Source: Xylanibacter rarus
Lineage (GTDB): Bacteria; Bacteroidota; Bacteroidia; Bacteroidales; Bacteroidaceae
Direction of reading: 5' to 3'
Assembly: GCF_001275135.1 (NCBI RefSeq)
Contig: NZ_LFQU01000008.1
Location: 1-64,000, forward strand
Length of the DNA: 64,000 nt
The position numbers and the translations under genes were made by a program. Positions within the stretch are counted from its first letter, which is position 1, and each line of letters opens with the position of its first letter. Under the pieces are notes generated by a model. The model ran no database searches and was not told the origin of the DNA. It was given only the letters and a program-made list of their open reading frames with translations. This document shows positions 1 through 64,000 of this stretch, one piece after another.

Positions 1-12
1 TGTTTTCTTTTG

Positions 13-276
13 GGGACAATAGAAATTTAGGGACAGTAGAAATTTAATTGGGATTTTTTGTTGCAATTCCATAGAAATCCCGACCTTTGCAATATGGAAA
101 CGAACCAATTGAAAGTGTTAGCTCGCCTAGTGCTGCCTTCAGAAATACTGATTCTGTTAGTATAGTAAGTGTTGAAGAATTTTCGACAGAGATTCATATT
201 CACCTTGATGAATTCAGAATTATTGCTCTTTAGAATCCAAAGCTCTACGGATATCCCATTAAATTTCTACTGCACC
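13..276. mobile_element. Short IS-derived, MITE-like element with terminal inverted repeats
   Basis: A left-end sequence at 31-52 and a right-end sequence at 255-276 are inverted repeats sharing the 15-bp core CAGTAGAAATTTAAT. Between them lies a decayed transposase-like N-terminal reading frame (97-233). The left end is also tandemly repeated: 13-29 and 30-46 carry nearly the same 17-bp unit, differing at CAATAG versus CAGTAG. The element is about 245 bp, too short for a functional transposase, so it looks like an internal-deletion derivative of an insertion sequence. No target-site duplication could be identified with confidence. The window begins only 12 bases upstream, so the true left border may lie outside. 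Confidence 0.6.
97..233 (+). pseudogene. Remnant of a transposase N-terminal ORF (ISAon1-like)
   Basis: ATG at 97 opens a frame that runs LKVLARLVLPSEI and then stops. Adding one base near 149 continues the protein as DSVSIVSVEEFSTEIHIHLD and ends at TAG 231-233, 45 residues in all. The pattern 'LPSEIL-D-(4-6)-I-V-VEE-EIHIHLDE' resembles the small N-terminal ORF of ISAon1-type transposases found in Bacteroidetes; this family assignment is from memory of the motif, not a search. The frame sits inside the inverted repeats at 31-52 and 255-276. No catalytic DDE domain remains, so it cannot be functional. Confidence 0.55.
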
Positions 277-1039
277 AAAATTGCCTGCAAGAGGTGGCTT
301 TTGGGCTTGTAAAAGGCTACTTTTGGGGTGATAAAAGATGGCATTTTGCGTATTGTACTCATAATGTGATATTTAATCAATTTGAGCCCATACAAGGCAT
401 CGATTAAAAGTGCATAAGTTGTATATCGTCATATTCATGTGCATGTTTGAAGTAAGTTCGGTAAGGTGGCTATAAGTCTATGAATTTGCAAGGTTGTCTA
501 TTGAAAGTATTGCCTGGCAAAGAATAGATAATAGTATTTGATGTTTTTGAATGTGTCAAAATGAAAATATACAAATATGGACATTGTTTCACTTTTCGAC
601 AAACGGCACGGACATTTGAGGTGACGTTACCTGTCGTTACGACTATATATTTTCAGGCCTTAGTCTGCTTCAGAGTCAAATTTCTTTGAAAACCAGTCAA
701 TTATATAATAAAGTTCTATAATTTTGTTTTCGATAATCATTGCATCTTTTTGTCGCTATTTGATTTTTATCTATAAAGATGCAAAAACAATAAATTGATT
801 ACCAGTTTATCTCGAATTAGAGTGTCTTTGTGTAAAATAATCTTTGAATATGCGGTATTGAATATAAATTCATGTTAGGGCAGAAGACAGAGCAAAAAGG
901 TCTTTCCTTTGTCTTTTTTTGTTTTATGTTTATGTGTGTGAATGTTTGATAAATAGTGTAGAAATGCTAAATGTCACCTTAATATGAGGTTAAGGGTATT
1001 TTATGTATAGTACGTTTGATGATTGTGTCTTTGCCTTGG
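277..1039. other. Gene-free stretch after the IS remnant
   Basis: No open reading frame with coding character is visible on either strand. The stretch holds one copy of a TTTTG-N-TAAAA type intergenic repeat (about 285-345) and a 10-bp inverted repeat, TTGCATCTTT at 740-749 and its complement at 775-784, with a 25-nt loop. It ends at the long palindrome that follows the thioredoxin gene. It may be degenerate mobile-element DNA, but nothing in it proves that. Confidence 0.5.
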
Positions 1040-1087
1040 TATAAATAGCACAAAATAATATTGCAATATTATTTTGTGCTATTTATA
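1040..1087. terminator. 48-bp perfect palindrome, probable terminator of the thiE-prs-tlpA operon
   Basis: The 48 bases from TATAAATAGC to GCTATTTATA are a perfect inverted repeat with no unpaired loop (centre TTGCAA at 1061-1066). It lies just beyond the 3' end of the minus-strand thioredoxin gene, where a terminator is expected. There is no strong T-tract, so the fold itself would have to act. If the frameshift in the upstream gene is repaired, its coding sequence ends inside this palindrome, at 1069. Confidence 0.65.
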
Positions 1088-1133
1088 TAATTATGTACGA
1101 AGCTTTCAAGTGCTTCCCCTCTCAGTCCGATGT

Positions 1134-1634
1134 TTAAAACATTTCCTTTTCGTCAACAATTATAGTGAATGGGATGGCTTGTATTCCATACATCTGAGCG
1201 GCACTGTTGCCCCAACCCTTAAGGTCGGACAATTGGATCCAGGTCATGTTCATTTCTTTTACGGCGTCTTTCCATTGCTCTTTGTCTTCATCAAGAGAGA
1301 CACCGACAATACCCAATCCTTGTTCTTTATATTTATTATATGTATTTACTAAATTAGGCATTTCTTGTCTACATGGACCGCACCAACTTGCCCAGAAGTC
1401 AATGATTGTTATTTTGTTTTTTGAAAATACGTCTTTTACAGATACCTGATTACCATTGATGTCTTCCATTACGAAGCTGATTTGTTCAGACTGTGTTTCG
1501 CTTTCTTTCTGTTCGCTGATTTCTGTATCGTTGGACGTATTGTCGTTTTGAGGCGTGCCATTCTTTTGTGAATGGCACGCTGTCAAGAACATAGTTATAA
1601 TGGTTGAAAATGTTATCTGTCGAAATATTTTCAT
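1134..1634 (-). CDS. TlpA-like thioredoxin-fold lipoprotein, 3' end frameshifted
   Basis: A periplasmic thiol-disulfide oxidoreductase of the TlpA/ResA group. The ATG at 1634 gives a lipoprotein signal (MKIFRQ..MFLTAC) with a lipobox cysteine, an acidic/polar linker, then a thioredoxin fold with the active site WASWCGPCRQEMPNL and the cis-proline segment IQAIPFTIIVD. A longer frame starting at 1739 is possible but puts 35 basic residues before the signal peptide and overlaps prs. The protein stops abruptly after IIVDEKEMF. Adding one base at the CC run at 1145-1146 replaces this with VDEKGNVLNIGLRGEALESF, the expected TlpA ending, to a stop at 1069 (188 residues). It is the last gene of an operon with prs, 5 bp upstream. 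Confidence 0.85.
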   Translation of the reverse strand: MKIFRQITFSTIITMFLTACHSQKNGTPQNDNTSNDTEISEQKESETQSEQISFVMEDINGNQVSVKDVFSKNKITIIDFWASWCGPCRQEMPNLVNTYNKYKEQGLGIVGVSLDEDKEQWKDAVKEMNMTWIQLSDLKGWGNSAAQMYGIQAIPFTIIVDEKEMF

Positions 1635-1639
1635 ACTTA

Positions 1640-2580
1640 TTATACTAAATATTGCGAACTGATGCTTTCGTTGTTTACGACTCTTCTGATTGTTTCTGCA
1701 AACATGTCTGCAACAGAGAGCTGTTTTACTTTTGCACATCTGTTAGAATATGGTATAGAGTCAGTGAAAACCATTTCTTCGAGTGCGGAGTTCTGAACTC
1801 TTTCGCTTGCAGGGCCACTCATTACACAATGCGAAGCGCATGCTCTGACGCTTTTTTGCACCAGCTTTTTTTCATTATGTCTGCAGCTTTTGTTATTGTG
1901 CCTGCAGTGTCTACCATGTCGTCAATGATAATTACGTTCTTGTCCTTGACGTCACCGATAATCTGCATGCTTTCAACAACATTTGCTCTTGCGCGTGTTT
2001 TGTTACATAAAACAAGAGGACATCCAAAGTATTTAGCGTAAGTATTAGCACGTTTACTTCCGCCTACATCTGGAGATGCAATGACCATGTCTTCAAGTTT
2101 TAGGCTCTGAAGGTATGGGAGTATTACACCTGACGCATATAGGTGATCCACTGGAACATCGAAGAATCCTTGTATCTGATCTGCATGAAGATCCATTGTA
2201 ATGAGTCTGTCGATACCTGCTACTCCGAGAAGGTCTGCCACCAATTTGGCACCAATGCTTACACGCGGCTTGTCCTTTCTGTCCTGACGTGCCCAGCCGA
2301 AATATGGGATGACAGCATTTATGCTTTTGGCAGAAGCACGTTTGGCAGCGTCTATCATAAGCAACAATTCCATTAGATTGTCAGAGTTGGGGAATGTGCT
2401 TTGGACTAAGAACACGTCGCGTCCACGTATAGATTCTTCATACGATACGGCAAATTCTCCATCGGAGAATTTAGTAATAAGAAGATTGCCTAGCGGACAA
2501 TCAAGGCTTTGGCAGATTTTTTCTGCCAGGTACCTGGTGTTTGTTCCAGAAAATACCATAAAAGAGTTTTTGGCACTCAT
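1640..2580 (-). pseudogene. prs: Ribose-phosphate pyrophosphokinase with two homopolymer frameshifts
   Basis: Makes PRPP from ribose 5-phosphate and ATP for nucleotide, histidine and tryptophan synthesis. The first frame (from 2580) shows the FSGTNTRYLAEKI start, the ATP-loop region FGWARQDRK, MDLHADQIQGFFD and the PRPP-binding loop VIIIDDMVDTAGT, then derails after ADIMKK. The C-terminal part (SVRACASHCVMSG..., LEEMVFTDSIP) continues in another frame to 1640. Two runs are each one base too long for a continuous frame: T7 at 1866-1872 and T6 at 1852-1857. Removing one base from each gives exactly 312 codons plus stop, the usual Prs length. Prs is normally indispensable, so sequence error is more likely than true loss. 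It sits 24 bp downstream of the thiE-like gene. Confidence 0.9.
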
Positions 2581-2604
2581 TTCTGTCTTTTGTTTTATTA
2601 TTTA

Positions 2605-3213
2605 TTATGATACAGCTTTTTTTAATTTCTCAAAATGGTTTATTAAATCTTTATAATCCAATTCATTGTGGATGTCAAACTTGTTCCATAGGTCATTGCA
2701 TATGACAACACCGCCGAATCCAAGGTCTTTAGCGGCTTTTATGTTTTCCAAACTGATGCCCCCTAAAGCGTAAACGTGTTTGTCGATGAGCCCCTTTTTC
2801 GCTGCGCCTTCTATGTCTTTATATGCAATGAGTTTATCTTCAGCATTTTTGTTATGGTTGTCAAACACATTGTATAAAAATACATATTCAGCTTTTTTCT
2901 TTATTTCATAGAGATCGTTTATGCTTGTACACGTTCTGCTGAATTTTCCTTTATAGTCTTTTGGAATTTCTTTTTCTTTATTGTCGATATGTATGCCGGC
3001 AAGACCATATTCATTTTTTAAATAATAATGGTCATGGACGGTTATTTTGTTGTAATAAGCTTCCGGTAAAAGCGAGAGCAGGCGTTCGGAATACATAGGT
3101 GATGCTCCCGGTTTGTATAGGTGCAAGTTGTCCATCCCTTCATCGAAAAGAGTTGTCAGGATCTTGTCTTCTTCTACAAAAAACGTAGGTTGAGTCATTA
3201 TAACGAGTTTCAT
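2605..3213 (-). CDS. Thiamine-phosphate synthase / TenI-like protein
   Basis: A 202-residue TIM-barrel protein of the ThiE/TenI superfamily. ThiE joins the thiazole and pyrimidine moieties into thiamine phosphate, while TenI relatives act as thiazole tautomerases. Recognisable features are the early KLVIMTQP strand, the GLAGIHID strand and the C-terminal phosphate-binding GGISLENIKAAKDLGFGGVVICN. Other thi genes are absent nearby and no TPP riboswitch is visible in the short leader, so a TenI-like or stand-alone role is possible. It is the first gene of the operon with prs and tlpA. Confidence in the superfamily is high; ThiE versus TenI is undecided. Confidence 0.75.
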   Translation of the reverse strand: MKLVIMTQPTFFVEEDKILTTLFDEGMDNLHLYKPGASPMYSERLLSLLPEAYYNKITVHDHYYLKNEYGLAGIHIDNKEKEIPKDYKGKFSRTCTSINDLYEIKKKAEYVFLYNVFDNHNKNAEDKLIAYKDIEGAAKKGLIDKHVYALGGISLENIKAAKDLGFGGVVICNDLWNKFDIHNELDYKDLINHFEKLKKAVS

Positions 3214-3235
3214 CGTTTATTTCTTTTTTTCAAAT

Positions 3236-3266
3236 GCAAATGTATAAAAAAAAGCCAAACCTACAA
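3236..3266 (-). promoter_or_regulatory. Promoter of the thiE-prs-tlpA operon
   Basis: On the minus strand, TACATTTGC (3244-3236) matches the Bacteroidetes -7 box TAnnTTTGC, with TTG (3266-3264) 19 bp upstream as the -33 element. The ATG follows about 23 nt downstream, at 3213. Confidence 0.7.
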
Positions 3267-3545
3267 TCTATAATGCAATAAAAATGAAGAATGTATTTTT
3301 TCGACAAATAATTATTCTTGACATATATTATTTGTACGGCATTTGGAGTAATTGTGATTAGCCCGAATAGGCTCGGAAAATACTTTTGGACATTAGCGTA
3401 ATTCAATTGTATTTAGCATTAATATATCTTGTTGAGGCGTGTTGGTGAAGACATTGTTTGATTGATTTTGCAGAATAATAGTTTTGGATGGGTGTGATGA
3501 GTACGAAATCTTTATTGTAAATGGTACTGAATGAAAAAAAATGTG

Positions 3546-3554
3546 TAAGTTTGC
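3546..3554 (+). promoter_or_regulatory. -7 box of nspC
   Basis: TAAGTTTGC matches TAnnTTTGC and lies 22 nt before the ATG at 3577. No TTTG stands at the expected -33 distance, so only the -7 element is supported. The rest of the 3214-3576 gap holds the divergent thiE promoter and nothing else recognisable. Confidence 0.55.
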
Positions 3555-3576
3555 GGACAAAAAATAAATTCTTAGT

Positions 3577-4752
3577 ATGACATTTGATTTAAATACGTTT
3601 GAAGGATTGAGAACTCCTTATTATATATTAGAAGAAAAGCGCCTGCGTGGAAATCTGGAACTGATAAAAAGTGTTGCAGAAAAAGCCAACGTTGAAATAA
3701 TACTCGCGTTCAAGGCTTATGCTTTATGGAAGACGTTCCCTATCTTTAGAGAATATATAAAGGCAACAACGGCAAGTTCTCTTTATGAGGCGCGTATGGC
3801 TTATGAAAAGTTTGGAACAAAGGCGCATACGTATTCTCCTGCTTATACGGATTATGAAATAGAGGATATCTCGAGATGTTCAAGTTTTCTAACTTTTAAT
3901 TCCCTGTCACAATATTCACGTTATGGGAAAAAGGCAAAAGAAGTGAATCCTGATTTGAATTTTGGTTTGAGGATTAATCCTGAATATTCTGAAATCGGCA
4001 CGGATTTGTATAATCCTTGTTCGCCCGGTACTCGTTTTGGCATTACCGCAGATAAGATGCCTGAAGTTTTACCTGATGATATTAAGGGCTTTCATTGTCA
4101 TTGTCACTGTGAGAGTGGAGCTGATGTTTTTTTACGTACATTAGGACATATTGAAGATAAATTCTCAAAATGGTTTGGGCAGATTGAATGGATTAATTTC
4201 GGCGGCGGGCATTTGATGACGCGAAAAGATTACGACGTGGATCTTTTGATTGATACTTTGAATAGATTCCATGACAGGTATCCTTTGCTGAAGATTATAT
4301 TGGAGCCAGGAAGTGCTTTTGGATGGCAGACAGGATGTCTTGTGGCTCAAGTAGTAGATTTGGTTGAAGACAAAGGTATAAAAACGGCTATTTTAAATGT
4401 CAGTTTCACTTGTCATATGCCAGATTGCCTGGAAATGCCATATATGCCTGTTGTTAGAGGGGCAGAGATTATAGAGGATGTAAATATGAAATGTTCGCTT
4501 GACGACGATAATGTGTATAGGTTGGGTGGCAATAGTTGCTTGTCTGGTGACTTTATGGGATGTTGGCGGTTTCATAATGAATTAAAAATAGGAGATAATG
4601 TCATATTTGAAGATATGTTGCATTATACAACGGTAAAAACTAATATGTTTAACGGAATCACCCATCCTTCTATAGCCATTATGCATACAAATGGAGAGTT
4701 TGAAATATTGAGGAAATTCACGTATAAAGACTACTTAAATCGTATGGATTGA
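3577..4752 (+). CDS. nspC: Carboxynorspermidine decarboxylase
   Basis: A PLP-dependent fold-III decarboxylase of 391 residues that converts carboxyspermidine/carboxynorspermidine to spermidine/norspermidine, the last step of the alternative bacterial polyamine pathway. The PLP lysine is in IILAFKAYALWK. The glycine-rich phosphate loop is FGGGHLM, followed by LEPGSAFGWQTG. The specificity helix near the C-terminus reads GNSCLSGDFMGCWRF, with the conserved Cys/Asp, and the protein ends in the typical ITHPSIAIMHTNGEFEILRKFTYKDYLNR. Its partner, carboxynorspermidine dehydrogenase, is not in this window. It is monocistronic, followed at once by the tRNA promoter. Confidence 0.93.
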   Translation: MTFDLNTFEGLRTPYYILEEKRLRGNLELIKSVAEKANVEIILAFKAYALWKTFPIFREYIKATTASSLYEARMAYEKFGTKAHTYSPAYTDYEIEDISRCSSFLTFNSLSQYSRYGKKAKEVNPDLNFGLRINPEYSEIGTDLYNPCSPGTRFGITADKMPEVLPDDIKGFHCHCHCESGADVFLRTLGHIEDKFSKWFGQIEWINFGGGHLMTRKDYDVDLLIDTLNRFHDRYPLLKIILEPGSAFGWQTGCLVAQVVDLVEDKGIKTAILNVSFTCHMPDCLEMPYMPVVRGAEIIEDVNMKCSLDDDNVYRLGGNSCLSGDFMGCWRFHNELKIGDNVIFEDMLHYTTVKTNMFNGITHPSIAIMHTNGEFEILRKFTYKDYLNRMD

Positions 4753-4790
4753 AGAAAAAACGATTTTTTTGAAAAAAAGTCCGAAAAATT

Positions 4791-4821
4791 TTGTGAGTTT
4801 CAAAAAAAGCCGTATCTTTGC
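4791..4821 (+). promoter_or_regulatory. Promoter of the tRNA cluster
   Basis: TTG at 4791-4793 (within TTTTG) and TATCTTTGC at 4813-4821 are separated by 19 bp, a canonical Bacteroidetes promoter. The sequence from -7 onward, CGTATCTTTGCACCGCATTT, is nearly identical to that in front of rpsF at 47012-47031. Confidence 0.8.
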
Positions 4822-4859
4822 ACCGCATTTAGAGAAATGCTCCTCACTAAAAGGAATAA

Positions 4860-4932
<73 letters not shown>

Positions 4933-4979
4933 CGCACATTCTGAATAAATGACACTTGGAAGTATTTTCCTATTGTATT

Positions 4980-5061
4980 GCCCAGGTGGCGGAATTGGTA
5001 GACGCGCACGTTTCAGGTGCGTGTGTTTCACGACGTGCAGGTTCGAGTCCTGTTCTGGGCA
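4980..5061 (+). tRNA. tRNA-Leu(CAG)
   Basis: A class II tRNA with a long variable arm (TGTTTCACGACG). The D-loop GGCGGAATTGGTAGACGCG is typical of Leu. The anticodon stem CACGT/GCGTG encloses TTCAGGT, anticodon CAG. The acceptor GCCCAGG pairs with TTCTGGGC. CCA is not encoded. Confidence 0.94.
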
Positions 5062-5089
5062 CATTGTTTATTCAGAATGATTTTATGAT

Positions 5090-5176
5090 GGAGAGGTGGC
5101 GGAATTGGTAGACGCGCTACTTTGAGGGGGTAGTGAAAATTGTTTCGTGGGAGTTCGAGTCTCCTCCTCTTCACCA
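5090..5176 (+). tRNA. tRNA-Leu(GAG)
   Basis: A class II tRNA with the same Leu D-arm. The anticodon stem CTACT/GGTAG encloses TTGAGGG, anticodon GAG. The acceptor GGAGAGG pairs with CCTCTTC with one G-T pair. Unlike its neighbours, it encodes the 3' CCA (5174-5176). Confidence 0.94.
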
Positions 5177-5194
5177 ATCTTTTTTGGTCTTTTT

Positions 5195-5267
<73 letters not shown>

Positions 5268-5296
5268 CATATTAAAAAAGAAAAATACAATCAATC

Positions 5297-5845
5297 ATGA
5301 ATTTATATTTGCGATATTTTGATAAAGAGACATTAGTAAATAATGTTGATGATGCTATTGCCTTTTTGGCTTCAATTGAGGAGGTCGGTATGAATCCTGA
5401 TTTGGAGAATGACATTCGTGAATATGTTGCAAGCGATGTTTATTATCCCAAACGATATAAAATAAGACCAAGAGTTTATTTTATTATAATCAAAACAGAG
5501 GCTGCTACAATGTTAGATTTTAAGCAGAAAAAAGCTTTACGTTCAAATATTAGTGCAGCTGATGACCAACGTGATAATGTTTCTCCGACTATAGCCCGTC
5601 TTAATGAGGAGAGACCTGGTTGGTATGAAGGTTCATTAGACTTTAAACGTGTTGTATTGGTGCCAATTACAGGAAAGCACGAATATCGTGATACACATTT
5701 TGTAGCAAGCTGTAAAGCTGTTTCAGGCTTGGACTGCTATAATAGAATTGTTGAGCATCTTCGTGGACGTGTTGACAGTCGTAGTCAGTTTCCATCGGCT
5801 AAGGGAAAGAACTTTAAATTTAAGTATTTAGGTCTTTGGAAGTAG
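5297..5845 (+). CDS. Conserved Bacteroidales protein of unknown function upstream of ssb
   Basis: A soluble, charged 182-residue protein without a signal peptide or membrane segment. I recognise it only as a conserved Bacteroidales hypothetical. Notable segments are MNLYLRYFDKETL, DIREYVASDVYYPKRYKIRPRVYF, NEERPGWY, and a C-terminal CYNRIVEHLRGRVDSRSQFPSAKGKNFKFKYLG rich in basic and aromatic residues. ssb starts 4 bp after its stop, so the two are co-transcribed, and the tRNA cluster ends 29 bp upstream. The ssb linkage suggests a nucleic-acid-related role, but no domain proves it. Confidence 0.8.
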   Translation: MNLYLRYFDKETLVNNVDDAIAFLASIEEVGMNPDLENDIREYVASDVYYPKRYKIRPRVYFIIIKTEAATMLDFKQKKALRSNISAADDQRDNVSPTIARLNEERPGWYEGSLDFKRVVLVPITGKHEYRDTHFVASCKAVSGLDCYNRIVEHLRGRVDSRSQFPSAKGKNFKFKYLGLWK

Positions 5846-5849
5846 AGCT

Positions 5850-6251
5850 ATGAATAAAGTAATGCTTATCGGTAATGTTGGTAAAGAGCCTGTCGTGCGT
5901 TATTATGATCACGATCAGGCCGTTGCAACGTTTCCGTTAGCAACAACAGAACGTGGGTATACATTACCAAATGGAACACAAGTTCCAGACAGAACAGACT
6001 GGCATAATGTAGTACTCTCACGTGGATTGGCCAAGATTGTCGAAAAGTATGTCCATAAGGGAGATAAACTTTATATAGAGGGCCGTATACATTATCGTAC
6101 TTATGATGATGCAAAAGGACTTAGACATTACGTAACTGAAGTTTATGCCGATAATATGGAACTGTTAACACCAAAATCTGCAAAGGAAACAAATCAGTCA
6201 ACGGCAATTTCATCTGCTACTAATAATGAAGATGATGATGCACCGTTCTAG
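5850..6251 (+). CDS. ssb: Single-stranded DNA-binding protein
   Basis: A 133-residue SSB with one OB fold (residues 1-110), opening with MNKVMLIGNVGKEPVVR, then TERGYTLPNGTQVPDRTDWHNVV and KLYIEGRI. A short polar linker leads to the acidic tip EDDDAPF, the contact site for partner proteins such as RecO, PriA or exonuclease I in other bacteria. It binds ssDNA in replication and repair. It follows the 182-residue unknown gene by 4 bp. Confidence 0.96.
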   Translation: MNKVMLIGNVGKEPVVRYYDHDQAVATFPLATTERGYTLPNGTQVPDRTDWHNVVLSRGLAKIVEKYVHKGDKLYIEGRIHYRTYDDAKGLRHYVTEVYADNMELLTPKSAKETNQSTAISSATNNEDDDAPF

Positions 6252-6327
6252 TTTTGGTTAATAATTTGATATTTCGTCTTTTATAATTTGAAGGCTATAT
6301 ATTTAAGGATATCAAAAGATATTATAT

Positions 6328-6939
6328 ATGCCGTTGTTCTTAAACGAGGAAATATTTCCTGATGTCAGATTGGGTATTTGGGCTATTAGTGAATCCTCTG
6401 ATGATTTTTGGGCTTTATCGCCATATGTAGAGAGCTCGCGTAGTGAATTTAATGCTTTGTATAAATCAGAGCAAAGAAAGTGCGAAGTGTTAGCGGTGCG
6501 TTTATTGATAAAAGAAATTATTGGTGATAACGTACAGCTTTTGCATCAGGATAACGGAAAGCCATATTTGTCTTCTGGTATGAATATTAGCATAAGCCAT
6601 ACACGTGGCTTTGCTGTAATTATCGTTTCTCATAGTAAGCAAGTTTCTGTTGATATTGAATATTTCAGCAATAGAATAGAACGAATAAGGAGTAAGTTTA
6701 TGCGTGATGATGAAAATGCGTCATCACAGGTTAAGTTACTGATGCATTGGTGCGCAAAAGAAACTATGTATAAACTGTTTCCAGAGGATAACTTGACCTT
6801 TAACAAAATGCAGTTATTATCTGTTGATGGAAATGATTCAACTGGGATAATAACTGCAAAAAATATCTTTAGAAATAGGAATGTGAGTGTTTATTATAGA
6901 ACTTTCTGTAATTGTTTGCTCACTTATGCTGTTCTTTAG
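6328..6939 (+). CDS. 4'-phosphopantetheinyl transferase superfamily protein
   Basis: A 203-residue Sfp/AcpT-type enzyme that would move the phosphopantetheine arm of CoA to a carrier-protein serine. Family motifs are visible: GKPYLSSGMNISISHTRG, the metal-binding VSVDIEYFSNRIERI (D and E), and WCAKETMYKLF (W-x-x-KE-x-x-K). The N-terminus is weakly conserved. Its 3' end overlaps the convergent DEAD helicase by 20 bp. No biosynthetic cluster is adjacent, so its target may be the fatty-acid carrier protein or a distant cluster. Confidence 0.85.
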   Translation: MPLFLNEEIFPDVRLGIWAISESSDDFWALSPYVESSRSEFNALYKSEQRKCEVLAVRLLIKEIIGDNVQLLHQDNGKPYLSSGMNISISHTRGFAVIIVSHSKQVSVDIEYFSNRIERIRSKFMRDDENASSQVKLLMHWCAKETMYKLFPEDNLTFNKMQLLSVDGNDSTGIITAKNIFRNRNVSVYYRTFCNCLLTYAVL

Positions 6940-8173
6940 ATTTGCGTCTTCTAGGCCTTTTTCTGTTATTTGATGGTTTGTCGCTCCGCTTTCTGGTATT
7001 TTTACCTTTAGGTTTTATTATCTTATATTCCGGAGCCTTGCCTAATCCTTTTGGCAGAGGTATTTTTTCAACCTCATATCCGAGGAATTTTTCGATTTGC
7101 ATAAACCAAGATACTTCTTTACCTCTTACAAGAGTGATGGCAATTCCGTCATGGTCTGCTCTTGCAGTACGCCCAATTCGGTGTACGTAATCCTCAGAGT
7201 CATGAGGCACATCATAATTGATGACCATTGATATGTCATCAATATCAATACCTCTTGCAACAATATCAGTGGCAACAAGCACATCAATTTGTCCACTTTT
7301 AAACATAAACATAACCTCATCTCTTTCGCTTTGTGAGAGGTCTGAATGCATTTCTCCGCTATTAATATGTATTGATCTTAGTGTCTTGTTTATGTCTTTT
7401 ACTTTCAGTTTTGAGCTTGAGAATATGATAACTCTCTTATGCCCGTATTTTTTGAATATATCCTTTAAAACGCCTAGCTTTTGATTTTCATGACAGACAC
7501 ATGCAATCTGCTTTATTTTTTCTGCTGGTTTATTTACTGCTAATTTTATAATAGTCGGATTCTTTAATATTGTTTTAGCCAATTCCTCTATTTTGTTCGG
7601 CATCGTAGCTGAGAACATTATTACCTGACATGTCTTCGGCAACAGCTTTGTTATTGACAGAATATCATCGTAAAAACCCATGTCAAGCATTCTGTCTGCC
7701 TCATCCAATACAAAGAAAGACACCTTACTGAAATCGACGTTTCCCATCGTTATGTGGCTTATGAGGCGGCCGGGTGTTGCAATTATTATGTCTGCACCCA
7801 TTTTCATGCTACGACTCTCTTGCTCATATCTGTTGCCGTCGTTTCCTCCATATACAGCAACACTGCTTACATCCTCCATATAATAAGAGAATCCTTGCAT
7901 AGCCTGATCAATTTGTTGTGCGAGTTCTCTTGTTGGACTCATAATTACACAGTTTATTGAGTCGGCCGGGAAATTTTCTTCGTCAAGACGGCTCAATATA
8001 GGAAGAAGGTATGCCGCAGTTTTGCCAGTTCCGGTTTGGGCTATTCCAAGAACATCTTTTCCTTCAAGTATTTCGGGGATGCACTCTTCCTGTATGGGTG
8101 TACATGTTGTCCACCTCATGTCGTCGATTGCATCAAGGGTGTTATCGCTTAAATCTAAATTGTAAAAATCCAT
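6920..8173 (-). CDS. DEAD-box RNA helicase
   Basis: A 417-residue ATP-dependent RNA helicase with all core motifs: Q motif (WTTCTPIQEECIP), I (AQTGTGKT), Ia (PTRELAQQ), Ib (TPGRL), II (DEAD), III (SAT), IV (IIFSSS), V (ATDIVARGIDI) and VI (HRIGRTARA). The last 35 residues are a Lys/Arg-rich tail typical of RhlE-like helicases that act on ribosome assembly or RNA decay. It is the last gene of the lon-tgt-lptG-helicase run, 5 bp after the LptF/G gene, and overlaps the phosphopantetheinyl transferase gene tail to tail. Confidence 0.94.
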   Translation of the reverse strand: MDFYNLDLSDNTLDAIDDMRWTTCTPIQEECIPEILEGKDVLGIAQTGTGKTAAYLLPILSRLDEENFPADSINCVIMSPTRELAQQIDQAMQGFSYYMEDVSSVAVYGGNDGNRYEQESRSMKMGADIIIATPGRLISHITMGNVDFSKVSFFVLDEADRMLDMGFYDDILSITKLLPKTCQVIMFSATMPNKIEELAKTILKNPTIIKLAVNKPAEKIKQIACVCHENQKLGVLKDIFKKYGHKRVIIFSSSKLKVKDINKTLRSIHINSGEMHSDLSQSERDEVMFMFKSGQIDVLVATDIVARGIDIDDISMVINYDVPHDSEDYVHRIGRTARADHDGIAITLVRGKEVSWFMQIEKFLGYEVEKIPLPKGLGKAPEYKIIKPKGKNTRKRSDKPSNNRKRPRRRKSKEQHK

Positions 8174-8178
8174 ATTTA

Positions 8179-9408
8179 TTAATTAGGGGCTTTACGGTAG
8201 CAGAAATATGCCACTATTGTGAAAACTATATTCGGAATCCATGCAGCTAGCATAGGGGGGGTATTTGCGTTTATTGCAAATGTTGCAGAAACTGTCTGTA
8301 ACATGATGTATGTAAAGCTGAGGGCCAGTCCTATGCCAAGATACATTCCCATGCCGCCTTTTCTTTTTCTTGATGATAATGAAAGACCTATAGTTGCTAG
8401 AATAAATGAAGCAAATGACGTTGCAATACGTTTATGGTATTCCACTTCATATTGCACAACGTTTCCAGAACCACGGTCAATCTGTTTGGTGATGTAGTCT
8501 CTAAGTTGCGGGCTGGTGAATGTTTCCTGCTGTCCTTTAGAGAATACAAGGTCTGTAGGTTCCATCATAATCGTTGTGTCCTTACTGGCACCACTGGTAA
8601 TGGTTTCACGTAGTCCTTTCAGTTGGCGTATTCTCCAGTTGCTGACTTTCCAATGATATTTCGTATCTGATATTGTGTCATATTGTATTTCGGCAGCAGT
8701 AAGGTGGCTTACCAGTTTCTTGTTTTCAAATTTATCAAGACAGAATCCATAGCCTTTCTTTAGATTATTGTCATAATGCTGAATATAGGCAATAACACCT
8801 TTGCCTACCTGCAACTGTACGTTTTCTGCAGCCGTTATCTTTTTCTTGTTTTTATACATTGATTCGAAGTTCTGCCTGATGATGGTTCCTTTGGGAATTA
8901 TATATGCTCCCAAAAAGAATGTCATAACAGAAATGATTGCTGCAGAAACCATATATGGCCGCATCAGTCGCTTAAAACTTACACCAGCGGCAAGCATGGA
9001 TATAATCTCTGAATTACCGGCAAGCTTTGAAGTGAAGAATATTACTGCGATAAAAACGAACAGCGGACTGAACAGGTTGGCAAAGTATGGCACAAAGTTC
9101 ATATAATAATCAAACACAATAGCTTTAATCGGAGCGTGATATTGTGTGAACTTTGCCAAGTTCTCATTAATATCAAATACAATGGAAATTGAAATGATGA
9201 GAGCTATTGAATAGAAATATGTGCCAATAAACTTCTTTATGATATACCAATCCAGTATCTTCAGATGTCTGAACGGATTGAGGTATTTCATCCAGTTAAG
9301 CTTCTTACCTAACCATGAAAATAAGGCGAATAACCATTTAAGATGAACTTTCATCCATCTCAATAATTTTAATATTCTCCTAAATCTTCTGATGTTCTTA
9401 ATTTTCAT
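8179..9408 (-). CDS. LptF/LptG family permease (YjgP/YjgQ)
   Basis: An inner-membrane component of the LPS export machine, which extracts LPS and hands it to LptC/A. The fold is visible: LDWYIIKKFIGTYFYS followed by a first membrane span, two more spans around residues 95-160, a periplasmic beta-jellyroll of about 150 residues, and a C-terminal three-span bundle starting at ATSFASFILATIGLSLSS. The N-terminus carries about 39 extra basic residues; a start at 9291 (MKYLNPFRHLK) is a plausible alternative. It begins 8 bp after tgt. Whether it is LptF or LptG cannot be told, since Bacteroidetes often separate the two genes. Confidence 0.88.
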   Translation of the reverse strand: MKIKNIRRFRRILKLLRWMKVHLKWLFALFSWLGKKLNWMKYLNPFRHLKILDWYIIKKFIGTYFYSIALIISISIVFDINENLAKFTQYHAPIKAIVFDYYMNFVPYFANLFSPLFVFIAVIFFTSKLAGNSEIISMLAAGVSFKRLMRPYMVSAAIISVMTFFLGAYIIPKGTIIRQNFESMYKNKKKITAAENVQLQVGKGVIAYIQHYDNNLKKGYGFCLDKFENKKLVSHLTAAEIQYDTISDTKYHWKVSNWRIRQLKGLRETITSGASKDTTIMMEPTDLVFSKGQQETFTSPQLRDYITKQIDRGSGNVVQYEVEYHKRIATSFASFILATIGLSLSSRKRKGGMGMYLGIGLALSFTYIMLQTVSATFAINANTPPMLAAWIPNIVFTIVAYFCYRKAPN

Positions 9409-9416
9409 CGTAAGTG

Positions 9417-10544
9417 TTATATGCGTTTGCCAAGTTGGTCAATTACCGATGATTTCCATTTAACGAAATCTCCGGATATTATATGCTTACGTGCATCTTT
9501 TACAAGGCGAAGGTAGAAGGCCAGGTTGTGAATGCTTGCAATCTGCATGGCCAACAGCTCTTGAGCCTTAAACAGATGATGTAAATATGCTTTAGAATAT
9601 ATCTGGTCTACATGACATCCGTCCGGATCGATCGGTGAAAAATCTTTTTCCCATTTCTTGTTTCGCATGTTCATTGTACCATTATATGTAAACAGCATGG
9701 CGTTCCTGCCGTTTCTTGTCGGCATGACACAATCAAACATGTCAACTCCGCGTTCTATGGCTTCCAGAATATTTTGTGGTGTGCCAACTCCCATCAGGTA
9801 TCTTGGCTTGTCCTTTGGCAATATCTCGTTTACGACTTCAATCATCTCGTACATGACTTCCGTCGGTTCGCCTACGGCCAATCCTCCGATAGCATTTCCG
9901 TCTGCTCCTTTGTCTGCAACAAATTTGGCAGCATCACGGCGCAGGTCCTTGAATGTACAGCCTTGAACAATGGGAAACAGGGTCTGCTCGTATCCATATA
10001 GCGGTTCGGTTTCATTAAAGCGTTTGATACACCTGTCAAGCCATCTTTGTGTTAGCATTAGGCTTTTCTTGGCATACTGATAGTCGCTTTGGCCGGGAGG
10101 ACACTCGTCAAAAGCCATCATGATGTCAGCGCCTATAATTCTTTCGGTGTCCATGACATTTTCCGGCGTAAAAAAGTGCTTTGAGCCGTCAATGTGCGAA
10201 CGGAATTCGCAGCCCTCTTCTTTGAGCTTGCGTATTCCTGTAAGTGAGAAAACCTGGAATCCGCCGCTGTCAGTCAGAATCGGTCTGTCCCAAGTATTGA
10301 ATTTGTGCAGTCCACCGGCAGATTTTAAAATGTCAAGTCCGGGGCGAAGATACAAATGATAGGTGTTGCCCAAGATAATTTGGGCTTGCACCTCTTCTTT
10401 GAGTTCACTGAAATGTACGCCTTTTACACTGCCACATGTACCAACGGGCATAAAAATCGGAGTCTCTATCTGTCCGTGGCTTGTGGTTATTATTCCTGCG
10501 CGTGCATCGCTGCCGGTGTCTGTATGCTGTAATTCAAATAACAT
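9417..10544 (-). CDS. tgt: tRNA-guanine transglycosylase
   Basis: Exchanges guanine 34 in GUN-anticodon tRNAs for the queuosine precursor preQ1. At 375 residues it has the usual length. Visible features are TDSGGFQVFSL with catalytic Asp92, MAFDECPP, GGLAVGE, and the nucleophile region RGVDMFDCVMPTRNGR. The zinc site, normally CxCxxC followed by a His, is altered: the segment reads DGCHVDQIYSKAYLHHL, with one Cys only, although the later IASIHNL His is present. It lies between lon (6 bp) and lptG (8 bp) in one operon. Confidence 0.95.
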   Translation of the reverse strand: MLFELQHTDTGSDARAGIITTSHGQIETPIFMPVGTCGSVKGVHFSELKEEVQAQIILGNTYHLYLRPGLDILKSAGGLHKFNTWDRPILTDSGGFQVFSLTGIRKLKEEGCEFRSHIDGSKHFFTPENVMDTERIIGADIMMAFDECPPGQSDYQYAKKSLMLTQRWLDRCIKRFNETEPLYGYEQTLFPIVQGCTFKDLRRDAAKFVADKGADGNAIGGLAVGEPTEVMYEMIEVVNEILPKDKPRYLMGVGTPQNILEAIERGVDMFDCVMPTRNGRNAMLFTYNGTMNMRNKKWEKDFSPIDPDGCHVDQIYSKAYLHHLFKAQELLAMQIASIHNLAFYLRLVKDARKHIISGDFVKWKSSVIDQLGKRI

Positions 10545-10550
10545 ATATGT

Positions 10551-12995
10551 TTAATCTTCTATATCAAATGTTACTGGGTTCTTTACTTTCTCGTCAGTCA
10601 GGGCAAAGTCCCAGACATCTTGAACATTTTCTACAAAATGGAAATTAACCCCGTCAATATATTCCTGTGATATTTCTTCAATATCTTTTTTGTTGTCTTT
10701 GCACATAACGATTTCCGTTATACCGGCTCGTTTTGCGGCAAGAATCTTTTCTTTAATACCGCCGACAGGCAGCACTTTTCCACGCAGAGTTATTTCTCCT
10801 GTCATGGCCGTATTCTTGCGTACTTTTCTCTGAGTAAGTGCCGACGCAAGAGATGTTGCTATTGTAATACCAGCTGAAGGGCCGTCTTTAGGCGTTGCAC
10901 CTTCGGGGACGTGTATATGTATGTTCCAGTGGTCGAATATACGATAGTCAATGCCAAGTTTGTCTGCGTGGGCTTTTACATACTCTAAAGCCAGTATGGC
11001 AGATTCTTTCATGACATCTCCTAAGTTTCCTGTAAGCGTGAGTTTAGAGCCCTTTCCCTTACTTAAGCTTGTTTCGATAAACAATATCTCGCCACCTACA
11101 CTTGTCCATGCAAGACCGGTTACAACTCCTGCATAATCGTTGCCTTGGTATATGTCGCGATAGAATGGCGGGTTGCCTAATAGCGACTCAATTTCTTTGG
11201 GTGTTATCTTATAGTATGGCAGCGTTGCCTCCTTCGCTTTCAGGTATGCCAGCTTGCGGAGCGACTTGTTAATTTGTTTTTCCAGTTGTCTTACTCCGCT
11301 TTCTCTTGTATATTGTTCAATTATTTTCTCAATAGCCTGTTTGCTGAACGTGAGTTTTTTCTCGTCAGTCAGGCCTGTATTCTCTTTTTCCTTTGGTATG
11401 AGATGCCTCTTGGCTATCTCAACCTTCTCTTCTGTGATGTATCCGCTCACTTCAATCAACTCCATACGGTCGAGCAGTGGGCGCGGAATGGTATTCAAAT
11501 CGTTGGCAGTTGCAATGAACAGCACTTTCGACAAGTCATAGTCTACATCAAGATAGTTGTCGTGGAATGCATGATTCTGTTCCGGATCAAGAACTTCAAG
11601 CAGCGCTGATGCGGGATCGCCATTTACGGTGTTCTGTGTAATCTTGTCAATTTCATCCAGAATAAATACAGGATTGGACGAACCGGCCTTTTGTATGTTC
11701 TTTATTATTCTGCCGGGCATGGCTCCGATATACGTTCTTCTGTGACCTCTGATTTCGGCCTCATCATGCAGACCACCCAGAGATATGCGTGCGTATTTTC
11801 GCTTCATGGCATTGGCTATGCTTTTTCCCAGACTCGTCTTACCTACTCCGGGAGGGCCGTAAAGACATATAATCGGTGATTTAAGATCCTTTCTTAAACT
11901 TAACACAGCCATATATTCCAAGATGCGCTCTTTAACCTTTTTCATGCCATAATGGTCCTTGTCCAATATCTTTTCAGCACGGTTAAGGTTAAGGTCGTCT
12001 TGGGTGTAATATCCCCACGGCAGATTTACCATGGTCTGCAGATATGTCAGCTGTACGCTGAATTCCGGACTTTGCGGATTCAGAATGTCAAGTTTGTCTA
12101 ATTCTTTGCTGAAAGTCTTAGCAACATCCTCAGGCCATTTTTTATTCTTGGCCTTTTCGAGCAGCTCTTTACGTTCAGGATAAGTATCGCCATTGCCTAA
12201 TTCTTCCTTGATGTTTTTGATTTGCTGCTGAAGGAAATACTCTCGCTGCTGTTCGTCAATATCCTCACGTGTCTTAGTTCTGATATTATGCTTTATCTCT
12301 AAAAGCTGCAACTCGCGATATATTATTTTCAGCATTTTTAATGCTCTGTTTTTCAGTGTGTTGGCCTTTAAGAGCTTTATTTTTTCTTCAACGCTGAATG
12401 GCAGACTGGTACAGATAAAGTTCAACAGTATTACTGCATTGTTGATGTTCTGTAATGCAAACTGGGCTTCATCTGGTATATCCTCGTTTTTCTTAACATA
12501 TTCTATTGATGTGTTCTTAAGGTCATCAACGGCAGCCATAAATTCCTTGTCGTCAGAAGACGGGATTTCTTCCGGTGCATTTGTTACCGTTCCAACAATG
12601 AAAGGTTGGGTTTTCTTTATGTCAGAGAGGTTGCAGCGTCCAAGGCCCTGTACAATGACAGTAAGATTGTTGCCGGCGCCAGGCATCTCTAATACACGTA
12701 TAATCTTGGCATATACTCCAATCTCGTATAAGTCTTTCAGAGACGGATTTTCCTGATCAGAGTCTTTCTGACAAAATATAGCGAATATGGAATTTTGATT
12801 TTCTTTTAGATGGTTTATCAAGTTAAGGCTTTGAATTCTGCCAATCAACACCGGCGAAACTACTCCCGGAAATAATACCAAATTTCTTGTGGCTAATACA
12901 GGTACGTCACCGTCAATGCTCTCTTCAAAAAGTTTGGCAACATCTCCTTCGTAGTCTGCTATCATAGAAAATGCATTGTTTATATCTTTTCTCAT
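10551..12995 (-). CDS. lon: ATP-dependent protease Lon
   Basis: A cytosolic quality-control protease of 814 residues from the ATG at 12995. The longer frame opening with TTG at 13022 is rejected because a -7 promoter box lies over that start. The N-terminal LON substrate domain includes [21 protein letters not shown]. The AAA+ domain has [15 protein letters not shown] (Walker A) and FILDEIDKI (Walker B). The C-terminal protease domain has the catalytic Ser in [10 protein letters not shown] and the Lys in [14 protein letters not shown]. It heads the lon-tgt-lptG-helicase operon. Confidence 0.97.
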
Positions 12996-13018
12996 AATTT
13001 GCAATTCGTTATTGGGGT

Positions 13019-13027
13019 GCAAATTTA
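13019..13027 (-). promoter_or_regulatory. -7 box of the lon operon
   Basis: Minus-strand TAAATTTGC matches TAnnTTTGC and sits about 24 nt upstream of the ATG at 12995. Its presence rules out the TTG start at 13022. No -33 TTTG is seen at the right spacing. Confidence 0.6.
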
Positions 13028-13119
13028 CTCATTTTAATTGATATAATATTGATACCCAGTAATTATTTTCATTTAATTAATATGTATCATGATTGGAAAA
13101 CCATTGATTTCTGATTCAG

Positions 13120-13170
13120 AAACTTGCCGTTTTTCATGCAAAAATGGCTGAGTTTTGCTTCAAAACTCTA
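13120..13170. repeat. Intergenic palindromic repeats, TTTT-N-AAAA type
   Basis: Two adjacent small hairpins: GCCGTTTTTCATGCAAAAATGGC, and GAGTTTTG (13150-13157) pairing with CAAAACTC (13161-13168). They lie in the 12996-13448 gap between lon and the GH127 gene. They resemble in layout, though not exactly in sequence, the repeats near 285, 39384, 46570 and 53086. Confidence 0.4.
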
Positions 13171-13369
13171 TCACTTATATTTTGTAATAAAAAGAGTTGC
13201 TGTTCTTGTAAAATGAATAAAATAGTGGCGGGTACTATTTGATTCGAAATATTGATGGCGTGAAATGTTACGATTTTTAGGGTCGTGTTTTACGGCTGCC
13301 GGTGCATAACAAATTTTTATGTCATATTAAAGTTGTTGGCATTTTTTGTGTTAAATTAAAAACATATTA

Positions 13370-13400
13370 TTGCTGTCTGTATAAAATAACTTAATTTTGC
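13370..13400 (+). promoter_or_regulatory. Promoter of the GH127 gene
   Basis: TTG at 13370-13372 and TAATTTTGC at 13392-13400 are 19 bp apart. The ATG at 13449 follows after a leader of about 40 nt. Confidence 0.75.
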
Positions 13401-13448
13401 ATATTAAAGATAATTTTTCGTTTATATACGTTATTATTTGAATATACC

Positions 13449-15464
13449 ATGTTGAATAAAAGAGTTTTGTTGGCTTCATTGGTTATATCTTCTATGGTTT
13501 GCCGTGGAGTTGCCGGAAATATAAAGAAATATTTTTATTCAGTAAGACAGGTGCCGTTTACATCTGTGAAGATAAGCCAAAATTCTTTTTGGGGTAGCAG
13601 GATAAAGGCTGTGCGTGATGTCACGATACCTTTGGCTTTCAGTAAATGTAAGACAGAAGGCCGATATGATAACTTTGTTAAGGCTGCTCATCCAAATGAC
13701 AGTTATGATGTGTCGTCATTTATGGGGTTTTCGTTTGACGATACAGATGTATATAAAACCATTGAAGGGGCCAGTTACGTGCTTCAGACTTTCCCGGATA
13801 AAAAACTTGTGGAATATATAGACAGTGTGCTTGATATAGTAGCTGCTGCGCAGGAAGCCGACGGATATCTTTATACAGCGCGTACCATAAACCCGAAAAA
13901 TCCGCATAGATGGGCGGGCAAGGAGCGTTGGAGCAATGAAGAAGTGCTGAGCCACGAACTGTATAATCTTGGCCACATGGTTGACGCTGCATGTGCACAT
14001 TATCAGGCCACAGGTTCAACGAAATTTTTGGATATAGCCCGGCGCTATGCAGACTGTGTCGTCCGCGAGGTTGGACCTTCTGATGGTCAGGCATGTGTAG
14101 TGCCAGGACATCAGATAGCTGAGATGGCATTGGCCCGTCTTTACGTACTCACGGGTGAAAAGAAATATCTTGACGAGGCAAAGTTTTTTCTCGACTATAG
14201 AGGGAAGACAAAGGTCAGAAATTCTTATAGTCAGAGTCATCTGCCTGTTGTAGAACAACATGAGGCTGTAGGTCATGCTGTCCGTGCGGGCTATATGTAT
14301 TCAGGTATGGCAGATGTGGCTGCACTTACAGGTGATTCGGCCTATATCAAGGCAATAGATGATATATGGAACAACATTGTTGCTAAAAAGTATTATATAA
14401 CGGGTGGAGTGGGAGCCTTGCATGACGGTGAGGCTTTCGGACGGAATTATGAACTACCGAATCTTACGGCGTACAACGAGACGTGTGCGGCCATTGCAAT
14501 GGTGTATTTAAACCAGAGAATGTTCATGTTGCATGGTGATTCAAAATATATAGACTGTCTGGAACGTACGTTGTATAACGGCGTTATAAGTGGCATGAGC
14601 ATTGACGGCGGCAGGTTCTTTTATCCCAATCCGCTGGCTTCAGATGGCAAATACAGGTTTAACGCCGACAATACGCTTGAGCGTCAGCCTTGGTTCGGAT
14701 GTGCATGTTGTCCTAGTAATCTTTGCAGGTTTATACCATCAGTACCAGGATATATGTATGCTGTAAGGGATAACGATGTTTATGTAAACCTGTTTGCTGA
14801 CAACACCTCGACTATTTCTGTCGGAAAAGGTGAGGTCGTGTTGCGTGAGGAAACCAACTATCCTTGGGACGGCGATGTGCGGCTCAAAGTCGTGAACAAC
14901 AGTGCCGGAAAGTTCTGTATCAGGATAAGAGTGCCGGGATGGGTACGCGGTCAGGTTACACCGGGTGGCCTTTACAGCTATGCAGATGGCTTGAGTCTGA
15001 AATATTCTGTTGCTGTAAATGGTATAAATGTTGCGGCAGAGTTGATTGACGGATATTTTGTCATCGACAGGAAATGGAAGCGTGGTGACTGCATAGACGT
15101 ACATTTTGATATGAAGCCTCGTATCGTGAAGGCGGATGATAAGGTTGCTGCCTGTCATGGTCGTATTGCTGTTGAGCGAGGGCCTCTTGTGTATTGTGCA
15201 GAATGGGCTGATAATGATTATGATTTATTCCGTTTTGTTTTCGACGCTGACAGTTCTATGACTGTGACCGACTGTCCCGGACTTTTGGGCGGCATAAAGA
15301 TGATAACGGCAAGAGGTACTTTGCTGGATCAAACGCCAGACGGACGCATAAACACTGCTAATCGCACTGTAAAGCTTATACCATATTATGCATGGTGTCA
15401 TCGAGGACCCGGAAAAATGATTGTTTGGATGGCTGACGGCTTAGGGGTTATGGACGAATATTGA
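13449..15464 (+). CDS. Secreted GH127 beta-L-arabinofuranosidase
   Basis: A 671-residue glycoside hydrolase that releases beta-L-arabinofuranose or related sugars from plant glycans. A signal peptide (MLNKRVLLASLVISSMVCRGVAG) points to export. The (alpha/alpha)6 barrel spans about 50-430, with the zinc/catalytic residues of HypBA1-like enzymes: Glu344 and Cys346 in AYNETCA, and Cys420/Cys421 in FGCACCPSN. Beta-sandwich domains follow (about 440-660). No SusC/SusD pair or other hydrolase is adjacent, so this is not an obvious polysaccharide-utilisation locus. The exact sugar specificity within GH127 and related families is uncertain. Confidence 0.9.
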   Translation: MLNKRVLLASLVISSMVCRGVAGNIKKYFYSVRQVPFTSVKISQNSFWGSRIKAVRDVTIPLAFSKCKTEGRYDNFVKAAHPNDSYDVSSFMGFSFDDTDVYKTIEGASYVLQTFPDKKLVEYIDSVLDIVAAAQEADGYLYTARTINPKNPHRWAGKERWSNEEVLSHELYNLGHMVDAACAHYQATGSTKFLDIARRYADCVVREVGPSDGQACVVPGHQIAEMALARLYVLTGEKKYLDEAKFFLDYRGKTKVRNSYSQSHLPVVEQHEAVGHAVRAGYMYSGMADVAALTGDSAYIKAIDDIWNNIVAKKYYITGGVGALHDGEAFGRNYELPNLTAYNETCAAIAMVYLNQRMFMLHGDSKYIDCLERTLYNGVISGMSIDGGRFFYPNPLASDGKYRFNADNTLERQPWFGCACCPSNLCRFIPSVPGYMYAVRDNDVYVNLFADNTSTISVGKGEVVLREETNYPWDGDVRLKVVNNSAGKFCIRIRVPGWVRGQVTPGGLYSYADGLSLKYSVAVNGINVAAELIDGYFVIDRKWKRGDCIDVHFDMKPRIVKADDKVAACHGRIAVERGPLVYCAEWADNDYDLFRFVFDADSSMTVTDCPGLLGGIKMITARGTLLDQTPDGRINTANRTVKLIPYYAWCHRGPGKMIVWMADGLGVMDEY

Positions 15465-15574
15465 GCGTTCGAAAGCGTCTTTTTTATTCGCGAAAATAAA
15501 AGCTATCAGTCATCTTATATGTTTTTAGTGCTTTAATGGCTTAAGCCTGATAAGATGCAAATAATCGGAACATC

Positions 15575-16273
15575 ATGTCAAATAATTATTTCAGATTCAA
15601 ACAGTTTACAGTAGAGCATACCAGGTGTGCCATGAAGGTGGGTACAGATGGGGTGCTGCTTGGAGCATGGGCACGTGGTGGCGATACTATCTTGGATATT
15701 GGTACGGGCTCTGGGTTAATTGCCTTGTTCATGGCTCAACGATATCCATCGGGGAAGATTGTTGCCATTGACGTTGATGCCGGTGCTGTCCTACAAGCGC
15801 GTATCAATGTATATAATTCTGCATTCAGCGACAGGATAACCATAATAGAAAAACCTTTACAAGAGTTCTGTGCAGGGCAGTTCGGTTCTATAGTATGCAA
15901 TCCGCCGTTTTTCGTCAATTCGCTGAAAAACAGAGACGGGCAAAAGGCCATGGCACGTCATGCCGACACACTTACCCATGCTGAACTTGTGAGCGGTGCA
16001 TCACGGTTATTGGCCGACGATGGCGAGTTCTCTGTTGTCATACCAGCCGCACTGCGCACGGCCATTGATGCTGAAGCAGCCATGGCAGGTCTTTTCCCTT
16101 CAAGGATCTGTGCCATTAGAACCATACCACGTAAGCCCGTCAGCCGTTATCTTTTGGCATATCGTAAGCATCCTGCAGACAGGATTGAACAAACAGAAGA
16201 ATGTATTAATAATGATGATATGTCGCGGTCAGAATGGTACAGCAGCTTGACGGAGAATTTCTATATCAGATGA
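15575..16273 (+). CDS. trmN6: tRNA1(Val) (adenine37-N6)-methyltransferase
   Basis: A 232-residue SAM-dependent Rossmann-fold enzyme that methylates the N6 of A37 in tRNA1-Val (YfiC/TrmN6). The start FRFKQFTVEHTRCAMKVGTDG is diagnostic. The SAM-binding loop is LDIGTGSGLIALFMAQ and the catalytic motif is NPPFFVNSLKNRD, followed by ARHADTLTHAEL. Its stop overlaps the convergent LytTR regulator by 13 bp. The gap from the GH127 stop (15465-15574) shows no clear terminator. Confidence 0.92.
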   Translation: MSNNYFRFKQFTVEHTRCAMKVGTDGVLLGAWARGGDTILDIGTGSGLIALFMAQRYPSGKIVAIDVDAGAVLQARINVYNSAFSDRITIIEKPLQEFCAGQFGSIVCNPPFFVNSLKNRDGQKAMARHADTLTHAELVSGASRLLADDGEFSVVIPAALRTAIDAEAAMAGLFPSRICAIRTIPRKPVSRYLLAYRKHPADRIEQTEECINNDDMSRSEWYSSLTENFYIR

Positions 16274-16968
16274 GAATGGTGCAGGATGCGCTCCGATAAT
16301 TCATTTGCGTATTGCTGCCCTATAGGTAAGGGGGAATCTGTACCGTTTATGAATACGTTGTGTCTTGTAAAACTATTAATTTTATTCAACGGGACTATGT
16401 ATGAACGGTGAATCCTCACAAATGCTTCTTGTGGAAGCATCTGCATTAATGTTTTCATGTTTGTACGTGTAAGTACGTTTCCTCCTGTGACTTTGACAAT
16501 TTTTACATAATTGCCTAAAGCTTCTATATAGAGGATGTCGTTTAGTAGAATGTTTACGTTTGAGTATTCTTGTTTTACTGTGATGTGGCGTTGTGGATTT
16601 ACTGAGGTTGGGTTCATTCGGCGCATAGCTTTATCTACAGCACGGCAGAAACGTTCATAGGCGAAAGGTTTGTGCAGATAGTCTACAGCATCGAGATTAA
16701 ACCCTTCTAGAGCATACTGAGCATGTGCTGTTGTGAATATGATGCACGTTTCGTGAGGTATGCTGCGGGCTATGTCCAGGCCGTTTATACTGCTCATATG
16801 TATGTCAAGAAACACAAGCTGTGGCTTGGTTCTTATAATTTCGTCTATGCCGTTTTGAGGTTCGCTGTATGTCGTTAGTTCTATGCCGCCGCGACGTTGG
16901 CAGAACTGTTCGATAACGAGCAATGCCATGGGCTCGTCGTCAATGGCAATGCAACTTATATTTTTCAT
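16261..16968 (-). CDS. LytTR-family response regulator (first RND locus)
   Basis: A 235-residue regulator with a receiver domain (1-120) and a LytTR DNA-binding domain (about 135-232). The acidic pocket DDE is at residues 10-12, the phospho-acceptor is Asp55 in VFLDIHM, and Lys is in LHKPFAYERF. The LytTR part shows ILYIEALGNYVKI and FVRIHRSYIVPLNKI. It is translationally coupled to the upstream LytS-type kinase at 16968. The divergent RND pump genes and the 21-bp-period repeats at 18122-18158 make that pump its likely target; this is inferred from position. Confidence 0.92.
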   Translation of the reverse strand: MKNISCIAIDDEPMALLVIEQFCQRRGGIELTTYSEPQNGIDEIIRTKPQLVFLDIHMSSINGLDIARSIPHETCIIFTTAHAQYALEGFNLDAVDYLHKPFAYERFCRAVDKAMRRMNPTSVNPQRHITVKQEYSNVNILLNDILYIEALGNYVKIVKVTGGNVLTRTNMKTLMQMLPQEAFVRIHRSYIVPLNKINSFTRHNVFINGTDSPLPIGQQYANELSERILHHSHLI

Positions 16969-17970
16969 TACAGTTGTATTTTTAGTTTTGCTATATATAC
17001 GTTTCCTATTGGGCCATTTTCAAGCTCGTATCGCCCTGGGTATAATAGTTCAAGTCGTTTTCTGCAGTTGGCTATCCCAATGCCTTCGTGCTCTGAATCT
17101 ACATGTCTTATAATAGTGTTGACAGTATCGAAACTTAGCAGACCGTTCTTTAGGCATATGTTTATTTGGATGTTGCAGTCTGTGTCTGCTGATGTGCCAT
17201 ACTTAAACGCGTTTTCTACAAAAGTGATAAATATCATAGATGGTACAGGAGTTGTTTCGTTGTCGGTTTGGGCTGTTAGGGTCACCCTTGTATGATGGTT
17301 TAATCTGAGTTCCTGCAAATCAGTGTATTGCCTGATATATTCTATTTCCTGTCCTATGGGAATGTTTTCGGAATGTGTTTGTGCATACATGTATCTCAGA
17401 ATATTTGAAAATTTCACGAAGGCAGATTCTGTTTTATCAGACCCAGAAAGTACAAGTGCATAAAGCATATTGAGAGTGTTGAACATGAAGTGTGGATTTA
17501 TTTGTGCTTTATAGAGTGCCAGTTCTGCTTTGTTTTTCTCTGCGGCAATTTCCTGTTTTGCCAGTATTTGTCTAAATAGTTCGAATGTCAGTTCGATTGC
17601 AAGCGAAAATCCTGTTACCATGAGAAAAAAGAACCATATTGTTTGTGTGCGCATATTCATTCTGGCTTCCATTTGCCGTGGTGAGCCTGTATGGTCTGAT
17701 GGTACAGGAAAATAAGTGAACAGCCATGTTGTTGCAGTTAAAGTGATCAGTAAGCCGGCTATGTGTATGTAGTTTTTTCTGCATGAAGAGTTTTGGTAGG
17801 CATACCCATCGGTATATGAAGTAAATAATGTATATATAGGCTATCAGTGTGAGCAGGAAGGCCGTGTTGTGCACAATCCAACGGTCAACAGGAAGCAGCA
17901 TTATGGTCAATGGCATTATAATTAAGCAGAATAAAAGGTCTATATACAATGCAATGTGATTATTCTTCAT
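16968..17970 (-). pseudogene. LytS/YpdA-type sensor histidine kinase, frameshifted
   Basis: The N-terminal part (from 17970) encodes two hydrophobic segments (LYIDLLFCLIIMPLTIMLL and FLLTLIAYIYIIYFIYRW). The frame then leaves its path after LFMQK. The second part carries a further membrane span, the coiled linker, the His-kinase motif QINPHFMFNTLN and the ATPase region FVENAFKYG and GIGIANCRKRL. Deleting one base from T6 at 17773-17778 joins them through NYIHIAGLLITLTATTWLF into a 333-residue protein with four membrane spans, normal for the family. It is coupled to the LytTR regulator. Either a base-call error or a genuine inactivating mutation. Confidence 0.88.
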
Positions 17971-18075
17971 ATGAGATTTGTTTTCAGATGTTAATGTATT
18001 CAGTCCGCATGGTTTATATATTTTATTATTGTTGGCTGCGGATGGTTCACATATTTATTTTGTTTTACGATCATT

Positions 18076-18084
18076 GCAAAGGTA
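18076..18084 (-). promoter_or_regulatory. -7 box of the first LytS-LytTR operon
   Basis: Minus-strand TACCTTTGC fits TAnnTTTGC, about 105 nt before the kinase start at 17970. No good -33 element is present. The direct repeats at 18122-18158 lie directly upstream, where an activator would bind. Confidence 0.5.
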
Positions 18085-18121
18085 ATACATTTTATTGAAC
18101 GGTCTATTGTTTGCCATGTGT

Positions 18122-18158
18122 TGTTTGTCACCACATATAGGCTGTTTGTCACCACATA
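18122..18158. promoter_or_regulatory. Candidate LytTR operator: two 16-bp direct repeats with 21-bp period
   Basis: TGTTTGTCACCACATA occurs exactly twice, at 18122-18137 and 18143-18158, so the period is 21 bp, two helical turns. Direct repeats with this period are the known binding architecture of LytTR regulators such as E. coli YpdB and BtsR. The repeats lie in the gap between a LytS/LytTR pair (minus) and an RND pump operon (plus). The repeat sequence itself is not a known LytTR consensus, so the assignment is by geometry and context. Confidence 0.6.
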
Positions 18159-18343
18159 GTTTATCATAAGACTCATTGTTCATAAATTTGCATCAACTGA
18201 ATGGCCGGCAATGCAGTTTTGTAAGGAAAAAAGCAACTATATTTCTTGCTTATATGCACCCGGACATAGAGGGCTGTTATTTGTTGTATGTCTTGAGCGG
18301 CCCTTATTTAGTAACTTTAGTTTTTATTTTATAGAAATACAAA

Positions 18344-19465
18344 ATGGAAATTAAAACAAGTATTATGCTCGTTGTGTGTAGTATGTCATTGTTCTGTGCT
18401 TGTGATGATAAAAAACAGGCTACTCATGGCGAGGAGTATAAGACGCTTACTGTTACGCGTCGAGACTTTATGCTGCAATCTGCTTATACTGCAACACTTC
18501 AAGGGCGTCAGGCTGTTGAGGTGCGTCCGCAGGTCAGTGGCACGATTACAGACATACGTATAAATGAGGGAGATGCCGTTAAGCGTGGTCAGGTGCTGTT
18601 TGTCATTGATCAGGTGCCATATAAGGCTGCGCTCAGTACGGCAAAGGCTAATTTGGAGAGTGCGGAGGCAAAGTTGTGTACGGCCAAACTAACGGCAGAT
18701 AGTAAAGAGGAACTTTGCAGGAGAAATGTTGTATCAGATTATGACAGGCAGACAGCCGTTAACTCTTTACGAGAGGCCAAGGCTGCTGTAGCTCAAGCCC
18801 GGGCTGAACTTACACGTGCTACTAATGACTTGTCTTATACAGAAGTGAAGAGTCCTGTTGATGGTGTTGCAAGTATGATACCTTATCGTGTCGGTGCATT
18901 GGTTGGCAGTACTATTGAAGAACCGCTTGTAACCGTGTCTGATGATTCTGAGATTTATGCTTATTTCTCTATGGCTGAGACACAGATGCTTGATCTTATA
19001 GAGGAGTATGGCTCACTTGATGAGGCTAAGAAAAAACTTCCTCCGGTCGGGTTGACGATGAGTAATGGCAACAAATACGATCTACAGGGACGTATTGATG
19101 CTATTGGCGGTACCGTTGATTCGGAGACTGGATCTATAGGATTTAGAGCTGTTTTCAGCAATCCCCGACATCTGTTGCGCAATGGTGGCAGTGCTTCTGT
19201 ATTAGTTCCGTCCGTGCATAAGAATTGTATTGTGATACCTCAGTCGGCTACATATGAGCTTCAGAACAGAGTGTTTGTGTGGAAGATTGTTGACGGCAAG
19301 ACAAAGTCTGCCCCTATAACAATTTATAAATATAACGATGGGAAAAACTATATTGTGCTATCCGGACTGGAACCGGGTGATGTCATTATTGCGGAGGGCG
19401 CAGGACTGATGCGTGAGGGTACGGTGGTTAGCACGGGAAAGAAGTCTGATTCCACAAAAAAATAA
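18344..19465 (+). CDS. RND efflux periplasmic adaptor (membrane fusion) lipoprotein
   Basis: A 373-residue AcrA/MexA-like adaptor linking an RND pump to an outer-membrane channel. A lipoprotein signal ends at LFCAC (Cys20). The lipoyl halves are RQAVEVRPQVSGTITDIRINEGDAVKRGQVLFVID and YTEVKSPVDGVASMIPYRVGALV, flanking an alpha-helical hairpin (about 90-140). Beta-barrel and membrane-proximal domains follow (NGGSASVLVPS, VLSGLEPGDVIIAEG). The pump gene follows within 10 bp. There is no outer-membrane factor in this operon; the TolC homolog at 24733-26028 belongs to the neighbouring pump operon. Confidence 0.93.
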   Translation: MEIKTSIMLVVCSMSLFCACDDKKQATHGEEYKTLTVTRRDFMLQSAYTATLQGRQAVEVRPQVSGTITDIRINEGDAVKRGQVLFVIDQVPYKAALSTAKANLESAEAKLCTAKLTADSKEELCRRNVVSDYDRQTAVNSLREAKAAVAQARAELTRATNDLSYTEVKSPVDGVASMIPYRVGALVGSTIEEPLVTVSDDSEIYAYFSMAETQMLDLIEEYGSLDEAKKKLPPVGLTMSNGNKYDLQGRIDAIGGTVDSETGSIGFRAVFSNPRHLLRNGGSASVLVPSVHKNCIVIPQSATYELQNRVFVWKIVDGKTKSAPITIYKYNDGKNYIVLSGLEPGDVIIAEGAGLMREGTVVSTGKKSDSTKK

Positions 19466-19474
19466 GGATTGCCA

Positions 19475-22400
19475 ATGAAAATAAAAACTTTCATCGACCG
19501 GCCTATACTGGCCGGAGTAATATCCGTGCTGATATTCATTCTCGGAATTATAGGCTTGTTGCAGCTTTCTATCGAACAATTTCCTGAGATTGCACCACCT
19601 ACGGTCAGCGTTTCGGCTACATATAGTGGGGCTAATGCTGAAACCGTGCAGAAGAGCGTGGTGGTGCCGCTGGAGGAAGCACTCAACGGTGTTGAAAATA
19701 TGACCTATATGACTTCAACGTCATCTAATAATGGCTCTGCCAAAATCAGTGTATATTTCCGCCAGGGAACAGATCCTGACATGGCCACAGTCAACGTGCA
19801 GAACCGTATTGCCACAGCACAAGGACTGCTGCCGGCAGAGGTGACAAAGAGTGGTATTACCGTGCGAAAACGTCAGACAAGTAACATCAAGCAGTTGGCT
19901 GTTTATAGTCCTGATGATTCGTTTGATGAGGCTTTCCTTACCAACTATATGAAGATTAATATCGAACCGCGTCTTTCGCGTATTGCCGGTGTTGGTGAAG
20001 TTAATGTATTCGGATACGAATATTCCATGCGTATATGGTTAAATCCCAGTAAAATGAGACAGTATGGACTTGTACCGGCTGATATATCCGAAGTGCTTGA
20101 CGAACAGAATGTGGAGGCCGCCACAGGCACTTTGGGTGCTGAGGCAAGTAACACTTTCCAGTATGTGCTGAAGTACCGAGGACGTTATGAGAATGAGGTT
20201 GATTATGAAAATCTTGTGATAAAGTCGCTTCCTGGTGGGGAAGTGCTGCGACTAAAAGATGTTGCCGCTATAGAACTGGGAACTAGAGCTTATGATTACA
20301 TTAACGAAGTTAACGGTCATCCAGGTTGTAACATCATGATTGCTCAGACCTCAGGGTCAAATGCCAATGAGATAATAGAAGAGATCGACCGTACCGTGGA
20401 CGAAATATCCAAAACGTTGCCAAAGGGTATAAAGATAGTGGATTTGATGAGTACGAAGGATTTTCTTGATGCTTCAATTAAGAACGTCATAAAAACGCTT
20501 GTCGAGGCAATAGTACTTGTGGTGCTTGTTGTCTATGTATTCCTTCAGAGTCTGCGTTCAACATTCATCCCCGCACTTTCAATCATAGTGTCGCTGGTCG
20601 GTACGTTTGCCTTTCTCTATGTGGCAGGCTTCAGCCTGAATATGCTTACTTTATTTGCGTTGGTGCTTGTAATCGGAACTGTAGTAGACGACGCCATCGT
20701 GGTTGTAGAGGCCGTTCAGGCCAAATTCGACGAGGGCTACCGTTCTTCATATCTTGCCACGGTCGATGCCATGGACGGTATCACGTCGGCGCTCGTCACT
20801 ACAACATTTGTTTTCATGGCTGTGTTTATTCCTGTGAGTTTCATTGGAGGTACCACGGGTACATTCTACACTCAGTTTGGACTTACTATGGCTGCTGCTG
20901 TTGCCATATCGCTGGTCAATGCGTTGACGTTGAGTCCGGCTTTGTGCTCACTTATAATGACTCCACATGCCGATGCTTCTAACGGAAGCAAGTTAAGTTT
21001 TTCGTCGCGTTTCCATATAGCTTTCGACACAGCATTTGGCCGTCTTGTCATGAAGTATAAAAGAGGAGTAGCCTTTATGCTCCGGCGTAAATGGTTTGCC
21101 GGATTATTGCTGGTTATTGCCTGTGTTGGCTTTGCCATACTCATGGCAACCACAAAAACCGGCTTTGTGCCCAATGAGGATATGGGCACGGTGTTTGTTG
21201 ATGTGCGTACATCGCCGGGCAATAGCGTAAGCCAAACCCGTAAGGTGATGGAGCAGGTGGATAGTTGCCTGCGCACTATACCGCAGATTGAGTTGCAGTC
21301 GAATACTACGGGCAACTCTACTTTGAGCGGTCAGGGTGCCTGCAACGGAATGTTCACGATACGTCTTAAAGATTGGAGTCTGCGTACTCACAAGGAGGAT
21401 GCTCTGGATGCTGTGATAAGCGAGATACAGCGCATTACGGCTCCTATATCGGGTGCTGACATCATTGCCTTTACGCGTCCAATGATTCCTGGATACGGCA
21501 CAAGTAGCGGATTTGAGGTATATGTGCAGGACCAGAAGGGAGGCACCACAGATGAGTTGTTAAAATATACGCGCCTGTTTATTGACTCTTTGAGCCGCCG
21601 TCCCGAGATAGGCCGTGCGACAACTTCATTTGACACCAAGTTTCCACAGTATCTCGTAGAGGTCGATGCTGCGCGATGCAAACGTAACGGAGTGTCACCA
21701 GCCGATGTGCTCAGCACGCTTTCCGGATACGTTGGCGGCAGCTATGCTTCAAATATGAACCGCTTCTCAAAACTTTACCGCATAATGGTGCAGGCACCGC
21801 CTGAGTTCAGGCTCGACACACGCTCACTAGATAATATGTTTGTGCGAAACTCAGACGGCCAAATGTCGCCTATAAGCCAATATTTAAAGCTCAAAAGAGT
21901 TTATGGCTCAGAAGTGCTCACACGCTTCAATTTGTTTTCTGCCATACAGGTAAACGGCTCGGCAGCTCAGGGATACAGCTCTGGCCAGGCCATAGAGGCT
22001 ATAAAGGAGGTGGCAGACAAGACTTTGCCTACGGGCTATGGTTATGAGTTTGGAGGTATGTCGCGCGAGGAGTCTGACGCAGGCAATACGGCCACATTGG
22101 TGTTTGTTGTGTGTGTTGTGTTTATATATCTTATTCTCTGCGCTCTATATGAAAGTCTTTTCATTCCTTTGGCTGTCATTTTGTCCGTGCCGTTTGGCCT
22201 TGCCGGCAGTTTCATGTTTGCTAGGATTTTCGGTCTGGAAAATAACATATACTTGCAGACCGGTCTTATAATGCTCATCGGTTTGCTTTCAAAAACGGCT
22301 ATCCTGCTTACCGAGTATGCCTCGGAGCGGCGTCGTGCCGGCATGTCGATAGCTCAGGCTGCAATTTCGGCTGCTGGCGTACGCCTCAGACCTATACTTA

Positions 22401-22600
22401 TGACATCGCTCACAATGATTTTCGGTATGTTACCCATGATGTTTGCTACGGGTGTTGGTGCTAATGGCAATATATCCATAGGCGTAGGTACGGTGGGTGG
22501 AATGCTCGTGGGCACGGTGGCCCTGCTTTTTGTTGTTCCTCCGCTGTTTATGTTGTTTCAGTATATGCAGGAAAGGTTTATGCCGCAGCGACGCCAATAA
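19475..22600 (+). CDS. RND multidrug efflux pump inner-membrane subunit (AcrB/HAE1 type)
   Basis: A 1041-residue proton-driven exporter with 12 predicted membrane spans and two large periplasmic loops. The ATG at 19475 (MKIKTFIDRPILAGV) is chosen over the TTG at 19469. Motifs include FPEIAPPTVSVSATYSGA in the porter domain and the TM4 proton-relay pair in GTVVDDAIVVVEAV. The second half shows NNIYLQTGLIMLIGLLSKTAILLTEYA and RLRPILMTSLTMIFGMLPM, typical of the HAE1 subfamily that pumps hydrophobic drugs and bile-type compounds. It forms an operon with the adaptor. Confidence 0.95.
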   Translation: MKIKTFIDRPILAGVISVLIFILGIIGLLQLSIEQFPEIAPPTVSVSATYSGANAETVQKSVVVPLEEALNGVENMTYMTSTSSNNGSAKISVYFRQGTDPDMATVNVQNRIATAQGLLPAEVTKSGITVRKRQTSNIKQLAVYSPDDSFDEAFLTNYMKINIEPRLSRIAGVGEVNVFGYEYSMRIWLNPSKMRQYGLVPADISEVLDEQNVEAATGTLGAEASNTFQYVLKYRGRYENEVDYENLVIKSLPGGEVLRLKDVAAIELGTRAYDYINEVNGHPGCNIMIAQTSGSNANEIIEEIDRTVDEISKTLPKGIKIVDLMSTKDFLDASIKNVIKTLVEAIVLVVLVVYVFLQSLRSTFIPALSIIVSLVGTFAFLYVAGFSLNMLTLFALVLVIGTVVDDAIVVVEAVQAKFDEGYRSSYLATVDAMDGITSALVTTTFVFMAVFIPVSFIGGTTGTFYTQFGLTMAAAVAISLVNALTLSPALCSLIMTPHADASNGSKLSFSSRFHIAFDTAFGRLVMKYKRGVAFMLRRKWFAGLLLVIACVGFAILMATTKTGFVPNEDMGTVFVDVRTSPGNSVSQTRKVMEQVDSCLRTIPQIELQSNTTGNSTLSGQGACNGMFTIRLKDWSLRTHKEDALDAVISEIQRITAPISGADIIAFTRPMIPGYGTSSGFEVYVQDQKGGTTDELLKYTRLFIDSLSRRPEIGRATTSFDTKFPQYLVEVDAARCKRNGVSPADVLSTLSGYVGGSYASNMNRFSKLYRIMVQAPPEFRLDTRSLDNMFVRNSDGQMSPISQYLKLKRVYGSEVLTRFNLFSAIQVNGSAAQGYSSGQAIEAIKEVADKTLPTGYGYEFGGMSREESDAGNTATLVFVVCVVFIYLILCALYESLFIPLAVILSVPFGLAGSFMFARIFGLENNIYLQTGLIMLIGLLSKTAILLTEYASERRRAGMSIAQAAISAAGVRLRPILMTSLTMIFGMLPMMFATGVGANGNISIGVGTVGGMLVGTVALLFVVPPLFMLFQYMQERFMPQRRQ

Positions 22601-22639
22601 TGTGTAGACATAGTGTGATAATCTCATTTTAAATCAATG

Positions 22640-22682
22640 TTTGTTACTGCCAGAATCAGGTCATCTTTTTGGCAGTAACAAA
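22640..22682. terminator. 13-bp inverted repeat between convergent RND pump and LytTR gene
   Basis: TTTGTTACTGCCA (22640-22652) and its exact complement (22670-22682) enclose a 17-nt loop. It is placed 40 bp after the pump gene and 118 bp after the end of the convergent regulator gene, so it could serve as a two-way terminator. The T-tract is weak, and an operator role cannot be excluded. Confidence 0.5.
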
Positions 22683-22800
22683 TCTTGGTTTATAGTAACA
22701 GGCGAACCAAGTCTGCGTGTCTGTTTGTTGTAAGTGCTTTATTTTATGTATTGATGATGTGGCAGATGGTTGTTGCTTGGGGTTCTTTTGTGCATTGTTC

Positions 22801-23574
22801 CTATGAATTGAGCCACACTTTAAGTGCAGAGGCTTTTTCACGGCTTATAATGATTGGCTCCTTGCAGTTGGGTGATGTTTTCATTACCCAGCGTCCGCCA
22901 AAGTAGGGCTCTATGCTTCTCACAGATTTTGCCGAGACGATAAACTGGCGGTTTGCTCTGAAGAAGTTTTTCGGGTCGAGTTGCTGCTCCAGGCTACTCA
23001 ATGGCGGGTCTACAATATGCTCGGTTCCGGCCCATGTGGTGGCTATGGTTATTTTGTCTTCCGAGCGGAAGTATGCAACGTCGTCTATTTGCAATGTGTA
23101 AAGTTTCCGGCCTGCCGACACAAGCAGACGCTCGCGGTATGTATTAGCAGCGTCTTCGTGCATCGCTCTTGCAAGATATTTGCTGAGGCTGCCAAGAAGT
23201 CCGGCGTTGTGGTAGCGTTCAAATTTAGCTATTGCAGTCTCAAGACGCTCAACGCGTATAGGCTTTAGCAAGTAGTCAATACTGTTAAGGTCGAATGCCC
23301 TCAGTGCATACTCGTCGTAGGCTGTGGTGAATACAATCATACATTCGGTCGGCAGCTTGTCTACGAGTCCGAATGATGTGCCGTCAGAGAGTTGTATGTC
23401 GAGAAACATTATATCGGGACGGACGCCCGAATGGTCGAGCCACTGGGAGGCTTCGCTTATGCTGCCAGGCACAATATGTGTGTGCCATTCAGGTCTTATA
23501 CTGTTCACCATACTAAAGAGCAGGCGGGCTGCCGGCAACTCGTCGTCTATTATTGCAGCAGTAATGTCAGTCAT
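22801..23574 (-). CDS. LytTR-family response regulator (second RND locus)
   Basis: A 257-residue regulator with a receiver domain (DDE at 10-12, Asp59 in IMFLDIQLSDG, Lys in LLKPIRVERL) and a C-terminal LytTR domain (RERLLVSAGRKLYTLQIDDVAYF, NFFRANRQFIVSAKSVRSI). It overlaps its kinase gene by 8 bp and is the last gene of the set adaptor-pump-TolC-kinase-regulator. It is a divergent paralog of the regulator at 16261-16968, so the two loci are unlikely to be a recent duplication. Confidence 0.92.
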   Translation of the reverse strand: MTDITAAIIDDELPAARLLFSMVNSIRPEWHTHIVPGSISEASQWLDHSGVRPDIMFLDIQLSDGTSFGLVDKLPTECMIVFTTAYDEYALRAFDLNSIDYLLKPIRVERLETAIAKFERYHNAGLLGSLSKYLARAMHEDAANTYRERLLVSAGRKLYTLQIDDVAYFRSEDKITIATTWAGTEHIVDPPLSSLEQQLDPKNFFRANRQFIVSAKSVRSIEPYFGGRWVMKTSPNCKEPIIISREKASALKVWLNS

Positions 23575-24628
23575 ATATCATGGGGATTTTTACGGTAAAA
23601 GTATTGTTGTCGGCAATGATGCGTATGTCACGTCCACATAGCAGTCTGCAACGCTTTGACAAATTCTGAAGTCCGTGTCCTGAGGTGCCAATTACAGGCT
23701 TGGGTGTCAGCGTGTTGCTTACGGCCAGCCAGGGTGAGTCGTCGTTTTCTTCACACCATAGTTTTATGGTTGCGGGATTTGCCGTGTTAACGATGTTGTG
23801 CTTTATAACATTTTCTGTTAGCAACTGTAGTGTCAGTGGCGGCAGTTGCATGTAGCCCTCGATATTGTTGAGCTTTGTTTCAAGTTGTATGCAGTCGCCT
23901 AGCCGCACTCTTTGTAGCTGTAAGTAGGTTTGGGCAAACCTAATTTCTTCGTTGAGGCTTACACTTTGTTTCTCGTGGCAATCGAGAATGTAGCGGTATA
24001 TGTCGGCCAAGTTGCGCGTAAATTCGGCTGCACCAGCTGGGTTATATTCTATTTCAGCCACGAGTGTATTCAGACTGTTGAATAGAAAATGGGGGTTTAG
24101 CTGACTTTGCAGAGCTGCATATTGTGCTTTGGCTGAGGCATCTTCCAGTTGTCGTGCCCTGCGGCGATGTTCTGCTATGTCGGCATAAAACCTGTTAATG
24201 AGTAACAGACTTACGGCCAGCAACTCTATTAGCCATACGCCCAGCAGTGCTCCGGCCCCTCGCCATGCCAAGGCCATCGGCCTTGGGGAGTGACCTATGA
24301 CTTTGGTGGCCACAAGCAGCAGATAATTAGAGCAGAGTAGGGCTGCGGCTGCTATAGCAAGGAATGTGAACATGCGGCTGCGCTTTTTTATCCATGCGGG
24401 ATAGGACGCACTCATGCGCCGGTTGACAAAGCGCAGGCTCAGACCAACACCGTTGAACAGCAGTAGTACGGCAATGATGCTTTCCGGTGTGGTCAGGTGC
24501 TGGCTACTTATGGCCGGCATGTCACCGCAAATTATGAGCAGCAGGTATGAGCAGCAGCCTATTGCAGAATAGACAAGTATGTCGGTGAGCACCGATCCAT
24601 GCTGCAGGTTATTGTCATTAGTTGTCAT
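23567..24628 (-). CDS. LytS/YpdA-type sensor histidine kinase (second RND locus)
   Basis: A 353-residue membrane kinase with four hydrophobic segments in the first 165 residues, a helical linker (YADIAEHRRRARQLEDASAKAQYAALQ), the phospho-acceptor motif QSQLNPHFLFNSLN and a compact ATPase domain (LTENVIKHNIV, GTSGHGLQNLSKRCRLL). The intact reading frame here shows what the frameshifted paralog at 16968-17970 should look like. A -7 promoter box lies just upstream at 24713-24721, so the kinase-regulator pair may also be expressed apart from the pump genes. Confidence 0.93.
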   Translation of the reverse strand: MTTNDNNLQHGSVLTDILVYSAIGCCSYLLLIICGDMPAISSQHLTTPESIIAVLLLFNGVGLSLRFVNRRMSASYPAWIKKRSRMFTFLAIAAAALLCSNYLLLVATKVIGHSPRPMALAWRGAGALLGVWLIELLAVSLLLINRFYADIAEHRRRARQLEDASAKAQYAALQSQLNPHFLFNSLNTLVAEIEYNPAGAAEFTRNLADIYRYILDCHEKQSVSLNEEIRFAQTYLQLQRVRLGDCIQLETKLNNIEGYMQLPPLTLQLLTENVIKHNIVNTANPATIKLWCEENDDSPWLAVSNTLTPKPVIGTSGHGLQNLSKRCRLLCGRDIRIIADNNTFTVKIPMIYD

Positions 24629-24712
24629 ATTTTTATATTACATGTGTGCGTCCGGCAATATGGAGTAGCATGCCGTTTGGATGCCTGTTTGGTGAAATAC
24701 TGCGCTGCGAAT

Positions 24713-24721
24713 GCAAAAATA
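24713..24721 (-). promoter_or_regulatory. Internal -7 box before the second LytS-LytTR pair
   Basis: Minus-strand TATTTTTGC fits TAnnTTTGC, 84 nt upstream of the kinase ATG and just beyond the TolC stop codon. No -33 element is seen at the usual distance. Confidence 0.5.
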
Positions 24722-24732
24722 ATAAATTATTT

Positions 24733-26028
24733 TCAATATCCGTACACATATTCGAGTGAGCTTTTGGCCATGCAGGCATCAAGTTTTGAGGCTATGTGAT
24801 TCCGACATGCATCGAGGTAGTATATCTGAGCGTTGATGACGTCTGTAACAGACACACTTCCTTCATAATATTTTTCTGTGGTCAGTCTGCGGCTTTCTTC
24901 TGCTTTGAGAAGTGAGCTTGCTGTCAGTTTTACCTGTTCGCATGCCTTTGTGTAGTTACATCTAGCCGTTTCGGCTTCAAGCTGCAGCCTGTCGGCAGTG
25001 CTTCTCATCTGTTCTTCGGCTACGGCTGTGGCATGTTTTCCCATACGTCGGGTGTTGCCCCTCTTTCCCCATTCGAATATAGGAATACTTAGTGTGGCAT
25101 ATACAGAATAGTTGGGGTCTGGAGCTGCCCTGAAGTCGTATCCAGGTGATGTGTAGCTTCCGTTGATGCCTACAGACAAGTTCGGCTTGTAGGCTGCATC
25201 GGCCATGCGTGCCTCATAGCCTTTTATGTCTATTTGTTTGCTCGCCATGGCCATCTCAGGACGATTGTATATACTTTGCCCCGTTGAAGGTATTGTTGTA
25301 TCGGGACATAGCATGGTATCTGCCGGTATCATATCAGATGAACCGACACCAGCCAGCGAGTTTAGGGCAAGCCGAGCATTTTCGGCATCAGTTAGCGCAC
25401 GCTGCAGTTGATATTCGGCATCGTTGAGACGCACTTCGGCTGTCAGAAGATCGTTGCGGCCGGTATATCCGTTGCTTACACGTAATGCTACAGCCTCTGC
25501 AAGTGCGGCTGCGGCATCACGATGTCTCTGTGCCACTGTTACCATTTCGCGTGTTGCTACATAGTTCCAGTATGTCTGATCGGCTTGATATATAAGATTG
25601 TTGGTTATGCGTTTTTTCTCGAATGCAGCATTCTCACTTTCTGTTTTGGCCTTTCCGTAGGAAGCCTTGAGCAGTCCGCCCGTGTAGATTGGTTGAGCCA
25701 TTGTCAGCGATGCACCGTATTTTGTGTTTCTGCCGTTGAACGTGTAGCTGCGGCCGCCGTCTGTACTCGGCAGTGCTATGTTCAGTTCGAGTGGATTACC
25801 TGTATATTTAGCGTCGGCGTTGCCCGTAATCTTTGGTTTAAAGTCTGCTTTTGCCGCTGCTGCATTTTCTTTATATACTTCTAATGCGTGTGTGGCGGCT
25901 TTTACGTCGTGGCTATAGGCTTCCACCTGACGGCGGTATGCCTGTAGCATAGCCGCATCTTTAGCTTCAGCGTTTGTGCTTATGGCAGTCAACGCCGCAT
26001 ATATTGTTATTATATGTTTTATTTTCAT
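24733..26028 (-). CDS. TolC-family outer-membrane efflux channel protein
   Basis: A 431-residue outer-membrane factor that completes an RND tripartite pump. A signal peptide (MKIKHIITIYAALTAISTNAEA) is followed by two OEP repeats of long coiled helices alternating with beta strands. Typical segments are GASLTMAQPIYTGGLLKASYGKAKTESENA and VYATLSIPIFEWGKRGNTRR. It lies 17 bp after the pump gene on the same strand. Being the only TolC homolog here, it may serve both RND systems; this is inference. Confidence 0.92.
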   Translation of the reverse strand: MKIKHIITIYAALTAISTNAEAKDAAMLQAYRRQVEAYSHDVKAATHALEVYKENAAAAKADFKPKITGNADAKYTGNPLELNIALPSTDGGRSYTFNGRNTKYGASLTMAQPIYTGGLLKASYGKAKTESENAAFEKKRITNNLIYQADQTYWNYVATREMVTVAQRHRDAAAALAEAVALRVSNGYTGRNDLLTAEVRLNDAEYQLQRALTDAENARLALNSLAGVGSSDMIPADTMLCPDTTIPSTGQSIYNRPEMAMASKQIDIKGYEARMADAAYKPNLSVGINGSYTSPGYDFRAAPDPNYSVYATLSIPIFEWGKRGNTRRMGKHATAVAEEQMRSTADRLQLEAETARCNYTKACEQVKLTASSLLKAEESRRLTTEKYYEGSVSVTDVINAQIYYLDACRNHIASKLDACMAKSSLEYVYGY

Positions 26029-26045
26029 ACTTTGTCTGTTGCTTG

Positions 26046-29000
26046 TTATGCATGTTTACATGTTTCTGTCGTATCTTCGGCTTGCTTTGCTGCTTCTGGA
26101 TAGAATATGGCATATAGGGCAGGAGTGGCAAAGAGAGTGAGCAGCGTGGCAAATGAAAGACCGAACACGATTGTTGCTGCCATGCCTCCGAACACAATGT
26201 CGAACAGCAGTGGTATGCTGCCGAATACTGTTGTTGCGGCAGCCATGAGCACCGGACGTGTACGCGATACTGTTGCCTCTACTATAGCCGTAGATGGTGG
26301 TACGCCTGCGCGTCTCTGCAGATTGACTTCATCGAGTAATACGATGATGTTTTTTATTATCATACCCAGCAATCCGAGCCATCCGGCAATGCAGAAGAAA
26401 CCGAATTGAAAACCCGTGACGAGCATGCCGACAACTACGCCTATGATTGAGAGTGGAAGAATGAGAAATATTATTAGCGGTTGCTTGAAGTTGCCGAATA
26501 GCATTACGAGGATTACCACCAGGAATATTATGGCCAGTGGAAAATACTTGGTCAGTGCGGCCATGGCCTCTTGCTGGTCCTTATACTGAGAGTCCCAGAA
26601 GAAGGTGTAACCTGGTGGTAGTTTTATCTGTTCTATCTCGTTGCGTATTTCGGCATGTACTTCCTTCATAGTGTGTCCGTGTTTAACGTCACACTGGGCT
26701 GCCATTGACAGCCGCCTGTTGTATGTTTTCATTAGCGGCCATTCCCATCCCGTGCTTATGCTGTCTGCAAGCTGTGCCAACGGAGCTGAGTTTGTGCCGT
26801 TCCATACAGCCAGGTCGCCCAACGCGTCTTGTGATATCATGCCCTTGGTGTTTGTGTGTAACATCACAGGCACCTGCTTGTCCGCATCTCTGTATATGCC
26901 TACTGCAACTCCGTCGGCAGTGCTTTTCACGGCGGTCATCATGTCGGCTTTTCCTAGTCCAAGCCTTCCTGCTTTTACAGGATTGTACGGAGTGGTCATC
27001 GTCATGGCCTTGTTGCCCCATTCATTGCGTGCATTCATAACCTTGGGATTGCGTCTCATTATTTCTATTGCCACATTGGTCAGCGAATCGAGTACGCGTG
27101 GATCATCGCCGCTGAAGCGTGCCTCTATGAGGGCCTGTGGTACAGAGTTCAGCTCAAAGCTATTTACGCGTACTAATGCATCAGGGAAAGCTTGTGATAT
27201 TTCGTTCTGCAGTTTCTGTTGCATGTTTCTGGCAGCCTCAGGGCTGACGGCTTCAACCAGGCACTGGGCATAGTTGCTTTGAGGACCGTAAGCTGCGTTG
27301 GCCAGATAGTAGCGTGGAGGCGTCTGCCCCGTAAATGTTGAAACGTGCTTTATGTCTTTGCGTCGTCTCAGCGTGTCAGCCAATGCTTGTGTCTGTTCTG
27401 CAGTCTGCTCTATGCGCGTTCCTTCTGGCAACCACAGGTCTATTGTGAAGTACTGCTTGTTAAGCAATGGCATAAATTGCTGCGGGATGAGCTTGAAAGC
27501 AACTGCGCTTAGAATGAGCAATGTGACAAGGCATGCAGTAACGGCATATCTGTGGCTTATCGTCAAGCGTAGGGCTTTTCTGAACATATCGTAAAGTCTG
27601 CCTCTGAACAGTTCCCCCTTGAGCTCATCAGGACGTGGACGGCGCACAAACTCTTGTACGAAAAACACGTTTTGCGTTATGGCTAGAATCCAACTAAGCA
27701 GCAACGATACTGCTATCACGATGAATAGAGACGATAGAATTTCACCCGTTATGTGTGGAGAGAGGTATACGGGCAAAAATGTCAGCACAGCTATTAATGT
27801 TGCACCTAATAGTGGCATGGCTGTGGTGCCCACGGCTGACAGTATGGCCGGGCGTTTGCGCATGCCGCGCTGCATGTTTACCAATGCCGCGTCATATACC
27901 ACGATAGCGTTGTCTACGAGCATACCCATGGCTATTATTATGGCTGCAAGTGACATTCGTTGCAGGGCAATACCTGTTGCGCACATGTATATCAATGTGC
28001 CGAAGATAGAGAAAACTAGTCCGCTGCCTATTAGTATGCCGTTCTTTATTCCTATGAATAGAAGTAGTACGCCAGCTACGGTTATTACAGATATTATAAG
28101 GTTTAGCACAAAACCCTCGTTGGCCTCGGCTGACTCATGTCCTTGGTCGTATATTGTCTGCAGGCTGTATCCTTCGGGCAGTGTTTGTCTGGCTTCGTCT
28201 ATGTATGCTGCAACACGTTCCGACATATCAACCACATTGCCGTCGGCCACAGTAGATATGGCCATACCTACGGCCGGCTGTCCGTCGGTCCGCATTTGGT
28301 TGCGTGCGGGATGGCGGTAACCTTCGCTTATATGAGCTACCTCGCCAAGCCTGATGTAGGCTCCGTCCCGTCCCACAATCGTTAGTTGTTCTAGTTCTTC
28401 AAGACTACCAAAACTGCCGGTAGCCTCTACTCTTATGCGATTGTGTTCGGTTTCTATAGCACCGGCATCTACAATTCTATTTTGTCTGTCGAATGCTGCT
28501 GTTATGTCAGACATGGTTATTCCGCTGGCTGCCAATAGCGAAGGATCGGCTTCTATGTCTATGGTGCGGTCCTGCAGTCCGAACAGCTCTACGCGGGCTA
28601 CATCTTTTATGCCCAACAGACCATTTTTTAAACTGTCTGCCTTGTCTTCAAGCTCCCGCCAGCTGTGGTTAGATGAACTTAGAGCGTAGAACACTCCGAG
28701 TACATCGCCGAAGTCATCGTTTACTACTGGGCGACCGGCTCCTGTTGGCAGATGTGGTTGGGCGTCGTTCACCTTACGTCGCAGTTTGTCCCACAACTGC
28801 TGCATGTCAGCAGCGCGTATTTCTTTTTTCACGTAAACGGTAATCTTCGACAGCCCTGCCCTGTTTTCGCTTTTCAGATAATAGAGCTCGCCAAGTTCCT
28901 GTATTGATTCTTCGAGCACGTCTGTCACTTGCTCTCTAACCTCAGCCGGTGAGGCTCCCGGATACGATGTTGTCACCACAGCCTGTTTAATTGTGAATGG

Positions 29001-29117
29001 GGCGTCTTCAAGTTTGCCCATGTTGCCATAGGCAATTATACCACCCGCAAGCACAAGTGCCAGTACCAACCAGCTCAGCGCTCTGTTTCGTAAGCAAAAT
29101 TCAGCTGCGCCTCTCAT
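26046..29117 (-). CDS. RND efflux pump inner-membrane subunit (second system)
   Basis: A 1023-residue RND transporter with the standard duplicated 6+6 span plan. The porter domain starts FTIKQAVVTTSYPGASPAEVREQVTDVLEESI. TM4 carries AMGMLVDNAIVVYDA, with a single Asp followed by Asn where AcrB has an Asp pair, a pattern seen in a subset of RND pumps distinct from the HAE1 pump at 19475. The second half ends PVLMAAATTVFGSIPLLFDIVFGGMAATIVFGL. It overlaps the adaptor gene by 4 bp and precedes tolC. Substrate unknown. Confidence 0.93.
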   Translation of the reverse strand: MRGAAEFCLRNRALSWLVLALVLAGGIIAYGNMGKLEDAPFTIKQAVVTTSYPGASPAEVREQVTDVLEESIQELGELYYLKSENRAGLSKITVYVKKEIRAADMQQLWDKLRRKVNDAQPHLPTGAGRPVVNDDFGDVLGVFYALSSSNHSWRELEDKADSLKNGLLGIKDVARVELFGLQDRTIDIEADPSLLAASGITMSDITAAFDRQNRIVDAGAIETEHNRIRVEATGSFGSLEELEQLTIVGRDGAYIRLGEVAHISEGYRHPARNQMRTDGQPAVGMAISTVADGNVVDMSERVAAYIDEARQTLPEGYSLQTIYDQGHESAEANEGFVLNLIISVITVAGVLLLFIGIKNGILIGSGLVFSIFGTLIYMCATGIALQRMSLAAIIIAMGMLVDNAIVVYDAALVNMQRGMRKRPAILSAVGTTAMPLLGATLIAVLTFLPVYLSPHITGEILSSLFIVIAVSLLLSWILAITQNVFFVQEFVRRPRPDELKGELFRGRLYDMFRKALRLTISHRYAVTACLVTLLILSAVAFKLIPQQFMPLLNKQYFTIDLWLPEGTRIEQTAEQTQALADTLRRRKDIKHVSTFTGQTPPRYYLANAAYGPQSNYAQCLVEAVSPEAARNMQQKLQNEISQAFPDALVRVNSFELNSVPQALIEARFSGDDPRVLDSLTNVAIEIMRRNPKVMNARNEWGNKAMTMTTPYNPVKAGRLGLGKADMMTAVKSTADGVAVGIYRDADKQVPVMLHTNTKGMISQDALGDLAVWNGTNSAPLAQLADSISTGWEWPLMKTYNRRLSMAAQCDVKHGHTMKEVHAEIRNEIEQIKLPPGYTFFWDSQYKDQQEAMAALTKYFPLAIIFLVVILVMLFGNFKQPLIIFLILPLSIIGVVVGMLVTGFQFGFFCIAGWLGLLGMIIKNIIVLLDEVNLQRRAGVPPSTAIVEATVSRTRPVLMAAATTVFGSIPLLFDIVFGGMAATIVFGLSFATLLTLFATPALYAIFYPEAAKQAEDTTETCKHA

Positions 29118-30190
29118 TGTTGCATTCCTCCTTTCCGGTTAGCAACGGCCTGTGTGGCCACGGTGTCGCCTTCATTGAGCATGGCTTGACCTGCAGTGGC
29201 CACGCATTCGCCTGCTTTTAGACCACTACAAATCTCTATCATACCTCCGCCTAAAAGGCGTCCCGTGGTCACGTTACGTCGGCTAACCCGTCCGCTGTTG
29301 TCTATCGTCCAAACACAACTGCCTCCAGAGGATGGACTCCATACTGCTTTCTGAGGTACGGCTACTCCAACAAACTTATTTGAAGTCTGTCCAATGAGCA
29401 TGTTGCCAGACATGCCGCCTGGCAGGTGTGATTTGCCATTGTCTATCAATGCTGTCAGTTTGAAGGCCATATTGTTACCCGTGGCGGTACGTGTTATATA
29501 TGTTTCTGCCGGTCTGAATGTCCTGCCGCTCATGCGGTCAAAGCTTATCAGACATGTCCTGCCGCCTATGTTCTGTTGTAGTTGTGCGGCTATGTCTTCT
29601 GGTACGTAGGCCTCTGCCTTTATGCGTGACATATCTATAAACGTAACCACTGGCTGTCCTGCTGCCACGTCCTGATAGCGTTCTACATGTTGTGTCTGTA
29701 CATATCCGCTGAAAGGAGCTATGAGTCGTGTACGGTCCAATTCATCTGCAGCCATGTCATAGTCTGCTTTTGCGCGTTCATAATCGGCTCTTGCATGTTC
29801 ATACTCCTGTTCGGCTATGTTGCCGGCTTTAAATAAGCGTGTAGTACGCTCGTATTCAGCCTTAGCCTGATGGCATATTGCCGCTGCTCGTCTTTTCCTT
29901 ACAATGAAGTCACGTGCGTCGAGTGCGGCTATCACCTCTCCGCGTCTGAAGAACTGACCTTCTTGAACGTCAAGTTTGACTATATGGCCGCCAACTCTGA
30001 AGGCGAGTTCGGCTGTGCGGCAAGGCTCAGATATGAAAGGATACTTGCGGGCCGATGTATCGGCCATACTTTCAGCCATGGCCACGTCCACAGTGCGTAC
30101 CGTGCCAGGAGCATCATGTCGGCCACTGCACGATACGGCCATAATGGCAGACGACAGAATCAGAAGCATGTTTTTTCTAATCGTAATCAT
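29114..30190 (-). CDS. RND efflux periplasmic adaptor lipoprotein (second system)
   Basis: An adaptor protein of 358 residues from ATG 30190 (MITIRKNMLLILSSAIMAVSC, lipobox Cys). The longer frame from 30250 is rejected because the promoter at 30225-30233 lies inside it. The lipoyl domain reads ELAFRVGGHIVKLDVQEGQFFRRGEVIAALD, then a helical hairpin, then RTRLIAPFSGYVQTQHVERYQDVAAGQPVVTF. A C-terminal domain follows (LPGGMSGNMLIG, GLKAGECVATAGQAML). It is first in the operon adaptor-pump-TolC-kinase-regulator. Confidence 0.93.
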   Translation of the reverse strand: MITIRKNMLLILSSAIMAVSCSGRHDAPGTVRTVDVAMAESMADTSARKYPFISEPCRTAELAFRVGGHIVKLDVQEGQFFRRGEVIAALDARDFIVRKRRAAAICHQAKAEYERTTRLFKAGNIAEQEYEHARADYERAKADYDMAADELDRTRLIAPFSGYVQTQHVERYQDVAAGQPVVTFIDMSRIKAEAYVPEDIAAQLQQNIGGRTCLISFDRMSGRTFRPAETYITRTATGNNMAFKLTALIDNGKSHLPGGMSGNMLIGQTSNKFVGVAVPQKAVWSPSSGGSCVWTIDNSGRVSRRNVTTGRLLGGGMIEICSGLKAGECVATAGQAMLNEGDTVATQAVANRKGGMQQ

Positions 30191-30224
30191 CGTTTTTTCT
30201 GTTAAGTTTGTATGCTTTTTATTC

Positions 30225-30257
30225 GCAAAGATAACATGTAGCATGGGCAAATGTCAA
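30225..30257 (-). promoter_or_regulatory. Promoter of the second RND operon
   Basis: Minus-strand TATCTTTGC (30233-30225) with TTG at 30257-30255, spacing 21 bp, slightly long. It decides the adaptor start at 30190. Confidence 0.65.
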
Positions 30258-30576
30258 TACAAATATTACTGAAGCAGCTCTATCTGTATCTGAATGCGCA
30301 TCATCGGTCTCTGGAACGAAATGATTTGACATGGATTATAATGCATGGGTTGATTGTTGTGGATACAGTGAAATAATGATTTGTATTATTGCAGGATTTC
30401 GTATTGATATGTTGGGTATATGATAAATTTGCTGATAATAATGTGATATGATTTTCTTGTCTGAGAAATAAAAGTAAAGTATGTGTGTTGGCTTAATGCG
30501 TGATGAATTTTTACAATAATTATTGTATAAGCTGAAAGTTTGATGACATACTTTGGGCTCAAATTATTAACCTATC

Positions 30577-30637
30577 GTTTACGGCAAAAAACTAGGCCAC
30601 TTTTAAAGTAAAAGTGGCCTAGTTTTTTGCCGTAAAC
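30577..30637. terminator. Hairpin with 29-bp perfect stem after the metA-U32-zinc-ribbon operon
   Basis: 30577-30605 and 30609-30637 are exact reverse complements (GTTTACGGC...CACTTTTA) around a 3-nt loop. It stands 36 bp beyond the stop of the minus-strand zinc-ribbon gene and includes A6/T6 tracts within the stem, so it would terminate transcription from either side. The remaining part of the 30258-30672 gap shows nothing else. Confidence 0.75.
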
Positions 30638-30672
30638 ATCTGCTTACATTTTACAATTCTTAAGTTATTTGT

Positions 30673-31770
30673 CTACGTGTTCATTGCTCCGCATTGTGGG
30701 CAAATACCCTTGTGTCTTAGACCTGCTCCACATTTGCCGCAGGTGTAGTTGCATTTAGCACGTTTGAAGTAGATTTTTACGGCAAAGTAGGTGTATGCGG
30801 CCAAGAGTGGATAGCCGATGTAATAAAGCGTGGCTATAGAGAATATTATATAGTTTGCGGCGCAGATGCCAGCCAGTCCGCAGAGGTATAGTAAAGCTTC
30901 CGCCGGTGGCAAAAGGCGGCGTACAATGTCGGCTACAGCCAGAGAAAGAATGAGCATAGTCCATACGGCAGCCAAGAAGATGGCTAGGACGGGTGGTACA
31001 TTTAGGGGATTGAGCGTGGGATGGAAGTAGAAATGGCGCCATGTGTCTGGCTCAAAGTTCTGTATGCTTGAGTAGATGACTGCAGCTGTAGCCACGGTGA
31101 GGGCTAGCAGCGTGGGATAGAATGTGCCTATGTCATTGAAGTGAACTATTCTAGCATTGCGGCGCAGTAGGGTGCGCATAAGATATGCCACGGATATTGT
31201 GCTGATGACGATAAGAAAGATGAGAAGGTGGGTATCGGAGAATATTGATATGAACTGTGATATTGGGTCGCTGGGTACAGTTGAAGCCAATAGCATCTGC
31301 TCGCGTGTCCAACCGAAGGTTTCTTGGTCACGTGCTACTTGTATCCATACAGAGTCGGCAGTTGTAGATGGCATTACTCTGATGTCGGCAACGACGATAT
31401 GGTCGTGCTTGTAGACGGATACAGAGTCGGTCTGCATACCGTTAAGCAATTCTTCTGGCTGCTGGCGCAGCAGTACAAGCGAGTCTGTCTTCACTACGAA
31501 GTTGTAGTTTAACGAATAGTGGTGGATGCGTTCAAAAGCGGCAGTGTCTGGCTGTGCAGTAGCTACCGTCTTGGTTTTACTGCGCCCTGTGTTGTGATAG
31601 CATGACGACAGCGTGGATGTCAGTATCATAAGGATTGCCAGTATACAGGTGTATAGGGCTTTAGCGGCGTATTTTTTTTTGTTTGTTGCATGGCTATGTA
31701 TTGCGAGTGTTTCTTGTCGGGAAGGAGACTGGATTAAATCTACTTGTCGGCAATGACGTTCATTTGGCAT
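30673..31770 (-). CDS. Zinc-ribbon membrane protein of unknown function
   Basis: Up to 365 residues. There is a hydrophobic stretch with a lipobox-like LTSTLSSC, a soluble middle part with Trp-rich SDSVWIQVARDQETFGWTREQML, five or six membrane spans, and a C-terminal zinc ribbon CNYTCGKCGAGLRHKGICPQCG. The annotated start overlaps the U32 gene by 31 bp and gives an unusual basic leader. If the T9 run at 31672-31680 were one base longer, the ATG at 31691 would start a clean lipoprotein, MQQTKKKYAAKALYTC. Function unknown; co-transcribed with the U32 gene and metA. Confidence 0.7.
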   Translation of the reverse strand: MPNERHCRQVDLIQSPSRQETLAIHSHATNKKKYAAKALYTCILAILMILTSTLSSCYHNTGRSKTKTVATAQPDTAAFERIHHYSLNYNFVVKTDSLVLLRQQPEELLNGMQTDSVSVYKHDHIVVADIRVMPSTTADSVWIQVARDQETFGWTREQMLLASTVPSDPISQFISIFSDTHLLIFLIVISTISVAYLMRTLLRRNARIVHFNDIGTFYPTLLALTVATAAVIYSSIQNFEPDTWRHFYFHPTLNPLNVPPVLAIFLAAVWTMLILSLAVADIVRRLLPPAEALLYLCGLAGICAANYIIFSIATLYYIGYPLLAAYTYFAVKIYFKRAKCNYTCGKCGAGLRHKGICPQCGAMNT

Positions 31771-33612
31771 CGTGCACAGTCAAACTGCAGTTTGAAACGG
31801 CGGCCGTCTGTCATGCGCAGGTATAGGGGACTTTTGAGACTATGTGGTTGTCCGCCTTGGCGTGTGCACATGCCCAGAGCATGACGCAGGCAGTAGCGGC
31901 ACTGCATGAGCAGGGCGTGTGGCGGCATGTTGATCTCTGGGGCTGGTATCGCTTTAGTTTGTTGCGACTTGTAGAATTCTGCCGCCTTGTTATTGGCAAC
32001 ATTATACAGATACGGATAGGCTGCAGGATATGTGTTGCTGCCGCCTTTTTCTGTTTTTGTATTTGCCGCTTTGCTACTTGCCTCCGTGCGTGCGTCTGCT
32101 GTAGCCTGTCTGAGGGCTTGCTCCAGTTTTTGGATAATGTCGCGTCTCATGTGAGACAGGAGGCTCGATGGTATAAACGTTTTTATTCCATCTTGTGGAA
32201 CTGACACGTCGGTGCACTTAAAAGGTGTGTTACCAAGTCGTGTCAGTTGACGCACAATATTGTCGGTCTGTGGCTTCTGCGCAGTTTGCGGCTCACATTG
32301 TAACTCTGTAATGGCACTGACACTGTCGGCAGTTGCCGTCAGTATTATGTTGCCTGGGGCAGATTCTTTCAGACTCATTGTTATGTTTATCTTGCGTTCG
32401 GCACTTTTGCCCGTAAGAAGTTTCTCGAATGCTTGGTCGCTGTTGCGGTAGAGAGCCTGGCCGCGACTCAATCCGGAAGGCATCCTTTGAGGGAATATGG
32501 TGTTGCCTTGTGCCCTGTTGACTCTGAATCCCTGCAGCTCATCATTTCCGTTGAAAAAGCACAGACCATCGCCATTGGAAAAGGCTGCAGTGCCAGCTAC
32601 GGTAATATCGTTGCGGTTTATTGACTTTACCGTGCCCACATACTGACCTATAGCCTTTGGGGTGAGTGGTGAACTCATGTCAGCGCTGCGTCCATCTGCA
32701 AAATAGTGGGTGAAGCCTCGACTGAATGTCTTATCAAGATTTGGTTCAAAAGTATAATAGCTGCGGCCGAGCGAAGCGCGGCAGTAGCGTCCGTTGCTGC
32801 GTGCTATTATATCGTTAAGCTTGCGGCTATAGGCTGCAGTTACGTTTTTCACATATGTTATATCCTTTAGCCTGCCTTCAATCTTGAGCGATGTAGCTCC
32901 ACTGTCGAGCAGTGTCTCAAGGCGGTCTATGAGGCATAGGTCCTTGAGTGACAGCAAGTGGCGTCCGCGTTCAATGACGTTGCCGTGTTCATCCTCTAAA
33001 TCGAATTTTAAGCGACAGAACTGGGCGCATTCGCCCCTGTTGGCACTGCGCCCAAAACAATACTGCGAAGCGTAGCATTGTCCTGAATAGCTTACACACA
33101 AGGCACCATGGGACAAACACTTCGAGTTCGACGTCCGGCACGGCTTTGTGAATTTGTGCGATCTCTGTTGCCGAGAGTTCACGGGCAAGTACGACACGGC
33201 TGAATCCCTGTGAGGCTAGCCATTTTACTTTATCTGCTGTACGGTTATCAGTCTGCGTACTGGCATGGATGGGTATAGGCGGAAGTCCGCCTCCAGAGGC
33301 AATCATTGAGGCTAGAGCCATATCTTGTACCAGTATGGCATCTGCACCAGCCTCATATAGTTGCGATATAAGCTCTTTGGTGGCACAAAGTTCATTGTCA
33401 TAGATAATGGTGTTCACAGTCACGTAGACTTTGGCCATGAACGTGTGGGCATACTCGCATAGTGCCTTGATGTCGCTGAGGGTATTGCCTGCTGCGGCTC
33501 TTGCTCCGAAGCGGCTTGCTCCTATATATACGGCATCTGCTCCGTGATCGATGGCGGCTATGCCGCATTCCAGGTTTTTGGCCGGAGCCAAAAGTTCTAT
33601 AGCTTTACTCAA
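31740..33612 (-). pseudogene. U32-family peptidase (collagenase-like), frameshifted
   Basis: The N-terminal part (from 33612) shows the U32 start IELLAPAKNLECGIAAIDHGADAVYIG and ends its path after VELEVFV. The second frame carries the family signature HGALCVSYSGQCYASQYCFGRSANRGECAQFCR and the rest to 31740. One base too many in the G3 run at 33110-33112 explains the break; its removal gives a continuous 623-residue protein. The Cys-rich signature resembles RlhA/TrhP-type U32 proteins, which act in RNA hydroxylation rather than proteolysis, so the peptidase name is only a family label. The start overlaps the metA stop by 8 bp. Confidence 0.88.
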
Positions 33613-34522
33613 TTTTGTTTATGTCGTAAGGGGTTTCTTGATATACGTAATAGTTAATCCAGTTGCTGAAAAGGAGATTGGCATGAGCCCGCCAGCGCAC
33701 CAACGGAGGATTGTCCGGGTTGTCGTCTGCATAGTAGTTTACAGGCATCTCCACATCGTCACGCTTGCCTATGTCGCGGCGGTATTCTTTGTCGAGTGTA
33801 TCAGGTGAATATTCGAGATGACCTGTTATGAAGAACTCTCTTCCGCCGCGGGCCATCACTATGCTTACACCGCTTTCAGCTGACTCGGCTATGAGCTGTA
33901 AGCCTGAAGTTGCCTCAATATCCTGTTTGCGTATCTCTGTGTGTCTGCTCTGTGGCATGTAGAAAAAGTCGTCAAAGCCTCTGAATATGGGTAAAAGCGG
34001 CATGAGTGTGTGTTGCTTGAACACACCGAACATCTTCTTTGGCAGTGGATATTTGGGTATGCCATAATGATAGTAGAGCCCTGCCTGTGCAGCCCAGCAT
34101 ATATATAATGTGCTGGTGACATGATTGCGTGCCCATGCAAAAATTTTAGTTACTTCCTCCCAATATGTCACTTCTTCGAAAGCATAGTTCTCAACAGGTG
34201 CACCGGTAATGATCATTCCGTCGAACTTTTTGTCTTTCAGAACGTCAAAGTCTTTATAAAAAGCCATCATGTGCTCGATTGGAGTATTCTTCGGTGTGTG
34301 GCTTTTAAGCTTCATGAAGGTTATATCCATCTGTAGTGGTGTGTTCGACAGCAGACGTATCAAGTCGGTCTCTGTCGTAATCTTCAGAGGCATGAGGTTT
34401 AATATGACGATGTGCAGAGGGCGTATGTCCTGCGTGTGAGCCCTGGAACTGTCCATGACAAAGATATTCTCTTTCTTAAGAATGTCTATTGCCGGCAGCT
34501 TGTCTGGTATTCGTAATGGCAT
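33605..34522 (-). CDS. metA: Homoserine O-acyltransferase MetA (residue 111 suggests acetyl-CoA)
   Basis: A 305-residue enzyme that activates homoserine for methionine synthesis. The glutamine-amidotransferase-like fold shows DGMIITGAPVE, the catalytic Cys142 in LYICWAAQAG, and the His/Glu pair in FITGHLEYS. Residue 111 is Glu (GAPVE), as in the Bacillus MetA shown to use acetyl-CoA; E. coli, which uses succinyl-CoA, has Gly there. Annotators usually call this family homoserine O-succinyltransferase. It is first in an operon with the U32 gene. No S-adenosylmethionine riboswitch is seen in the short leader. Confidence 0.93.
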   Translation of the reverse strand: MPLRIPDKLPAIDILKKENIFVMDSSRAHTQDIRPLHIVILNLMPLKITTETDLIRLLSNTPLQMDITFMKLKSHTPKNTPIEHMMAFYKDFDVLKDKKFDGMIITGAPVENYAFEEVTYWEEVTKIFAWARNHVTSTLYICWAAQAGLYYHYGIPKYPLPKKMFGVFKQHTLMPLLPIFRGFDDFFYMPQSRHTEIRKQDIEATSGLQLIAESAESGVSIVMARGGREFFITGHLEYSPDTLDKEYRRDIGKRDDVEMPVNYYADDNPDNPPLVRWRAHANLLFSNWINYYVYQETPYDINKIE

Positions 34523-34553
34523 CTTTTTATTCTCTCTTTCTCATTAACGTGTG

Positions 34554-34562
34554 GCAAACTTA
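34554..34562 (-). promoter_or_regulatory. -7 box of metA
   Basis: Minus-strand TAAGTTTGC fits TAnnTTTGC and lies 31 nt before the metA ATG at 34522. A -33 element is not clear. Confidence 0.6.
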
Positions 34563-34634
34563 CATAAAAAAAACGATATAGCGTATGATTGGCACCGAAA
34601 AACTTTTGTGGGGATGAAGTTTGTCATATAAAAA

Positions 34635-34662
34635 AGCCCCATGGGAAAGTTTCCATGGGGCT
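34635..34662 (-). terminator. Rho-independent terminator of the M13 peptidase gene
   Basis: AGCCCCATGG (34635-34644) pairs with CCATGGGGCT (34653-34662). Read on the minus strand, the hairpin is followed by a run of T (complement of the A-tract at 34630-34635). It stops transcription 72 bp past the pepO-like gene. Confidence 0.85.
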
Positions 34663-34733
34663 ATAAGATATCAGCCTACTTTCAGGCTTGATTAATTCAA
34701 CATGTCTTCAACGATGTTGTCACTGAGGTGAAA

Positions 34734-36773
34734 TTACCAAAGTTTTACTCGTTTGTCTGCCGGCAGATAAAGTTTGTCTGTAGGTTTAACGTTGAAAGCT
34801 TCGTACCATGCGTCGATATGTGGCAGTGCACCGTTTACGCGCCATTCGCCGAGAGAGTGAGGATCGCTCTTTGTACGGTTACGTATCTCCTCTTCTGTAA
34901 TGTTTGCAGCCCATACGCCTGCATAAGCCAAGAAGAAACGCTGGTCGGCTGTAAGGCCGTCAATCTCTTTCAGAGGAGCGTCCTTTGTGGCGTTCTTATA
35001 TGCATTGTATGAAACCTGCAGACCGCCGTGGTCGGCAATGTTTTCGCCAAGTGTGAGTTTACCGTTGGCATTGAGGTCAGGCAGAACTTTGATTGCAGAG
35101 AAGAAGTCAACGCAAACCTGTGCACGCTTATTGAAGTTTTCAGCGTCGCTGGCTGTCCACCAGTCAATCATGTTTCCGTTCTTGTCATAGTTGCGTCCCT
35201 GATCGTCGAATCCGTGAGTCATCTCATGGCCGATAACAACACCGATGGCACCATAGTTGAATGCATCGTCTGCTTCAGGATCAAAGAAAGGACGCTGCAG
35301 GATTCCTGCCGGGAAGCAAATCTCGTTGGTTGTCGGATTATAGTATGCATTGACGGTCTGAGGTGTCATGAACCACTCATCCTTATCAACCGGTTTGCCT
35401 GCACGATAGTTGATGTCCCACTCGTTCCAGAACTTGCGGCAGTTCTGTACGTTCTCATAGTAAGACAATTTGGGGTCGATTGTCAGGCCTGACATATCTT
35501 TCCATTTATTTGGATAACCGATCTTTACGTAGAAAGCATCGAGTTTGTCGAGTGCAGCCTTCTTTGTGTCGTCACTCATCCAGTCCTGAGCCTTGATTCT
35601 TTCAGCAAGAGAAATCTGCAGGTTCTTTACGAGCTTTTCCATACGCTCTTTTGAAGATGCGGGGAAGTAACGCTCAACATACATCTTGCCGAGAGCTTCA
35701 CCCATCTGGCTTTCTACCTGACTTGTTGCACGCTTCCAACGTGGATGGTCTTCCTTACGGCCAGACATTGTCTTTCCGAAGAAGTCGAAGTTGGCAGCAA
35801 TTACGTCATCGCTCAGGTAGCCTGCTGCTGAGAGGATAACATCCCATTCCATATAAGCACGCATTTCGTCTGCTGTCATCTCAGAGAGAATCTTGTCTGC
35901 ACCCTTTACGAAAGCAGGCTGACCTACAACGAGTTCCTTGAAGTACTCGCTCTTTACGCCTTCTGCGTTCAGAAGTTGTGTTAAGCCTACGTGAGGATAG
36001 TTGCTCTCAAAGTTCTGAATAGTCATCTTGTTGTAGTTGGCAGCAACGTCACGCAGCTCTGTGCTTGACTTAGAAACCTTTGCCAGCGCAGTTTCTACTT
36101 TCATGATGCTCTCCATCTTCTTCTTGGCTGCAGCGTCAGAGAAACCAAAGAGTTTGAACATGCGCTCAATATGCTTCTTGTAAGCCTCTCTTATGGCTGT
36201 TGTTGCGGGGTCTGTGTCAAGATAATATTCCTTCTGGCCGAGGCATATACCACCCTGATATATATTCAGGATGTTCATTGTGGCGTTCTTTTCATCAGCT
36301 CCAAATCCGATGCCCATAGGCACTCCATAGCCGAATGTAGCATATTTAAGCTGCACCTTGCGGAGGTCAGCCACGGTCTTGGCCTTTTCTATCTCATTTA
36401 TGAGCGGCATAACAGGCTTTACGCCTTCCTTGTTGCGGCGCACAGAGTCCATTGCAAGCTTGTAGAAGTCGCTTAACTTGCGCTCTGTGGTGCCCTGCGG
36501 ATATTCTTTCTTCAGCAGGTCGCTCAAGATTGTGTTAACGCGTTTGTTGTTGTCGAGTCCGAGCTGATCAAAGCTTCCGAAGCGTGAATAAGCTGCGGGC
36601 AGCGGATTGTTTTTCATCCATCCGCCACATGCGTACTGATAGAAATCATCAGCTGGTCTGACACTGTTGTCGAGATTCTTCAGGTCGATTCCCGACGTCA
36701 GCTGTGCCTGTGCGCCTGCTGTCAGTGAGGCAGAGGCAAATAGCACTGCTGGGATAATGTGTTTCATTTTCAT
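34734..36773 (-). CDS. M13-family metallopeptidase (PepO/neprilysin type)
   Basis: A secreted zinc endopeptidase of 679 residues. A signal peptide (MKMKHIIPAVLFASASLTAGAQA) is followed by the M13 N-terminal helical domain (GIDLKNLDNSVRPADDFYQYACGGWMKNNPLPA, to about 430). The catalytic domain has AYYNPTTNEICFPAGILQRPFFD, the zinc motif HEMTH at 516-520 and the third ligand Glu577 in GENIADHGGL, and it ends in the usual Trp. M13 enzymes cleave peptides of roughly 40 residues or less. It is 33 bp downstream of the ABC-F gene with no promoter between, so they probably form an operon. Confidence 0.94.
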   Translation of the reverse strand: MKMKHIIPAVLFASASLTAGAQAQLTSGIDLKNLDNSVRPADDFYQYACGGWMKNNPLPAAYSRFGSFDQLGLDNNKRVNTILSDLLKKEYPQGTTERKLSDFYKLAMDSVRRNKEGVKPVMPLINEIEKAKTVADLRKVQLKYATFGYGVPMGIGFGADEKNATMNILNIYQGGICLGQKEYYLDTDPATTAIREAYKKHIERMFKLFGFSDAAAKKKMESIMKVETALAKVSKSSTELRDVAANYNKMTIQNFESNYPHVGLTQLLNAEGVKSEYFKELVVGQPAFVKGADKILSEMTADEMRAYMEWDVILSAAGYLSDDVIAANFDFFGKTMSGRKEDHPRWKRATSQVESQMGEALGKMYVERYFPASSKERMEKLVKNLQISLAERIKAQDWMSDDTKKAALDKLDAFYVKIGYPNKWKDMSGLTIDPKLSYYENVQNCRKFWNEWDINYRAGKPVDKDEWFMTPQTVNAYYNPTTNEICFPAGILQRPFFDPEADDAFNYGAIGVVIGHEMTHGFDDQGRNYDKNGNMIDWWTASDAENFNKRAQVCVDFFSAIKVLPDLNANGKLTLGENIADHGGLQVSYNAYKNATKDAPLKEIDGLTADQRFFLAYAGVWAANITEEEIRNRTKSDPHSLGEWRVNGALPHIDAWYEAFNVKPTDKLYLPADKRVKLW

Positions 36774-36806
36774 AATTTTTTAATTTAAGTTGATGGTATT
36801 TGTCTG

Positions 36807-38768
36807 TTACATATATTTTTCAAGTTCTTCCGACAACTGCTCCCATCTCTCAACTTCTTCATCGAGAGTTTTCTTTACAGATGTATATTCGTTTATCAGC
36901 TTCATGTCACTGGCCCTTTCGGGTTGACATAGCATTTCGTCGAGTTCCTTAAGACGCTTTTCAAGCGTCTCGATTTTTGCTTCAGAGTCCTTTACGGCCT
37001 TTTCAGCCTTACGTATTTTCTTCTGTTGCTCTTTGCGTTCTTCATACGATTGCTTGGCCGAGTTTTCAGCCTGTTGCTGCTCATTGCATGTTGAGTTTCC
37101 TGAGCTTGCAGGCTGTTGTATCGTTGTCGTTGCTTGGTGATGACCAAGAGAGTCGAGTGAGTCGATGTTATGAGTCTGTAGAAAGTCGTATATTCCGCCG
37201 ATATGCTCTCTTACTTTTCCATCTCCAAACTCATAGACCTTGGTTACCAGTCCGTCGAGGAACTCGCGGTCGTGGCTTACAATGATGGCCGTGCCGTCAA
37301 AAGCTTTGATGGCCTCTTTTAGGACATCCTTCGACGGCATGTCGAGATGGTTAGTCGGCTCGTCGAGAATCAGCAGGTTAACCGGTTCGAGCAGGAGCTT
37401 TATCATTGCGAGTCGGCTGCGTTCGCCACCGCTGAGCACTTTCACTTTCTTCTCAGATGCTTCGCCTCCGAACATAAAAGCTCCGAGTATGTCGTTAATC
37501 TTTAGTCGGATATCTCCTTTGGCTACATTGTCTATTGTCTGGAACACAGTAAGCTCCTCGTCAAGCAGCTGTGCCTGATTTTGGGCAAAATAGCCAATCT
37601 GAACGTTGTGGCCAATCTTAAGCGTCCCTGTGTATGGAATCTCGTTCATTATACATTTCACGAGTGTTGATTTTCCTTCTCCGTTCTTTCCTACGAAGGC
37701 CACCTTCTCGCCACGTTTTATTGTGAGTGTTACATGGTCGAACACGGTATGAGTGCCATAATTCTTGCGCACTTCATCGCATATTACAGGATAGTCGCCG
37801 CTGCGCAGGCATGAGGGGAACTTGAGGTGCATTGCCGAGTTGTCCACTTCGTCAACTTCTATAGGCACAATCTTCTCGAGCTGCTTTATGCGGCTTTGCA
37901 CCTGTACAGCCTTTGTGGGCTTGTACCTGAAGCGTTCAATGAAATCTTTTATGTCGGCTATTTCCTTCTGCTGGTTCTCGTAGGCACGCAGTTGCTGCTC
38001 GCGTCGTTCGGCTCTGAGTTTCACGTACTCGTCATATTTCACTTTATAGTCAACCACCTTGCCACAGCTTATTTCGAGCGTGCGGTTGGTCACATTGTTG
38101 ATGAATGCACGGTCGTGGCTTACCAAAACCACGGCTTTTGCGCTTTGTGCAAGAAACTGTTCGAGCCATTGTATGCTCTCAATGTCGAGATGGTTGGTAG
38201 GCTCATCTAGCAACAGAACGTCCGGTTTCTGCAAAAGAATCTTTGCCAGCTCTATACGCATACGCCATCCTCCGCTAAACTCGCTTGTAGGACGTGACAT
38301 GTCCGAACGCTCAAATCCAAGACCTGTCAAAGTGCGCTCTATGTCAGCTTCATAGTTCTCTGCGCCCATCATCATGTATCTTTCGTGCTCTTGGGTGAAC
38401 TTCTGAACTAGAGCCATATATTCATCACTGTCATAGTCGGTGCGTTCTGCCAGTTGTTGGTTCATCTTGTCGAGCCTTGCCTTCATTTCCGTATTTCCGG
38501 CGAAGGCCTTACGCGCCTCTTCACGTACTGTTGTGTCATCCTGAAGAATCATCACCTGCGGCAGATAGCCTATGGTTGTTCCACTTGGTACAGCCACGAC
38601 GCCCGCAGTTGGCTTTTGCATGCCGCAGAGAATCTTCAGCATAGTAGATTTGCCTGCTCCGTTTTTTCCGACCAGTGCGATTCGGTCGCGGTCATTAATT
38701 ACGAAGCTGACGTTGCTGAAGAGCGGCTTAACGCCAAATTCTACTTTTAGTCCTTCTACTGAAATCAT
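36807..38768 (-). CDS. ABC-F family ATPase
   Basis: A cytosolic, membrane-free ABC protein of 653 residues from ATG 38768 (MISVEGLKVEFGVKPLF); the frame from 38846 overlaps its promoter. It has two nucleotide-binding domains, each with Walker A (GKNGAGKST, GKNGEGKST), signature (EFSGGWRMR, VLSGGERSR) and Walker B (VLLLDEPTNHLD, LLILDEPTNHLD). The interdomain linker is rich in Lys/Arg, and the C-terminal coiled coil is of Uup type (EERKEQQKKIRKAEKAVKDSE onward). ABC-F proteins act on ribosomes in translation quality control or antibiotic resistance. The C-terminal coiled coil suggests a housekeeping Uup/YdiF-like role. Confidence 0.93.
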   Translation of the reverse strand: MISVEGLKVEFGVKPLFSNVSFVINDRDRIALVGKNGAGKSTMLKILCGMQKPTAGVVAVPSGTTIGYLPQVMILQDDTTVREEARKAFAGNTEMKARLDKMNQQLAERTDYDSDEYMALVQKFTQEHERYMMMGAENYEADIERTLTGLGFERSDMSRPTSEFSGGWRMRIELAKILLQKPDVLLLDEPTNHLDIESIQWLEQFLAQSAKAVVLVSHDRAFINNVTNRTLEISCGKVVDYKVKYDEYVKLRAERREQQLRAYENQQKEIADIKDFIERFRYKPTKAVQVQSRIKQLEKIVPIEVDEVDNSAMHLKFPSCLRSGDYPVICDEVRKNYGTHTVFDHVTLTIKRGEKVAFVGKNGEGKSTLVKCIMNEIPYTGTLKIGHNVQIGYFAQNQAQLLDEELTVFQTIDNVAKGDIRLKINDILGAFMFGGEASEKKVKVLSGGERSRLAMIKLLLEPVNLLILDEPTNHLDMPSKDVLKEAIKAFDGTAIIVSHDREFLDGLVTKVYEFGDGKVREHIGGIYDFLQTHNIDSLDSLGHHQATTTIQQPASSGNSTCNEQQQAENSAKQSYEERKEQQKKIRKAEKAVKDSEAKIETLEKRLKELDEMLCQPERASDMKLINEYTSVKKTLDEEVERWEQLSEELEKYM

Positions 38769-38842
38769 TCTTTTCGTTTCTTTACGCTTACTATTTGTCA
38801 GCCGTGTTAGGCTTATTCGGCGTATTACTATTGCTTTAGGTG

Positions 38843-38875
38843 GCAAAATTAAATAATTTTATCTTTAAAACCAAA
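38843..38875 (-). promoter_or_regulatory. Promoter of the ABC-F/M13 peptidase operon
   Basis: Minus-strand TAATTTTGC (38851-38843) with TTTG at 38875-38872, spacing 20 bp. It fixes the ABC-F start at 38768 rather than 38846. Confidence 0.75.
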
Positions 38876-39679
38876 CAATAGCAAGAAAAAGGATGCCGCT
38901 ATGAGGAACATTCGACCGATTAAAGCTTTCCTTTGTCTGTTCAAAATGGTAAATGTAAAGGCCTGTCGTATATAATCCGTTATCTTAGTAATAGTTGGTT
39001 GCCATTCTTTTATACATGCTGAATATGTTTATATGTTGATGTTTCATGTCATTGATTTATGATAATGGTTTATGTCGCATAGAACTTTTGGCCGTTTGGA
39101 CTTTCTGTTTTGGTTTTACTTTTTGATGCTTTTGTCTTTTGTTTTCTTTCAATTTGATTTTTGCAGACCTCTTCAGGCTGAGTTATTTTGAAAATAAAAT
39201 CATTTGGACGTGAAAATTGGCCTAATTCGTGTGCATCCATAAGTTATTGCATTACAATGAACTATGCGAGAATGTCGGGTTGTGTGCAATGGAAACTGAT
39301 GTGAAACAGTTATAATAAGCTGTTTTTTGATATGAAAAAGACTTGTTTTTGAACGTAAATACATAGTGTTTTGTGGTGTAATACGATGCTTTTTGCATCA
39401 TAAAACATAGCCTTTTAAAGGCTTTGTAAATATTGTTTACTGCCTTCCGGCTGTTTTTGTCTCATCTTGTTTCTATTCTAGCTAAAAACTCATACAAAAC
39501 AGCAGTGACATTCTGTAATGTCTTTTAGTAAATTGGCAGCACGTTGCTTTGCAAGGTGCTGAAATGGTATATTATGATTTTATTGTTTTGTCCACGTAGG
39601 AACAGATGAAAATGCTTGAGTTTTGTTTATGCCATAATTTCCTTAATATTATTACCGGTTGCCACATGAGAATGCATGA
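38876..39679. other. 800-bp AT-rich gap without genes
   Basis: No coding frame on either strand has credible codon use or a recognisable product. The gap holds one copy of the TTTTGCAnnATAAAACATnGCCTTTT intergenic repeat (39390-39416). No tRNA, riboswitch or clear terminator for the hemW gene was found. Confidence 0.5.
39384..39436. repeat. Intergenic repeat (TTTTGCA..ATAAAACATAGCCTTTT)
   Basis: TTTTGCATCATAAAACATAGCCTTTT here matches 23 of 26 positions of TTTTGCAGTATAAAACATGGCCTTTT at 53090-53115. A partial complementary arm (AAAGGC) follows. It lies in a gene-free gap. Confidence 0.55.
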
Positions 39680-40804
39680 CTAAACAATCATAAGGTCGCT
39701 CATCACCATGTCACTGATAAAGATGCCTTCGGATGTAAGTCTTAGCCGGTCGTGCTGTATCTCTAGTAGTCCTTGCTCAATATGTTTGCCGGCGGCAGAA
39801 ATAAGCGTGTTTCTGTATCTTTTACCCAAACGCGTTTCCATGGCGTTTAGATCAATCCCGTCTGATGTGCGTAGGGCAGTGGTTATGATGTCGTTGAATG
39901 TTGTGTCGTTGTCGAGTTCTTCACGCTCCATAGGAATGATGCCGTTATTAATTTCCTCGATGTATAGTTTTAAATCGGCCACATTCCACTGTCTGGAGTT
40001 AAGGTCAAACGAGTGAGCGGCTGCGCCAAGACCGATATATGGCACTTGATGCCAATAGCTGCTGTTATGACGTGAGCGATATCCTGGACGTGCAAAGTTG
40101 CTTATTTCATAATGTTCATATCCGGCATCCGTAAGTTGGCATACAAGCTCTTTGAACATTGTCAGGCTCAGTTCTTCGTCAATCTCTTTTACCTTGCCTG
40201 TGTCGAGCATTTTCCACAATGGCGTGTCTTCTTCATACATAAGACTGTATGCCGAGATGTGTTCTACGTTTAGAGCCAAAGCGGCAGATATGTCCTCCTT
40301 CCACTGGCTTAAACTTTCGTCAGGGAATCCAAACATCAAGTCGATGCTTATATTTTTGATGCCTGCTTTTCTCAGCAATTTTACGGCATGTTTCACTTCG
40401 TCAGAGTTGTGTCGTCTGTGTAGAAGACGGAGTCTGCTGTCTGCAAATGTCTGCGCACCCATGCTTACACGGTTTATAGGCAGACGGCTTAGCATGTTTG
40501 TAAACTCCGGAGTGATGTCATCAGGGTTGCACTCCATTGTTATTTCGGCATTTCTATCCACGTCATACACATTATTTATATATAGAAACAGTTTGGTAAG
40601 TTCAGCTTCGTCCAGCAACGAAGGCGTGCCTCCGCCAAGGTATATAGTGGAGAAAGGTTCGCGTATATAGTTTTTCCTTAATTCCATTTCGCGACAAACC
40701 GCATTTATGTATTTCTTGCGTAAGTCAAGAAGTGTGGTCGAGTAGAAACCGCAATAAATGCAGCGGCTCTTGCAGAAGGGTATATGGATGTATATGCCGG
40801 CCAT
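39680..40804 (-). CDS. hemW: HemW-like radical SAM protein
   Basis: A 374-residue cytosolic protein of the oxygen-independent coproporphyrinogen III oxidase-like family, now regarded as a heme chaperone. The N-terminal radical SAM cluster motif is HIPFCKSRCIYCGFYS (CxxxCxxC). Then come GGGTPSLL, SMGAQTFADSRLRLLHRRH and the SIDLMFGFPDES strand, followed by the HemN C-terminal domain (YEISNFARPGYRSRHNSSYW and YIGLGAAAHSF). It lacks the long N-terminal extension of true HemN. Monocistronic; its promoter region is shared with the divergent EF-G gene. Confidence 0.92.
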   Translation of the reverse strand: MAGIYIHIPFCKSRCIYCGFYSTTLLDLRKKYINAVCREMELRKNYIREPFSTIYLGGGTPSLLDEAELTKLFLYINNVYDVDRNAEITMECNPDDITPEFTNMLSRLPINRVSMGAQTFADSRLRLLHRRHNSDEVKHAVKLLRKAGIKNISIDLMFGFPDESLSQWKEDISAALALNVEHISAYSLMYEEDTPLWKMLDTGKVKEIDEELSLTMFKELVCQLTDAGYEHYEISNFARPGYRSRHNSSYWHQVPYIGLGAAAHSFDLNSRQWNVADLKLYIEEINNGIIPMEREELDNDTTFNDIITTALRTSDGIDLNAMETRLGKRYRNTLISAAGKHIEQGLLEIQHDRLRLTSEGIFISDMVMSDLMIV

Positions 40805-40844
40805 TGTTTATTAGATGTTTCAGTTTCGTTTTCTTTATTTTAAT

Positions 40845-40853
40845 GCAAAATTA
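40845..40853 (-). promoter_or_regulatory. -7 box of hemW
   Basis: Minus-strand TAATTTTGC fits TAnnTTTGC, 40 nt before the ATG at 40804. No -33 element at standard spacing. Confidence 0.55.
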
Positions 40854-40893
40854 CTAATATGTTTTAATTTTTTGACGCTTTTTTGTGTTTTCT

Positions 40894-40925
40894 TTTGCTT
40901 GTTTGCGCAAAAAATCGTAACTTAG
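40894..40925 (+). promoter_or_regulatory. Probable promoter of the EF-G-like gene
   Basis: TTTG (40894-40897), a 20-bp spacer and TAACTTAG (40918-40925), a one-base variant of TAnnTTTG. The ATG at 40963 follows after about 37 nt. Confidence 0.5.
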
Positions 40926-40962
40926 AGGCCAACATAAGTTATTAACTTAAATCTATAATAAT

Positions 40963-43125
40963 ATGAGAGTTTATCAAACTAACGAGATTAAAAACATTGC
41001 CTTGCTTGGCAGTGCGGGCTCAGGCAAGACTACTCTTGCCGAAGCTATGTTATATGAGAGCGGACTGATTAAGCGCCGCGGTTCTGTAGAAGCAAAAAAC
41101 ACAGTAAGTGACTATTTCCCTGTTGAACAAGAATACGGCTACTCGGTATTTTCAACTGTTTTTAATGTAGAGTGGAACAATAAAAAACTTAATATCATAG
41201 ATTGCCCGGGCTCTGACGACTTTGTCGGCGGCGCCATCACAGCCCTTAACGTTACTGACCAGGCTGTTATATTAATCAATGGTCAGTATGGTCCTGAAGT
41301 TGGCACACAGAATAACTTCAGATACACTGAGAAGCTGAAGAAGCCGGTTATCTTCCTTGTAAACCAGCTTGACAGCGACAAGTGTGATTTCGATTCGATA
41401 ATAAGTAGCATGCAGGACATTTATGGTCCGAAATGCGTCCAGATACAATATCCGATAACTACAGGTCCAGGCTTTAATGCCCTTATTGACGTCCTTCTGA
41501 TGAAGAAATATTCATGGAAGCCCGAAGGCGGTGCTCCTATCATAGAGGATATACCGGCAGAGGAGATGGACAAGGCAATGGAACTTCATAAGGCTCTTGT
41601 GGAGGCCGCTGCAGAGAACGATGAAACTCTTATGGAGAAATTCTTTGAGGAGGAAACTCTCACAGAGGACGAAATGCGTGAAGGTATACGTAAGGGATTG
41701 GTTACACGTTCTATATTCCCTGTTTTCTGTGTTTGCGCAGGAAAGAGTATGGGTGTTCACCGCCTGATGGAATTCTTGGGCAACGTAGTTCCGTTTGTAA
41801 GCGAAATGCCTAAGGTTCATAACACACGTGGTGAGGAAGTTGCTGCAGAAAGTTCAGGACCTGAATCTATTTACTTCTTTAAGACAGGCGTTGAGCCTCA
41901 TATCGGAGAAGTTTCTTACTTCAAGGTTATGAGCGGATGCGTTAAGGCCGGCGACGATTTAAGCAATGCCGACCGTGGCTCAAAAGAACGCATTGCAAAT
42001 ATTTATGTTTGTGCAGGAGCTAACCGTCAGCCTGTTGACTGTCTTAATGCCGGTGATATTGGCTGTACTGTTAAGCTGAAGGACGTGAAGACAGGCAACA
42101 CTCTTAATGGAAAGGATTGTGATAATAGATTCGACTTCATAAAATATCCTAACTCTAAGTATTCTCGTGCCATTAAGGCTGTCAATGAGGCTGACACAGA
42201 AAAACTGATGGCTGCTTTGTTGAAGATGAGACAGGAAGATCCGACATGGGTAATAGAGCAGAGCAAGGAGCTGAAGCAGACAATAGTTCATGGTCAGGGT
42301 GAGTTCCATTTGCGTACACTAAAATGGCGCCTTGAGAATAATGAGAAACTGCAGGTTAAGTTTGTTGATGCCAAGATTCCTTATCGTGAGACCATCACAA
42401 AGGCTGCACGCGCAGACTATCGCCATAAAAAACAGTCGGGTGGTGCAGGACAGTTTGGTGAAGTGCACCTTATTGTTGAGCCTTATGCAGAAGGTATGCC
42501 TGATCCTGTAATGTACAAGTTTAACGGTCAGGAGTTCAAGATGAACATCAAGAGTAAGGAAGTTGTTGACCTGGAGTGGGGCGGCAAGCTTGTGTTCATC
42601 AATTCTGTTGTCGGTGGTGCTATTGATACACGCTTTATGCCTGCTATTTTGAAGGGTATTATGGAGCGTATGGAGCAGGGACCTCTGACGGGAAGCTACG
42701 CACGTGACGTACGTGTTGTTGTTTATGATGGAAAGATGCACCCGGTTGACAGTAACGAACTTTCATTCATGTTGGCAGCTCGCCATGCTTTCTCTGATGC
42801 ATTTAAGAATGCTGGTCCGAAGATTCTTGAGCCTATTTACGACCTTGAGGTTTATGTTCCGGCAGACTTTATGGGTGATGTCATGAGCGACTTGCAGGGA
42901 CGTCGTGCCCTCATCATGGGTATGGACAGCGAAGCCGGTTATCAGAAACTGCAGGCTAAGATACCTTTGAAGGAACTTGCAAACTATTCTATCTCGCTGA
43001 GCTCTATTACAGGCGGACGTGCTTCGTTTACCACGAAGTTCGCAAGTTACGAGCTTGTTCCTAACGACATACAACAGGCTCTGATACAAGAGCATGAGGC
43101 AGAACTTGCTGATAAAGACGAATAA
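40963..43125 (+). CDS. Elongation factor G-like protein (EF-G2 type)
   Basis: A 720-residue translational GTPase homolog with the EF-G five-domain plan. The P-loop is GSAGSGKTT in place of AHIDAGKTT. Switch I reads VEQEYGYSV where EF-G has MEQERGITI. Switch II is DCPGSDDF, so the catalytic His of DTPGHVDF is Ser84. The base-recognition motif is NQLD rather than NKxD. Domain IV is intact (KKQSGGAGQFGEVHL), as is domain V (DLQGRRALIMGM). This matches the second EF-G of Bacteroides, which was reported to support translation without GTP hydrolysis during starvation and gut colonisation. Canonical fusA should lie elsewhere. Monocistronic with its own terminator. Confidence 0.92.
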   Translation: MRVYQTNEIKNIALLGSAGSGKTTLAEAMLYESGLIKRRGSVEAKNTVSDYFPVEQEYGYSVFSTVFNVEWNNKKLNIIDCPGSDDFVGGAITALNVTDQAVILINGQYGPEVGTQNNFRYTEKLKKPVIFLVNQLDSDKCDFDSIISSMQDIYGPKCVQIQYPITTGPGFNALIDVLLMKKYSWKPEGGAPIIEDIPAEEMDKAMELHKALVEAAAENDETLMEKFFEEETLTEDEMREGIRKGLVTRSIFPVFCVCAGKSMGVHRLMEFLGNVVPFVSEMPKVHNTRGEEVAAESSGPESIYFFKTGVEPHIGEVSYFKVMSGCVKAGDDLSNADRGSKERIANIYVCAGANRQPVDCLNAGDIGCTVKLKDVKTGNTLNGKDCDNRFDFIKYPNSKYSRAIKAVNEADTEKLMAALLKMRQEDPTWVIEQSKELKQTIVHGQGEFHLRTLKWRLENNEKLQVKFVDAKIPYRETITKAARADYRHKKQSGGAGQFGEVHLIVEPYAEGMPDPVMYKFNGQEFKMNIKSKEVVDLEWGGKLVFINSVVGGAIDTRFMPAILKGIMERMEQGPLTGSYARDVRVVVYDGKMHPVDSNELSFMLAARHAFSDAFKNAGPKILEPIYDLEVYVPADFMGDVMSDLQGRRALIMGMDSEAGYQKLQAKIPLKELANYSISLSSITGGRASFTTKFASYELVPNDIQQALIQEHEAELADKDE

Positions 43126-43136
43126 CAATAATGAAT

Positions 43137-43171
43137 CAGCCGTGTGGAGTAAATCCCACGGCTGTTTTTTT
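43137..43171 (+). terminator. Rho-independent terminator of the EF-G-like gene
   Basis: CAGCCGTG (43137-43144) pairs with CACGGCTG (43157-43164), a 12-nt loop, followed by T7. It starts 12 bp after the stop codon. Confidence 0.9.
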
Positions 43172-43485
43172 ATGCTGATATTGCATGTTGAATAGTTTGT
43201 TTGAAAAATTATAGCTTATTGTAATCTTGCTATTTTTATAAGTGTTATGTCGTTTCCTGCTTGTATATAAAGTCTGTTTTATTCTTTTTATATAATGCAG
43301 TTTCCTTGGTATATCATGAATGTCATTGCACTATATATAACCTTATAGTTCTTTACAATTATTCTTCATGCTGTTCTGTTTAATTGCAAGAACTTTTGTG
43401 AAGGCCTTTAACTTGATAATTATTAATTATCGTATGGTTATTTGGTTAATATAGATAAATTTTGAATAATTAATTAACAAAATAA
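43172..43485. other. AT-rich gap before the RprX-like gene
   Basis: No gene, hairpin or repeat of note is visible. The right edge holds the promoter of the sensor kinase gene. Confidence 0.5.
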
Positions 43486-43517
43486 TTTGGCTTTATTTAT
43501 TTTTACCATATATTTGC
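43486..43517 (+). promoter_or_regulatory. Promoter of the RprXY-like operon, nearly leaderless
   Basis: TTTG (43486-43489), 19 bp, then TATATTTGC (43509-43517). The G of the -7 box is only 5 nt before the ATG at 43522, so the transcript would start at or near the start codon. Confidence 0.7.
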
Positions 43518-43521
43518 CAAT

Positions 43522-45081
43522 ATGAAAAAAGCAACAATTTGGACAGTAGCAATCGTGATGGGACTTTCTTTCCTTGTGCTGCTCTTTATGCAAATAAAAT
43601 ATATTGAAGAGATGGTGCACATGAAGAAAGAACAGTTTGACGAGTCTGTAACAAAGGCTCTGTCTCAGGCTGCCCGTAACTTGGAACTGAATGAGACATT
43701 AAGGTATCTTGAAAAGGATGTTAACGCGACAGAACGCCGTGCATTCAAACAAGATTCAGTTGGAACTCGTTCGGGTGAAATGGATGGCACTGTCCAGCAT
43801 TCACATCAATACTCTGTTGTTGATAAAAACGGTACGATGTATTCGTCTTTTGAATTAAAAACGATAACGATGAAACCGTCCTCAATGCCCAAAGCGATGA
43901 TTCTGCGTAATGACAAGAACTCGATATCAGAGGCAACAAAGTCAATGAGGGAAATTGTGAAAAACCGTTATATCTATCAGAAAGCTTTGCTTGACGAGGT
44001 CGTTTACAGCATACTTTATACTGCTTCAGAAAAACCGTTGAAGGAGCGTATAAACTTCAAGATGCTTGATCAGGACATTAAGACGGAGCTGATGAACAAT
44101 GGTATTGATATTGCCTATCATTTTACGGTTTCGACACAAGACGGAAGAGAAGTATACAGATGCCCTGACTATACGGATGAAGGTGAGGAATATACTTATT
44201 CGCAGGCATTATTCAGAAATGATCCTTCATCGAAGGCTGGAATTGTCAAGATACACTTTCCTGATATGAACAGCTATATTTTCAGCAGTGTACGTTTTAT
44301 GATTCCTTCTATTGCGTTTACTGTTGTGTTGCTGGTGACATTTATTTTTACAATCGTAGTTATATTCAGACAGAAACGTTATACTGAGATAAAGAATGAC
44401 TTTATAAACAATATGACTCATGAATTAAAAACTCCTATAAGCAGTATTTCTCTTGCTGCACAGATGCTCAATGATGAAAGCGTAACTAAGAGTCCTGTTA
44501 TGATGAAGCATCTGGGAGGAGTTATTAATGACGAGTCGAAGCGTTTGCGCTTCCTTGTAGAAAAGGTGTTGCAGATGTCAATGTTTGACCGCAAGAAAGC
44601 CATATTTAAAAAGAAAGAGCTTAATTTGAATGAGTTGGCCGAAAATGTAGCTAATACGTTTACATTGCGTGTAGAACATACAGGAGGGCATATAACGACA
44701 AAACTGAATGCAACGGAACCGACAATCTATGTTGACGAGATGCATTTTACGAATGTTATTTTCAACTTGTTGGACAATGCTGTTAAATATCGTGATCCTG
44801 AGCGACCGGTAGAATTGTTTATTAATACATGGAATGACAAAGAGCATCTTTACTTGTCGGTTAGAGATAACGGATTGGGCATAAAAAAAGAGAATCTTAA
44901 AAAGATTTTTGAGAAGTTCTATCGTGTTCATACCGGAAATGTGCATGATGTCAAAGGCTTTGGCCTTGGCTTGGCATATGTAAAGAAAATCGTAGAACTG
45001 CATAAGGGTGAAATACATGCAGAAAGCGAAAAAGGAAAAGGAACGAATTTTATAATAACATTACCTATAATTAAAAAATAA
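43522..45081 (+). CDS. rprX: Sensor histidine kinase, RprX-like
   Basis: A 519-residue inner-membrane kinase. An N-terminal anchor (ATIWTVAIVMGLSFLVLLFMQI) and a second span around residues 258-283 bracket a periplasmic sensor domain of about 230 residues. The cytoplasmic half has the H-box NDFINNMTHELKTPISS, N-box NVIFNLLDNAVKY, G1 VRDNGLGI, F-box EKFYRV and G2 GFGLGLAYV. It is the closest family match to RprX of Bacteroides. The response regulator follows 8 bp downstream. Confidence 0.9.
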   Translation: MKKATIWTVAIVMGLSFLVLLFMQIKYIEEMVHMKKEQFDESVTKALSQAARNLELNETLRYLEKDVNATERRAFKQDSVGTRSGEMDGTVQHSHQYSVVDKNGTMYSSFELKTITMKPSSMPKAMILRNDKNSISEATKSMREIVKNRYIYQKALLDEVVYSILYTASEKPLKERINFKMLDQDIKTELMNNGIDIAYHFTVSTQDGREVYRCPDYTDEGEEYTYSQALFRNDPSSKAGIVKIHFPDMNSYIFSSVRFMIPSIAFTVVLLVTFIFTIVVIFRQKRYTEIKNDFINNMTHELKTPISSISLAAQMLNDESVTKSPVMMKHLGGVINDESKRLRFLVEKVLQMSMFDRKKAIFKKKELNLNELAENVANTFTLRVEHTGGHITTKLNATEPTIYVDEMHFTNVIFNLLDNAVKYRDPERPVELFINTWNDKEHLYLSVRDNGLGIKKENLKKIFEKFYRVHTGNVHDVKGFGLGLAYVKKIVELHKGEIHAESEKGKGTNFIITLPIIKK

Positions 45082-45089
45082 GAAAGACT

Positions 45090-45788
45090 ATGGATGAGAA
45101 ATTGAAAATTCTTTTATGCGAAGATGATGAGAATTTAGGTATGCTTCTTCGCGAATATTTACAGGCAAAGGGTTATAGCGCAGAACTTTGTCCTGATGGT
45201 GACGCAGGATATAAAGCTTTCTTGAAGAGCAAGTTTGATATATGTGTACTTGATGTTATGATGCCAAAGAAAGATGGATTTACATTGGCTCAGGAAATAA
45301 GACAGGCCAATGCTGAAATTCCAATCATATTCCTCACTGCTAAGACTTTGAAGGAAGATATTCTTGAAGGCTTCAAAATCGGTGCTGATGACTATATCAC
45401 AAAGCCGTTCTCAATGGAAGAGCTTGTGTTCCGTATAGAGGCTATCCTGCGTCGTGTACGTGGTAAGAAAAACAAAGAAAATACTGTTTATCATATCGGA
45501 CGTTTTACTTTCGATACTCAGAAACAGTTGCTTACCATTGACGACAAGCAGACAAAGCTTACAACTAAAGAGAATGAGCTTCTTGCTCTTCTGTGCTCTC
45601 ATGCTAACGAGATTCTGCAGCGTGACTTCGCACTGAAGACAATATGGATTGATGATAACTACTTCAACGCACGCTCTATGGACGTTTACATTACAAAGTT
45701 GCGTAAACATCTTAAGGACGACGACCAGATAGAAATCATCAACATTCACGGCAAGGGATACAAGCTTATCACTCCAGAGCAGGAATAA
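45090..45788 (+). CDS. rprY: Response regulator, RprY-like (OmpR/PhoB type)
   Basis: A 232-residue regulator. The receiver has the acidic pair EDD at 11-13, Asp55 in VLDVMMPKKDG, Thr in FLTAKT and Lys in YITKPFS. The C-terminal winged helix (about 130-228) includes LTTKENELLALLCSHANEILQRD and VYITKLRKHLKDDDQIEIINIHGKGYKL. RprY of Bacteroides fragilis affects outer-membrane proteins and oxidative-stress genes. Co-transcribed with the kinase and closed by a terminator at 45813-45858. Confidence 0.92.
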   Translation: MDEKLKILLCEDDENLGMLLREYLQAKGYSAELCPDGDAGYKAFLKSKFDICVLDVMMPKKDGFTLAQEIRQANAEIPIIFLTAKTLKEDILEGFKIGADDYITKPFSMEELVFRIEAILRRVRGKKNKENTVYHIGRFTFDTQKQLLTIDDKQTKLTTKENELLALLCSHANEILQRDFALKTIWIDDNYFNARSMDVYITKLRKHLKDDDQIEIINIHGKGYKLITPEQE

Positions 45789-45812
45789 ATATAAGCCTTG
45801 AAAGATAATAAT

Positions 45813-45858
45813 AAAACAATCCTTAAAACCGAATACACCGGCTCTGAGGATTGTTTTT
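45813..45858 (+). terminator. Rho-independent terminator of the RprXY-like operon
   Basis: AAAACAATCCT (45813-45823) pairs with AGGATTGTTTT (45847-45857), with a T-rich tail. It begins 24 bp after the rprY-like stop. Confidence 0.8.
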
Positions 45859-45879
45859 GTTTTATATTATTATAAGTTA

Positions 45880-45912
45880 TTTGCTCTTTATGGAATAAAA
45901 TTATATATTTGC
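45880..45912 (+). promoter_or_regulatory. Promoter of the 191-residue membrane protein gene
   Basis: TTTG (45880-45883), 20 bp, then TATATTTGC (45904-45912). It covers the upstream candidate start at 45909, which is therefore not used. Confidence 0.75.
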
Positions 45913-45932
45913 AGAAACGACGGAAATTGACT

Positions 45933-46508
45933 ATGAAACATGTTGACAGGTATGTGATTACTGAAAGTCCTGCTTCCTCGGTTTTTGGATTGGGCTTTTG
46001 TCTTATTTTGGCTTGCGGTTTGTTGGACGGCTATAGTAAACCATGGTATGTCGCAATCTCCGTAGTTATATTCATACTTGTAATATTTTCTGTTGTATTG
46101 AGTCTGTTTATACGTAGGCAGAAAATTGTAATTGATTCACGAGGTATTCATTATTATGAACGTTTTTTATTTAAGATAACCAAGCACGATTATCCATGGT
46201 CACAGGTGAGCAGATGCTATATAGACTGGTATCATTATTATTCAATGCTGTTGCCGGTGCGCAGGCTTGTTGTCGTTACAGAATTGTCAAACAGCAACAG
46301 TAAGTATCATGATATAGATCTTAAGGATTTTGAATTGGCTTTCAGAATGAGTAGTTTGAAACGTGCTATCTTAGAATATAGTAATAATGCCGGAATTTTT
46401 GATGTGGAGCAGACTTCGGCCAATAGAAAAAGTGAAATGTTCTATTGGTTGATTATTGTGTTGGTACTTATATTGGTGTTCTTGTGTGTGCAGATTTCTA
46501 ACTATTGA
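45933..46508 (+). CDS. Membrane protein of unknown function with a PH-like central region
   Basis: A 191-residue protein from ATG 45933 (MKHVDRYVITESPASSVFG). Two membrane spans at about 15-60 (FGLGFCLILACGLLDG and YVAISVVIFILVIFSVVLSLF) are followed by a soluble stretch that resembles a bacterial PH-like beta domain (RRQKIVIDSRGIHYYERFLFKITKHDYPWSQVSRCYI). A C-terminal span follows (FYWLIIVLVLILVFLCVQI). No family name is assigned with certainty. It is monocistronic, between the RprXY-like genes and a repeat. Confidence 0.7.
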   Translation: MKHVDRYVITESPASSVFGLGFCLILACGLLDGYSKPWYVAISVVIFILVIFSVVLSLFIRRQKIVIDSRGIHYYERFLFKITKHDYPWSQVSRCYIDWYHYYSMLLPVRRLVVVTELSNSNSKYHDIDLKDFELAFRMSSLKRAILEYSNNAGIFDVEQTSANRKSEMFYWLIIVLVLILVFLCVQISNY

Positions 46509-46565
46509 GGCCTGTATAATTGCTGGATGTGTAATGTGTTGATAGCTAGAGGTTTGTAAAAGATA

Positions 46566-46655
46566 CAGTTTCGCAGTCTAAAAGATGTCTTTTATTTCGC
46601 GTTTTATGGCCTTTTACAATGTAAAATGGCATTAATTGCGAAATGTCGCGTTTCC
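46566..46655. repeat. Intergenic repeat with two TTTT-N-TAAAA units
   Basis: TTTCGCAGTCTAAAAGATGTCTTTT is followed by GTTTTATGGCCTTTTACAATGTAAAATGGCAT, both variants of the unit at 53090-53140. Flanking TTTCGC and GCGAAA arms suggest a larger fold. Confidence 0.45.
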
Positions 46656-46662
46656 GGTATGT

Positions 46663-46842
46663 TTAATATTTGCTTTCCTTTTTCAGAAGATACACGTGCC
46701 CAACTGCTCCAAACACCACCAGAGTCAAGGCCGAGATGATGAATGCGTTACTGTCGGTCCAACTGAAAGCGTAGCCGACAATCAGCATAATGACGCCCAG
46801 ATACATGGCTGCCAGTCCTGAAAAGCGTACGTATTTCTTCAT
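46663..46842 (-). CDS. Small membrane protein, 59 residues
   Basis: A short gene with its own good promoter (46877-46907). The product starts MKKYVRFSGLAAMYLGVIML, has two hydrophobic segments (LAAMYLGVIMLIVGYAFSW and AFIISALTLVVFGAVGHVYLL) and ends KKESKY. I recognise this pattern as a small conserved Bacteroidales membrane protein without known function. It lies divergent to rpsF. Confidence 0.75.
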   Translation of the reverse strand: MKKYVRFSGLAAMYLGVIMLIVGYAFSWTDSNAFIISALTLVVFGAVGHVYLLKKESKY

Positions 46843-46876
46843 ATAAATAATTTTTTATGATCTTAATATTATAGGT

Positions 46877-46907
46877 GCAAAAATACAGATAAAAATCAAT
46901 AAAGCAA
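46877..46907 (-). promoter_or_regulatory. Promoter of the 59-residue membrane protein
   Basis: Minus-strand TATTTTTGC (46885-46877) with TTG at 46907-46905, spacing 19 bp. Confidence 0.7.
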
Positions 46908-47013
46908 GGCTTTGTATATGAAAGATTGGCAAAATAAGGCTTGTAAAGGTGAAATAAAGTTAAATATTATAAGTGTGTACATTAATAATGTCGGATATAT
47001 CAGCGGAAAAGCG

Positions 47014-47022
47014 TACCTTTGC
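47014..47022 (+). promoter_or_regulatory. -7 box of the rpsF-rpsR-rplI operon
   Basis: TACCTTTGC matches TAnnTTTGC. The surrounding CGTACCTTTGCACCGCATTT differs in one base from the tRNA-cluster promoter at 4811-4830. No exact TTTG is at -33. Confidence 0.7.
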
Positions 47023-47068
47023 ACCGCATTTTGCAAAATAATAAACAAATTAATCATTTTAAAGTTGT

Positions 47069-47413
47069 ATGAATCAATACGAAACCGTTTTCATTTTAAC
47101 TCCCGTTTTGTCTGATGAACAGATGAAGGAAACGGTCGCTAAATTCAAAAATCTGCTTACTGACAAAGGTGCGGAAATTCTGAATGAGGAGACCTGGGGA
47201 CTGAAGAAGATGGCTTATCCTATTCAGAAGAAATCTACAGGTTTTTATTGCCTGATAGAGTTCAAGGCTGAGCCTAATGTAATTAACACTCTCGAGACTG
47301 GATTCCGTCGTGATGAGAAGGTAATCCGTTTTATGACAGTTAAGCTCGACAAGTATGCCGTACTGTATGCCGAGAAGAGAAGAAACAAATACGCTAAAAA
47401 AGAGGAGGCTTAA
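47069..47413 (+). CDS. rpsF: 30S ribosomal protein S6
   Basis: A 114-residue protein with the S6 ferredoxin-like fold: [45 protein letters not shown], and [19 protein letters not shown]. It binds the central domain of 16S rRNA together with S18, whose gene starts 3 bp downstream. First gene of the S6-S18-L9 operon. Confidence 0.97.
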
Positions 47414-47416
47414 ATT

Positions 47417-47686
47417 ATGGCAGCACAAGAATCAGAAATCAGATATTTGACTCCGCCTTCAGTGGATACAAAGAAAAAGAAGTATTGCCGTTTCAAGAAG
47501 AGCGGTATAAAGTATATTGACTATAAGGATCCTGAGTTCCTTAAGAAATTCTTGAACGAGCAGGGTAAGATACTTCCCCGCCGTATCACAGGAACTTCTC
47601 TTAAGTATCAGCGCCGTGTGGCTCAGGCTGTTAAGCGTGCACGCCAGATAGCTCTGCTTCCTTATGTAACCGATTTGATGAAATAA
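47417..47686 (+). CDS. rpsR: 30S ribosomal protein S18
   Basis: An 89-residue basic protein with [36 protein letters not shown] and [23 protein letters not shown], the S18 core. It forms a dimer with S6 on the platform of the 30S subunit. Middle gene of the operon. Confidence 0.97.
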
Positions 47687-47704
47687 TTTGAAGGAGGAGA
47701 CAGA

Positions 47705-48199
47705 ATGGAAATTATACTGAAAGAAGATATTATCGGCTTAGGATTTAAGAACGATATCGTTAACGTAAAAGCCGGCTATGGCCGTAACTACCTGATACCT
47801 CAGGGCAAGGGTGTTATAGCGTCTCCTTCAGCAAAGAAGGTATTGGCTGAGAACTTGAAACAGCAGGCTCGTAAACTTGCTGCTATTAAGGCTGAGGCTG
47901 AGAAGAAGGCTGAGGCTCTGAAGGATGTTGCTCTTGTTATAGAGATGAAGGTAAGTGCTAATGGTGTAACTTATGGTTCTGTTAATGCCGCAACTGTAGC
48001 TGCTGAACTTCAGAAGAAAGGCTTTGACATCGATCGTAAGATTGTTACAATGCACGATGCTAAGAAGGTAGGTGACTTTGTTGCTACCGTACACTTCCAC
48101 AAAGAAGTTCTCGTAGAGGTGCCTGTAAAGGTTGTTGCTGAGAATGCAGTTCCTGAGGTTGAGGCTCCCAAGGCAGAAGAAACAACTGTAGAAGAGTAA
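47705..48199 (+). CDS. rplI: 50S ribosomal protein L9
   Basis: A 164-residue protein. The N-terminal rRNA-binding domain is MEIILKEDIIGLGFKNDIVNVKAGYGRNYLIPQGKG, then a long exposed helix rich in Ala, Lys and Glu, then the C-terminal domain (SVNAATVAAELQKKGFDIDRKIV) and an acidic tail typical of Bacteroidetes L9. A GGAGGAGA purine run stands 6 bp before the ATG, an unusually clear Shine-Dalgarno for this phylum. Last gene before a terminator. Confidence 0.97.
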   Translation: MEIILKEDIIGLGFKNDIVNVKAGYGRNYLIPQGKGVIASPSAKKVLAENLKQQARKLAAIKAEAEKKAEALKDVALVIEMKVSANGVTYGSVNAATVAAELQKKGFDIDRKIVTMHDAKKVGDFVATVHFHKEVLVEVPVKVVAENAVPEVEAPKAEETTVEE

Positions 48200-48231
48200 T
48201 TTTCGCACTGTAAAGCAGTTTTATATAAAAG

Positions 48232-48261
48232 TCCCGGTTGCTTTTAAGCACCGGGATTTTT
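48232..48261 (+). terminator. Rho-independent terminator of the S6-S18-L9 operon
   Basis: TCCCGGT (48232-48238) pairs with ACCGGGA (48250-48256), extended by an inner GCTT/AAGC pairing, followed by a T-tract. Confidence 0.88.
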
Positions 48262-48339
48262 GTTTTTATACAATATTACTTTTATATAAATTCATGCTAA
48301 AATTAAATTTGCCGTGTTATGAAAAACATGTTATAGCTC

Positions 48340-48371
48340 TTGTATTATAGCTTGTAAATTTGTATCTTTGC
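48340..48371 (+). promoter_or_regulatory. Promoter of the membrane-anchored regulator
   Basis: TTG (48340-48342), 20 bp, then TATCTTTGC (48363-48371). The leader to the ATG at 48478 is about 100 nt, without an obvious riboswitch fold. Confidence 0.7.
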
Positions 48372-48477
48372 ATAAGTGTCGCAGCTTGGCTTATGCTGTA
48401 TTTCATATAATATTGCATGTCATTGCCAGACTGTTGTATTTTTGTATTAAGAGGCATAAGTTATAATAATTTGGGTT

Positions 48478-49395
48478 ATGAAGTCATATTTCTCTATTGT
48501 AGTATTCTTTGTATTGTTGCTGTCATCTGTTGTAACCGGAACGGACAGATATCTTAGTACAGAAGACTTGATTAAGGATGATTTGAATCAAGCCTTAGCT
48601 CATACTATTGCAGTAAAGGGTGGTGCATGGTTGGTAACAGATACAATAAAGGCATATAAACAGTTACAGAATACGACATCTGGTCATGTGGCATTATTGA
48701 TTAATGATGAGTTTTTCAATAAACGACTTTCTATACCTGAATTACGCAACAGGGCATATATATCGTTCGACATAGTGCCTGAAAATATCGTTGCGCATAA
48801 CTCAAAATATATTCCGAATGGGATATGCAGTGATACAATAATATTAAACCCTGCTTCATTGAAATACTGTAACGGATCAGTTGCCATGCGCGGTTATGCA
48901 GAGTGTTCTTTTTTCATGGTATTGAGTCTTTCTGATCAGAAACTGCCGATAACCTTAATGCTTTTATCTTTGATTTGGGGCAGCATTACTTATTTTTGTT
49001 TTAAGAAGAAAGAGCTTTTGTATAGTGTATCTTTTGCTGAAAGTAATGATACTGCATGCGTTTGTGCTAAAAATGACGATACTTGTATTATATCAGTAGG
49101 CAATATGTTGTATAATAAGCAGTCGGAAACATTTTATGGTGCAGATAACAGAGAGATTAACTTGACGCCGATGCAATTTGAATTGATGCAGATGTTTTTT
49201 AAAGCAGACGGGCACAGGCTTGTTAAAACTGATATTTGTAATGCTCTGTGGCCAGGGAAAGATAATGCAAACGAAACACTTTATACAATGATTAAAAGAC
49301 TGAAGCCTGTTGTTGAGGCTAACAGTAATTTGAAAATAGAAGTAGAACGCGGACGCGCATATAAGTTGCGCGTTGATGACAAAAGTGTGTTATAG
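48478..49395 (+). CDS. Membrane-anchored winged-helix transcriptional regulator
   Basis: A 305-residue one-component-like regulator in reversed ToxR layout. A signal peptide (MKSYFSIVVFFVLLLSSVVTG) is followed by a periplasmic domain (25-155), a membrane span (LPITLMLLSLIWGSITYFCF) and a cytoplasmic C-terminal OmpR/PhoB-type winged helix (LTPMQFELMQMFFKADGHRLVKTDICNALW, ETLYTMIKRLKPVV, IEVERGRAYKLRV). There is no receiver or kinase domain. The outer-membrane barrel gene next door, 167 bp downstream on the same strand, is its likely target by context; this is inferred, not shown. Confidence 0.82.
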   Translation: MKSYFSIVVFFVLLLSSVVTGTDRYLSTEDLIKDDLNQALAHTIAVKGGAWLVTDTIKAYKQLQNTTSGHVALLINDEFFNKRLSIPELRNRAYISFDIVPENIVAHNSKYIPNGICSDTIILNPASLKYCNGSVAMRGYAECSFFMVLSLSDQKLPITLMLLSLIWGSITYFCFKKKELLYSVSFAESNDTACVCAKNDDTCIISVGNMLYNKQSETFYGADNREINLTPMQFELMQMFFKADGHRLVKTDICNALWPGKDNANETLYTMIKRLKPVVEANSNLKIEVERGRAYKLRVDDKSVL

Positions 49396-49537
49396 AAGTT
49401 TTTATTTTATCTTTTAGCTTGACGTAATTCATTGATTAATAGTTTATTACAAGATTCTGATGTCTTGACCTATAGACTGTCTGGTAAATGTCAGTAAGTT
49501 GTCAGTGTAAAAATATTCTTTTGTCTAACGCCTGATT

Positions 49538-49546
49538 TATCTTTGT
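49538..49546 (+). promoter_or_regulatory. -7 box of the outer-membrane barrel gene
   Basis: TATCTTTGT matches TAnnTTTG and lies 17 nt before the ATG at 49563. It overlaps the alternative start at 49545, which is therefore rejected. The TTTTG upstream is only 14 bp away. Confidence 0.5.
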
Positions 49547-49562
49547 GCGAAAAAGCTTAAAG

Positions 49563-51721
49563 ATGAAAAAGACGTTATTATCTGTAGTTTTATTAATGTT
49601 TTCATGTTTTTCAATGGCTCAAAGTTATAAAGAAGCAAAGAAAGACAGTGTTAAAACGAAATGTGTTGTTGCAGACAAAGATATCAGTTATCATAATTAT
49701 AGTCATGATAATGACATCGTTGTATCTGATTCTTTAATCTTGAATGAGGTCGTTGTAAAAAGTTCTCGTGTTGTAAATACTAATGGGACACTAAGAATTT
49801 TTCCTACAGATAAACAAAAGAAAATTCTTCAACGGCTTATGGCTTGTTGTCAAAGTTAGCATTACCACTTATTTCTGTTGATGAAGTGGCACATACTATT
49901 TCGGCACCTAATAATATGGGAGCCGTTCAGGTGCGTATTAACGATATTGAAGCAACTGCAAACGATTTGTCATCAATAGATTTAAGTGCTGTGAAATATG
50001 TTGAATATATAAGAAATCCGGGAGCAAGATATGGTCAGAACGTGGGTTTTGTAATTAATATAATTGTGAAAAAAGCTGTTAGTGGTTATGTCATAGGAGC
50101 TGACCTGACACATACTATGACATATCTTAATTGTTCGGATAATTTGTTCGCAAAGTTTAATTTTGGAAAGAGTGAAATATCTTTGAGTTATTGGCTGGAT
50201 TTTTCAGACAAACGAAAGTTACGTTATGAAGAAACGGCCCAATATCTTATGCCTGATAATTCTTTTTATTATATAACGCGAAGAGATAAGGAACGCAGAC
50301 TAAAAAATATATGTCATAATCTGCAATTGAAATATTCTTTTTCAGAAACAGGACGATATGTCTTTCAGGCTACACTCGGCACAGATTTATCGAATTGTCC
50401 TGATGATTATACTTTAAGGGAAAATATTGTAAATCAAGAATGTGATACTGTCGGGATAAATTCGTCTGACAAATCTTTTTCTCCTGTCCTGGATCTTTAT
50501 TATAATCAGAATATAGGCCGAAATCAGTCTGTAACAATAAATGCAACAGGGACATATAGCGACGCTTCTTATTCATGGAGCTATGATGGGAAATCACCTT
50601 ATAGCTATACTTCTGATGGTGACAGCTGGTCGCTTTTTGCTGAAGGTATATATGAAAACAGAATGCGTATGCTGACTTTTTCATCGGGTATACAATATTT
50701 TCAGAAATATATTAGTAATAAATATCTTGGGGATGCAGAAGCTATAAATACTATACGTAATTCACAAGTCTATGCTTATGCGCAGATAAAAGGTAATTTG
50801 GCGGCATTAGAATATACCTTTGGTGCAGGGGTAAGTCGTCTGTATTATCATCAGGCTAATGATGCTTATGAATATTGGCTTTGGCGTCCGGAGCTTTCTC
50901 TTGCTTATCCGTTTTTGGAAAAATTTAAATTAAGGTATTATCTGCGTATGTATCAGAATCCTCCACGCCTTGAATATTTGGGAGATGTTGATGTGAGAAA
51001 TAATGAGCTAGAAGTATCCCGAGGTAATTCTGCGTTGTTTCCTGCACGTGTATTGGAGCAGTCGTTTACCTTGTCGTGCCAATTGCCCTCGTTTTATGCA
51101 GAAATAGAAACGTCTTATCGTAATAATTATCATTGCGTTATGTCTCAGATTAATAGAGAGATTGATGAAAGCGGAAACACAAATTTTATTTTTACCCGTG
51201 AGAATCAGCGCCGGATTTCTATGTTTTATGTCAATGGCTATACTCGTTTTGCTATTGTTTCTGACAAACTTACGTTTGCTGCAACAGGTGGCTTTTTCCG
51301 TTTCTTCAATTATGGAAATACATACAAACATCATTATTCTTCGTTTAATGGTGCATTCAGGGCTACTGCATATTTGGGTGATTTTACGTTTTCTGCTGAT
51401 GCAAGTAACGGATGGAGTTTTCTTGAGGGCGAAAACCGTACTACAAATATTTGTACTTACAGTCTTGTCGCATCATATAAGTATAAAGATTTCATCTTTT
51501 CATTAATCTGGCAGAATGGTTTTCAGAACGATATGCTTTCTAATAAAGCATATTTGCTTAACAGATATGTTGGAAAGACGCAAAAGCTTATTAATGGTGA
51601 TATGGGAAATATGCTAACTTTTAATTTAAGCTGGCGTTTTTCAAAAGGCCGTAAATATGAAAGTCCGAAGTATACAGTTAATAAAAAAGATAATGATACC
51701 GGTATAATAAAAGGGAATTAA
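49563..51721 (+). pseudogene. Outer-membrane beta-barrel (TonB-receptor-like) protein, frameshifted
   Basis: ATG 49563 opens a signal peptide (MKKTLLSVVLLMFSCFSMAQ), then SLILNEVVVKSSRVVNTNGTLRIFPTDKQKK, after which the frame breaks. Adding one base to A4 at 49821-49824 continues it as NSSTAYGLLSKLALPLISVDEVAHTIS and onward to 51721, 719 residues. The second part has a plug-like domain (VQVRINDIEATANDLSSIDLSAVKYVEYIRNPGARYG) and an aromatic-rich barrel to the end. It resembles the OMP_b-brl_3 group rather than SusC receptors. Likely controlled by the membrane regulator upstream. Frame error or true pseudogene is undecided. Confidence 0.85.
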
Positions 51722-51855
51722 AAATAAGAGAATATACTATTTTTACAGAAGATTATTTGCTGTGTTTAGTTGATTTTATAATTCGTTTTGATGTATGGCA
51801 TAGGATGTTACAAGCGTTTTAATTGCTATGTAATATTTTTGTAACACATAATGCT

Positions 51856-51864
51856 TAATTTTGC
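51856..51864 (+). promoter_or_regulatory. -7 box of the porin gene
   Basis: TAATTTTGC matches TAnnTTTGC and lies 18 nt before the ATG at 51883. The -33 element is unclear. Confidence 0.55.
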
Positions 51865-51882
51865 AAAAAAATAAGTAATTGT

Positions 51883-52920
51883 ATGAATAATAAGAAACTG
51901 ATTTTGCCATTGTTGGCTTTGTGTGTTGGTTTGCCATTACACGCTCAAGAAGAAGATAAGGTCGACCTTACTCCGAAGGTGCACGGCACCATACGCGGAA
52001 AGTATGAATATCAGACGGAAGAAGGAGACGGACGTTTTCAAGTTAGAAACGCGCGTGTCAGTCTTGAAGGAAAAGTGGCAAAAGCTGTTGAATATAAAGC
52101 AGAAATCGACTTGTCGGATGAAGGGCAGATAAAGATGCTTGATGCATATACAAAAATCAAGCCTGTTAGAGGATTTGATTTTACTATAGGACAGATGCGT
52201 GTGCCATTTACAATTGATGCCCATCGTTCTCCTCATCAGCAGTATTTTGCTAACCGATCTTTTATTGCTAAGCAGGTAGGTAATGTACGTGATGTTGGTG
52301 CAACTTTAGGCTATTCGTTTAATGTTGGGATTCCAATTATTCTTCAGGCCGGAATGTTTAACGGCTCTGGATTAACGAATCAGAAGGATTTCTGGACAAA
52401 CAATATTAATTTTTCAGCTAAGGCTCAAATCTTTATTCCTAATGGCTTTAATATTACTCTTAGTACGCAGAAAATCCGTCCTGACCATATTTCGGTTATG
52501 ATGTATGATGCAGGTGCTTATTATCATGCACATGGCTGGCATATTGAGGCAGAATATCTTTTTAAGCATTATGAGGATAATGCCTTTAAGAACGTGCATG
52601 CATTTGATGCGTTTGTTAACTATGATATTCCGTTACGCAAGTGTTTCTTTACAAAGATTTCGCCACTTTTGCGTTATGACTATATGAGTGATCATAGTGA
52701 TGGTATGCGTTATCTTGACGGTGAGGAGAACACAGAAGGATCATTGATGATAAACGACTATCAGCGCTCAAGAATTACAGGTGGACTTACCTTTAGTATA
52801 GCTAAGCCGTTTATTTCAGATATTCGTCTCAACTATGAGAAGTATTTCTACCGTTCTGGAGCTGTTGCTAAACCATCAGAAAGTGATAAAATTGTAATTG
52901 AAGTAATGACAAGATTCTGA
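51883..52920 (+). CDS. Phosphate-selective porin O/P family protein
   Basis: A 345-residue outer-membrane beta-barrel. A signal peptide (MNNKKLILPLLALCVGLPLHAQ) is followed by alternating amphipathic strands. The family start GTIRGKYEYQTEEGDGRFQVRNARVSLEGKVAKAVEYKAEIDLSDEG is followed by the typical GFDFTIGQMRVPFTIDAHRSP. It ends in a barrel-terminating Phe (IEVMTRF), as expected for BAM substrates. In Bacteroidetes this family is not proven to be phosphate specific. Single gene with its own terminator. Confidence 0.9.
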   Translation: MNNKKLILPLLALCVGLPLHAQEEDKVDLTPKVHGTIRGKYEYQTEEGDGRFQVRNARVSLEGKVAKAVEYKAEIDLSDEGQIKMLDAYTKIKPVRGFDFTIGQMRVPFTIDAHRSPHQQYFANRSFIAKQVGNVRDVGATLGYSFNVGIPIILQAGMFNGSGLTNQKDFWTNNINFSAKAQIFIPNGFNITLSTQKIRPDHISVMMYDAGAYYHAHGWHIEAEYLFKHYEDNAFKNVHAFDAFVNYDIPLRKCFFTKISPLLRYDYMSDHSDGMRYLDGEENTEGSLMINDYQRSRITGGLTFSIAKPFISDIRLNYEKYFYRSGAVAKPSESDKIVIEVMTRF

Positions 52921-52967
52921 TTAAATTTCTGATTTTATAGAATAAAATACATAGGATTGTTAGTGTA

Positions 52968-53006
52968 CCGCGCAATAACACCATATGGTGTGTTGTGCGG
53001 TTTTTT
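52968..53006 (+). terminator. Rho-independent terminator of the porin gene
   Basis: A hairpin from CCGCGCAATAACACC to GGTGTGTTGTGCGG around ATAT, with one bulged base, followed by T6. Confidence 0.88.
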
Positions 53007-53085
53007 AATTTATGCGTATGCGATATTTATCGCTACTGATGCAGTATGATTTTTTGATATGTGCTTTTTTACCTTATGATATGTG

Positions 53086-53140
53086 GCGTTTTGCAGTATA
53101 AAACATGGCCTTTTGCATCCTAAAAAGCCATGTTTTGTAA
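53086..53140. repeat. Intergenic repeat with hairpin AAAACATGGC/GCCATGTTTT
   Basis: TTTTGCAGTATAAAACATGGCCTTTT starts at 53090. AAAACATGGC (53100-53109) and GCCATGTTTT form a perfect 10-bp stem. The nearest relative in the window is at 39384-39436. It lies in the 503-bp gap between porin and uvrA, which otherwise holds only terminators. Confidence 0.55.
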
Positions 53141-53356
53141 TGAACGTTATTTGTCGCTGATTATCAGTAGTTTACGAATACTCTTCAGACCTTGTAATGA
53201 GGCATTTTAATAAAGATCAATTTTGGACTAAAGATATGCGTCTTTTCCTTTAGTTAAGTATTGCTCGTAAATAATGATGCAGATTGTAATAGTTTGGAAA
53301 TGGCTGACAGCGCATAGGCAATGACTCAAAAATACATGTTCTTTTAAACAAAAAGA

Positions 53357-53407
53357 GCAAGTCTTTCAATATTAAAATGTAAAATCATTATATATTGACA
53401 GACTTGC
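53357..53407 (-). terminator. Probable terminator of uvrA
   Basis: GCAAGTCT-T-TCAATAT (53357-53372) pairs with ATATTGA-C-AGACTTGC (53392-53407). On the minus strand it is followed by TCTTTTTG. It starts 17 bp after the uvrA stop. Confidence 0.75.
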
Positions 53408-53423
53408 CTTATGTTTAATTCTA

Positions 53424-56252
53424 TTATGCCTGCAGCTCTTTCTTTAAGAATCGAGGAGTAAAGCCTTTCGTACTTTCTGCCACTTCTTCCGGTGTGCCTG
53501 TAGCCAATACAGTACCTCCGTTGCGTCCACCTTCTGGTCCCATATCTATTATATAGTCAGCCAGCTTTATTACGTCAAGGTTGTGCTCAATAATAATGAC
53601 TGTGTTGCCGCGGTCGACCAGCTCCTGAAGTACGTTCATCAGTATGCGTATATCTTCAAAATGCAGACCTGTTGTTGGTTCATCAAGGATATACAGCGTC
53701 TTGCCCGTGTCACGTTTGCTCAATTCTGTTGCCAGTTTCACTCGTTGGCTTTCACCTCCGCTAAGCGTCGTTGAGGGCTGTCCGAGTTTAATGTACCCAA
53801 GTCCTACATCCTGTATTGTTTTTATTTTTCGTAAAATATCAGGAATGTTTTCGAAGAATTCTACAGCCTGATTTATGGTCATGTCAAGTACGTCTGCTAT
53901 GCTCTTGCCTTTATATCTCACTTCAAGAGTTTCCCTGTTGTATCTTTTTCCGTGGCATACTTCACATGGTACCATTATGTCCGGCAGAAATCTCATTTCT
54001 ATTGTCTTATATCCGTTGCCGCCACAGGCTTCACATCTACCGCCTTTTACGTTAAATGAGAATCTGCCAGGCTTGTAGCCTCTTATCTTTGCTTCTGGAA
54101 GATTTACGAAAAGTGAGCGTATGTCACTAAACACACCTGTATATGTTGCCGGGTTTGAACGTGGTGTCCTTCCGAGCGGACTTTGGTCTACATTCACCAC
54201 CTTATCTATATGCTCAATGCCTTCAATGCTCTTGTATGGCATTGGCTTTTTGAGCGAACGATAGAAGTGTTGGCTCAGTATAGGTTGCAACGTTTCATTA
54301 ATTAATGTTGATTTGCCGCTTCCGCTCACTCCGGTAACGACAATGAGCTTGCCGAGAGGAAATTCGGCATCAATATTCTTAAGGTTGTTTCCAGATGCAC
54401 CTTTTAATATTATATATTTTCCGTTGCCTTTACGTCTTTCAGCAGGAACTTCTATTTTCATCTCTCCATTGAGATATTGGCTAGTAATGGTGTGCTGTTT
54501 CAGCATTTCATCAGGCTTACCCTGAAATACAACCTCTCCGCCTTTGCGTCCTGCCTTTGGACCTATGTCTACAATATAGTCTGCACTGAGCATCATGTCT
54601 TTGTCGTGTTCAACAACAATAACAGTATTGCCAAGGTCGCGTAGTTCTTTCAGTGATTTTATAAGTCTGTCATTATCACGTTGGTGCAATCCAATACTAG
54701 GTTCGTCCAATATGTAAAGTACGTTCACAAGTTGCGACCCGATTTGTGTTGCCAGTCTTATTCGCTGGCTCTCTCCACCGGAAAGCGTTGCTGATTGTCT
54801 ATTGAGTGACAAATAGTCGAGTCCAACTTCAAGCATGAAGTCGATTCTTGTTATAATTTCTTTAATGATTTCCGAGGCAATTTTTGTTTGTCTTTCGTTC
54901 AGATGCCTTTTTGCTTCGATAAGCCATTCTTTGAGTTCACTTATGTCAAGGTTTGCCACTTCAGATATATTCTTGTCCCATATTTTGTATGAAAGCGACT
55001 CGCGTTTTAGTCTTTGTCCGTTGCATTCTGGACATTGGCATACCGTCTGAAACTGATCGGCCCATTTCTGACCGCTTGCGCTGTCGTCATTTTCGATGAC
55101 ATTGTGAAGATATTTTATAATGCCGTCGAAGTCAACGAAATAGTCGCTTGATGTATGGACAAGTTCTTTTCTTATGCGTACGGGTTCAAGTGAGCCATAT
55201 AATATCTCGTTCATGGCTTCTTCTTGAATCTCATTTATTGGCGTGTTAAGGTCGCAGCCGTATTTCTCAAGAATTGCATCAATTTGCCAGAATATCATTT
55301 GGTTTTTATACTTTCCTAGCGGAATTATGCCTCCTTGTTTTATTGACAGCTTCATGTCCGGCATAATTTTGTTGATGTCAATCTCGTTTACATAGCCGAG
55401 CCCTTTGCAGCGCGGGCATGCGCCTTCGGGTGAGTTGAATGAGAATTTATTAGGGGCTGGATCTCCGTAGGACATACCTGTAGTGGGACACATTAGCCTT
55501 TTGCTGTAATATTTTGCTTCATTTGTGTCTTTTTCCATAATCATGAGCAGCCCATCTCCTTGCTTCATTGCTGCTGCAACGCTCTTTTTCAGCCGTTCGT
55601 CGTCTTTGTCCTGTACTTGCAGTTTGTCTATGACAACCTCGATGTTGTGGTTCTTGTACCTGTCAGTTTTCATTCCTCTGACAATTTCTTTCACCTCACC
55701 ATCTACTCTGATATGCAAGTATCCTTTTTTGCGCATGCTTTCAAACAGTTCGCGATAGTGACCTTTACGGTTGCGTACAAGAGGAGCCAATATGAAAATC
55801 TTCTTTCCGTCGTATTTTGTATGGATCATCTTCAGCACGTCTTCTTCCGTATATTTCACCATTTCTTCACCCGTTGCATAACTGTATGCAATACCTGCAC
55901 GTGCATACAGCAGGCGCAGATAGTCATATATTTCTGTTGTCGTTCCTACAGTAGATCTTGGGTTCTTGTTTGTAGTTTTCTGCTCGATGCTTATTACCGG
56001 ACTTAATCCAGTAATTTTGTCAACGTCAGGACGTTCCATTCCGCCAAGGAAGTTGCGTGCATAGGCAGAAAACGTTTCGATATACCGTCTTTGGCCTTCA
56101 GCGTATATGGTGTCGAAGGCAAGTGATGACTTGCCTGAACCGCTAAGTCCGGTTATAACAGTAAGACTGTTACGCGGAATTTCTACGTTTATGTTTTTAA
56201 GATTGTGTACGCGTGCTCCCCACACGTTTATCTTTTCATCTTCTCTATCCAT
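53424..56252 (-). CDS. uvrA: Excinuclease ABC subunit A
   Basis: The DNA-damage recognition ATPase of nucleotide excision repair, 942 residues from ATG 56252 ([20 protein letters not shown]). A start at 56330 would overlap the upstream gene. It has two ABC ATPase halves with Walker A ([27 protein letters not shown]), signatures ([26 protein letters not shown]) and Walker B. Zinc-module cysteines appear at [10 protein letters not shown] and CPECNGQRL in the first half and at [27 protein letters not shown] in the second. Full length and intact. It follows the CHU_C gene by 37 bp. Confidence 0.97.
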
Positions 56253-56289
56253 TTCTAATTTGACTCTTTGATGTACAATTCTGGATACT

Positions 56290-57015
56290 TTATTCTGTTG
56301 TTGATGTTCCTGATTCTTCTGTGTATCCACGTAACAAATTGACGTCTCTTCTTATATTAAATGTGCGTCCGTCAGCTCCTTTTGCTTTTACTAAAACAAA
56401 GTAGACACCCTGTTTTACGTCTTTCCCATTATATTTTCCGTCCCATCCTCCGGCAGGATCGTCCCATTCATACAGCTTTTGTCCCCAGCGGTTAAATATG
56501 TATGCATGGAATTCAATAATAGACTGATATCCGTCTTTGGCCTTATATATATCATTTATGCCGTCTCCGTTAGGTGAAAATGCATTTGGCATTTCTAGTT
56601 TGCTCTCGCTTATCGTAACGCGCATTGGCCCTATTTCATCCCAATATTCTTGAGTATATGCTATTGTGTCATTTCCATTGATGAAGGTTGCATATACTAC
56701 GATATTGTGAGTGCCTGCTTTTGTAAAAGTATATTCAGTGTTTTCCTCATATCTTGTCAGATATGGTGTACTTTCTCCGTCAATGGTGAACCTCCATTCA
56801 TAATTGGCACTATATTCACCTACATTTTGTGGATTAGCCTGAAAGCGCCCTACTAGTGGAGCATTTCCGGACATATTAGAGTTTTCCTCTTCTCCTTCAT
56901 CAGTTACATAAGTGGCTGTAGGGCTGATTGTCGGTATTTCGTCGTAAGTGTCTGCCTTTATGTTTATGGCAGTTATGAGTGTTGCTACGCAACTGAATAA
57001 AAGTATGATTCTCAT
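56290..57015 (-). CDS. Exported protein with gliding-motility-type C-terminal domain (CHU_C)
   Basis: A 241-residue secreted protein. A signal peptide (MRIILLFSCVATLITAINIKA) is followed by a PKD-like domain (about 50-130, YEWRFTIDGESTPYLTRYEENTEYTFTKAGTHNIVVYA). The C-terminal CHU_C/type B sorting-like domain carries the signature MPNAFSPNGDGINDIYKA, FHAYIFNRWGQKLYEWDDPAGGWDGKYNGKDVKQGVYFVLVKAKG. This domain is associated with type IX secretion. The protein continues about 20 residues beyond the domain, so sorting is uncertain. Upstream partner of uvrA. Confidence 0.85.
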   Translation of the reverse strand: MRIILLFSCVATLITAINIKADTYDEIPTISPTATYVTDEGEEENSNMSGNAPLVGRFQANPQNVGEYSANYEWRFTIDGESTPYLTRYEENTEYTFTKAGTHNIVVYATFINGNDTIAYTQEYWDEIGPMRVTISESKLEMPNAFSPNGDGINDIYKAKDGYQSIIEFHAYIFNRWGQKLYEWDDPAGGWDGKYNGKDVKQGVYFVLVKAKGADGRTFNIRRDVNLLRGYTEESGTSTTE

Positions 57016-57034
57016 TTCTTCAAAATATATTTAT

Positions 57035-57043
57035 GCAAATTTA
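57035..57043 (-). promoter_or_regulatory. -7 box of the CHU_C-uvrA operon
   Basis: Minus-strand TAAATTTGC, 19 nt before the ATG at 57015. No -33 element at standard spacing. Confidence 0.55.
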
Positions 57044-57053
57044 CGTAATAAAG

Positions 57054-57085
57054 TTGATTTAGACGCTCTTTTTTTGTATTTTTGC
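57054..57085 (+). promoter_or_regulatory. Promoter of the LysM-PorT operon
   Basis: TTG (57054-57056), 20 bp, then TATTTTTGC (57077-57085). The leader to the ATG at 57205 is about 110 nt. Confidence 0.7.
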
Positions 57086-57204
57086 ACACAAAAGTTTGGT
57101 AAGGCTTTGCACGGCATGACCAATTATATATGTCTGCTTGGTAGTGGCATTGGTGTTTAGTCTTTATCAACATTGGATTAAATAAGATACCAAATTAAAT
57201 AAAT

Positions 57205-58545
57205 ATGAGGCATTTTTCACGATATATCGTGCTGTTTCTAGTTTTTTTTGCAGCATTCGATATGTTTGCACAAAACAAGGACGTGCAGGATATGCACAAG
57301 GTTAAACGTAGTGAAACAATTTTTGGAATTGCCCGTAAATATGGCATTACGGTGAGTGAACTTATTAAGGCTAATCCGGAAATGAATGATCCGAATTACG
57401 AGCTTAAAAAAGGTGATTATATCATTATACCAAAGTCTGGTAAGTCGGTAGTTTCTAAGTCTGTAAATACATCTGATAAGGCCATAAAGACATCATCAAA
57501 GTCTGTCAAAGTTGGAGTATTGTTGCCGCTGCACAATGTTGATGGTGATGGACGTCGTATGTTGGAATATTATCGTGGCCTGCTTATGGCTTGTGATGAC
57601 TTGAAGAAGGAAGGATTGTCGATAGAAATTAATGCGTGCAATTTGCCGATAGATGGAAACGTTTATCAAACATTATCTACGGCAGGACTTAATAAGGCTG
57701 ATGTTATTTTTGGACCGCTTTATACGAAACAGGTAAAGCCTATTGCCGATTTTGCCAAGGATAATGGGGCAAAGCTGGTTATACCATTTTCTATTAATGG
57801 CAATGATGTCGCATCAAATTCTAACATTTTTCAGGTTTATCAGTCTCCTGAATATTTTTATAATGAAGTTATTAAGCATTTCGTTTATCGTTTCAGTAAC
57901 TATCATGTTGTTGTTATCGACTGTAACGACCGCACAAGTGATAAGGGGGTGTTTACATTCGGACTGCGTAAAGAACTTGAAGCTAGGAACATTTCATGTA
58001 ATGTGACAAATTTGAATTCCAGCGATGCAATGTTTGCCAAATCATTCAGTGCAGTAAAGCCAAATATGGTAATATTGAATACAGGACGTTCACCTGAACT
58101 AAATCAGGTTTTGGAAAGGTTGGATGCACTTACTGGTGAGCATCCTTCGTTGGCAGTTTCATTGTTTGGATATACAGAATGGCTAATGTATGTGAAATAC
58201 AACCAGGAAAAGTTTTTTAAGTATGATACATATATCCCGACAGCAGCATATTACAACTCTTATTCAACCAAGGTAAAGACTTTGGAAAACAGATATATGC
58301 GTTGGTTTAAGAGCAGTATGATGGATTATCTGCCACGTTTTGCCCTTACTGGTTATGATCATGGCATGTTCTTCCTGCGTGGTATATATAACAATGGAAA
58401 GAAGTTTAATGGAAGTACTGCTGATAAAAATGCAGTACAAACACCATTGCATTTTACCAAACTTGGTTCTGGTGGATATCAGAATGCCGGTTTTATGTTT
58501 GTCCATTACAATCGTAATAATACGATATCACTTATCAATTTTTGA
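57205..58545 (+). CDS. LysM protein with periplasmic binding-protein-like domain
   Basis: A 446-residue exported protein. A signal peptide (MRHFSRYIVLFLVFFAAFDMFA) and a LysM module at about 30-75 (MHKVKRSETIFGIARKYGITVSELIKANPEM, KKGDYIIIP) would hold it to peptidoglycan. From about residue 100 a LivK/Leu-Ile-Val-binding-type fold follows (KVGVLLPLHNVDGDGRRMLEYYRGLLMACDDLKKEG, VIFGPLYTKQVKPIADFAKDNGAKLVIPFS). No transporter genes are adjacent, so a role as ABC-transport receptor is unlikely; envelope binding or a structural role is more plausible. The next gene starts 8 bp downstream. Confidence 0.88.
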   Translation: MRHFSRYIVLFLVFFAAFDMFAQNKDVQDMHKVKRSETIFGIARKYGITVSELIKANPEMNDPNYELKKGDYIIIPKSGKSVVSKSVNTSDKAIKTSSKSVKVGVLLPLHNVDGDGRRMLEYYRGLLMACDDLKKEGLSIEINACNLPIDGNVYQTLSTAGLNKADVIFGPLYTKQVKPIADFAKDNGAKLVIPFSINGNDVASNSNIFQVYQSPEYFYNEVIKHFVYRFSNYHVVVIDCNDRTSDKGVFTFGLRKELEARNISCNVTNLNSSDAMFAKSFSAVKPNMVILNTGRSPELNQVLERLDALTGEHPSLAVSLFGYTEWLMYVKYNQEKFFKYDTYIPTAAYYNSYSTKVKTLENRYMRWFKSSMMDYLPRFALTGYDHGMFFLRGIYNNGKKFNGSTADKNAVQTPLHFTKLGSGGYQNAGFMFVHYNRNNTISLINF

Positions 58546-58553
58546 CAGAAAAG

Positions 58554-59294
58554 ATGCGTAGATTATTAATATCGGCTGTGTTTTCTTTGTTGGTGTCTGG
58601 AGCATATGCCCAGATAGGATTGTATCGTAATGATATGAGTATCGGTGTAAACGGAGGATATGTTTTGAGTAATGTCGGTTTTAATCCGAAAGTAAATCAG
58701 ACATATCATGGAGGTTTTACCGGGGGCGTGTCTTTTAGATATGTTTGTGAAAAGTATTTCAGTACAATCTGTGCTTTGCAGGCGGAAGTAAACTTCGCCC
58801 AGATTGGATGGAAGGAGGAAATACTCGATGCAAATGACGCTCCTGTAATAAACCCTGTTACAGGTGTGGCTGAGCAATATAGCCGAACAATGAATTATGT
58901 GCAGATACCGATATTTGCTCATTTAGGGTGGGGACGTGAGGATAAAGGCTTTCAGTTCTTTTTTCAAGCTGGTCCGCAGCTGGGTTTCTGTCTAAGTGAA
59001 TCAACCAAGATGAATTTTAATTTTGAGGACATAAACCTAGATGATCGTGTTAACCATACGGTTGCTCAAGATACAATGGCTGTAGAGAATAAATTTGACT
59101 ATGGTATAGCAGCCGGACTTGGAGTTGAGTATTCTCATCCTAAAGTTGGTCATTTCCAGTTGGAAGCACGTTATTATTATGGCCTGGGCAATATCTATGG
59201 TGATTCAAAGAAAGATTATTTTGGCAAGTCAAACTTTGGTAATATAATTGTTAAGCTTACTTATTTGTTTGATATTATTAGGACGAAGAAGTAG
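58554..59294 (+). CDS. porT: PorT-family outer-membrane beta-barrel protein
   Basis: A 246-residue protein from ATG 58554 (MRRLLISAVFSLLVSGAYAQ signal); the TTG at 58542 overlaps the preceding stop and is not favoured. The eight-strand barrel pattern includes DMSIGVNGGYVLSNVGFNP, GFTGGVSFRYVCEKYFSTICALQAEVNFAQIGWKEE, YVQIPIFAHLGWG and FGNIIVKLTYLFDI. PorT is a component associated with type IX secretion in Porphyromonas; many PorT-like barrels have no tested role, so the symbol is tentative. Confidence 0.78.
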   Translation: MRRLLISAVFSLLVSGAYAQIGLYRNDMSIGVNGGYVLSNVGFNPKVNQTYHGGFTGGVSFRYVCEKYFSTICALQAEVNFAQIGWKEEILDANDAPVINPVTGVAEQYSRTMNYVQIPIFAHLGWGREDKGFQFFFQAGPQLGFCLSESTKMNFNFEDINLDDRVNHTVAQDTMAVENKFDYGIAAGLGVEYSHPKVGHFQLEARYYYGLGNIYGDSKKDYFGKSNFGNIIVKLTYLFDIIRTKK

Positions 59295-59340
59295 TTGATT
59301 GCTTTTGTCTTTAAAACAAGTAAGTCTTAATTGAAAATAA

Positions 59341-59380
59341 AAGAAGCGGCAGGTGAGAATCATTTCACCTGCCGCTTCTT
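59341..59380. terminator. Bidirectional terminator with 16-bp perfect stem
   Basis: AAGAAGCGGCAGGTGA (59341-59356) and TCACCTGCCGCTTCTT (59365-59380) enclose 8 nt. It lies between the convergent PorT-like and TPR genes and can serve both. Confidence 0.9.
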
Positions 59381-59407
59381 ATTTCTTGTTATTTATAATA
59401 GCACCGA

Positions 59408-61078
59408 TTATTTAGAATACTTTTCTATCATTGCTTGTGCTTGAACATGCCCCAGCTCTTTGGCCTTTTCTAAGTTTGACATTCCGTTGCCCTTATCTCC
59501 TTTATTTATCTGTGCTAACCCTAATATCAGATAACCGTCTGCATATTCAGGTGCAAGCTCAATACATTTTGTTGCAGTTTTTATAGCGTCATCCATCATG
59601 TTTACTCTTAGTTCCAATGATGCTTTTTCTGCATAATATGTTGGTTCTTTCGGGGCAAGCATAATAGCTGTTGATATATCTATCAAAGCTTGTTGGTAAA
59701 GTTTTGCTTTTACTTCTGCTTGTTCACGTATATAATAGAAATTAGCATTTACATTTCCGTTTACCAGAATTTCGTAGCGTGTGTAGTCAAAGACAGCTTG
59801 TCTGAAGCTGTCTGTCGTAATATAAGCTTCCGCACGTGCCAAGAAATACGGAGCTGCTTCTCTAAGTCTTAAAGTGTCTGTTGTTGTTATGGCACTGTCA
59901 AGCAGCGCTATAACCTCTTTCATTGGGGCTTTAAGCATTTGTTTGCATTGTGATGCGTTATAGAATAATTCCGGGTTTCTTATTGATGTCTTTGTCAGGT
60001 CCATGAACATGTCATAGGCTTTCTGATATTCGCCCTTTGCATATGTTATGAGTGCCTGTTGGTGCTGATATGATGGCTGAGGATTTATTGCATATGCTTT
60101 ATTAATTTCCTCAAAAGCCTTGTCCAGATTCCAGGCCGCGTATGGTATGTCGCTTTTATAAACTTCTTTGTTGTATATTATTTTGCTGTAATTATAGTGA
60201 GCCTCATCTTTGTTTTCAACCTTCTTGATGGCCGTTTCCATTTCTTTTTCAGCACTTTCAAAGTCATTTGCGTCAAGATATATTTGTGCTTGAGCTGTAT
60301 AGCCGTCAACAGAAGTAGGGTATTGGTTTATGAAATCGCTGACTATAGCCGCATGTTTTATTGAGTCATTCGCTTGTGCCGCCATCATGAGTGTCAGAAG
60401 AGCCTGGCTCTTGTCTGTCGGCAATGATGGAGGTATGCCTATCTTTTTCATGGTTTCATCTTCAACAGAAAGTCCTGTTGTCTGCAGTTCGGTAATAAAC
60501 TTTGCGTCTGTTGCGTGTATGTCTGTTGATGTCGTAGACGGTTGCATTATTCCAATAACTTGTCCTTCAGAATTAACAAAAGGGCAGGCATTTGTGTTTT
60601 CCGGAACAGCAAGTGAGAATATATAATATGAGTATTTATCCATAAACGTTTCTACGTTTTTTACAGTTGCAGCTGTTATTGTCGGTGATTTTTCTGCATA
60701 TGATACAAGCCATGCCTGTGAGCCAGAAGCAGATGCAGATTGTGCAACATTCAGTGGAATAGTTTTGCCGCTGACCTTAAATTTTGCAACGTCATATATA
60801 TCATTGACGCCCATTATTCTTTCTACATTCATTTCGCGTCCTTTGCTGTCTGTAACAATAGCTTTAGATGCTCCAATAAATGGCTTAAGGTCACTTATTG
60901 CTTCACCATTATTGCCGACAAACACACCATGGCTTGTTGAAAGAACAGTTCCATCTGCGTTGTATGTTGTTAGTTTGAATACGGATTTTGCCGCATTCTT
61001 TACGGCTGAAGGCTGTGCTTTGCTGTTGCCGCATACACAAAGTATGATTAATGTTAAAATAACTCCTATCTGTTTCAT
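59408..61078 (-). CDS. Exported trypsin-fold (inactive) and TPR repeat protein
   Basis: A 556-residue secreted protein. A signal peptide (MKQIGVILTLIILCVCGNSKAQ) is followed by a trypsin-like beta-barrel (25-200) in which the catalytic sites look lost. His is replaced in GEAISDLKPF, Asp is retained (VNDIYDVAKFKV), and the Ser loop GNSGGP has become NTNACP (Asn163). From about 225 on, six or more tetratricopeptide repeats follow (YTAQAQIYLDANDFESAEKEMETAI, YADGYLILGLAQINKGDKG). The combination suggests a scaffold or binding protein in the periplasm rather than a protease. It ends the coaBC-DUF4835-recN operon, 3 bp after recN. Confidence 0.82.
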   Translation of the reverse strand: MKQIGVILTLIILCVCGNSKAQPSAVKNAAKSVFKLTTYNADGTVLSTSHGVFVGNNGEAISDLKPFIGASKAIVTDSKGREMNVERIMGVNDIYDVAKFKVSGKTIPLNVAQSASASGSQAWLVSYAEKSPTITAATVKNVETFMDKYSYYIFSLAVPENTNACPFVNSEGQVIGIMQPSTTSTDIHATDAKFITELQTTGLSVEDETMKKIGIPPSLPTDKSQALLTLMMAAQANDSIKHAAIVSDFINQYPTSVDGYTAQAQIYLDANDFESAEKEMETAIKKVENKDEAHYNYSKIIYNKEVYKSDIPYAAWNLDKAFEEINKAYAINPQPSYQHQQALITYAKGEYQKAYDMFMDLTKTSIRNPELFYNASQCKQMLKAPMKEVIALLDSAITTTDTLRLREAAPYFLARAEAYITTDSFRQAVFDYTRYEILVNGNVNANFYYIREQAEVKAKLYQQALIDISTAIMLAPKEPTYYAEKASLELRVNMMDDAIKTATKCIELAPEYADGYLILGLAQINKGDKGNGMSNLEKAKELGHVQAQAMIEKYSK

Positions 61079-61081
61079 CGT

Positions 61082-62749
61082 TTATAATGTTTTTAATAAT
61101 TCTTTGGCATTGTTTATGGCTGCATCAGAAATTTCAGAGCCACTGAGCATCTGTGCGATTTCTTTTGTGCGTTCGTCCTTGCTTAAAATGAGCATGCGAC
61201 TGCTCGTGCCATGTTCTGTTTCTTCCTTAAACACTTTATAATGAGTGGTTCCTTTTGCTGCAATCTGTGGCAAATGAGTAATGCTTATGACCTGACGGTT
61301 GGCTTTTCCCATTTCCTGCATTATATCACCCATCTTTTCTGCAATTTTCCCGCTAACTCCGGTGTCTATTTCATCGAATATTATTGTAGGCAGTTTCACA
61401 GCACCGCTTATCATTGCTTTAAGTGACAACATAACTCTTGCAATTTCACCTCCGGATGCAACCTGTGCTACAGGTTGTACAGGTGTGCTGGTATTGGCAC
61501 TGAATAAGAATGATATCCGGTCGTGGCCATCCTCACTGATATTTTTGTTTTCGATTTTTATAGAGAATCTTACGTTAGGTATTCCTAAGGGTATGAGCCT
61601 GTTACGCATTTCCTGCTCAATCACTTTCGATGCTTTTGTCCTTATTTCTGTCAGTTTAGATGCTATGGCTTCACACTCCTTAAGTAAACGTGCTTCTTCT
61701 GATTTAAGCTTATCTAACTCTTCATCACTGTTGTCGATATTACTTATCTGTTTCTCCAGATTATTTTGTATATTAATGAGATCCGCAATATTGGACACAT
61801 GATATTTTTGTTCAAGAGAATAGATTTTGTCAAGCTGACTGTTTATCTGTTCAAGTCTTGAGGGATCGAATTCGATATTGTCGGCTTCTGAATTTATTTC
61901 GTCAGATATATCTTTCAGTTCTATAAAACAGCTTTCCAACCTGTCTGAAATAGAACTGATTTCAGGATATATGCTTGTTATGCCGATAATGGAGCGCGAT
62001 GCTTCCTTCACTTTATCAAGTACATTATTGTCTGATTCATATGAGTTTAGTGAAGTTCCGGCTGAATAGAGCGCTGTCTTTATCTCTTCTACGTGACTTA
62101 ATTTTTCGCTTTCCCGCTCGAGCTCTTCCTGCATGCCGTCTTTCAGTTCTGCTTCTGTGAGCTCTTTTAGCTGAAAACGGATGTAGTCTTCATTTTTTTT
62201 ATTTTCTTCAATTTCTTTGCATAGTCTGTCTACGGCTTTCTTTGCATCTTTATATGCATTGAAATGTTCCTTGTATTTTATAAGGAGTTCTCTGTCCTTG
62301 GCTATAATGTCGACTACGTTTAGCTGGAAATCTTCTTCGTTCAGCAAGAGGTTTTGATGCTGACTGTGTATGTCTATAAGCTGTTGTCCCAAAGTGCGCA
62401 TTAGGTTTAATGCAACGGGGGTGTCATTAATGAAAGAACGTGTCTTTCCTGATGAGTTCAGTTCTCTTCTTAATATACAGTCGGTATCGTCAAAGTCGAT
62501 ATTGTTTTCTGTGAAAAAGTCCTGCATGTTATATCGGCTTATGTCGAAATGAGCCTCAATAACACATTTTGAACTATTTGATTTTATGCTTTTCACGTCT
62601 GCACGCTGTCCTAGAAGCAGATTTATCGCTCCTAAGATAATACTTTTTCCGGCTCCGGTTTCACCTGTAATGACCGAAAAGCCAGGATTGAAATGTATGT
62701 CAAGTGTATCAATCAGCGTAAAGTTCCTAATATATAACTGTTTCAGCAT
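61082..62749 (-). CDS. recN: DNA repair protein RecN
   Basis: A 555-residue SMC-like ATPase of double-strand break repair. Walker A is GETGAGKSIILGAINLLLGQRAD at the N-terminus, then paired coiled coils (about 150-370). The C-terminal head carries the signature VASGGEIARVMLSLKAM and Walker B IIFDEIDTGVSGKIAEKMG, ending with ITHLPQIAAKGTTHYKVFKEE. Usual length and intact. It lies between DUF4835 and the TPR gene. Confidence 0.96.
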   Translation of the reverse strand: MLKQLYIRNFTLIDTLDIHFNPGFSVITGETGAGKSIILGAINLLLGQRADVKSIKSNSSKCVIEAHFDISRYNMQDFFTENNIDFDDTDCILRRELNSSGKTRSFINDTPVALNLMRTLGQQLIDIHSQHQNLLLNEEDFQLNVVDIIAKDRELLIKYKEHFNAYKDAKKAVDRLCKEIEENKKNEDYIRFQLKELTEAELKDGMQEELERESEKLSHVEEIKTALYSAGTSLNSYESDNNVLDKVKEASRSIIGITSIYPEISSISDRLESCFIELKDISDEINSEADNIEFDPSRLEQINSQLDKIYSLEQKYHVSNIADLINIQNNLEKQISNIDNSDEELDKLKSEEARLLKECEAIASKLTEIRTKASKVIEQEMRNRLIPLGIPNVRFSIKIENKNISEDGHDRISFLFSANTSTPVQPVAQVASGGEIARVMLSLKAMISGAVKLPTIIFDEIDTGVSGKIAEKMGDIMQEMGKANRQVISITHLPQIAAKGTTHYKVFKEETEHGTSSRMLILSKDERTKEIAQMLSGSEISDAAINNAKELLKTL

Positions 62750-62815
62750 TTTATATTGAAATGAAATATATTATTTTATTTTTTATTTTCTCCCAATAAC
62801 TGTTTTGCGAAGCAT

Positions 62816-63676
62816 TTATAGAAAATAGAATCTCATAAACTGATTCTTTTCTTTTTGTGTGCCTTTACCGTTATATATGTTTGCCAACTCATCTTTTTTG
62901 TAGTCCGTCCATATTTGCGGCAAGGTGCTCAAAGGTTTGTCTTCGTGTGCTTTTTTCAGATTTGTCTCGATTGTTGTTGTGATGTTTGTTCTTCCTCTTT
63001 CTACATTGTTGGCCATTTCGTCAAGGCCGCTGCGGTAATAGTCATATTGCAGCTGTCTGAAAGGTTTCATCGCTCCTTCCATGTAGTCATTAATGAATGC
63101 AAAGCGGTTTCTGTCATTCTCAAAAGCCTTCCATCCTGTAAAATTCAGATTCTGTGCATTATTTACAAGATTAAGGCATCTTTGCAGAATGTCCTCGCCA
63201 CCCATAGGCGAGAAACTGTCAAGGTTCATACCTATGATCAGATATGCGTAATAGGCAATAAGTGCTGTCAGTTGGTTGTCTATCTGTTCTTCGTTGAAGT
63301 TTAATTGGTCAAACTGTGCAAATTCAAAGTTAAAGTCGCCGTCTTTATTATTATATAAGGTTGAATTATATGCTGAGTTGTATACAGGCCTGTTGGCTTG
63401 AATTAGTGCCGTACATGTAAATAAATTTGATGATGCGTCGTATTTCGTCACAGTTATATTGAAGTTGCATATTATTCTTTCATTTTTCTGAAACTGCAAC
63501 GATGTCCATTGTTTGTCATTGATGAACTGTTCCAGGGTTTGCTGCAGATTGTCGAAGACACTTGCATCAGTGCCTTGAATCTGATTATGGTTTATTGTTA
63601 CTTTAGCCAGTAACTCCTGAGCATTTGTGCCTGCTGTGATAAACAACCAACTTATTATAAGTAATAGCAACCTCAT
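62816..63676 (-). CDS. DUF4835 family protein (PorD-like)
   Basis: A 286-residue exported protein with a signal peptide (MRLLLLIISWLFITAGTNAQ). The family pattern is clear: ELLAKVTINHNQIQGTDASVFDNLQQTLEQFINDKQW, QANRPVYNSAYNSTLYNNKDGDFNFEF, LTALIAYYAYLIIGMNLDSFSPMGGEDI, and the C-terminal FMRFYFL. PorD of Porphyromonas is linked to type IX secretion. In Bacteroidetes this gene typically lies between coaBC and recN, as here, 14 bp after coaBC. Confidence 0.88.
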   Translation of the reverse strand: MRLLLLIISWLFITAGTNAQELLAKVTINHNQIQGTDASVFDNLQQTLEQFINDKQWTSLQFQKNERIICNFNITVTKYDASSNLFTCTALIQANRPVYNSAYNSTLYNNKDGDFNFEFAQFDQLNFNEEQIDNQLTALIAYYAYLIIGMNLDSFSPMGGEDILQRCLNLVNNAQNLNFTGWKAFENDRNRFAFINDYMEGAMKPFRQLQYDYYRSGLDEMANNVERGRTNITTTIETNLKKAHEDKPLSTLPQIWTDYKKDELANIYNGKGTQKEKNQFMRFYFL

Positions 63677-63690
63677 TTTGCCTGTTATGA

Positions 63691-64000
63691 TTATGACCTG
63701 TTTTTTTCAGTGAAAAGTTTTGTTAATTCATCAATGATATCTGCAGCAACGTACTTTTTGTTTTTCTTTTCAAATGTTTTTATTTCATTCTTTGTTATGA
63801 TTTCAATTTGGTTATCATTGCTGCGGAATGTCGTTCCTTCATTGCGCGTTGAGTTTAATACGATAAAGTCGAGATTCTTCCTTTCCAGTTTACTTTTGGC
63901 ATTAATTTCTTCATTGTTTGTTTCCAATGCGAAGCCAACTAAAATCTGTTCATCAGTCTTTATACGTCCTAGTTCTGCTGCAATGTCATTTGTTGGGCAT
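63691..64000 (-). CDS. coaBC: Phosphopantothenoylcysteine decarboxylase/ligase CoaBC, C-terminal part
   Basis: The 3' end of coaBC, whose product makes phosphopantothenoylcysteine and decarboxylates it in coenzyme A synthesis. The gene runs off the window at 64000. The visible frame begins CPTNDIAAELGRIKTDEQIL and continues VGFALETNN, KLERKNLDFIVLNS, all typical of the CoaB ligase domain. The TTG inside this frame at 63927 is not a start. First visible gene of the operon coaBC-DUF4835-recN-TPR. Confidence 0.9.
   Translation of the reverse strand, partial: CPTNDIAAELGRIKTDEQILVGFALETNNEEINAKSKLERKNLDFIVLNSTRNEGTTFRSNDNQIEIITKNEIKTFEKKNKKYVAADIIDELTKLFTEKNRS

Follow-up and report, generated by a model that had tools for sequence, protein, structure and literature searches.

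Gene content of the locus and the repeat pair

The window, i.e. the whole 64 kb stretch of DNA that was analysed, carries the genes of a LytS-type histidine kinase and a LytTR response regulator on the minus strand, back to back with an operon encoding an RND membrane-fusion protein (MFP) and its transporter on the plus strand (Table 1). Both domain matches of the regulator, PF00072 and PF04397, exceed the curated cut-off and place it among the LytTR response regulators, while the adjoining MFP and ACR_tran transporter genes identify the divergent unit as an RND efflux operon. A search among solved structures returned mainly matches to the receiver domain, together with one to the LytTR region (3d6w), among the best 60 of 65. 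In the LytTR alignment the window's row lacks the end of the domain, and no conclusion was drawn from it. In LytTR regulatory systems (LRS) the LytTR regulator is paired with a membrane protein, not with a kinase and a receiver; the regulator studied here has a receiver domain and a histidine kinase is present, hence the system is not an LRS.

The kinase frame is interrupted near 17773-17780 in the window's assembly, as seen in a two-frame match to the open frame of a relative; each of the 23 relatives examined has LytS as a single open frame of 281-397 codons. The frame change is either a mutation or an assembly error. A second LytS-LytTR pair (22801-24628) follows the gene of an outer-membrane efflux channel, on the minus strand and within 22801-26028. 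The plus-strand MFP-RND genes have no channel gene beside them on their own strand. The copies nearest to the locus at 16261-22600 are labelled Phocaeicola or Bacteroides (up to 88% identity for the RND transporter and 73% for the MFP), and the best MFP among the other genomes searched in the window's genus, at 61% identity, falls below them. Such a distribution suggests that the locus was perhaps horizontally acquired or patchily kept.

Table 1. Genes, repeats and predicted promoter elements at the divergent junction
Feature	Position	Strand	Evidence or detail
LytTR response regulator, likely DNA-binding protein	16261..16968	-	PF00072 4.7e-17 (receiver), PF04397 5.3e-18 (LytTR)
LytS-type histidine kinase	16968..17970	-	PF06580 on 16968-17672
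Predicted -7 box TACCTTTG, LytS-LytTR promoter	18077..18084	-	CAAANNTA at offset -47..-42
Putative operator half-site 1	18122..18137	+	conserved core 18123-18135, GTTTGTCACCACA; recognisable in 33/33 loci
Putative operator half-site 2	18143..18158	+	conserved core 18144-18156; recognisable in 31/33 loci, weak in L129
Place of the -33 element, pump promoter	18160..18163	+	TTTA, 3/4 to TTTG, assuming a 19 bp spacer
Predicted -7 box TAAATTTG, MFP-RND promoter	18183-18190	+	60 bp downstream of where the half-site core begins
RND membrane-fusion protein (HlyD_D23), first gene of the operon	18344..19465	+	domain match
RND transporter (ACR_tran)	19469..22600	+	domain match

Between LytS, which starts near 17970, and the MFP gene, TGTTTGTCACCACATA is present as two exact 16-bp direct copies with a start-to-start distance of 21 bp, which bears out what an earlier note on this DNA had claimed. 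Among exact 16-mers it is the only one that recurs at 16-60 bp within the window, and none of 100 dinucleotide-preserving shuffles of the 64 kb holds any such pair. The core pair TTTGTCACCAC-N9..13-TTTGTCACCAC occurs once in the window's own genome (3.79 Mb, 85 contigs) and its backwards control does not occur. A single half-site with up to three mismatches gives 54 matches in the same genome versus 31 for the backwards control, and is uninformative alone.

Conservation of the pair and of the flanking promoters

The comparison covered 33 loci, namely the window's, 23 obtained via homology search and nine from 393 genomes drawn evenly across the order, all with a LytS-LytTR pair divergent from an adjacent MFP-RND operon. 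The homology search of the regulator returned 80 loci, whose closest members are labelled Phocaeicola, Bacteroides, Alistipes, Parabacteroides and uncultured Bacteroidales, among others. Neighbouring genes were inspected in 30 of these (L111-L140), and in 23 the MFP gene, mostly with the RND gene, stands back to back with LytS-LytTR. Seven were set aside, two being cut near the contig start (L113, L126) and five having no MFP match in the stretch (L134, L136-L139), and the remaining 50 loci, at most 42% identical, were scanned by motif only. One contig set aside (L139) is labelled Roseburia sp. and has a Bacteroidales-like LytS-LytTR pair; it is possibly mis-binned. In the even draw, 15 of the 393 genomes have a close regulator, and nine new loci with the divergent layout were counted. 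The six others are the window's own genome, two whose sites are the same as those of L115 and L125 (G499 and G492, respectively), two without an MFP match in the stretch (G676, G448), and G397, whose locus is split over two contigs and whose pair lies in L229 with a -7 box at offset 60 (offsets being counted from the first base of the pair). The 33 loci form 29 clusters at 60% identity, and none of the nine from the draw is a near copy of the 23.

A search for the repeat at orthologous intergenic regions had been set beforehand as a check, and the element was present at the same junction in the 23 + 9 further loci. In the best match to the window's pair at the LytS/MFP junction, both half-sites are at least 9/13 identical in 20 of the 23 loci, and the second is 8/13 identical in L129, L130 and L131. 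Since this search was aimed at the motif, a motif-free self-similarity was also computed: at period 21 it reaches at least 10/12 in 19 of 24 loci (the window's included) versus 0.5% of shuffles at that period, and at any other period from 10 to 44 in at most one of the 24. A weight matrix built from these first 24 loci placed the site above all 200 shuffles in each of the nine draw loci. With leave-cluster-out matrices, all 33 stretches beat all 200 of their own shuffles and had their best place at the expected one. Of the 33 loci, 31 show two recognisable half-sites at a distance of 21 bp; the exceptions are L130 and L131, two loci close to one another, where half-site 1 alone can be recognised. 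Mean pairwise identity across the 33 loci is 0.81 for half-site 1 and 0.74 for half-site 2, against 0.46 for the 8-bp spacer and 0.28-0.34 for the flanks. The letters of the half-sites vary between loci (GTTTGTCAACACA, GTTAATCAACACA, GTTTATCAATAAA), while the 21-bp period and the place are constant.

The promoters of sigma-ABfr are described as TAnnTTTG at -7 and TTTG near -33 (PMC7366714). On the pump side, TANNTTT is found at offset 59/60 in 27 of the 33 loci, versus 1.2% of shuffled flanks, and the full TANNTTTG in 25. On the kinase side, 28/33 loci have CAAANNTA, the minus-strand form of TANNTTTG, at -47 to -42 (0.4% when shuffled). The repeats had been placed upstream of the kinase -7 box and of the pump operon in the earlier note, and the boxes found on both sides agree with this. 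Transcription is predicted to start slightly past 18190 (+) and past 18077 (-). The pump-side box is missing at 59/60 in six loci (L120, L124, L125, L130-L132) and the kinase-side box at -47..-42 in five (L114, L125, L130-L132). In L130, L131 and L132 the nearest kinase-side -7-like box stands at -12, versus about -45 elsewhere, and the pump-side place reads CATTTTTG.

The -33 elements are poor. With spacers of 18-22 bp, exact TTTG is found in none of 27 loci on the pump side, where 13 of the 27 have three of the four letters, and in four of 33 on the kinase side. When the repeat is taken as 9 nt with its end at offset 26 and the promoter spacer as 19 bp, both lengths being chosen and no exact -33 being seen, the gap comes to 10 bp; with these lengths, the order of the site is 9-12-9, 10 bp, the -33 place, 19 bp and TAAATTTG. 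At the level of sequence, then, the pair, its conservation, its period and its spacing to both -7 boxes are established.

Association of the pair with LytSR genes

Genomes of the window's genus allow the regulator and the pump to be separated, since an MFP homologue with E no higher than 1e-95 is present in 66 of 299 (the window's own counted). Besides the window's, 29 of these MFP loci were read, being the best ones fetched, with about 1.5 kb of flank, a reach that misses more distant LytSR genes (e.g. L267). Two of the 29 have LytS or LytT in the stretch, and both have the pair with a box at 71. Among the other 27, no locus combines a score of at least 22 with an in-register box; L277 and L294 attain 22 with no box, and L290 scores 21 with a box at 61. 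In a relaxed scan, pairs came up at the LytSR-linked L100 and L101 too, their boxes standing at 70 and 71 and, for L100, at 59 as well; the same scan yielded other, out-of-register matches in L095, L100 and L101 and an overlapping one in L137. No half-site pair was recognisable at L091/L267, a LytSR-MFP pair of the same genus separated by a 2 kb gap. The element is present in four of the five LytSR-linked MFP loci read in the genus besides the window's, and, as far as sequence comparison goes, the pair is tied to LytSR rather than to the pump alone.

When the 393 genomes of the order were searched starting from the motif, up to one mismatch being allowed, 17 pairs were found versus at least eight control matches, so that inexact pairs alone are not specific. 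Five of the 17 are exact, and four of these, the window's included, lie at a LytS/MFP junction. The remaining exact pair (L224) and the 12 one-mismatch pairs were treated as background, as they neither adjoin a LytS or MFP gene nor have an in-register box. At period 21 and with up to three mismatches, 12 genomes held 24 matches versus seven in the control. Ten of the 24 are at the LytSR-pump locus (nine exact, one with two mismatches); the other 14, L221 among them, have two or three mismatches and no -7 box at 59/60. Two genomes chosen via loci without a pump match (G324, G325) have no pair at such a locus. A period-20 pattern, which served as an unplanned negative control, was absent from the window's own genome and gave nine matches, with two or three mismatches, in four of 11 genomes. 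Judging from these counts, the exact operator looks dedicated to the LytSR-pump locus.

Paralogous LytSR systems have a 21-bp pair of related half-sites as well (G000:C10 = L079, L117, L118, L136 and L137), and one of them, G000:C10, lies in the same genome as the window, with a regulator 44% identical. Like the window's locus, they combine LytS-LytTR with the half-site pair and a -7 box in register. Unlike it, their half-site letters are of the GTTTACC type, the -7 box is at 70-72, about one turn further, and the divergent gene in L079, L118, L136 and L137 encodes a predicted protein of 863-970 codons and not a pump. Loci L118 (8708-10440) and L117 (10168-11555) each hold, downstream of the first LytS-LytTR pair and on the other strand, a further paralogous pair with an operator variant of its own; L118 is from the commensal Phocaeicola plebeius DSM 17135.

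The relaxed scan of 22 regions found the pair with a box at 70-72 in nine (L079, L095, L096, L097, L100, L101, L117, L118, L137), pairs without a box in L093 and L098, and no pair in 11 (L080, L091, L092, L094, L099, L126, L134, L136, L138, L139 and the window's own 24500-27000), although that of L136 was seen in the motif scan. The generalisation to paralogues is partial, because 11 of the 22 regions have no pair and L093 and L098 have no box. We tentatively suggest, while considering it somewhat less probable than its contrary, that one operator grammar is common to LytSR systems of Bacteroidales. In it, two -33-poor sigma-ABfr promoters would both be driven by the one 21-bp double site between them, and paralogues would keep the helical phase, shift the -7 box by a whole turn (from 59/60 to 70-72, including the pump-linked LytSR of the genus itself) and change the half-site letters. 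If such a shared grammar were true, the targets of many unstudied LytSR systems would be readable from sequence.

Proposed regulation and comparison with known LytTR sites

The reading we favour, with a probability of roughly 0.87, is that the repeats are the operator of the LytTR regulator encoded at 16261-16968, which would activate the pump promoter and probably also act on its own operon. An operator for this regulator had been proposed in the earlier note, and the proposal gains support from all 33 loci, with half-sites conserved over their flanks. Two regulator molecules would occupy the two half-sites, which a distance of two helical turns (21 bp) puts on the same face of the DNA, immediately before the MFP-RND promoter. 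Once phosphorylated by the LytS kinase, the regulator would assist the sigma-ABfr RNA polymerase at this promoter, whose -7 box is good and whose -33 is poor, turning the pump on. The double site probably also acts on the kinase-regulator operon, because its calculated distance to the -33 place on the kinase side is about the same; a site between two promoters may serve both directions. What we infer in this model comprises DNA binding, phosphorylation, autoregulation, the signal and the choice of activation over repression.

The same LytTR site could instead act as a repressor or switch, the pump promoter being silent until the signal. An operator between divergent promoters can do either, and the site lies about midway between the two boxes, but it ends before the -33 place and overlaps neither -7 box. 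The poor -33 elements on both sides (exact TTTG in 0/27 and 4/33 loci) also speak against repression, as does the activation described for HdrR and YpdB (PMC6193735, PMC4847170), an argument tempered by the derepression of bsaA mentioned upon loss of AgrA binding (PMC4227749). We consider repression unlikely.

It is less probable still that the operator belongs to the second LytS-LytTR pair (22801-24628), linking channel and pump. A LytTR regulator is indeed close by, and no channel gene within the window belongs to the MFP-RND operon, but among the matches listed in the 30 closest loci the first pair was found, and the second pair and the channel gene were absent; moreover, the relaxed scan found no half-site pair similar to the repeats at 24500-27000 of the window.

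A duplication by chance or slippage, or an RNA-level element (attenuator or leader hairpin) with no regulator, can be practically dismissed: slippage could yield identical copies, and the window's are more alike than those of most relatives, but the spacer drifts while the half-sites stay conserved, the 9/9 draw loci and 33/33 leave-cluster-out stretches above shuffles contradict it, and the repeats lie upstream of both -7 boxes and would therefore not be transcribed from them. The RNA element was rejected, with no Rfam match in 17900-18500 and a plus-strand fold no better than shuffles (z 1.21).

With activation by the neighbouring regulator as the favoured reading, an uncharacterised regulator gains a precise, conserved and nearly single-copy candidate DNA target, and an RND pump found in several Bacteroidales groups is linked to one particular sensor system. 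Judging from the paralogues, other LytSR operators in these bacteria could be found in the same way. This type of switch is already known and the present example seems to be new; among the titles and abstract starts listed from the open-licence literature none describes the present operator, and most subscription journals are outside that coverage, so its unpublished status is unproven.

One consensus given for LytTR operators is [TA][AC][CA]GTTN[AG][TG]; GTTTGT in the repeat fits its GTTN[AG][TG] part, and the three preceding bases do not fit. According to PMC4847170, LytTR regulators bind two repeats of 9-11 nt with spacers of 11-13 nt and have no common consensus. The 21-bp period has this geometry as 9 + 12, which 9 nt count as the repeat being chosen. 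In most LRS operons 12 bp separate the repeats, which stand 10 bp ahead of the -35 element (PMC6193735). The window's pair resembles the sites of Escherichia coli YpdB (at yhjX), Streptococcus mutans HdrR and other LRS operons in having direct repeats about two turns apart just upstream of a promoter, and the 11-13 nt published for spacers of the YpdB/LRS type includes its 12 nt. It differs from the YpdB and HdrR sites, as far as these are described in the same sources, in the letters of the half-sites, in lying between divergent sigma-ABfr-type promoters and in having a pump operon as neighbour.

Within Bacteroidia, the LRS-like repeats of B. thetaiotaomicron and B. ovatus (PMC6193735, Table 3) are likewise direct repeats upstream of a promoter, standing 11 bp upstream of TGTA/TGTG-19 bp-TATCTTTG. 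Unlike the window's, they are 11-bp repeats with an 11-bp spacer (period 22), have other letters and go with transmembrane regulators, and the accessible text of that article names no pump operon for them. AgrA at agr P2/P3 offers a further parallel, binding as a LytTR dimer to paired direct repeats ahead of promoters that share an intergenic region (PMC4227749), as the regulator would at the window's pair. According to the same account, AgrA has separate sites for P2 and P3, whereas the single pair of the window seems to serve both sides.
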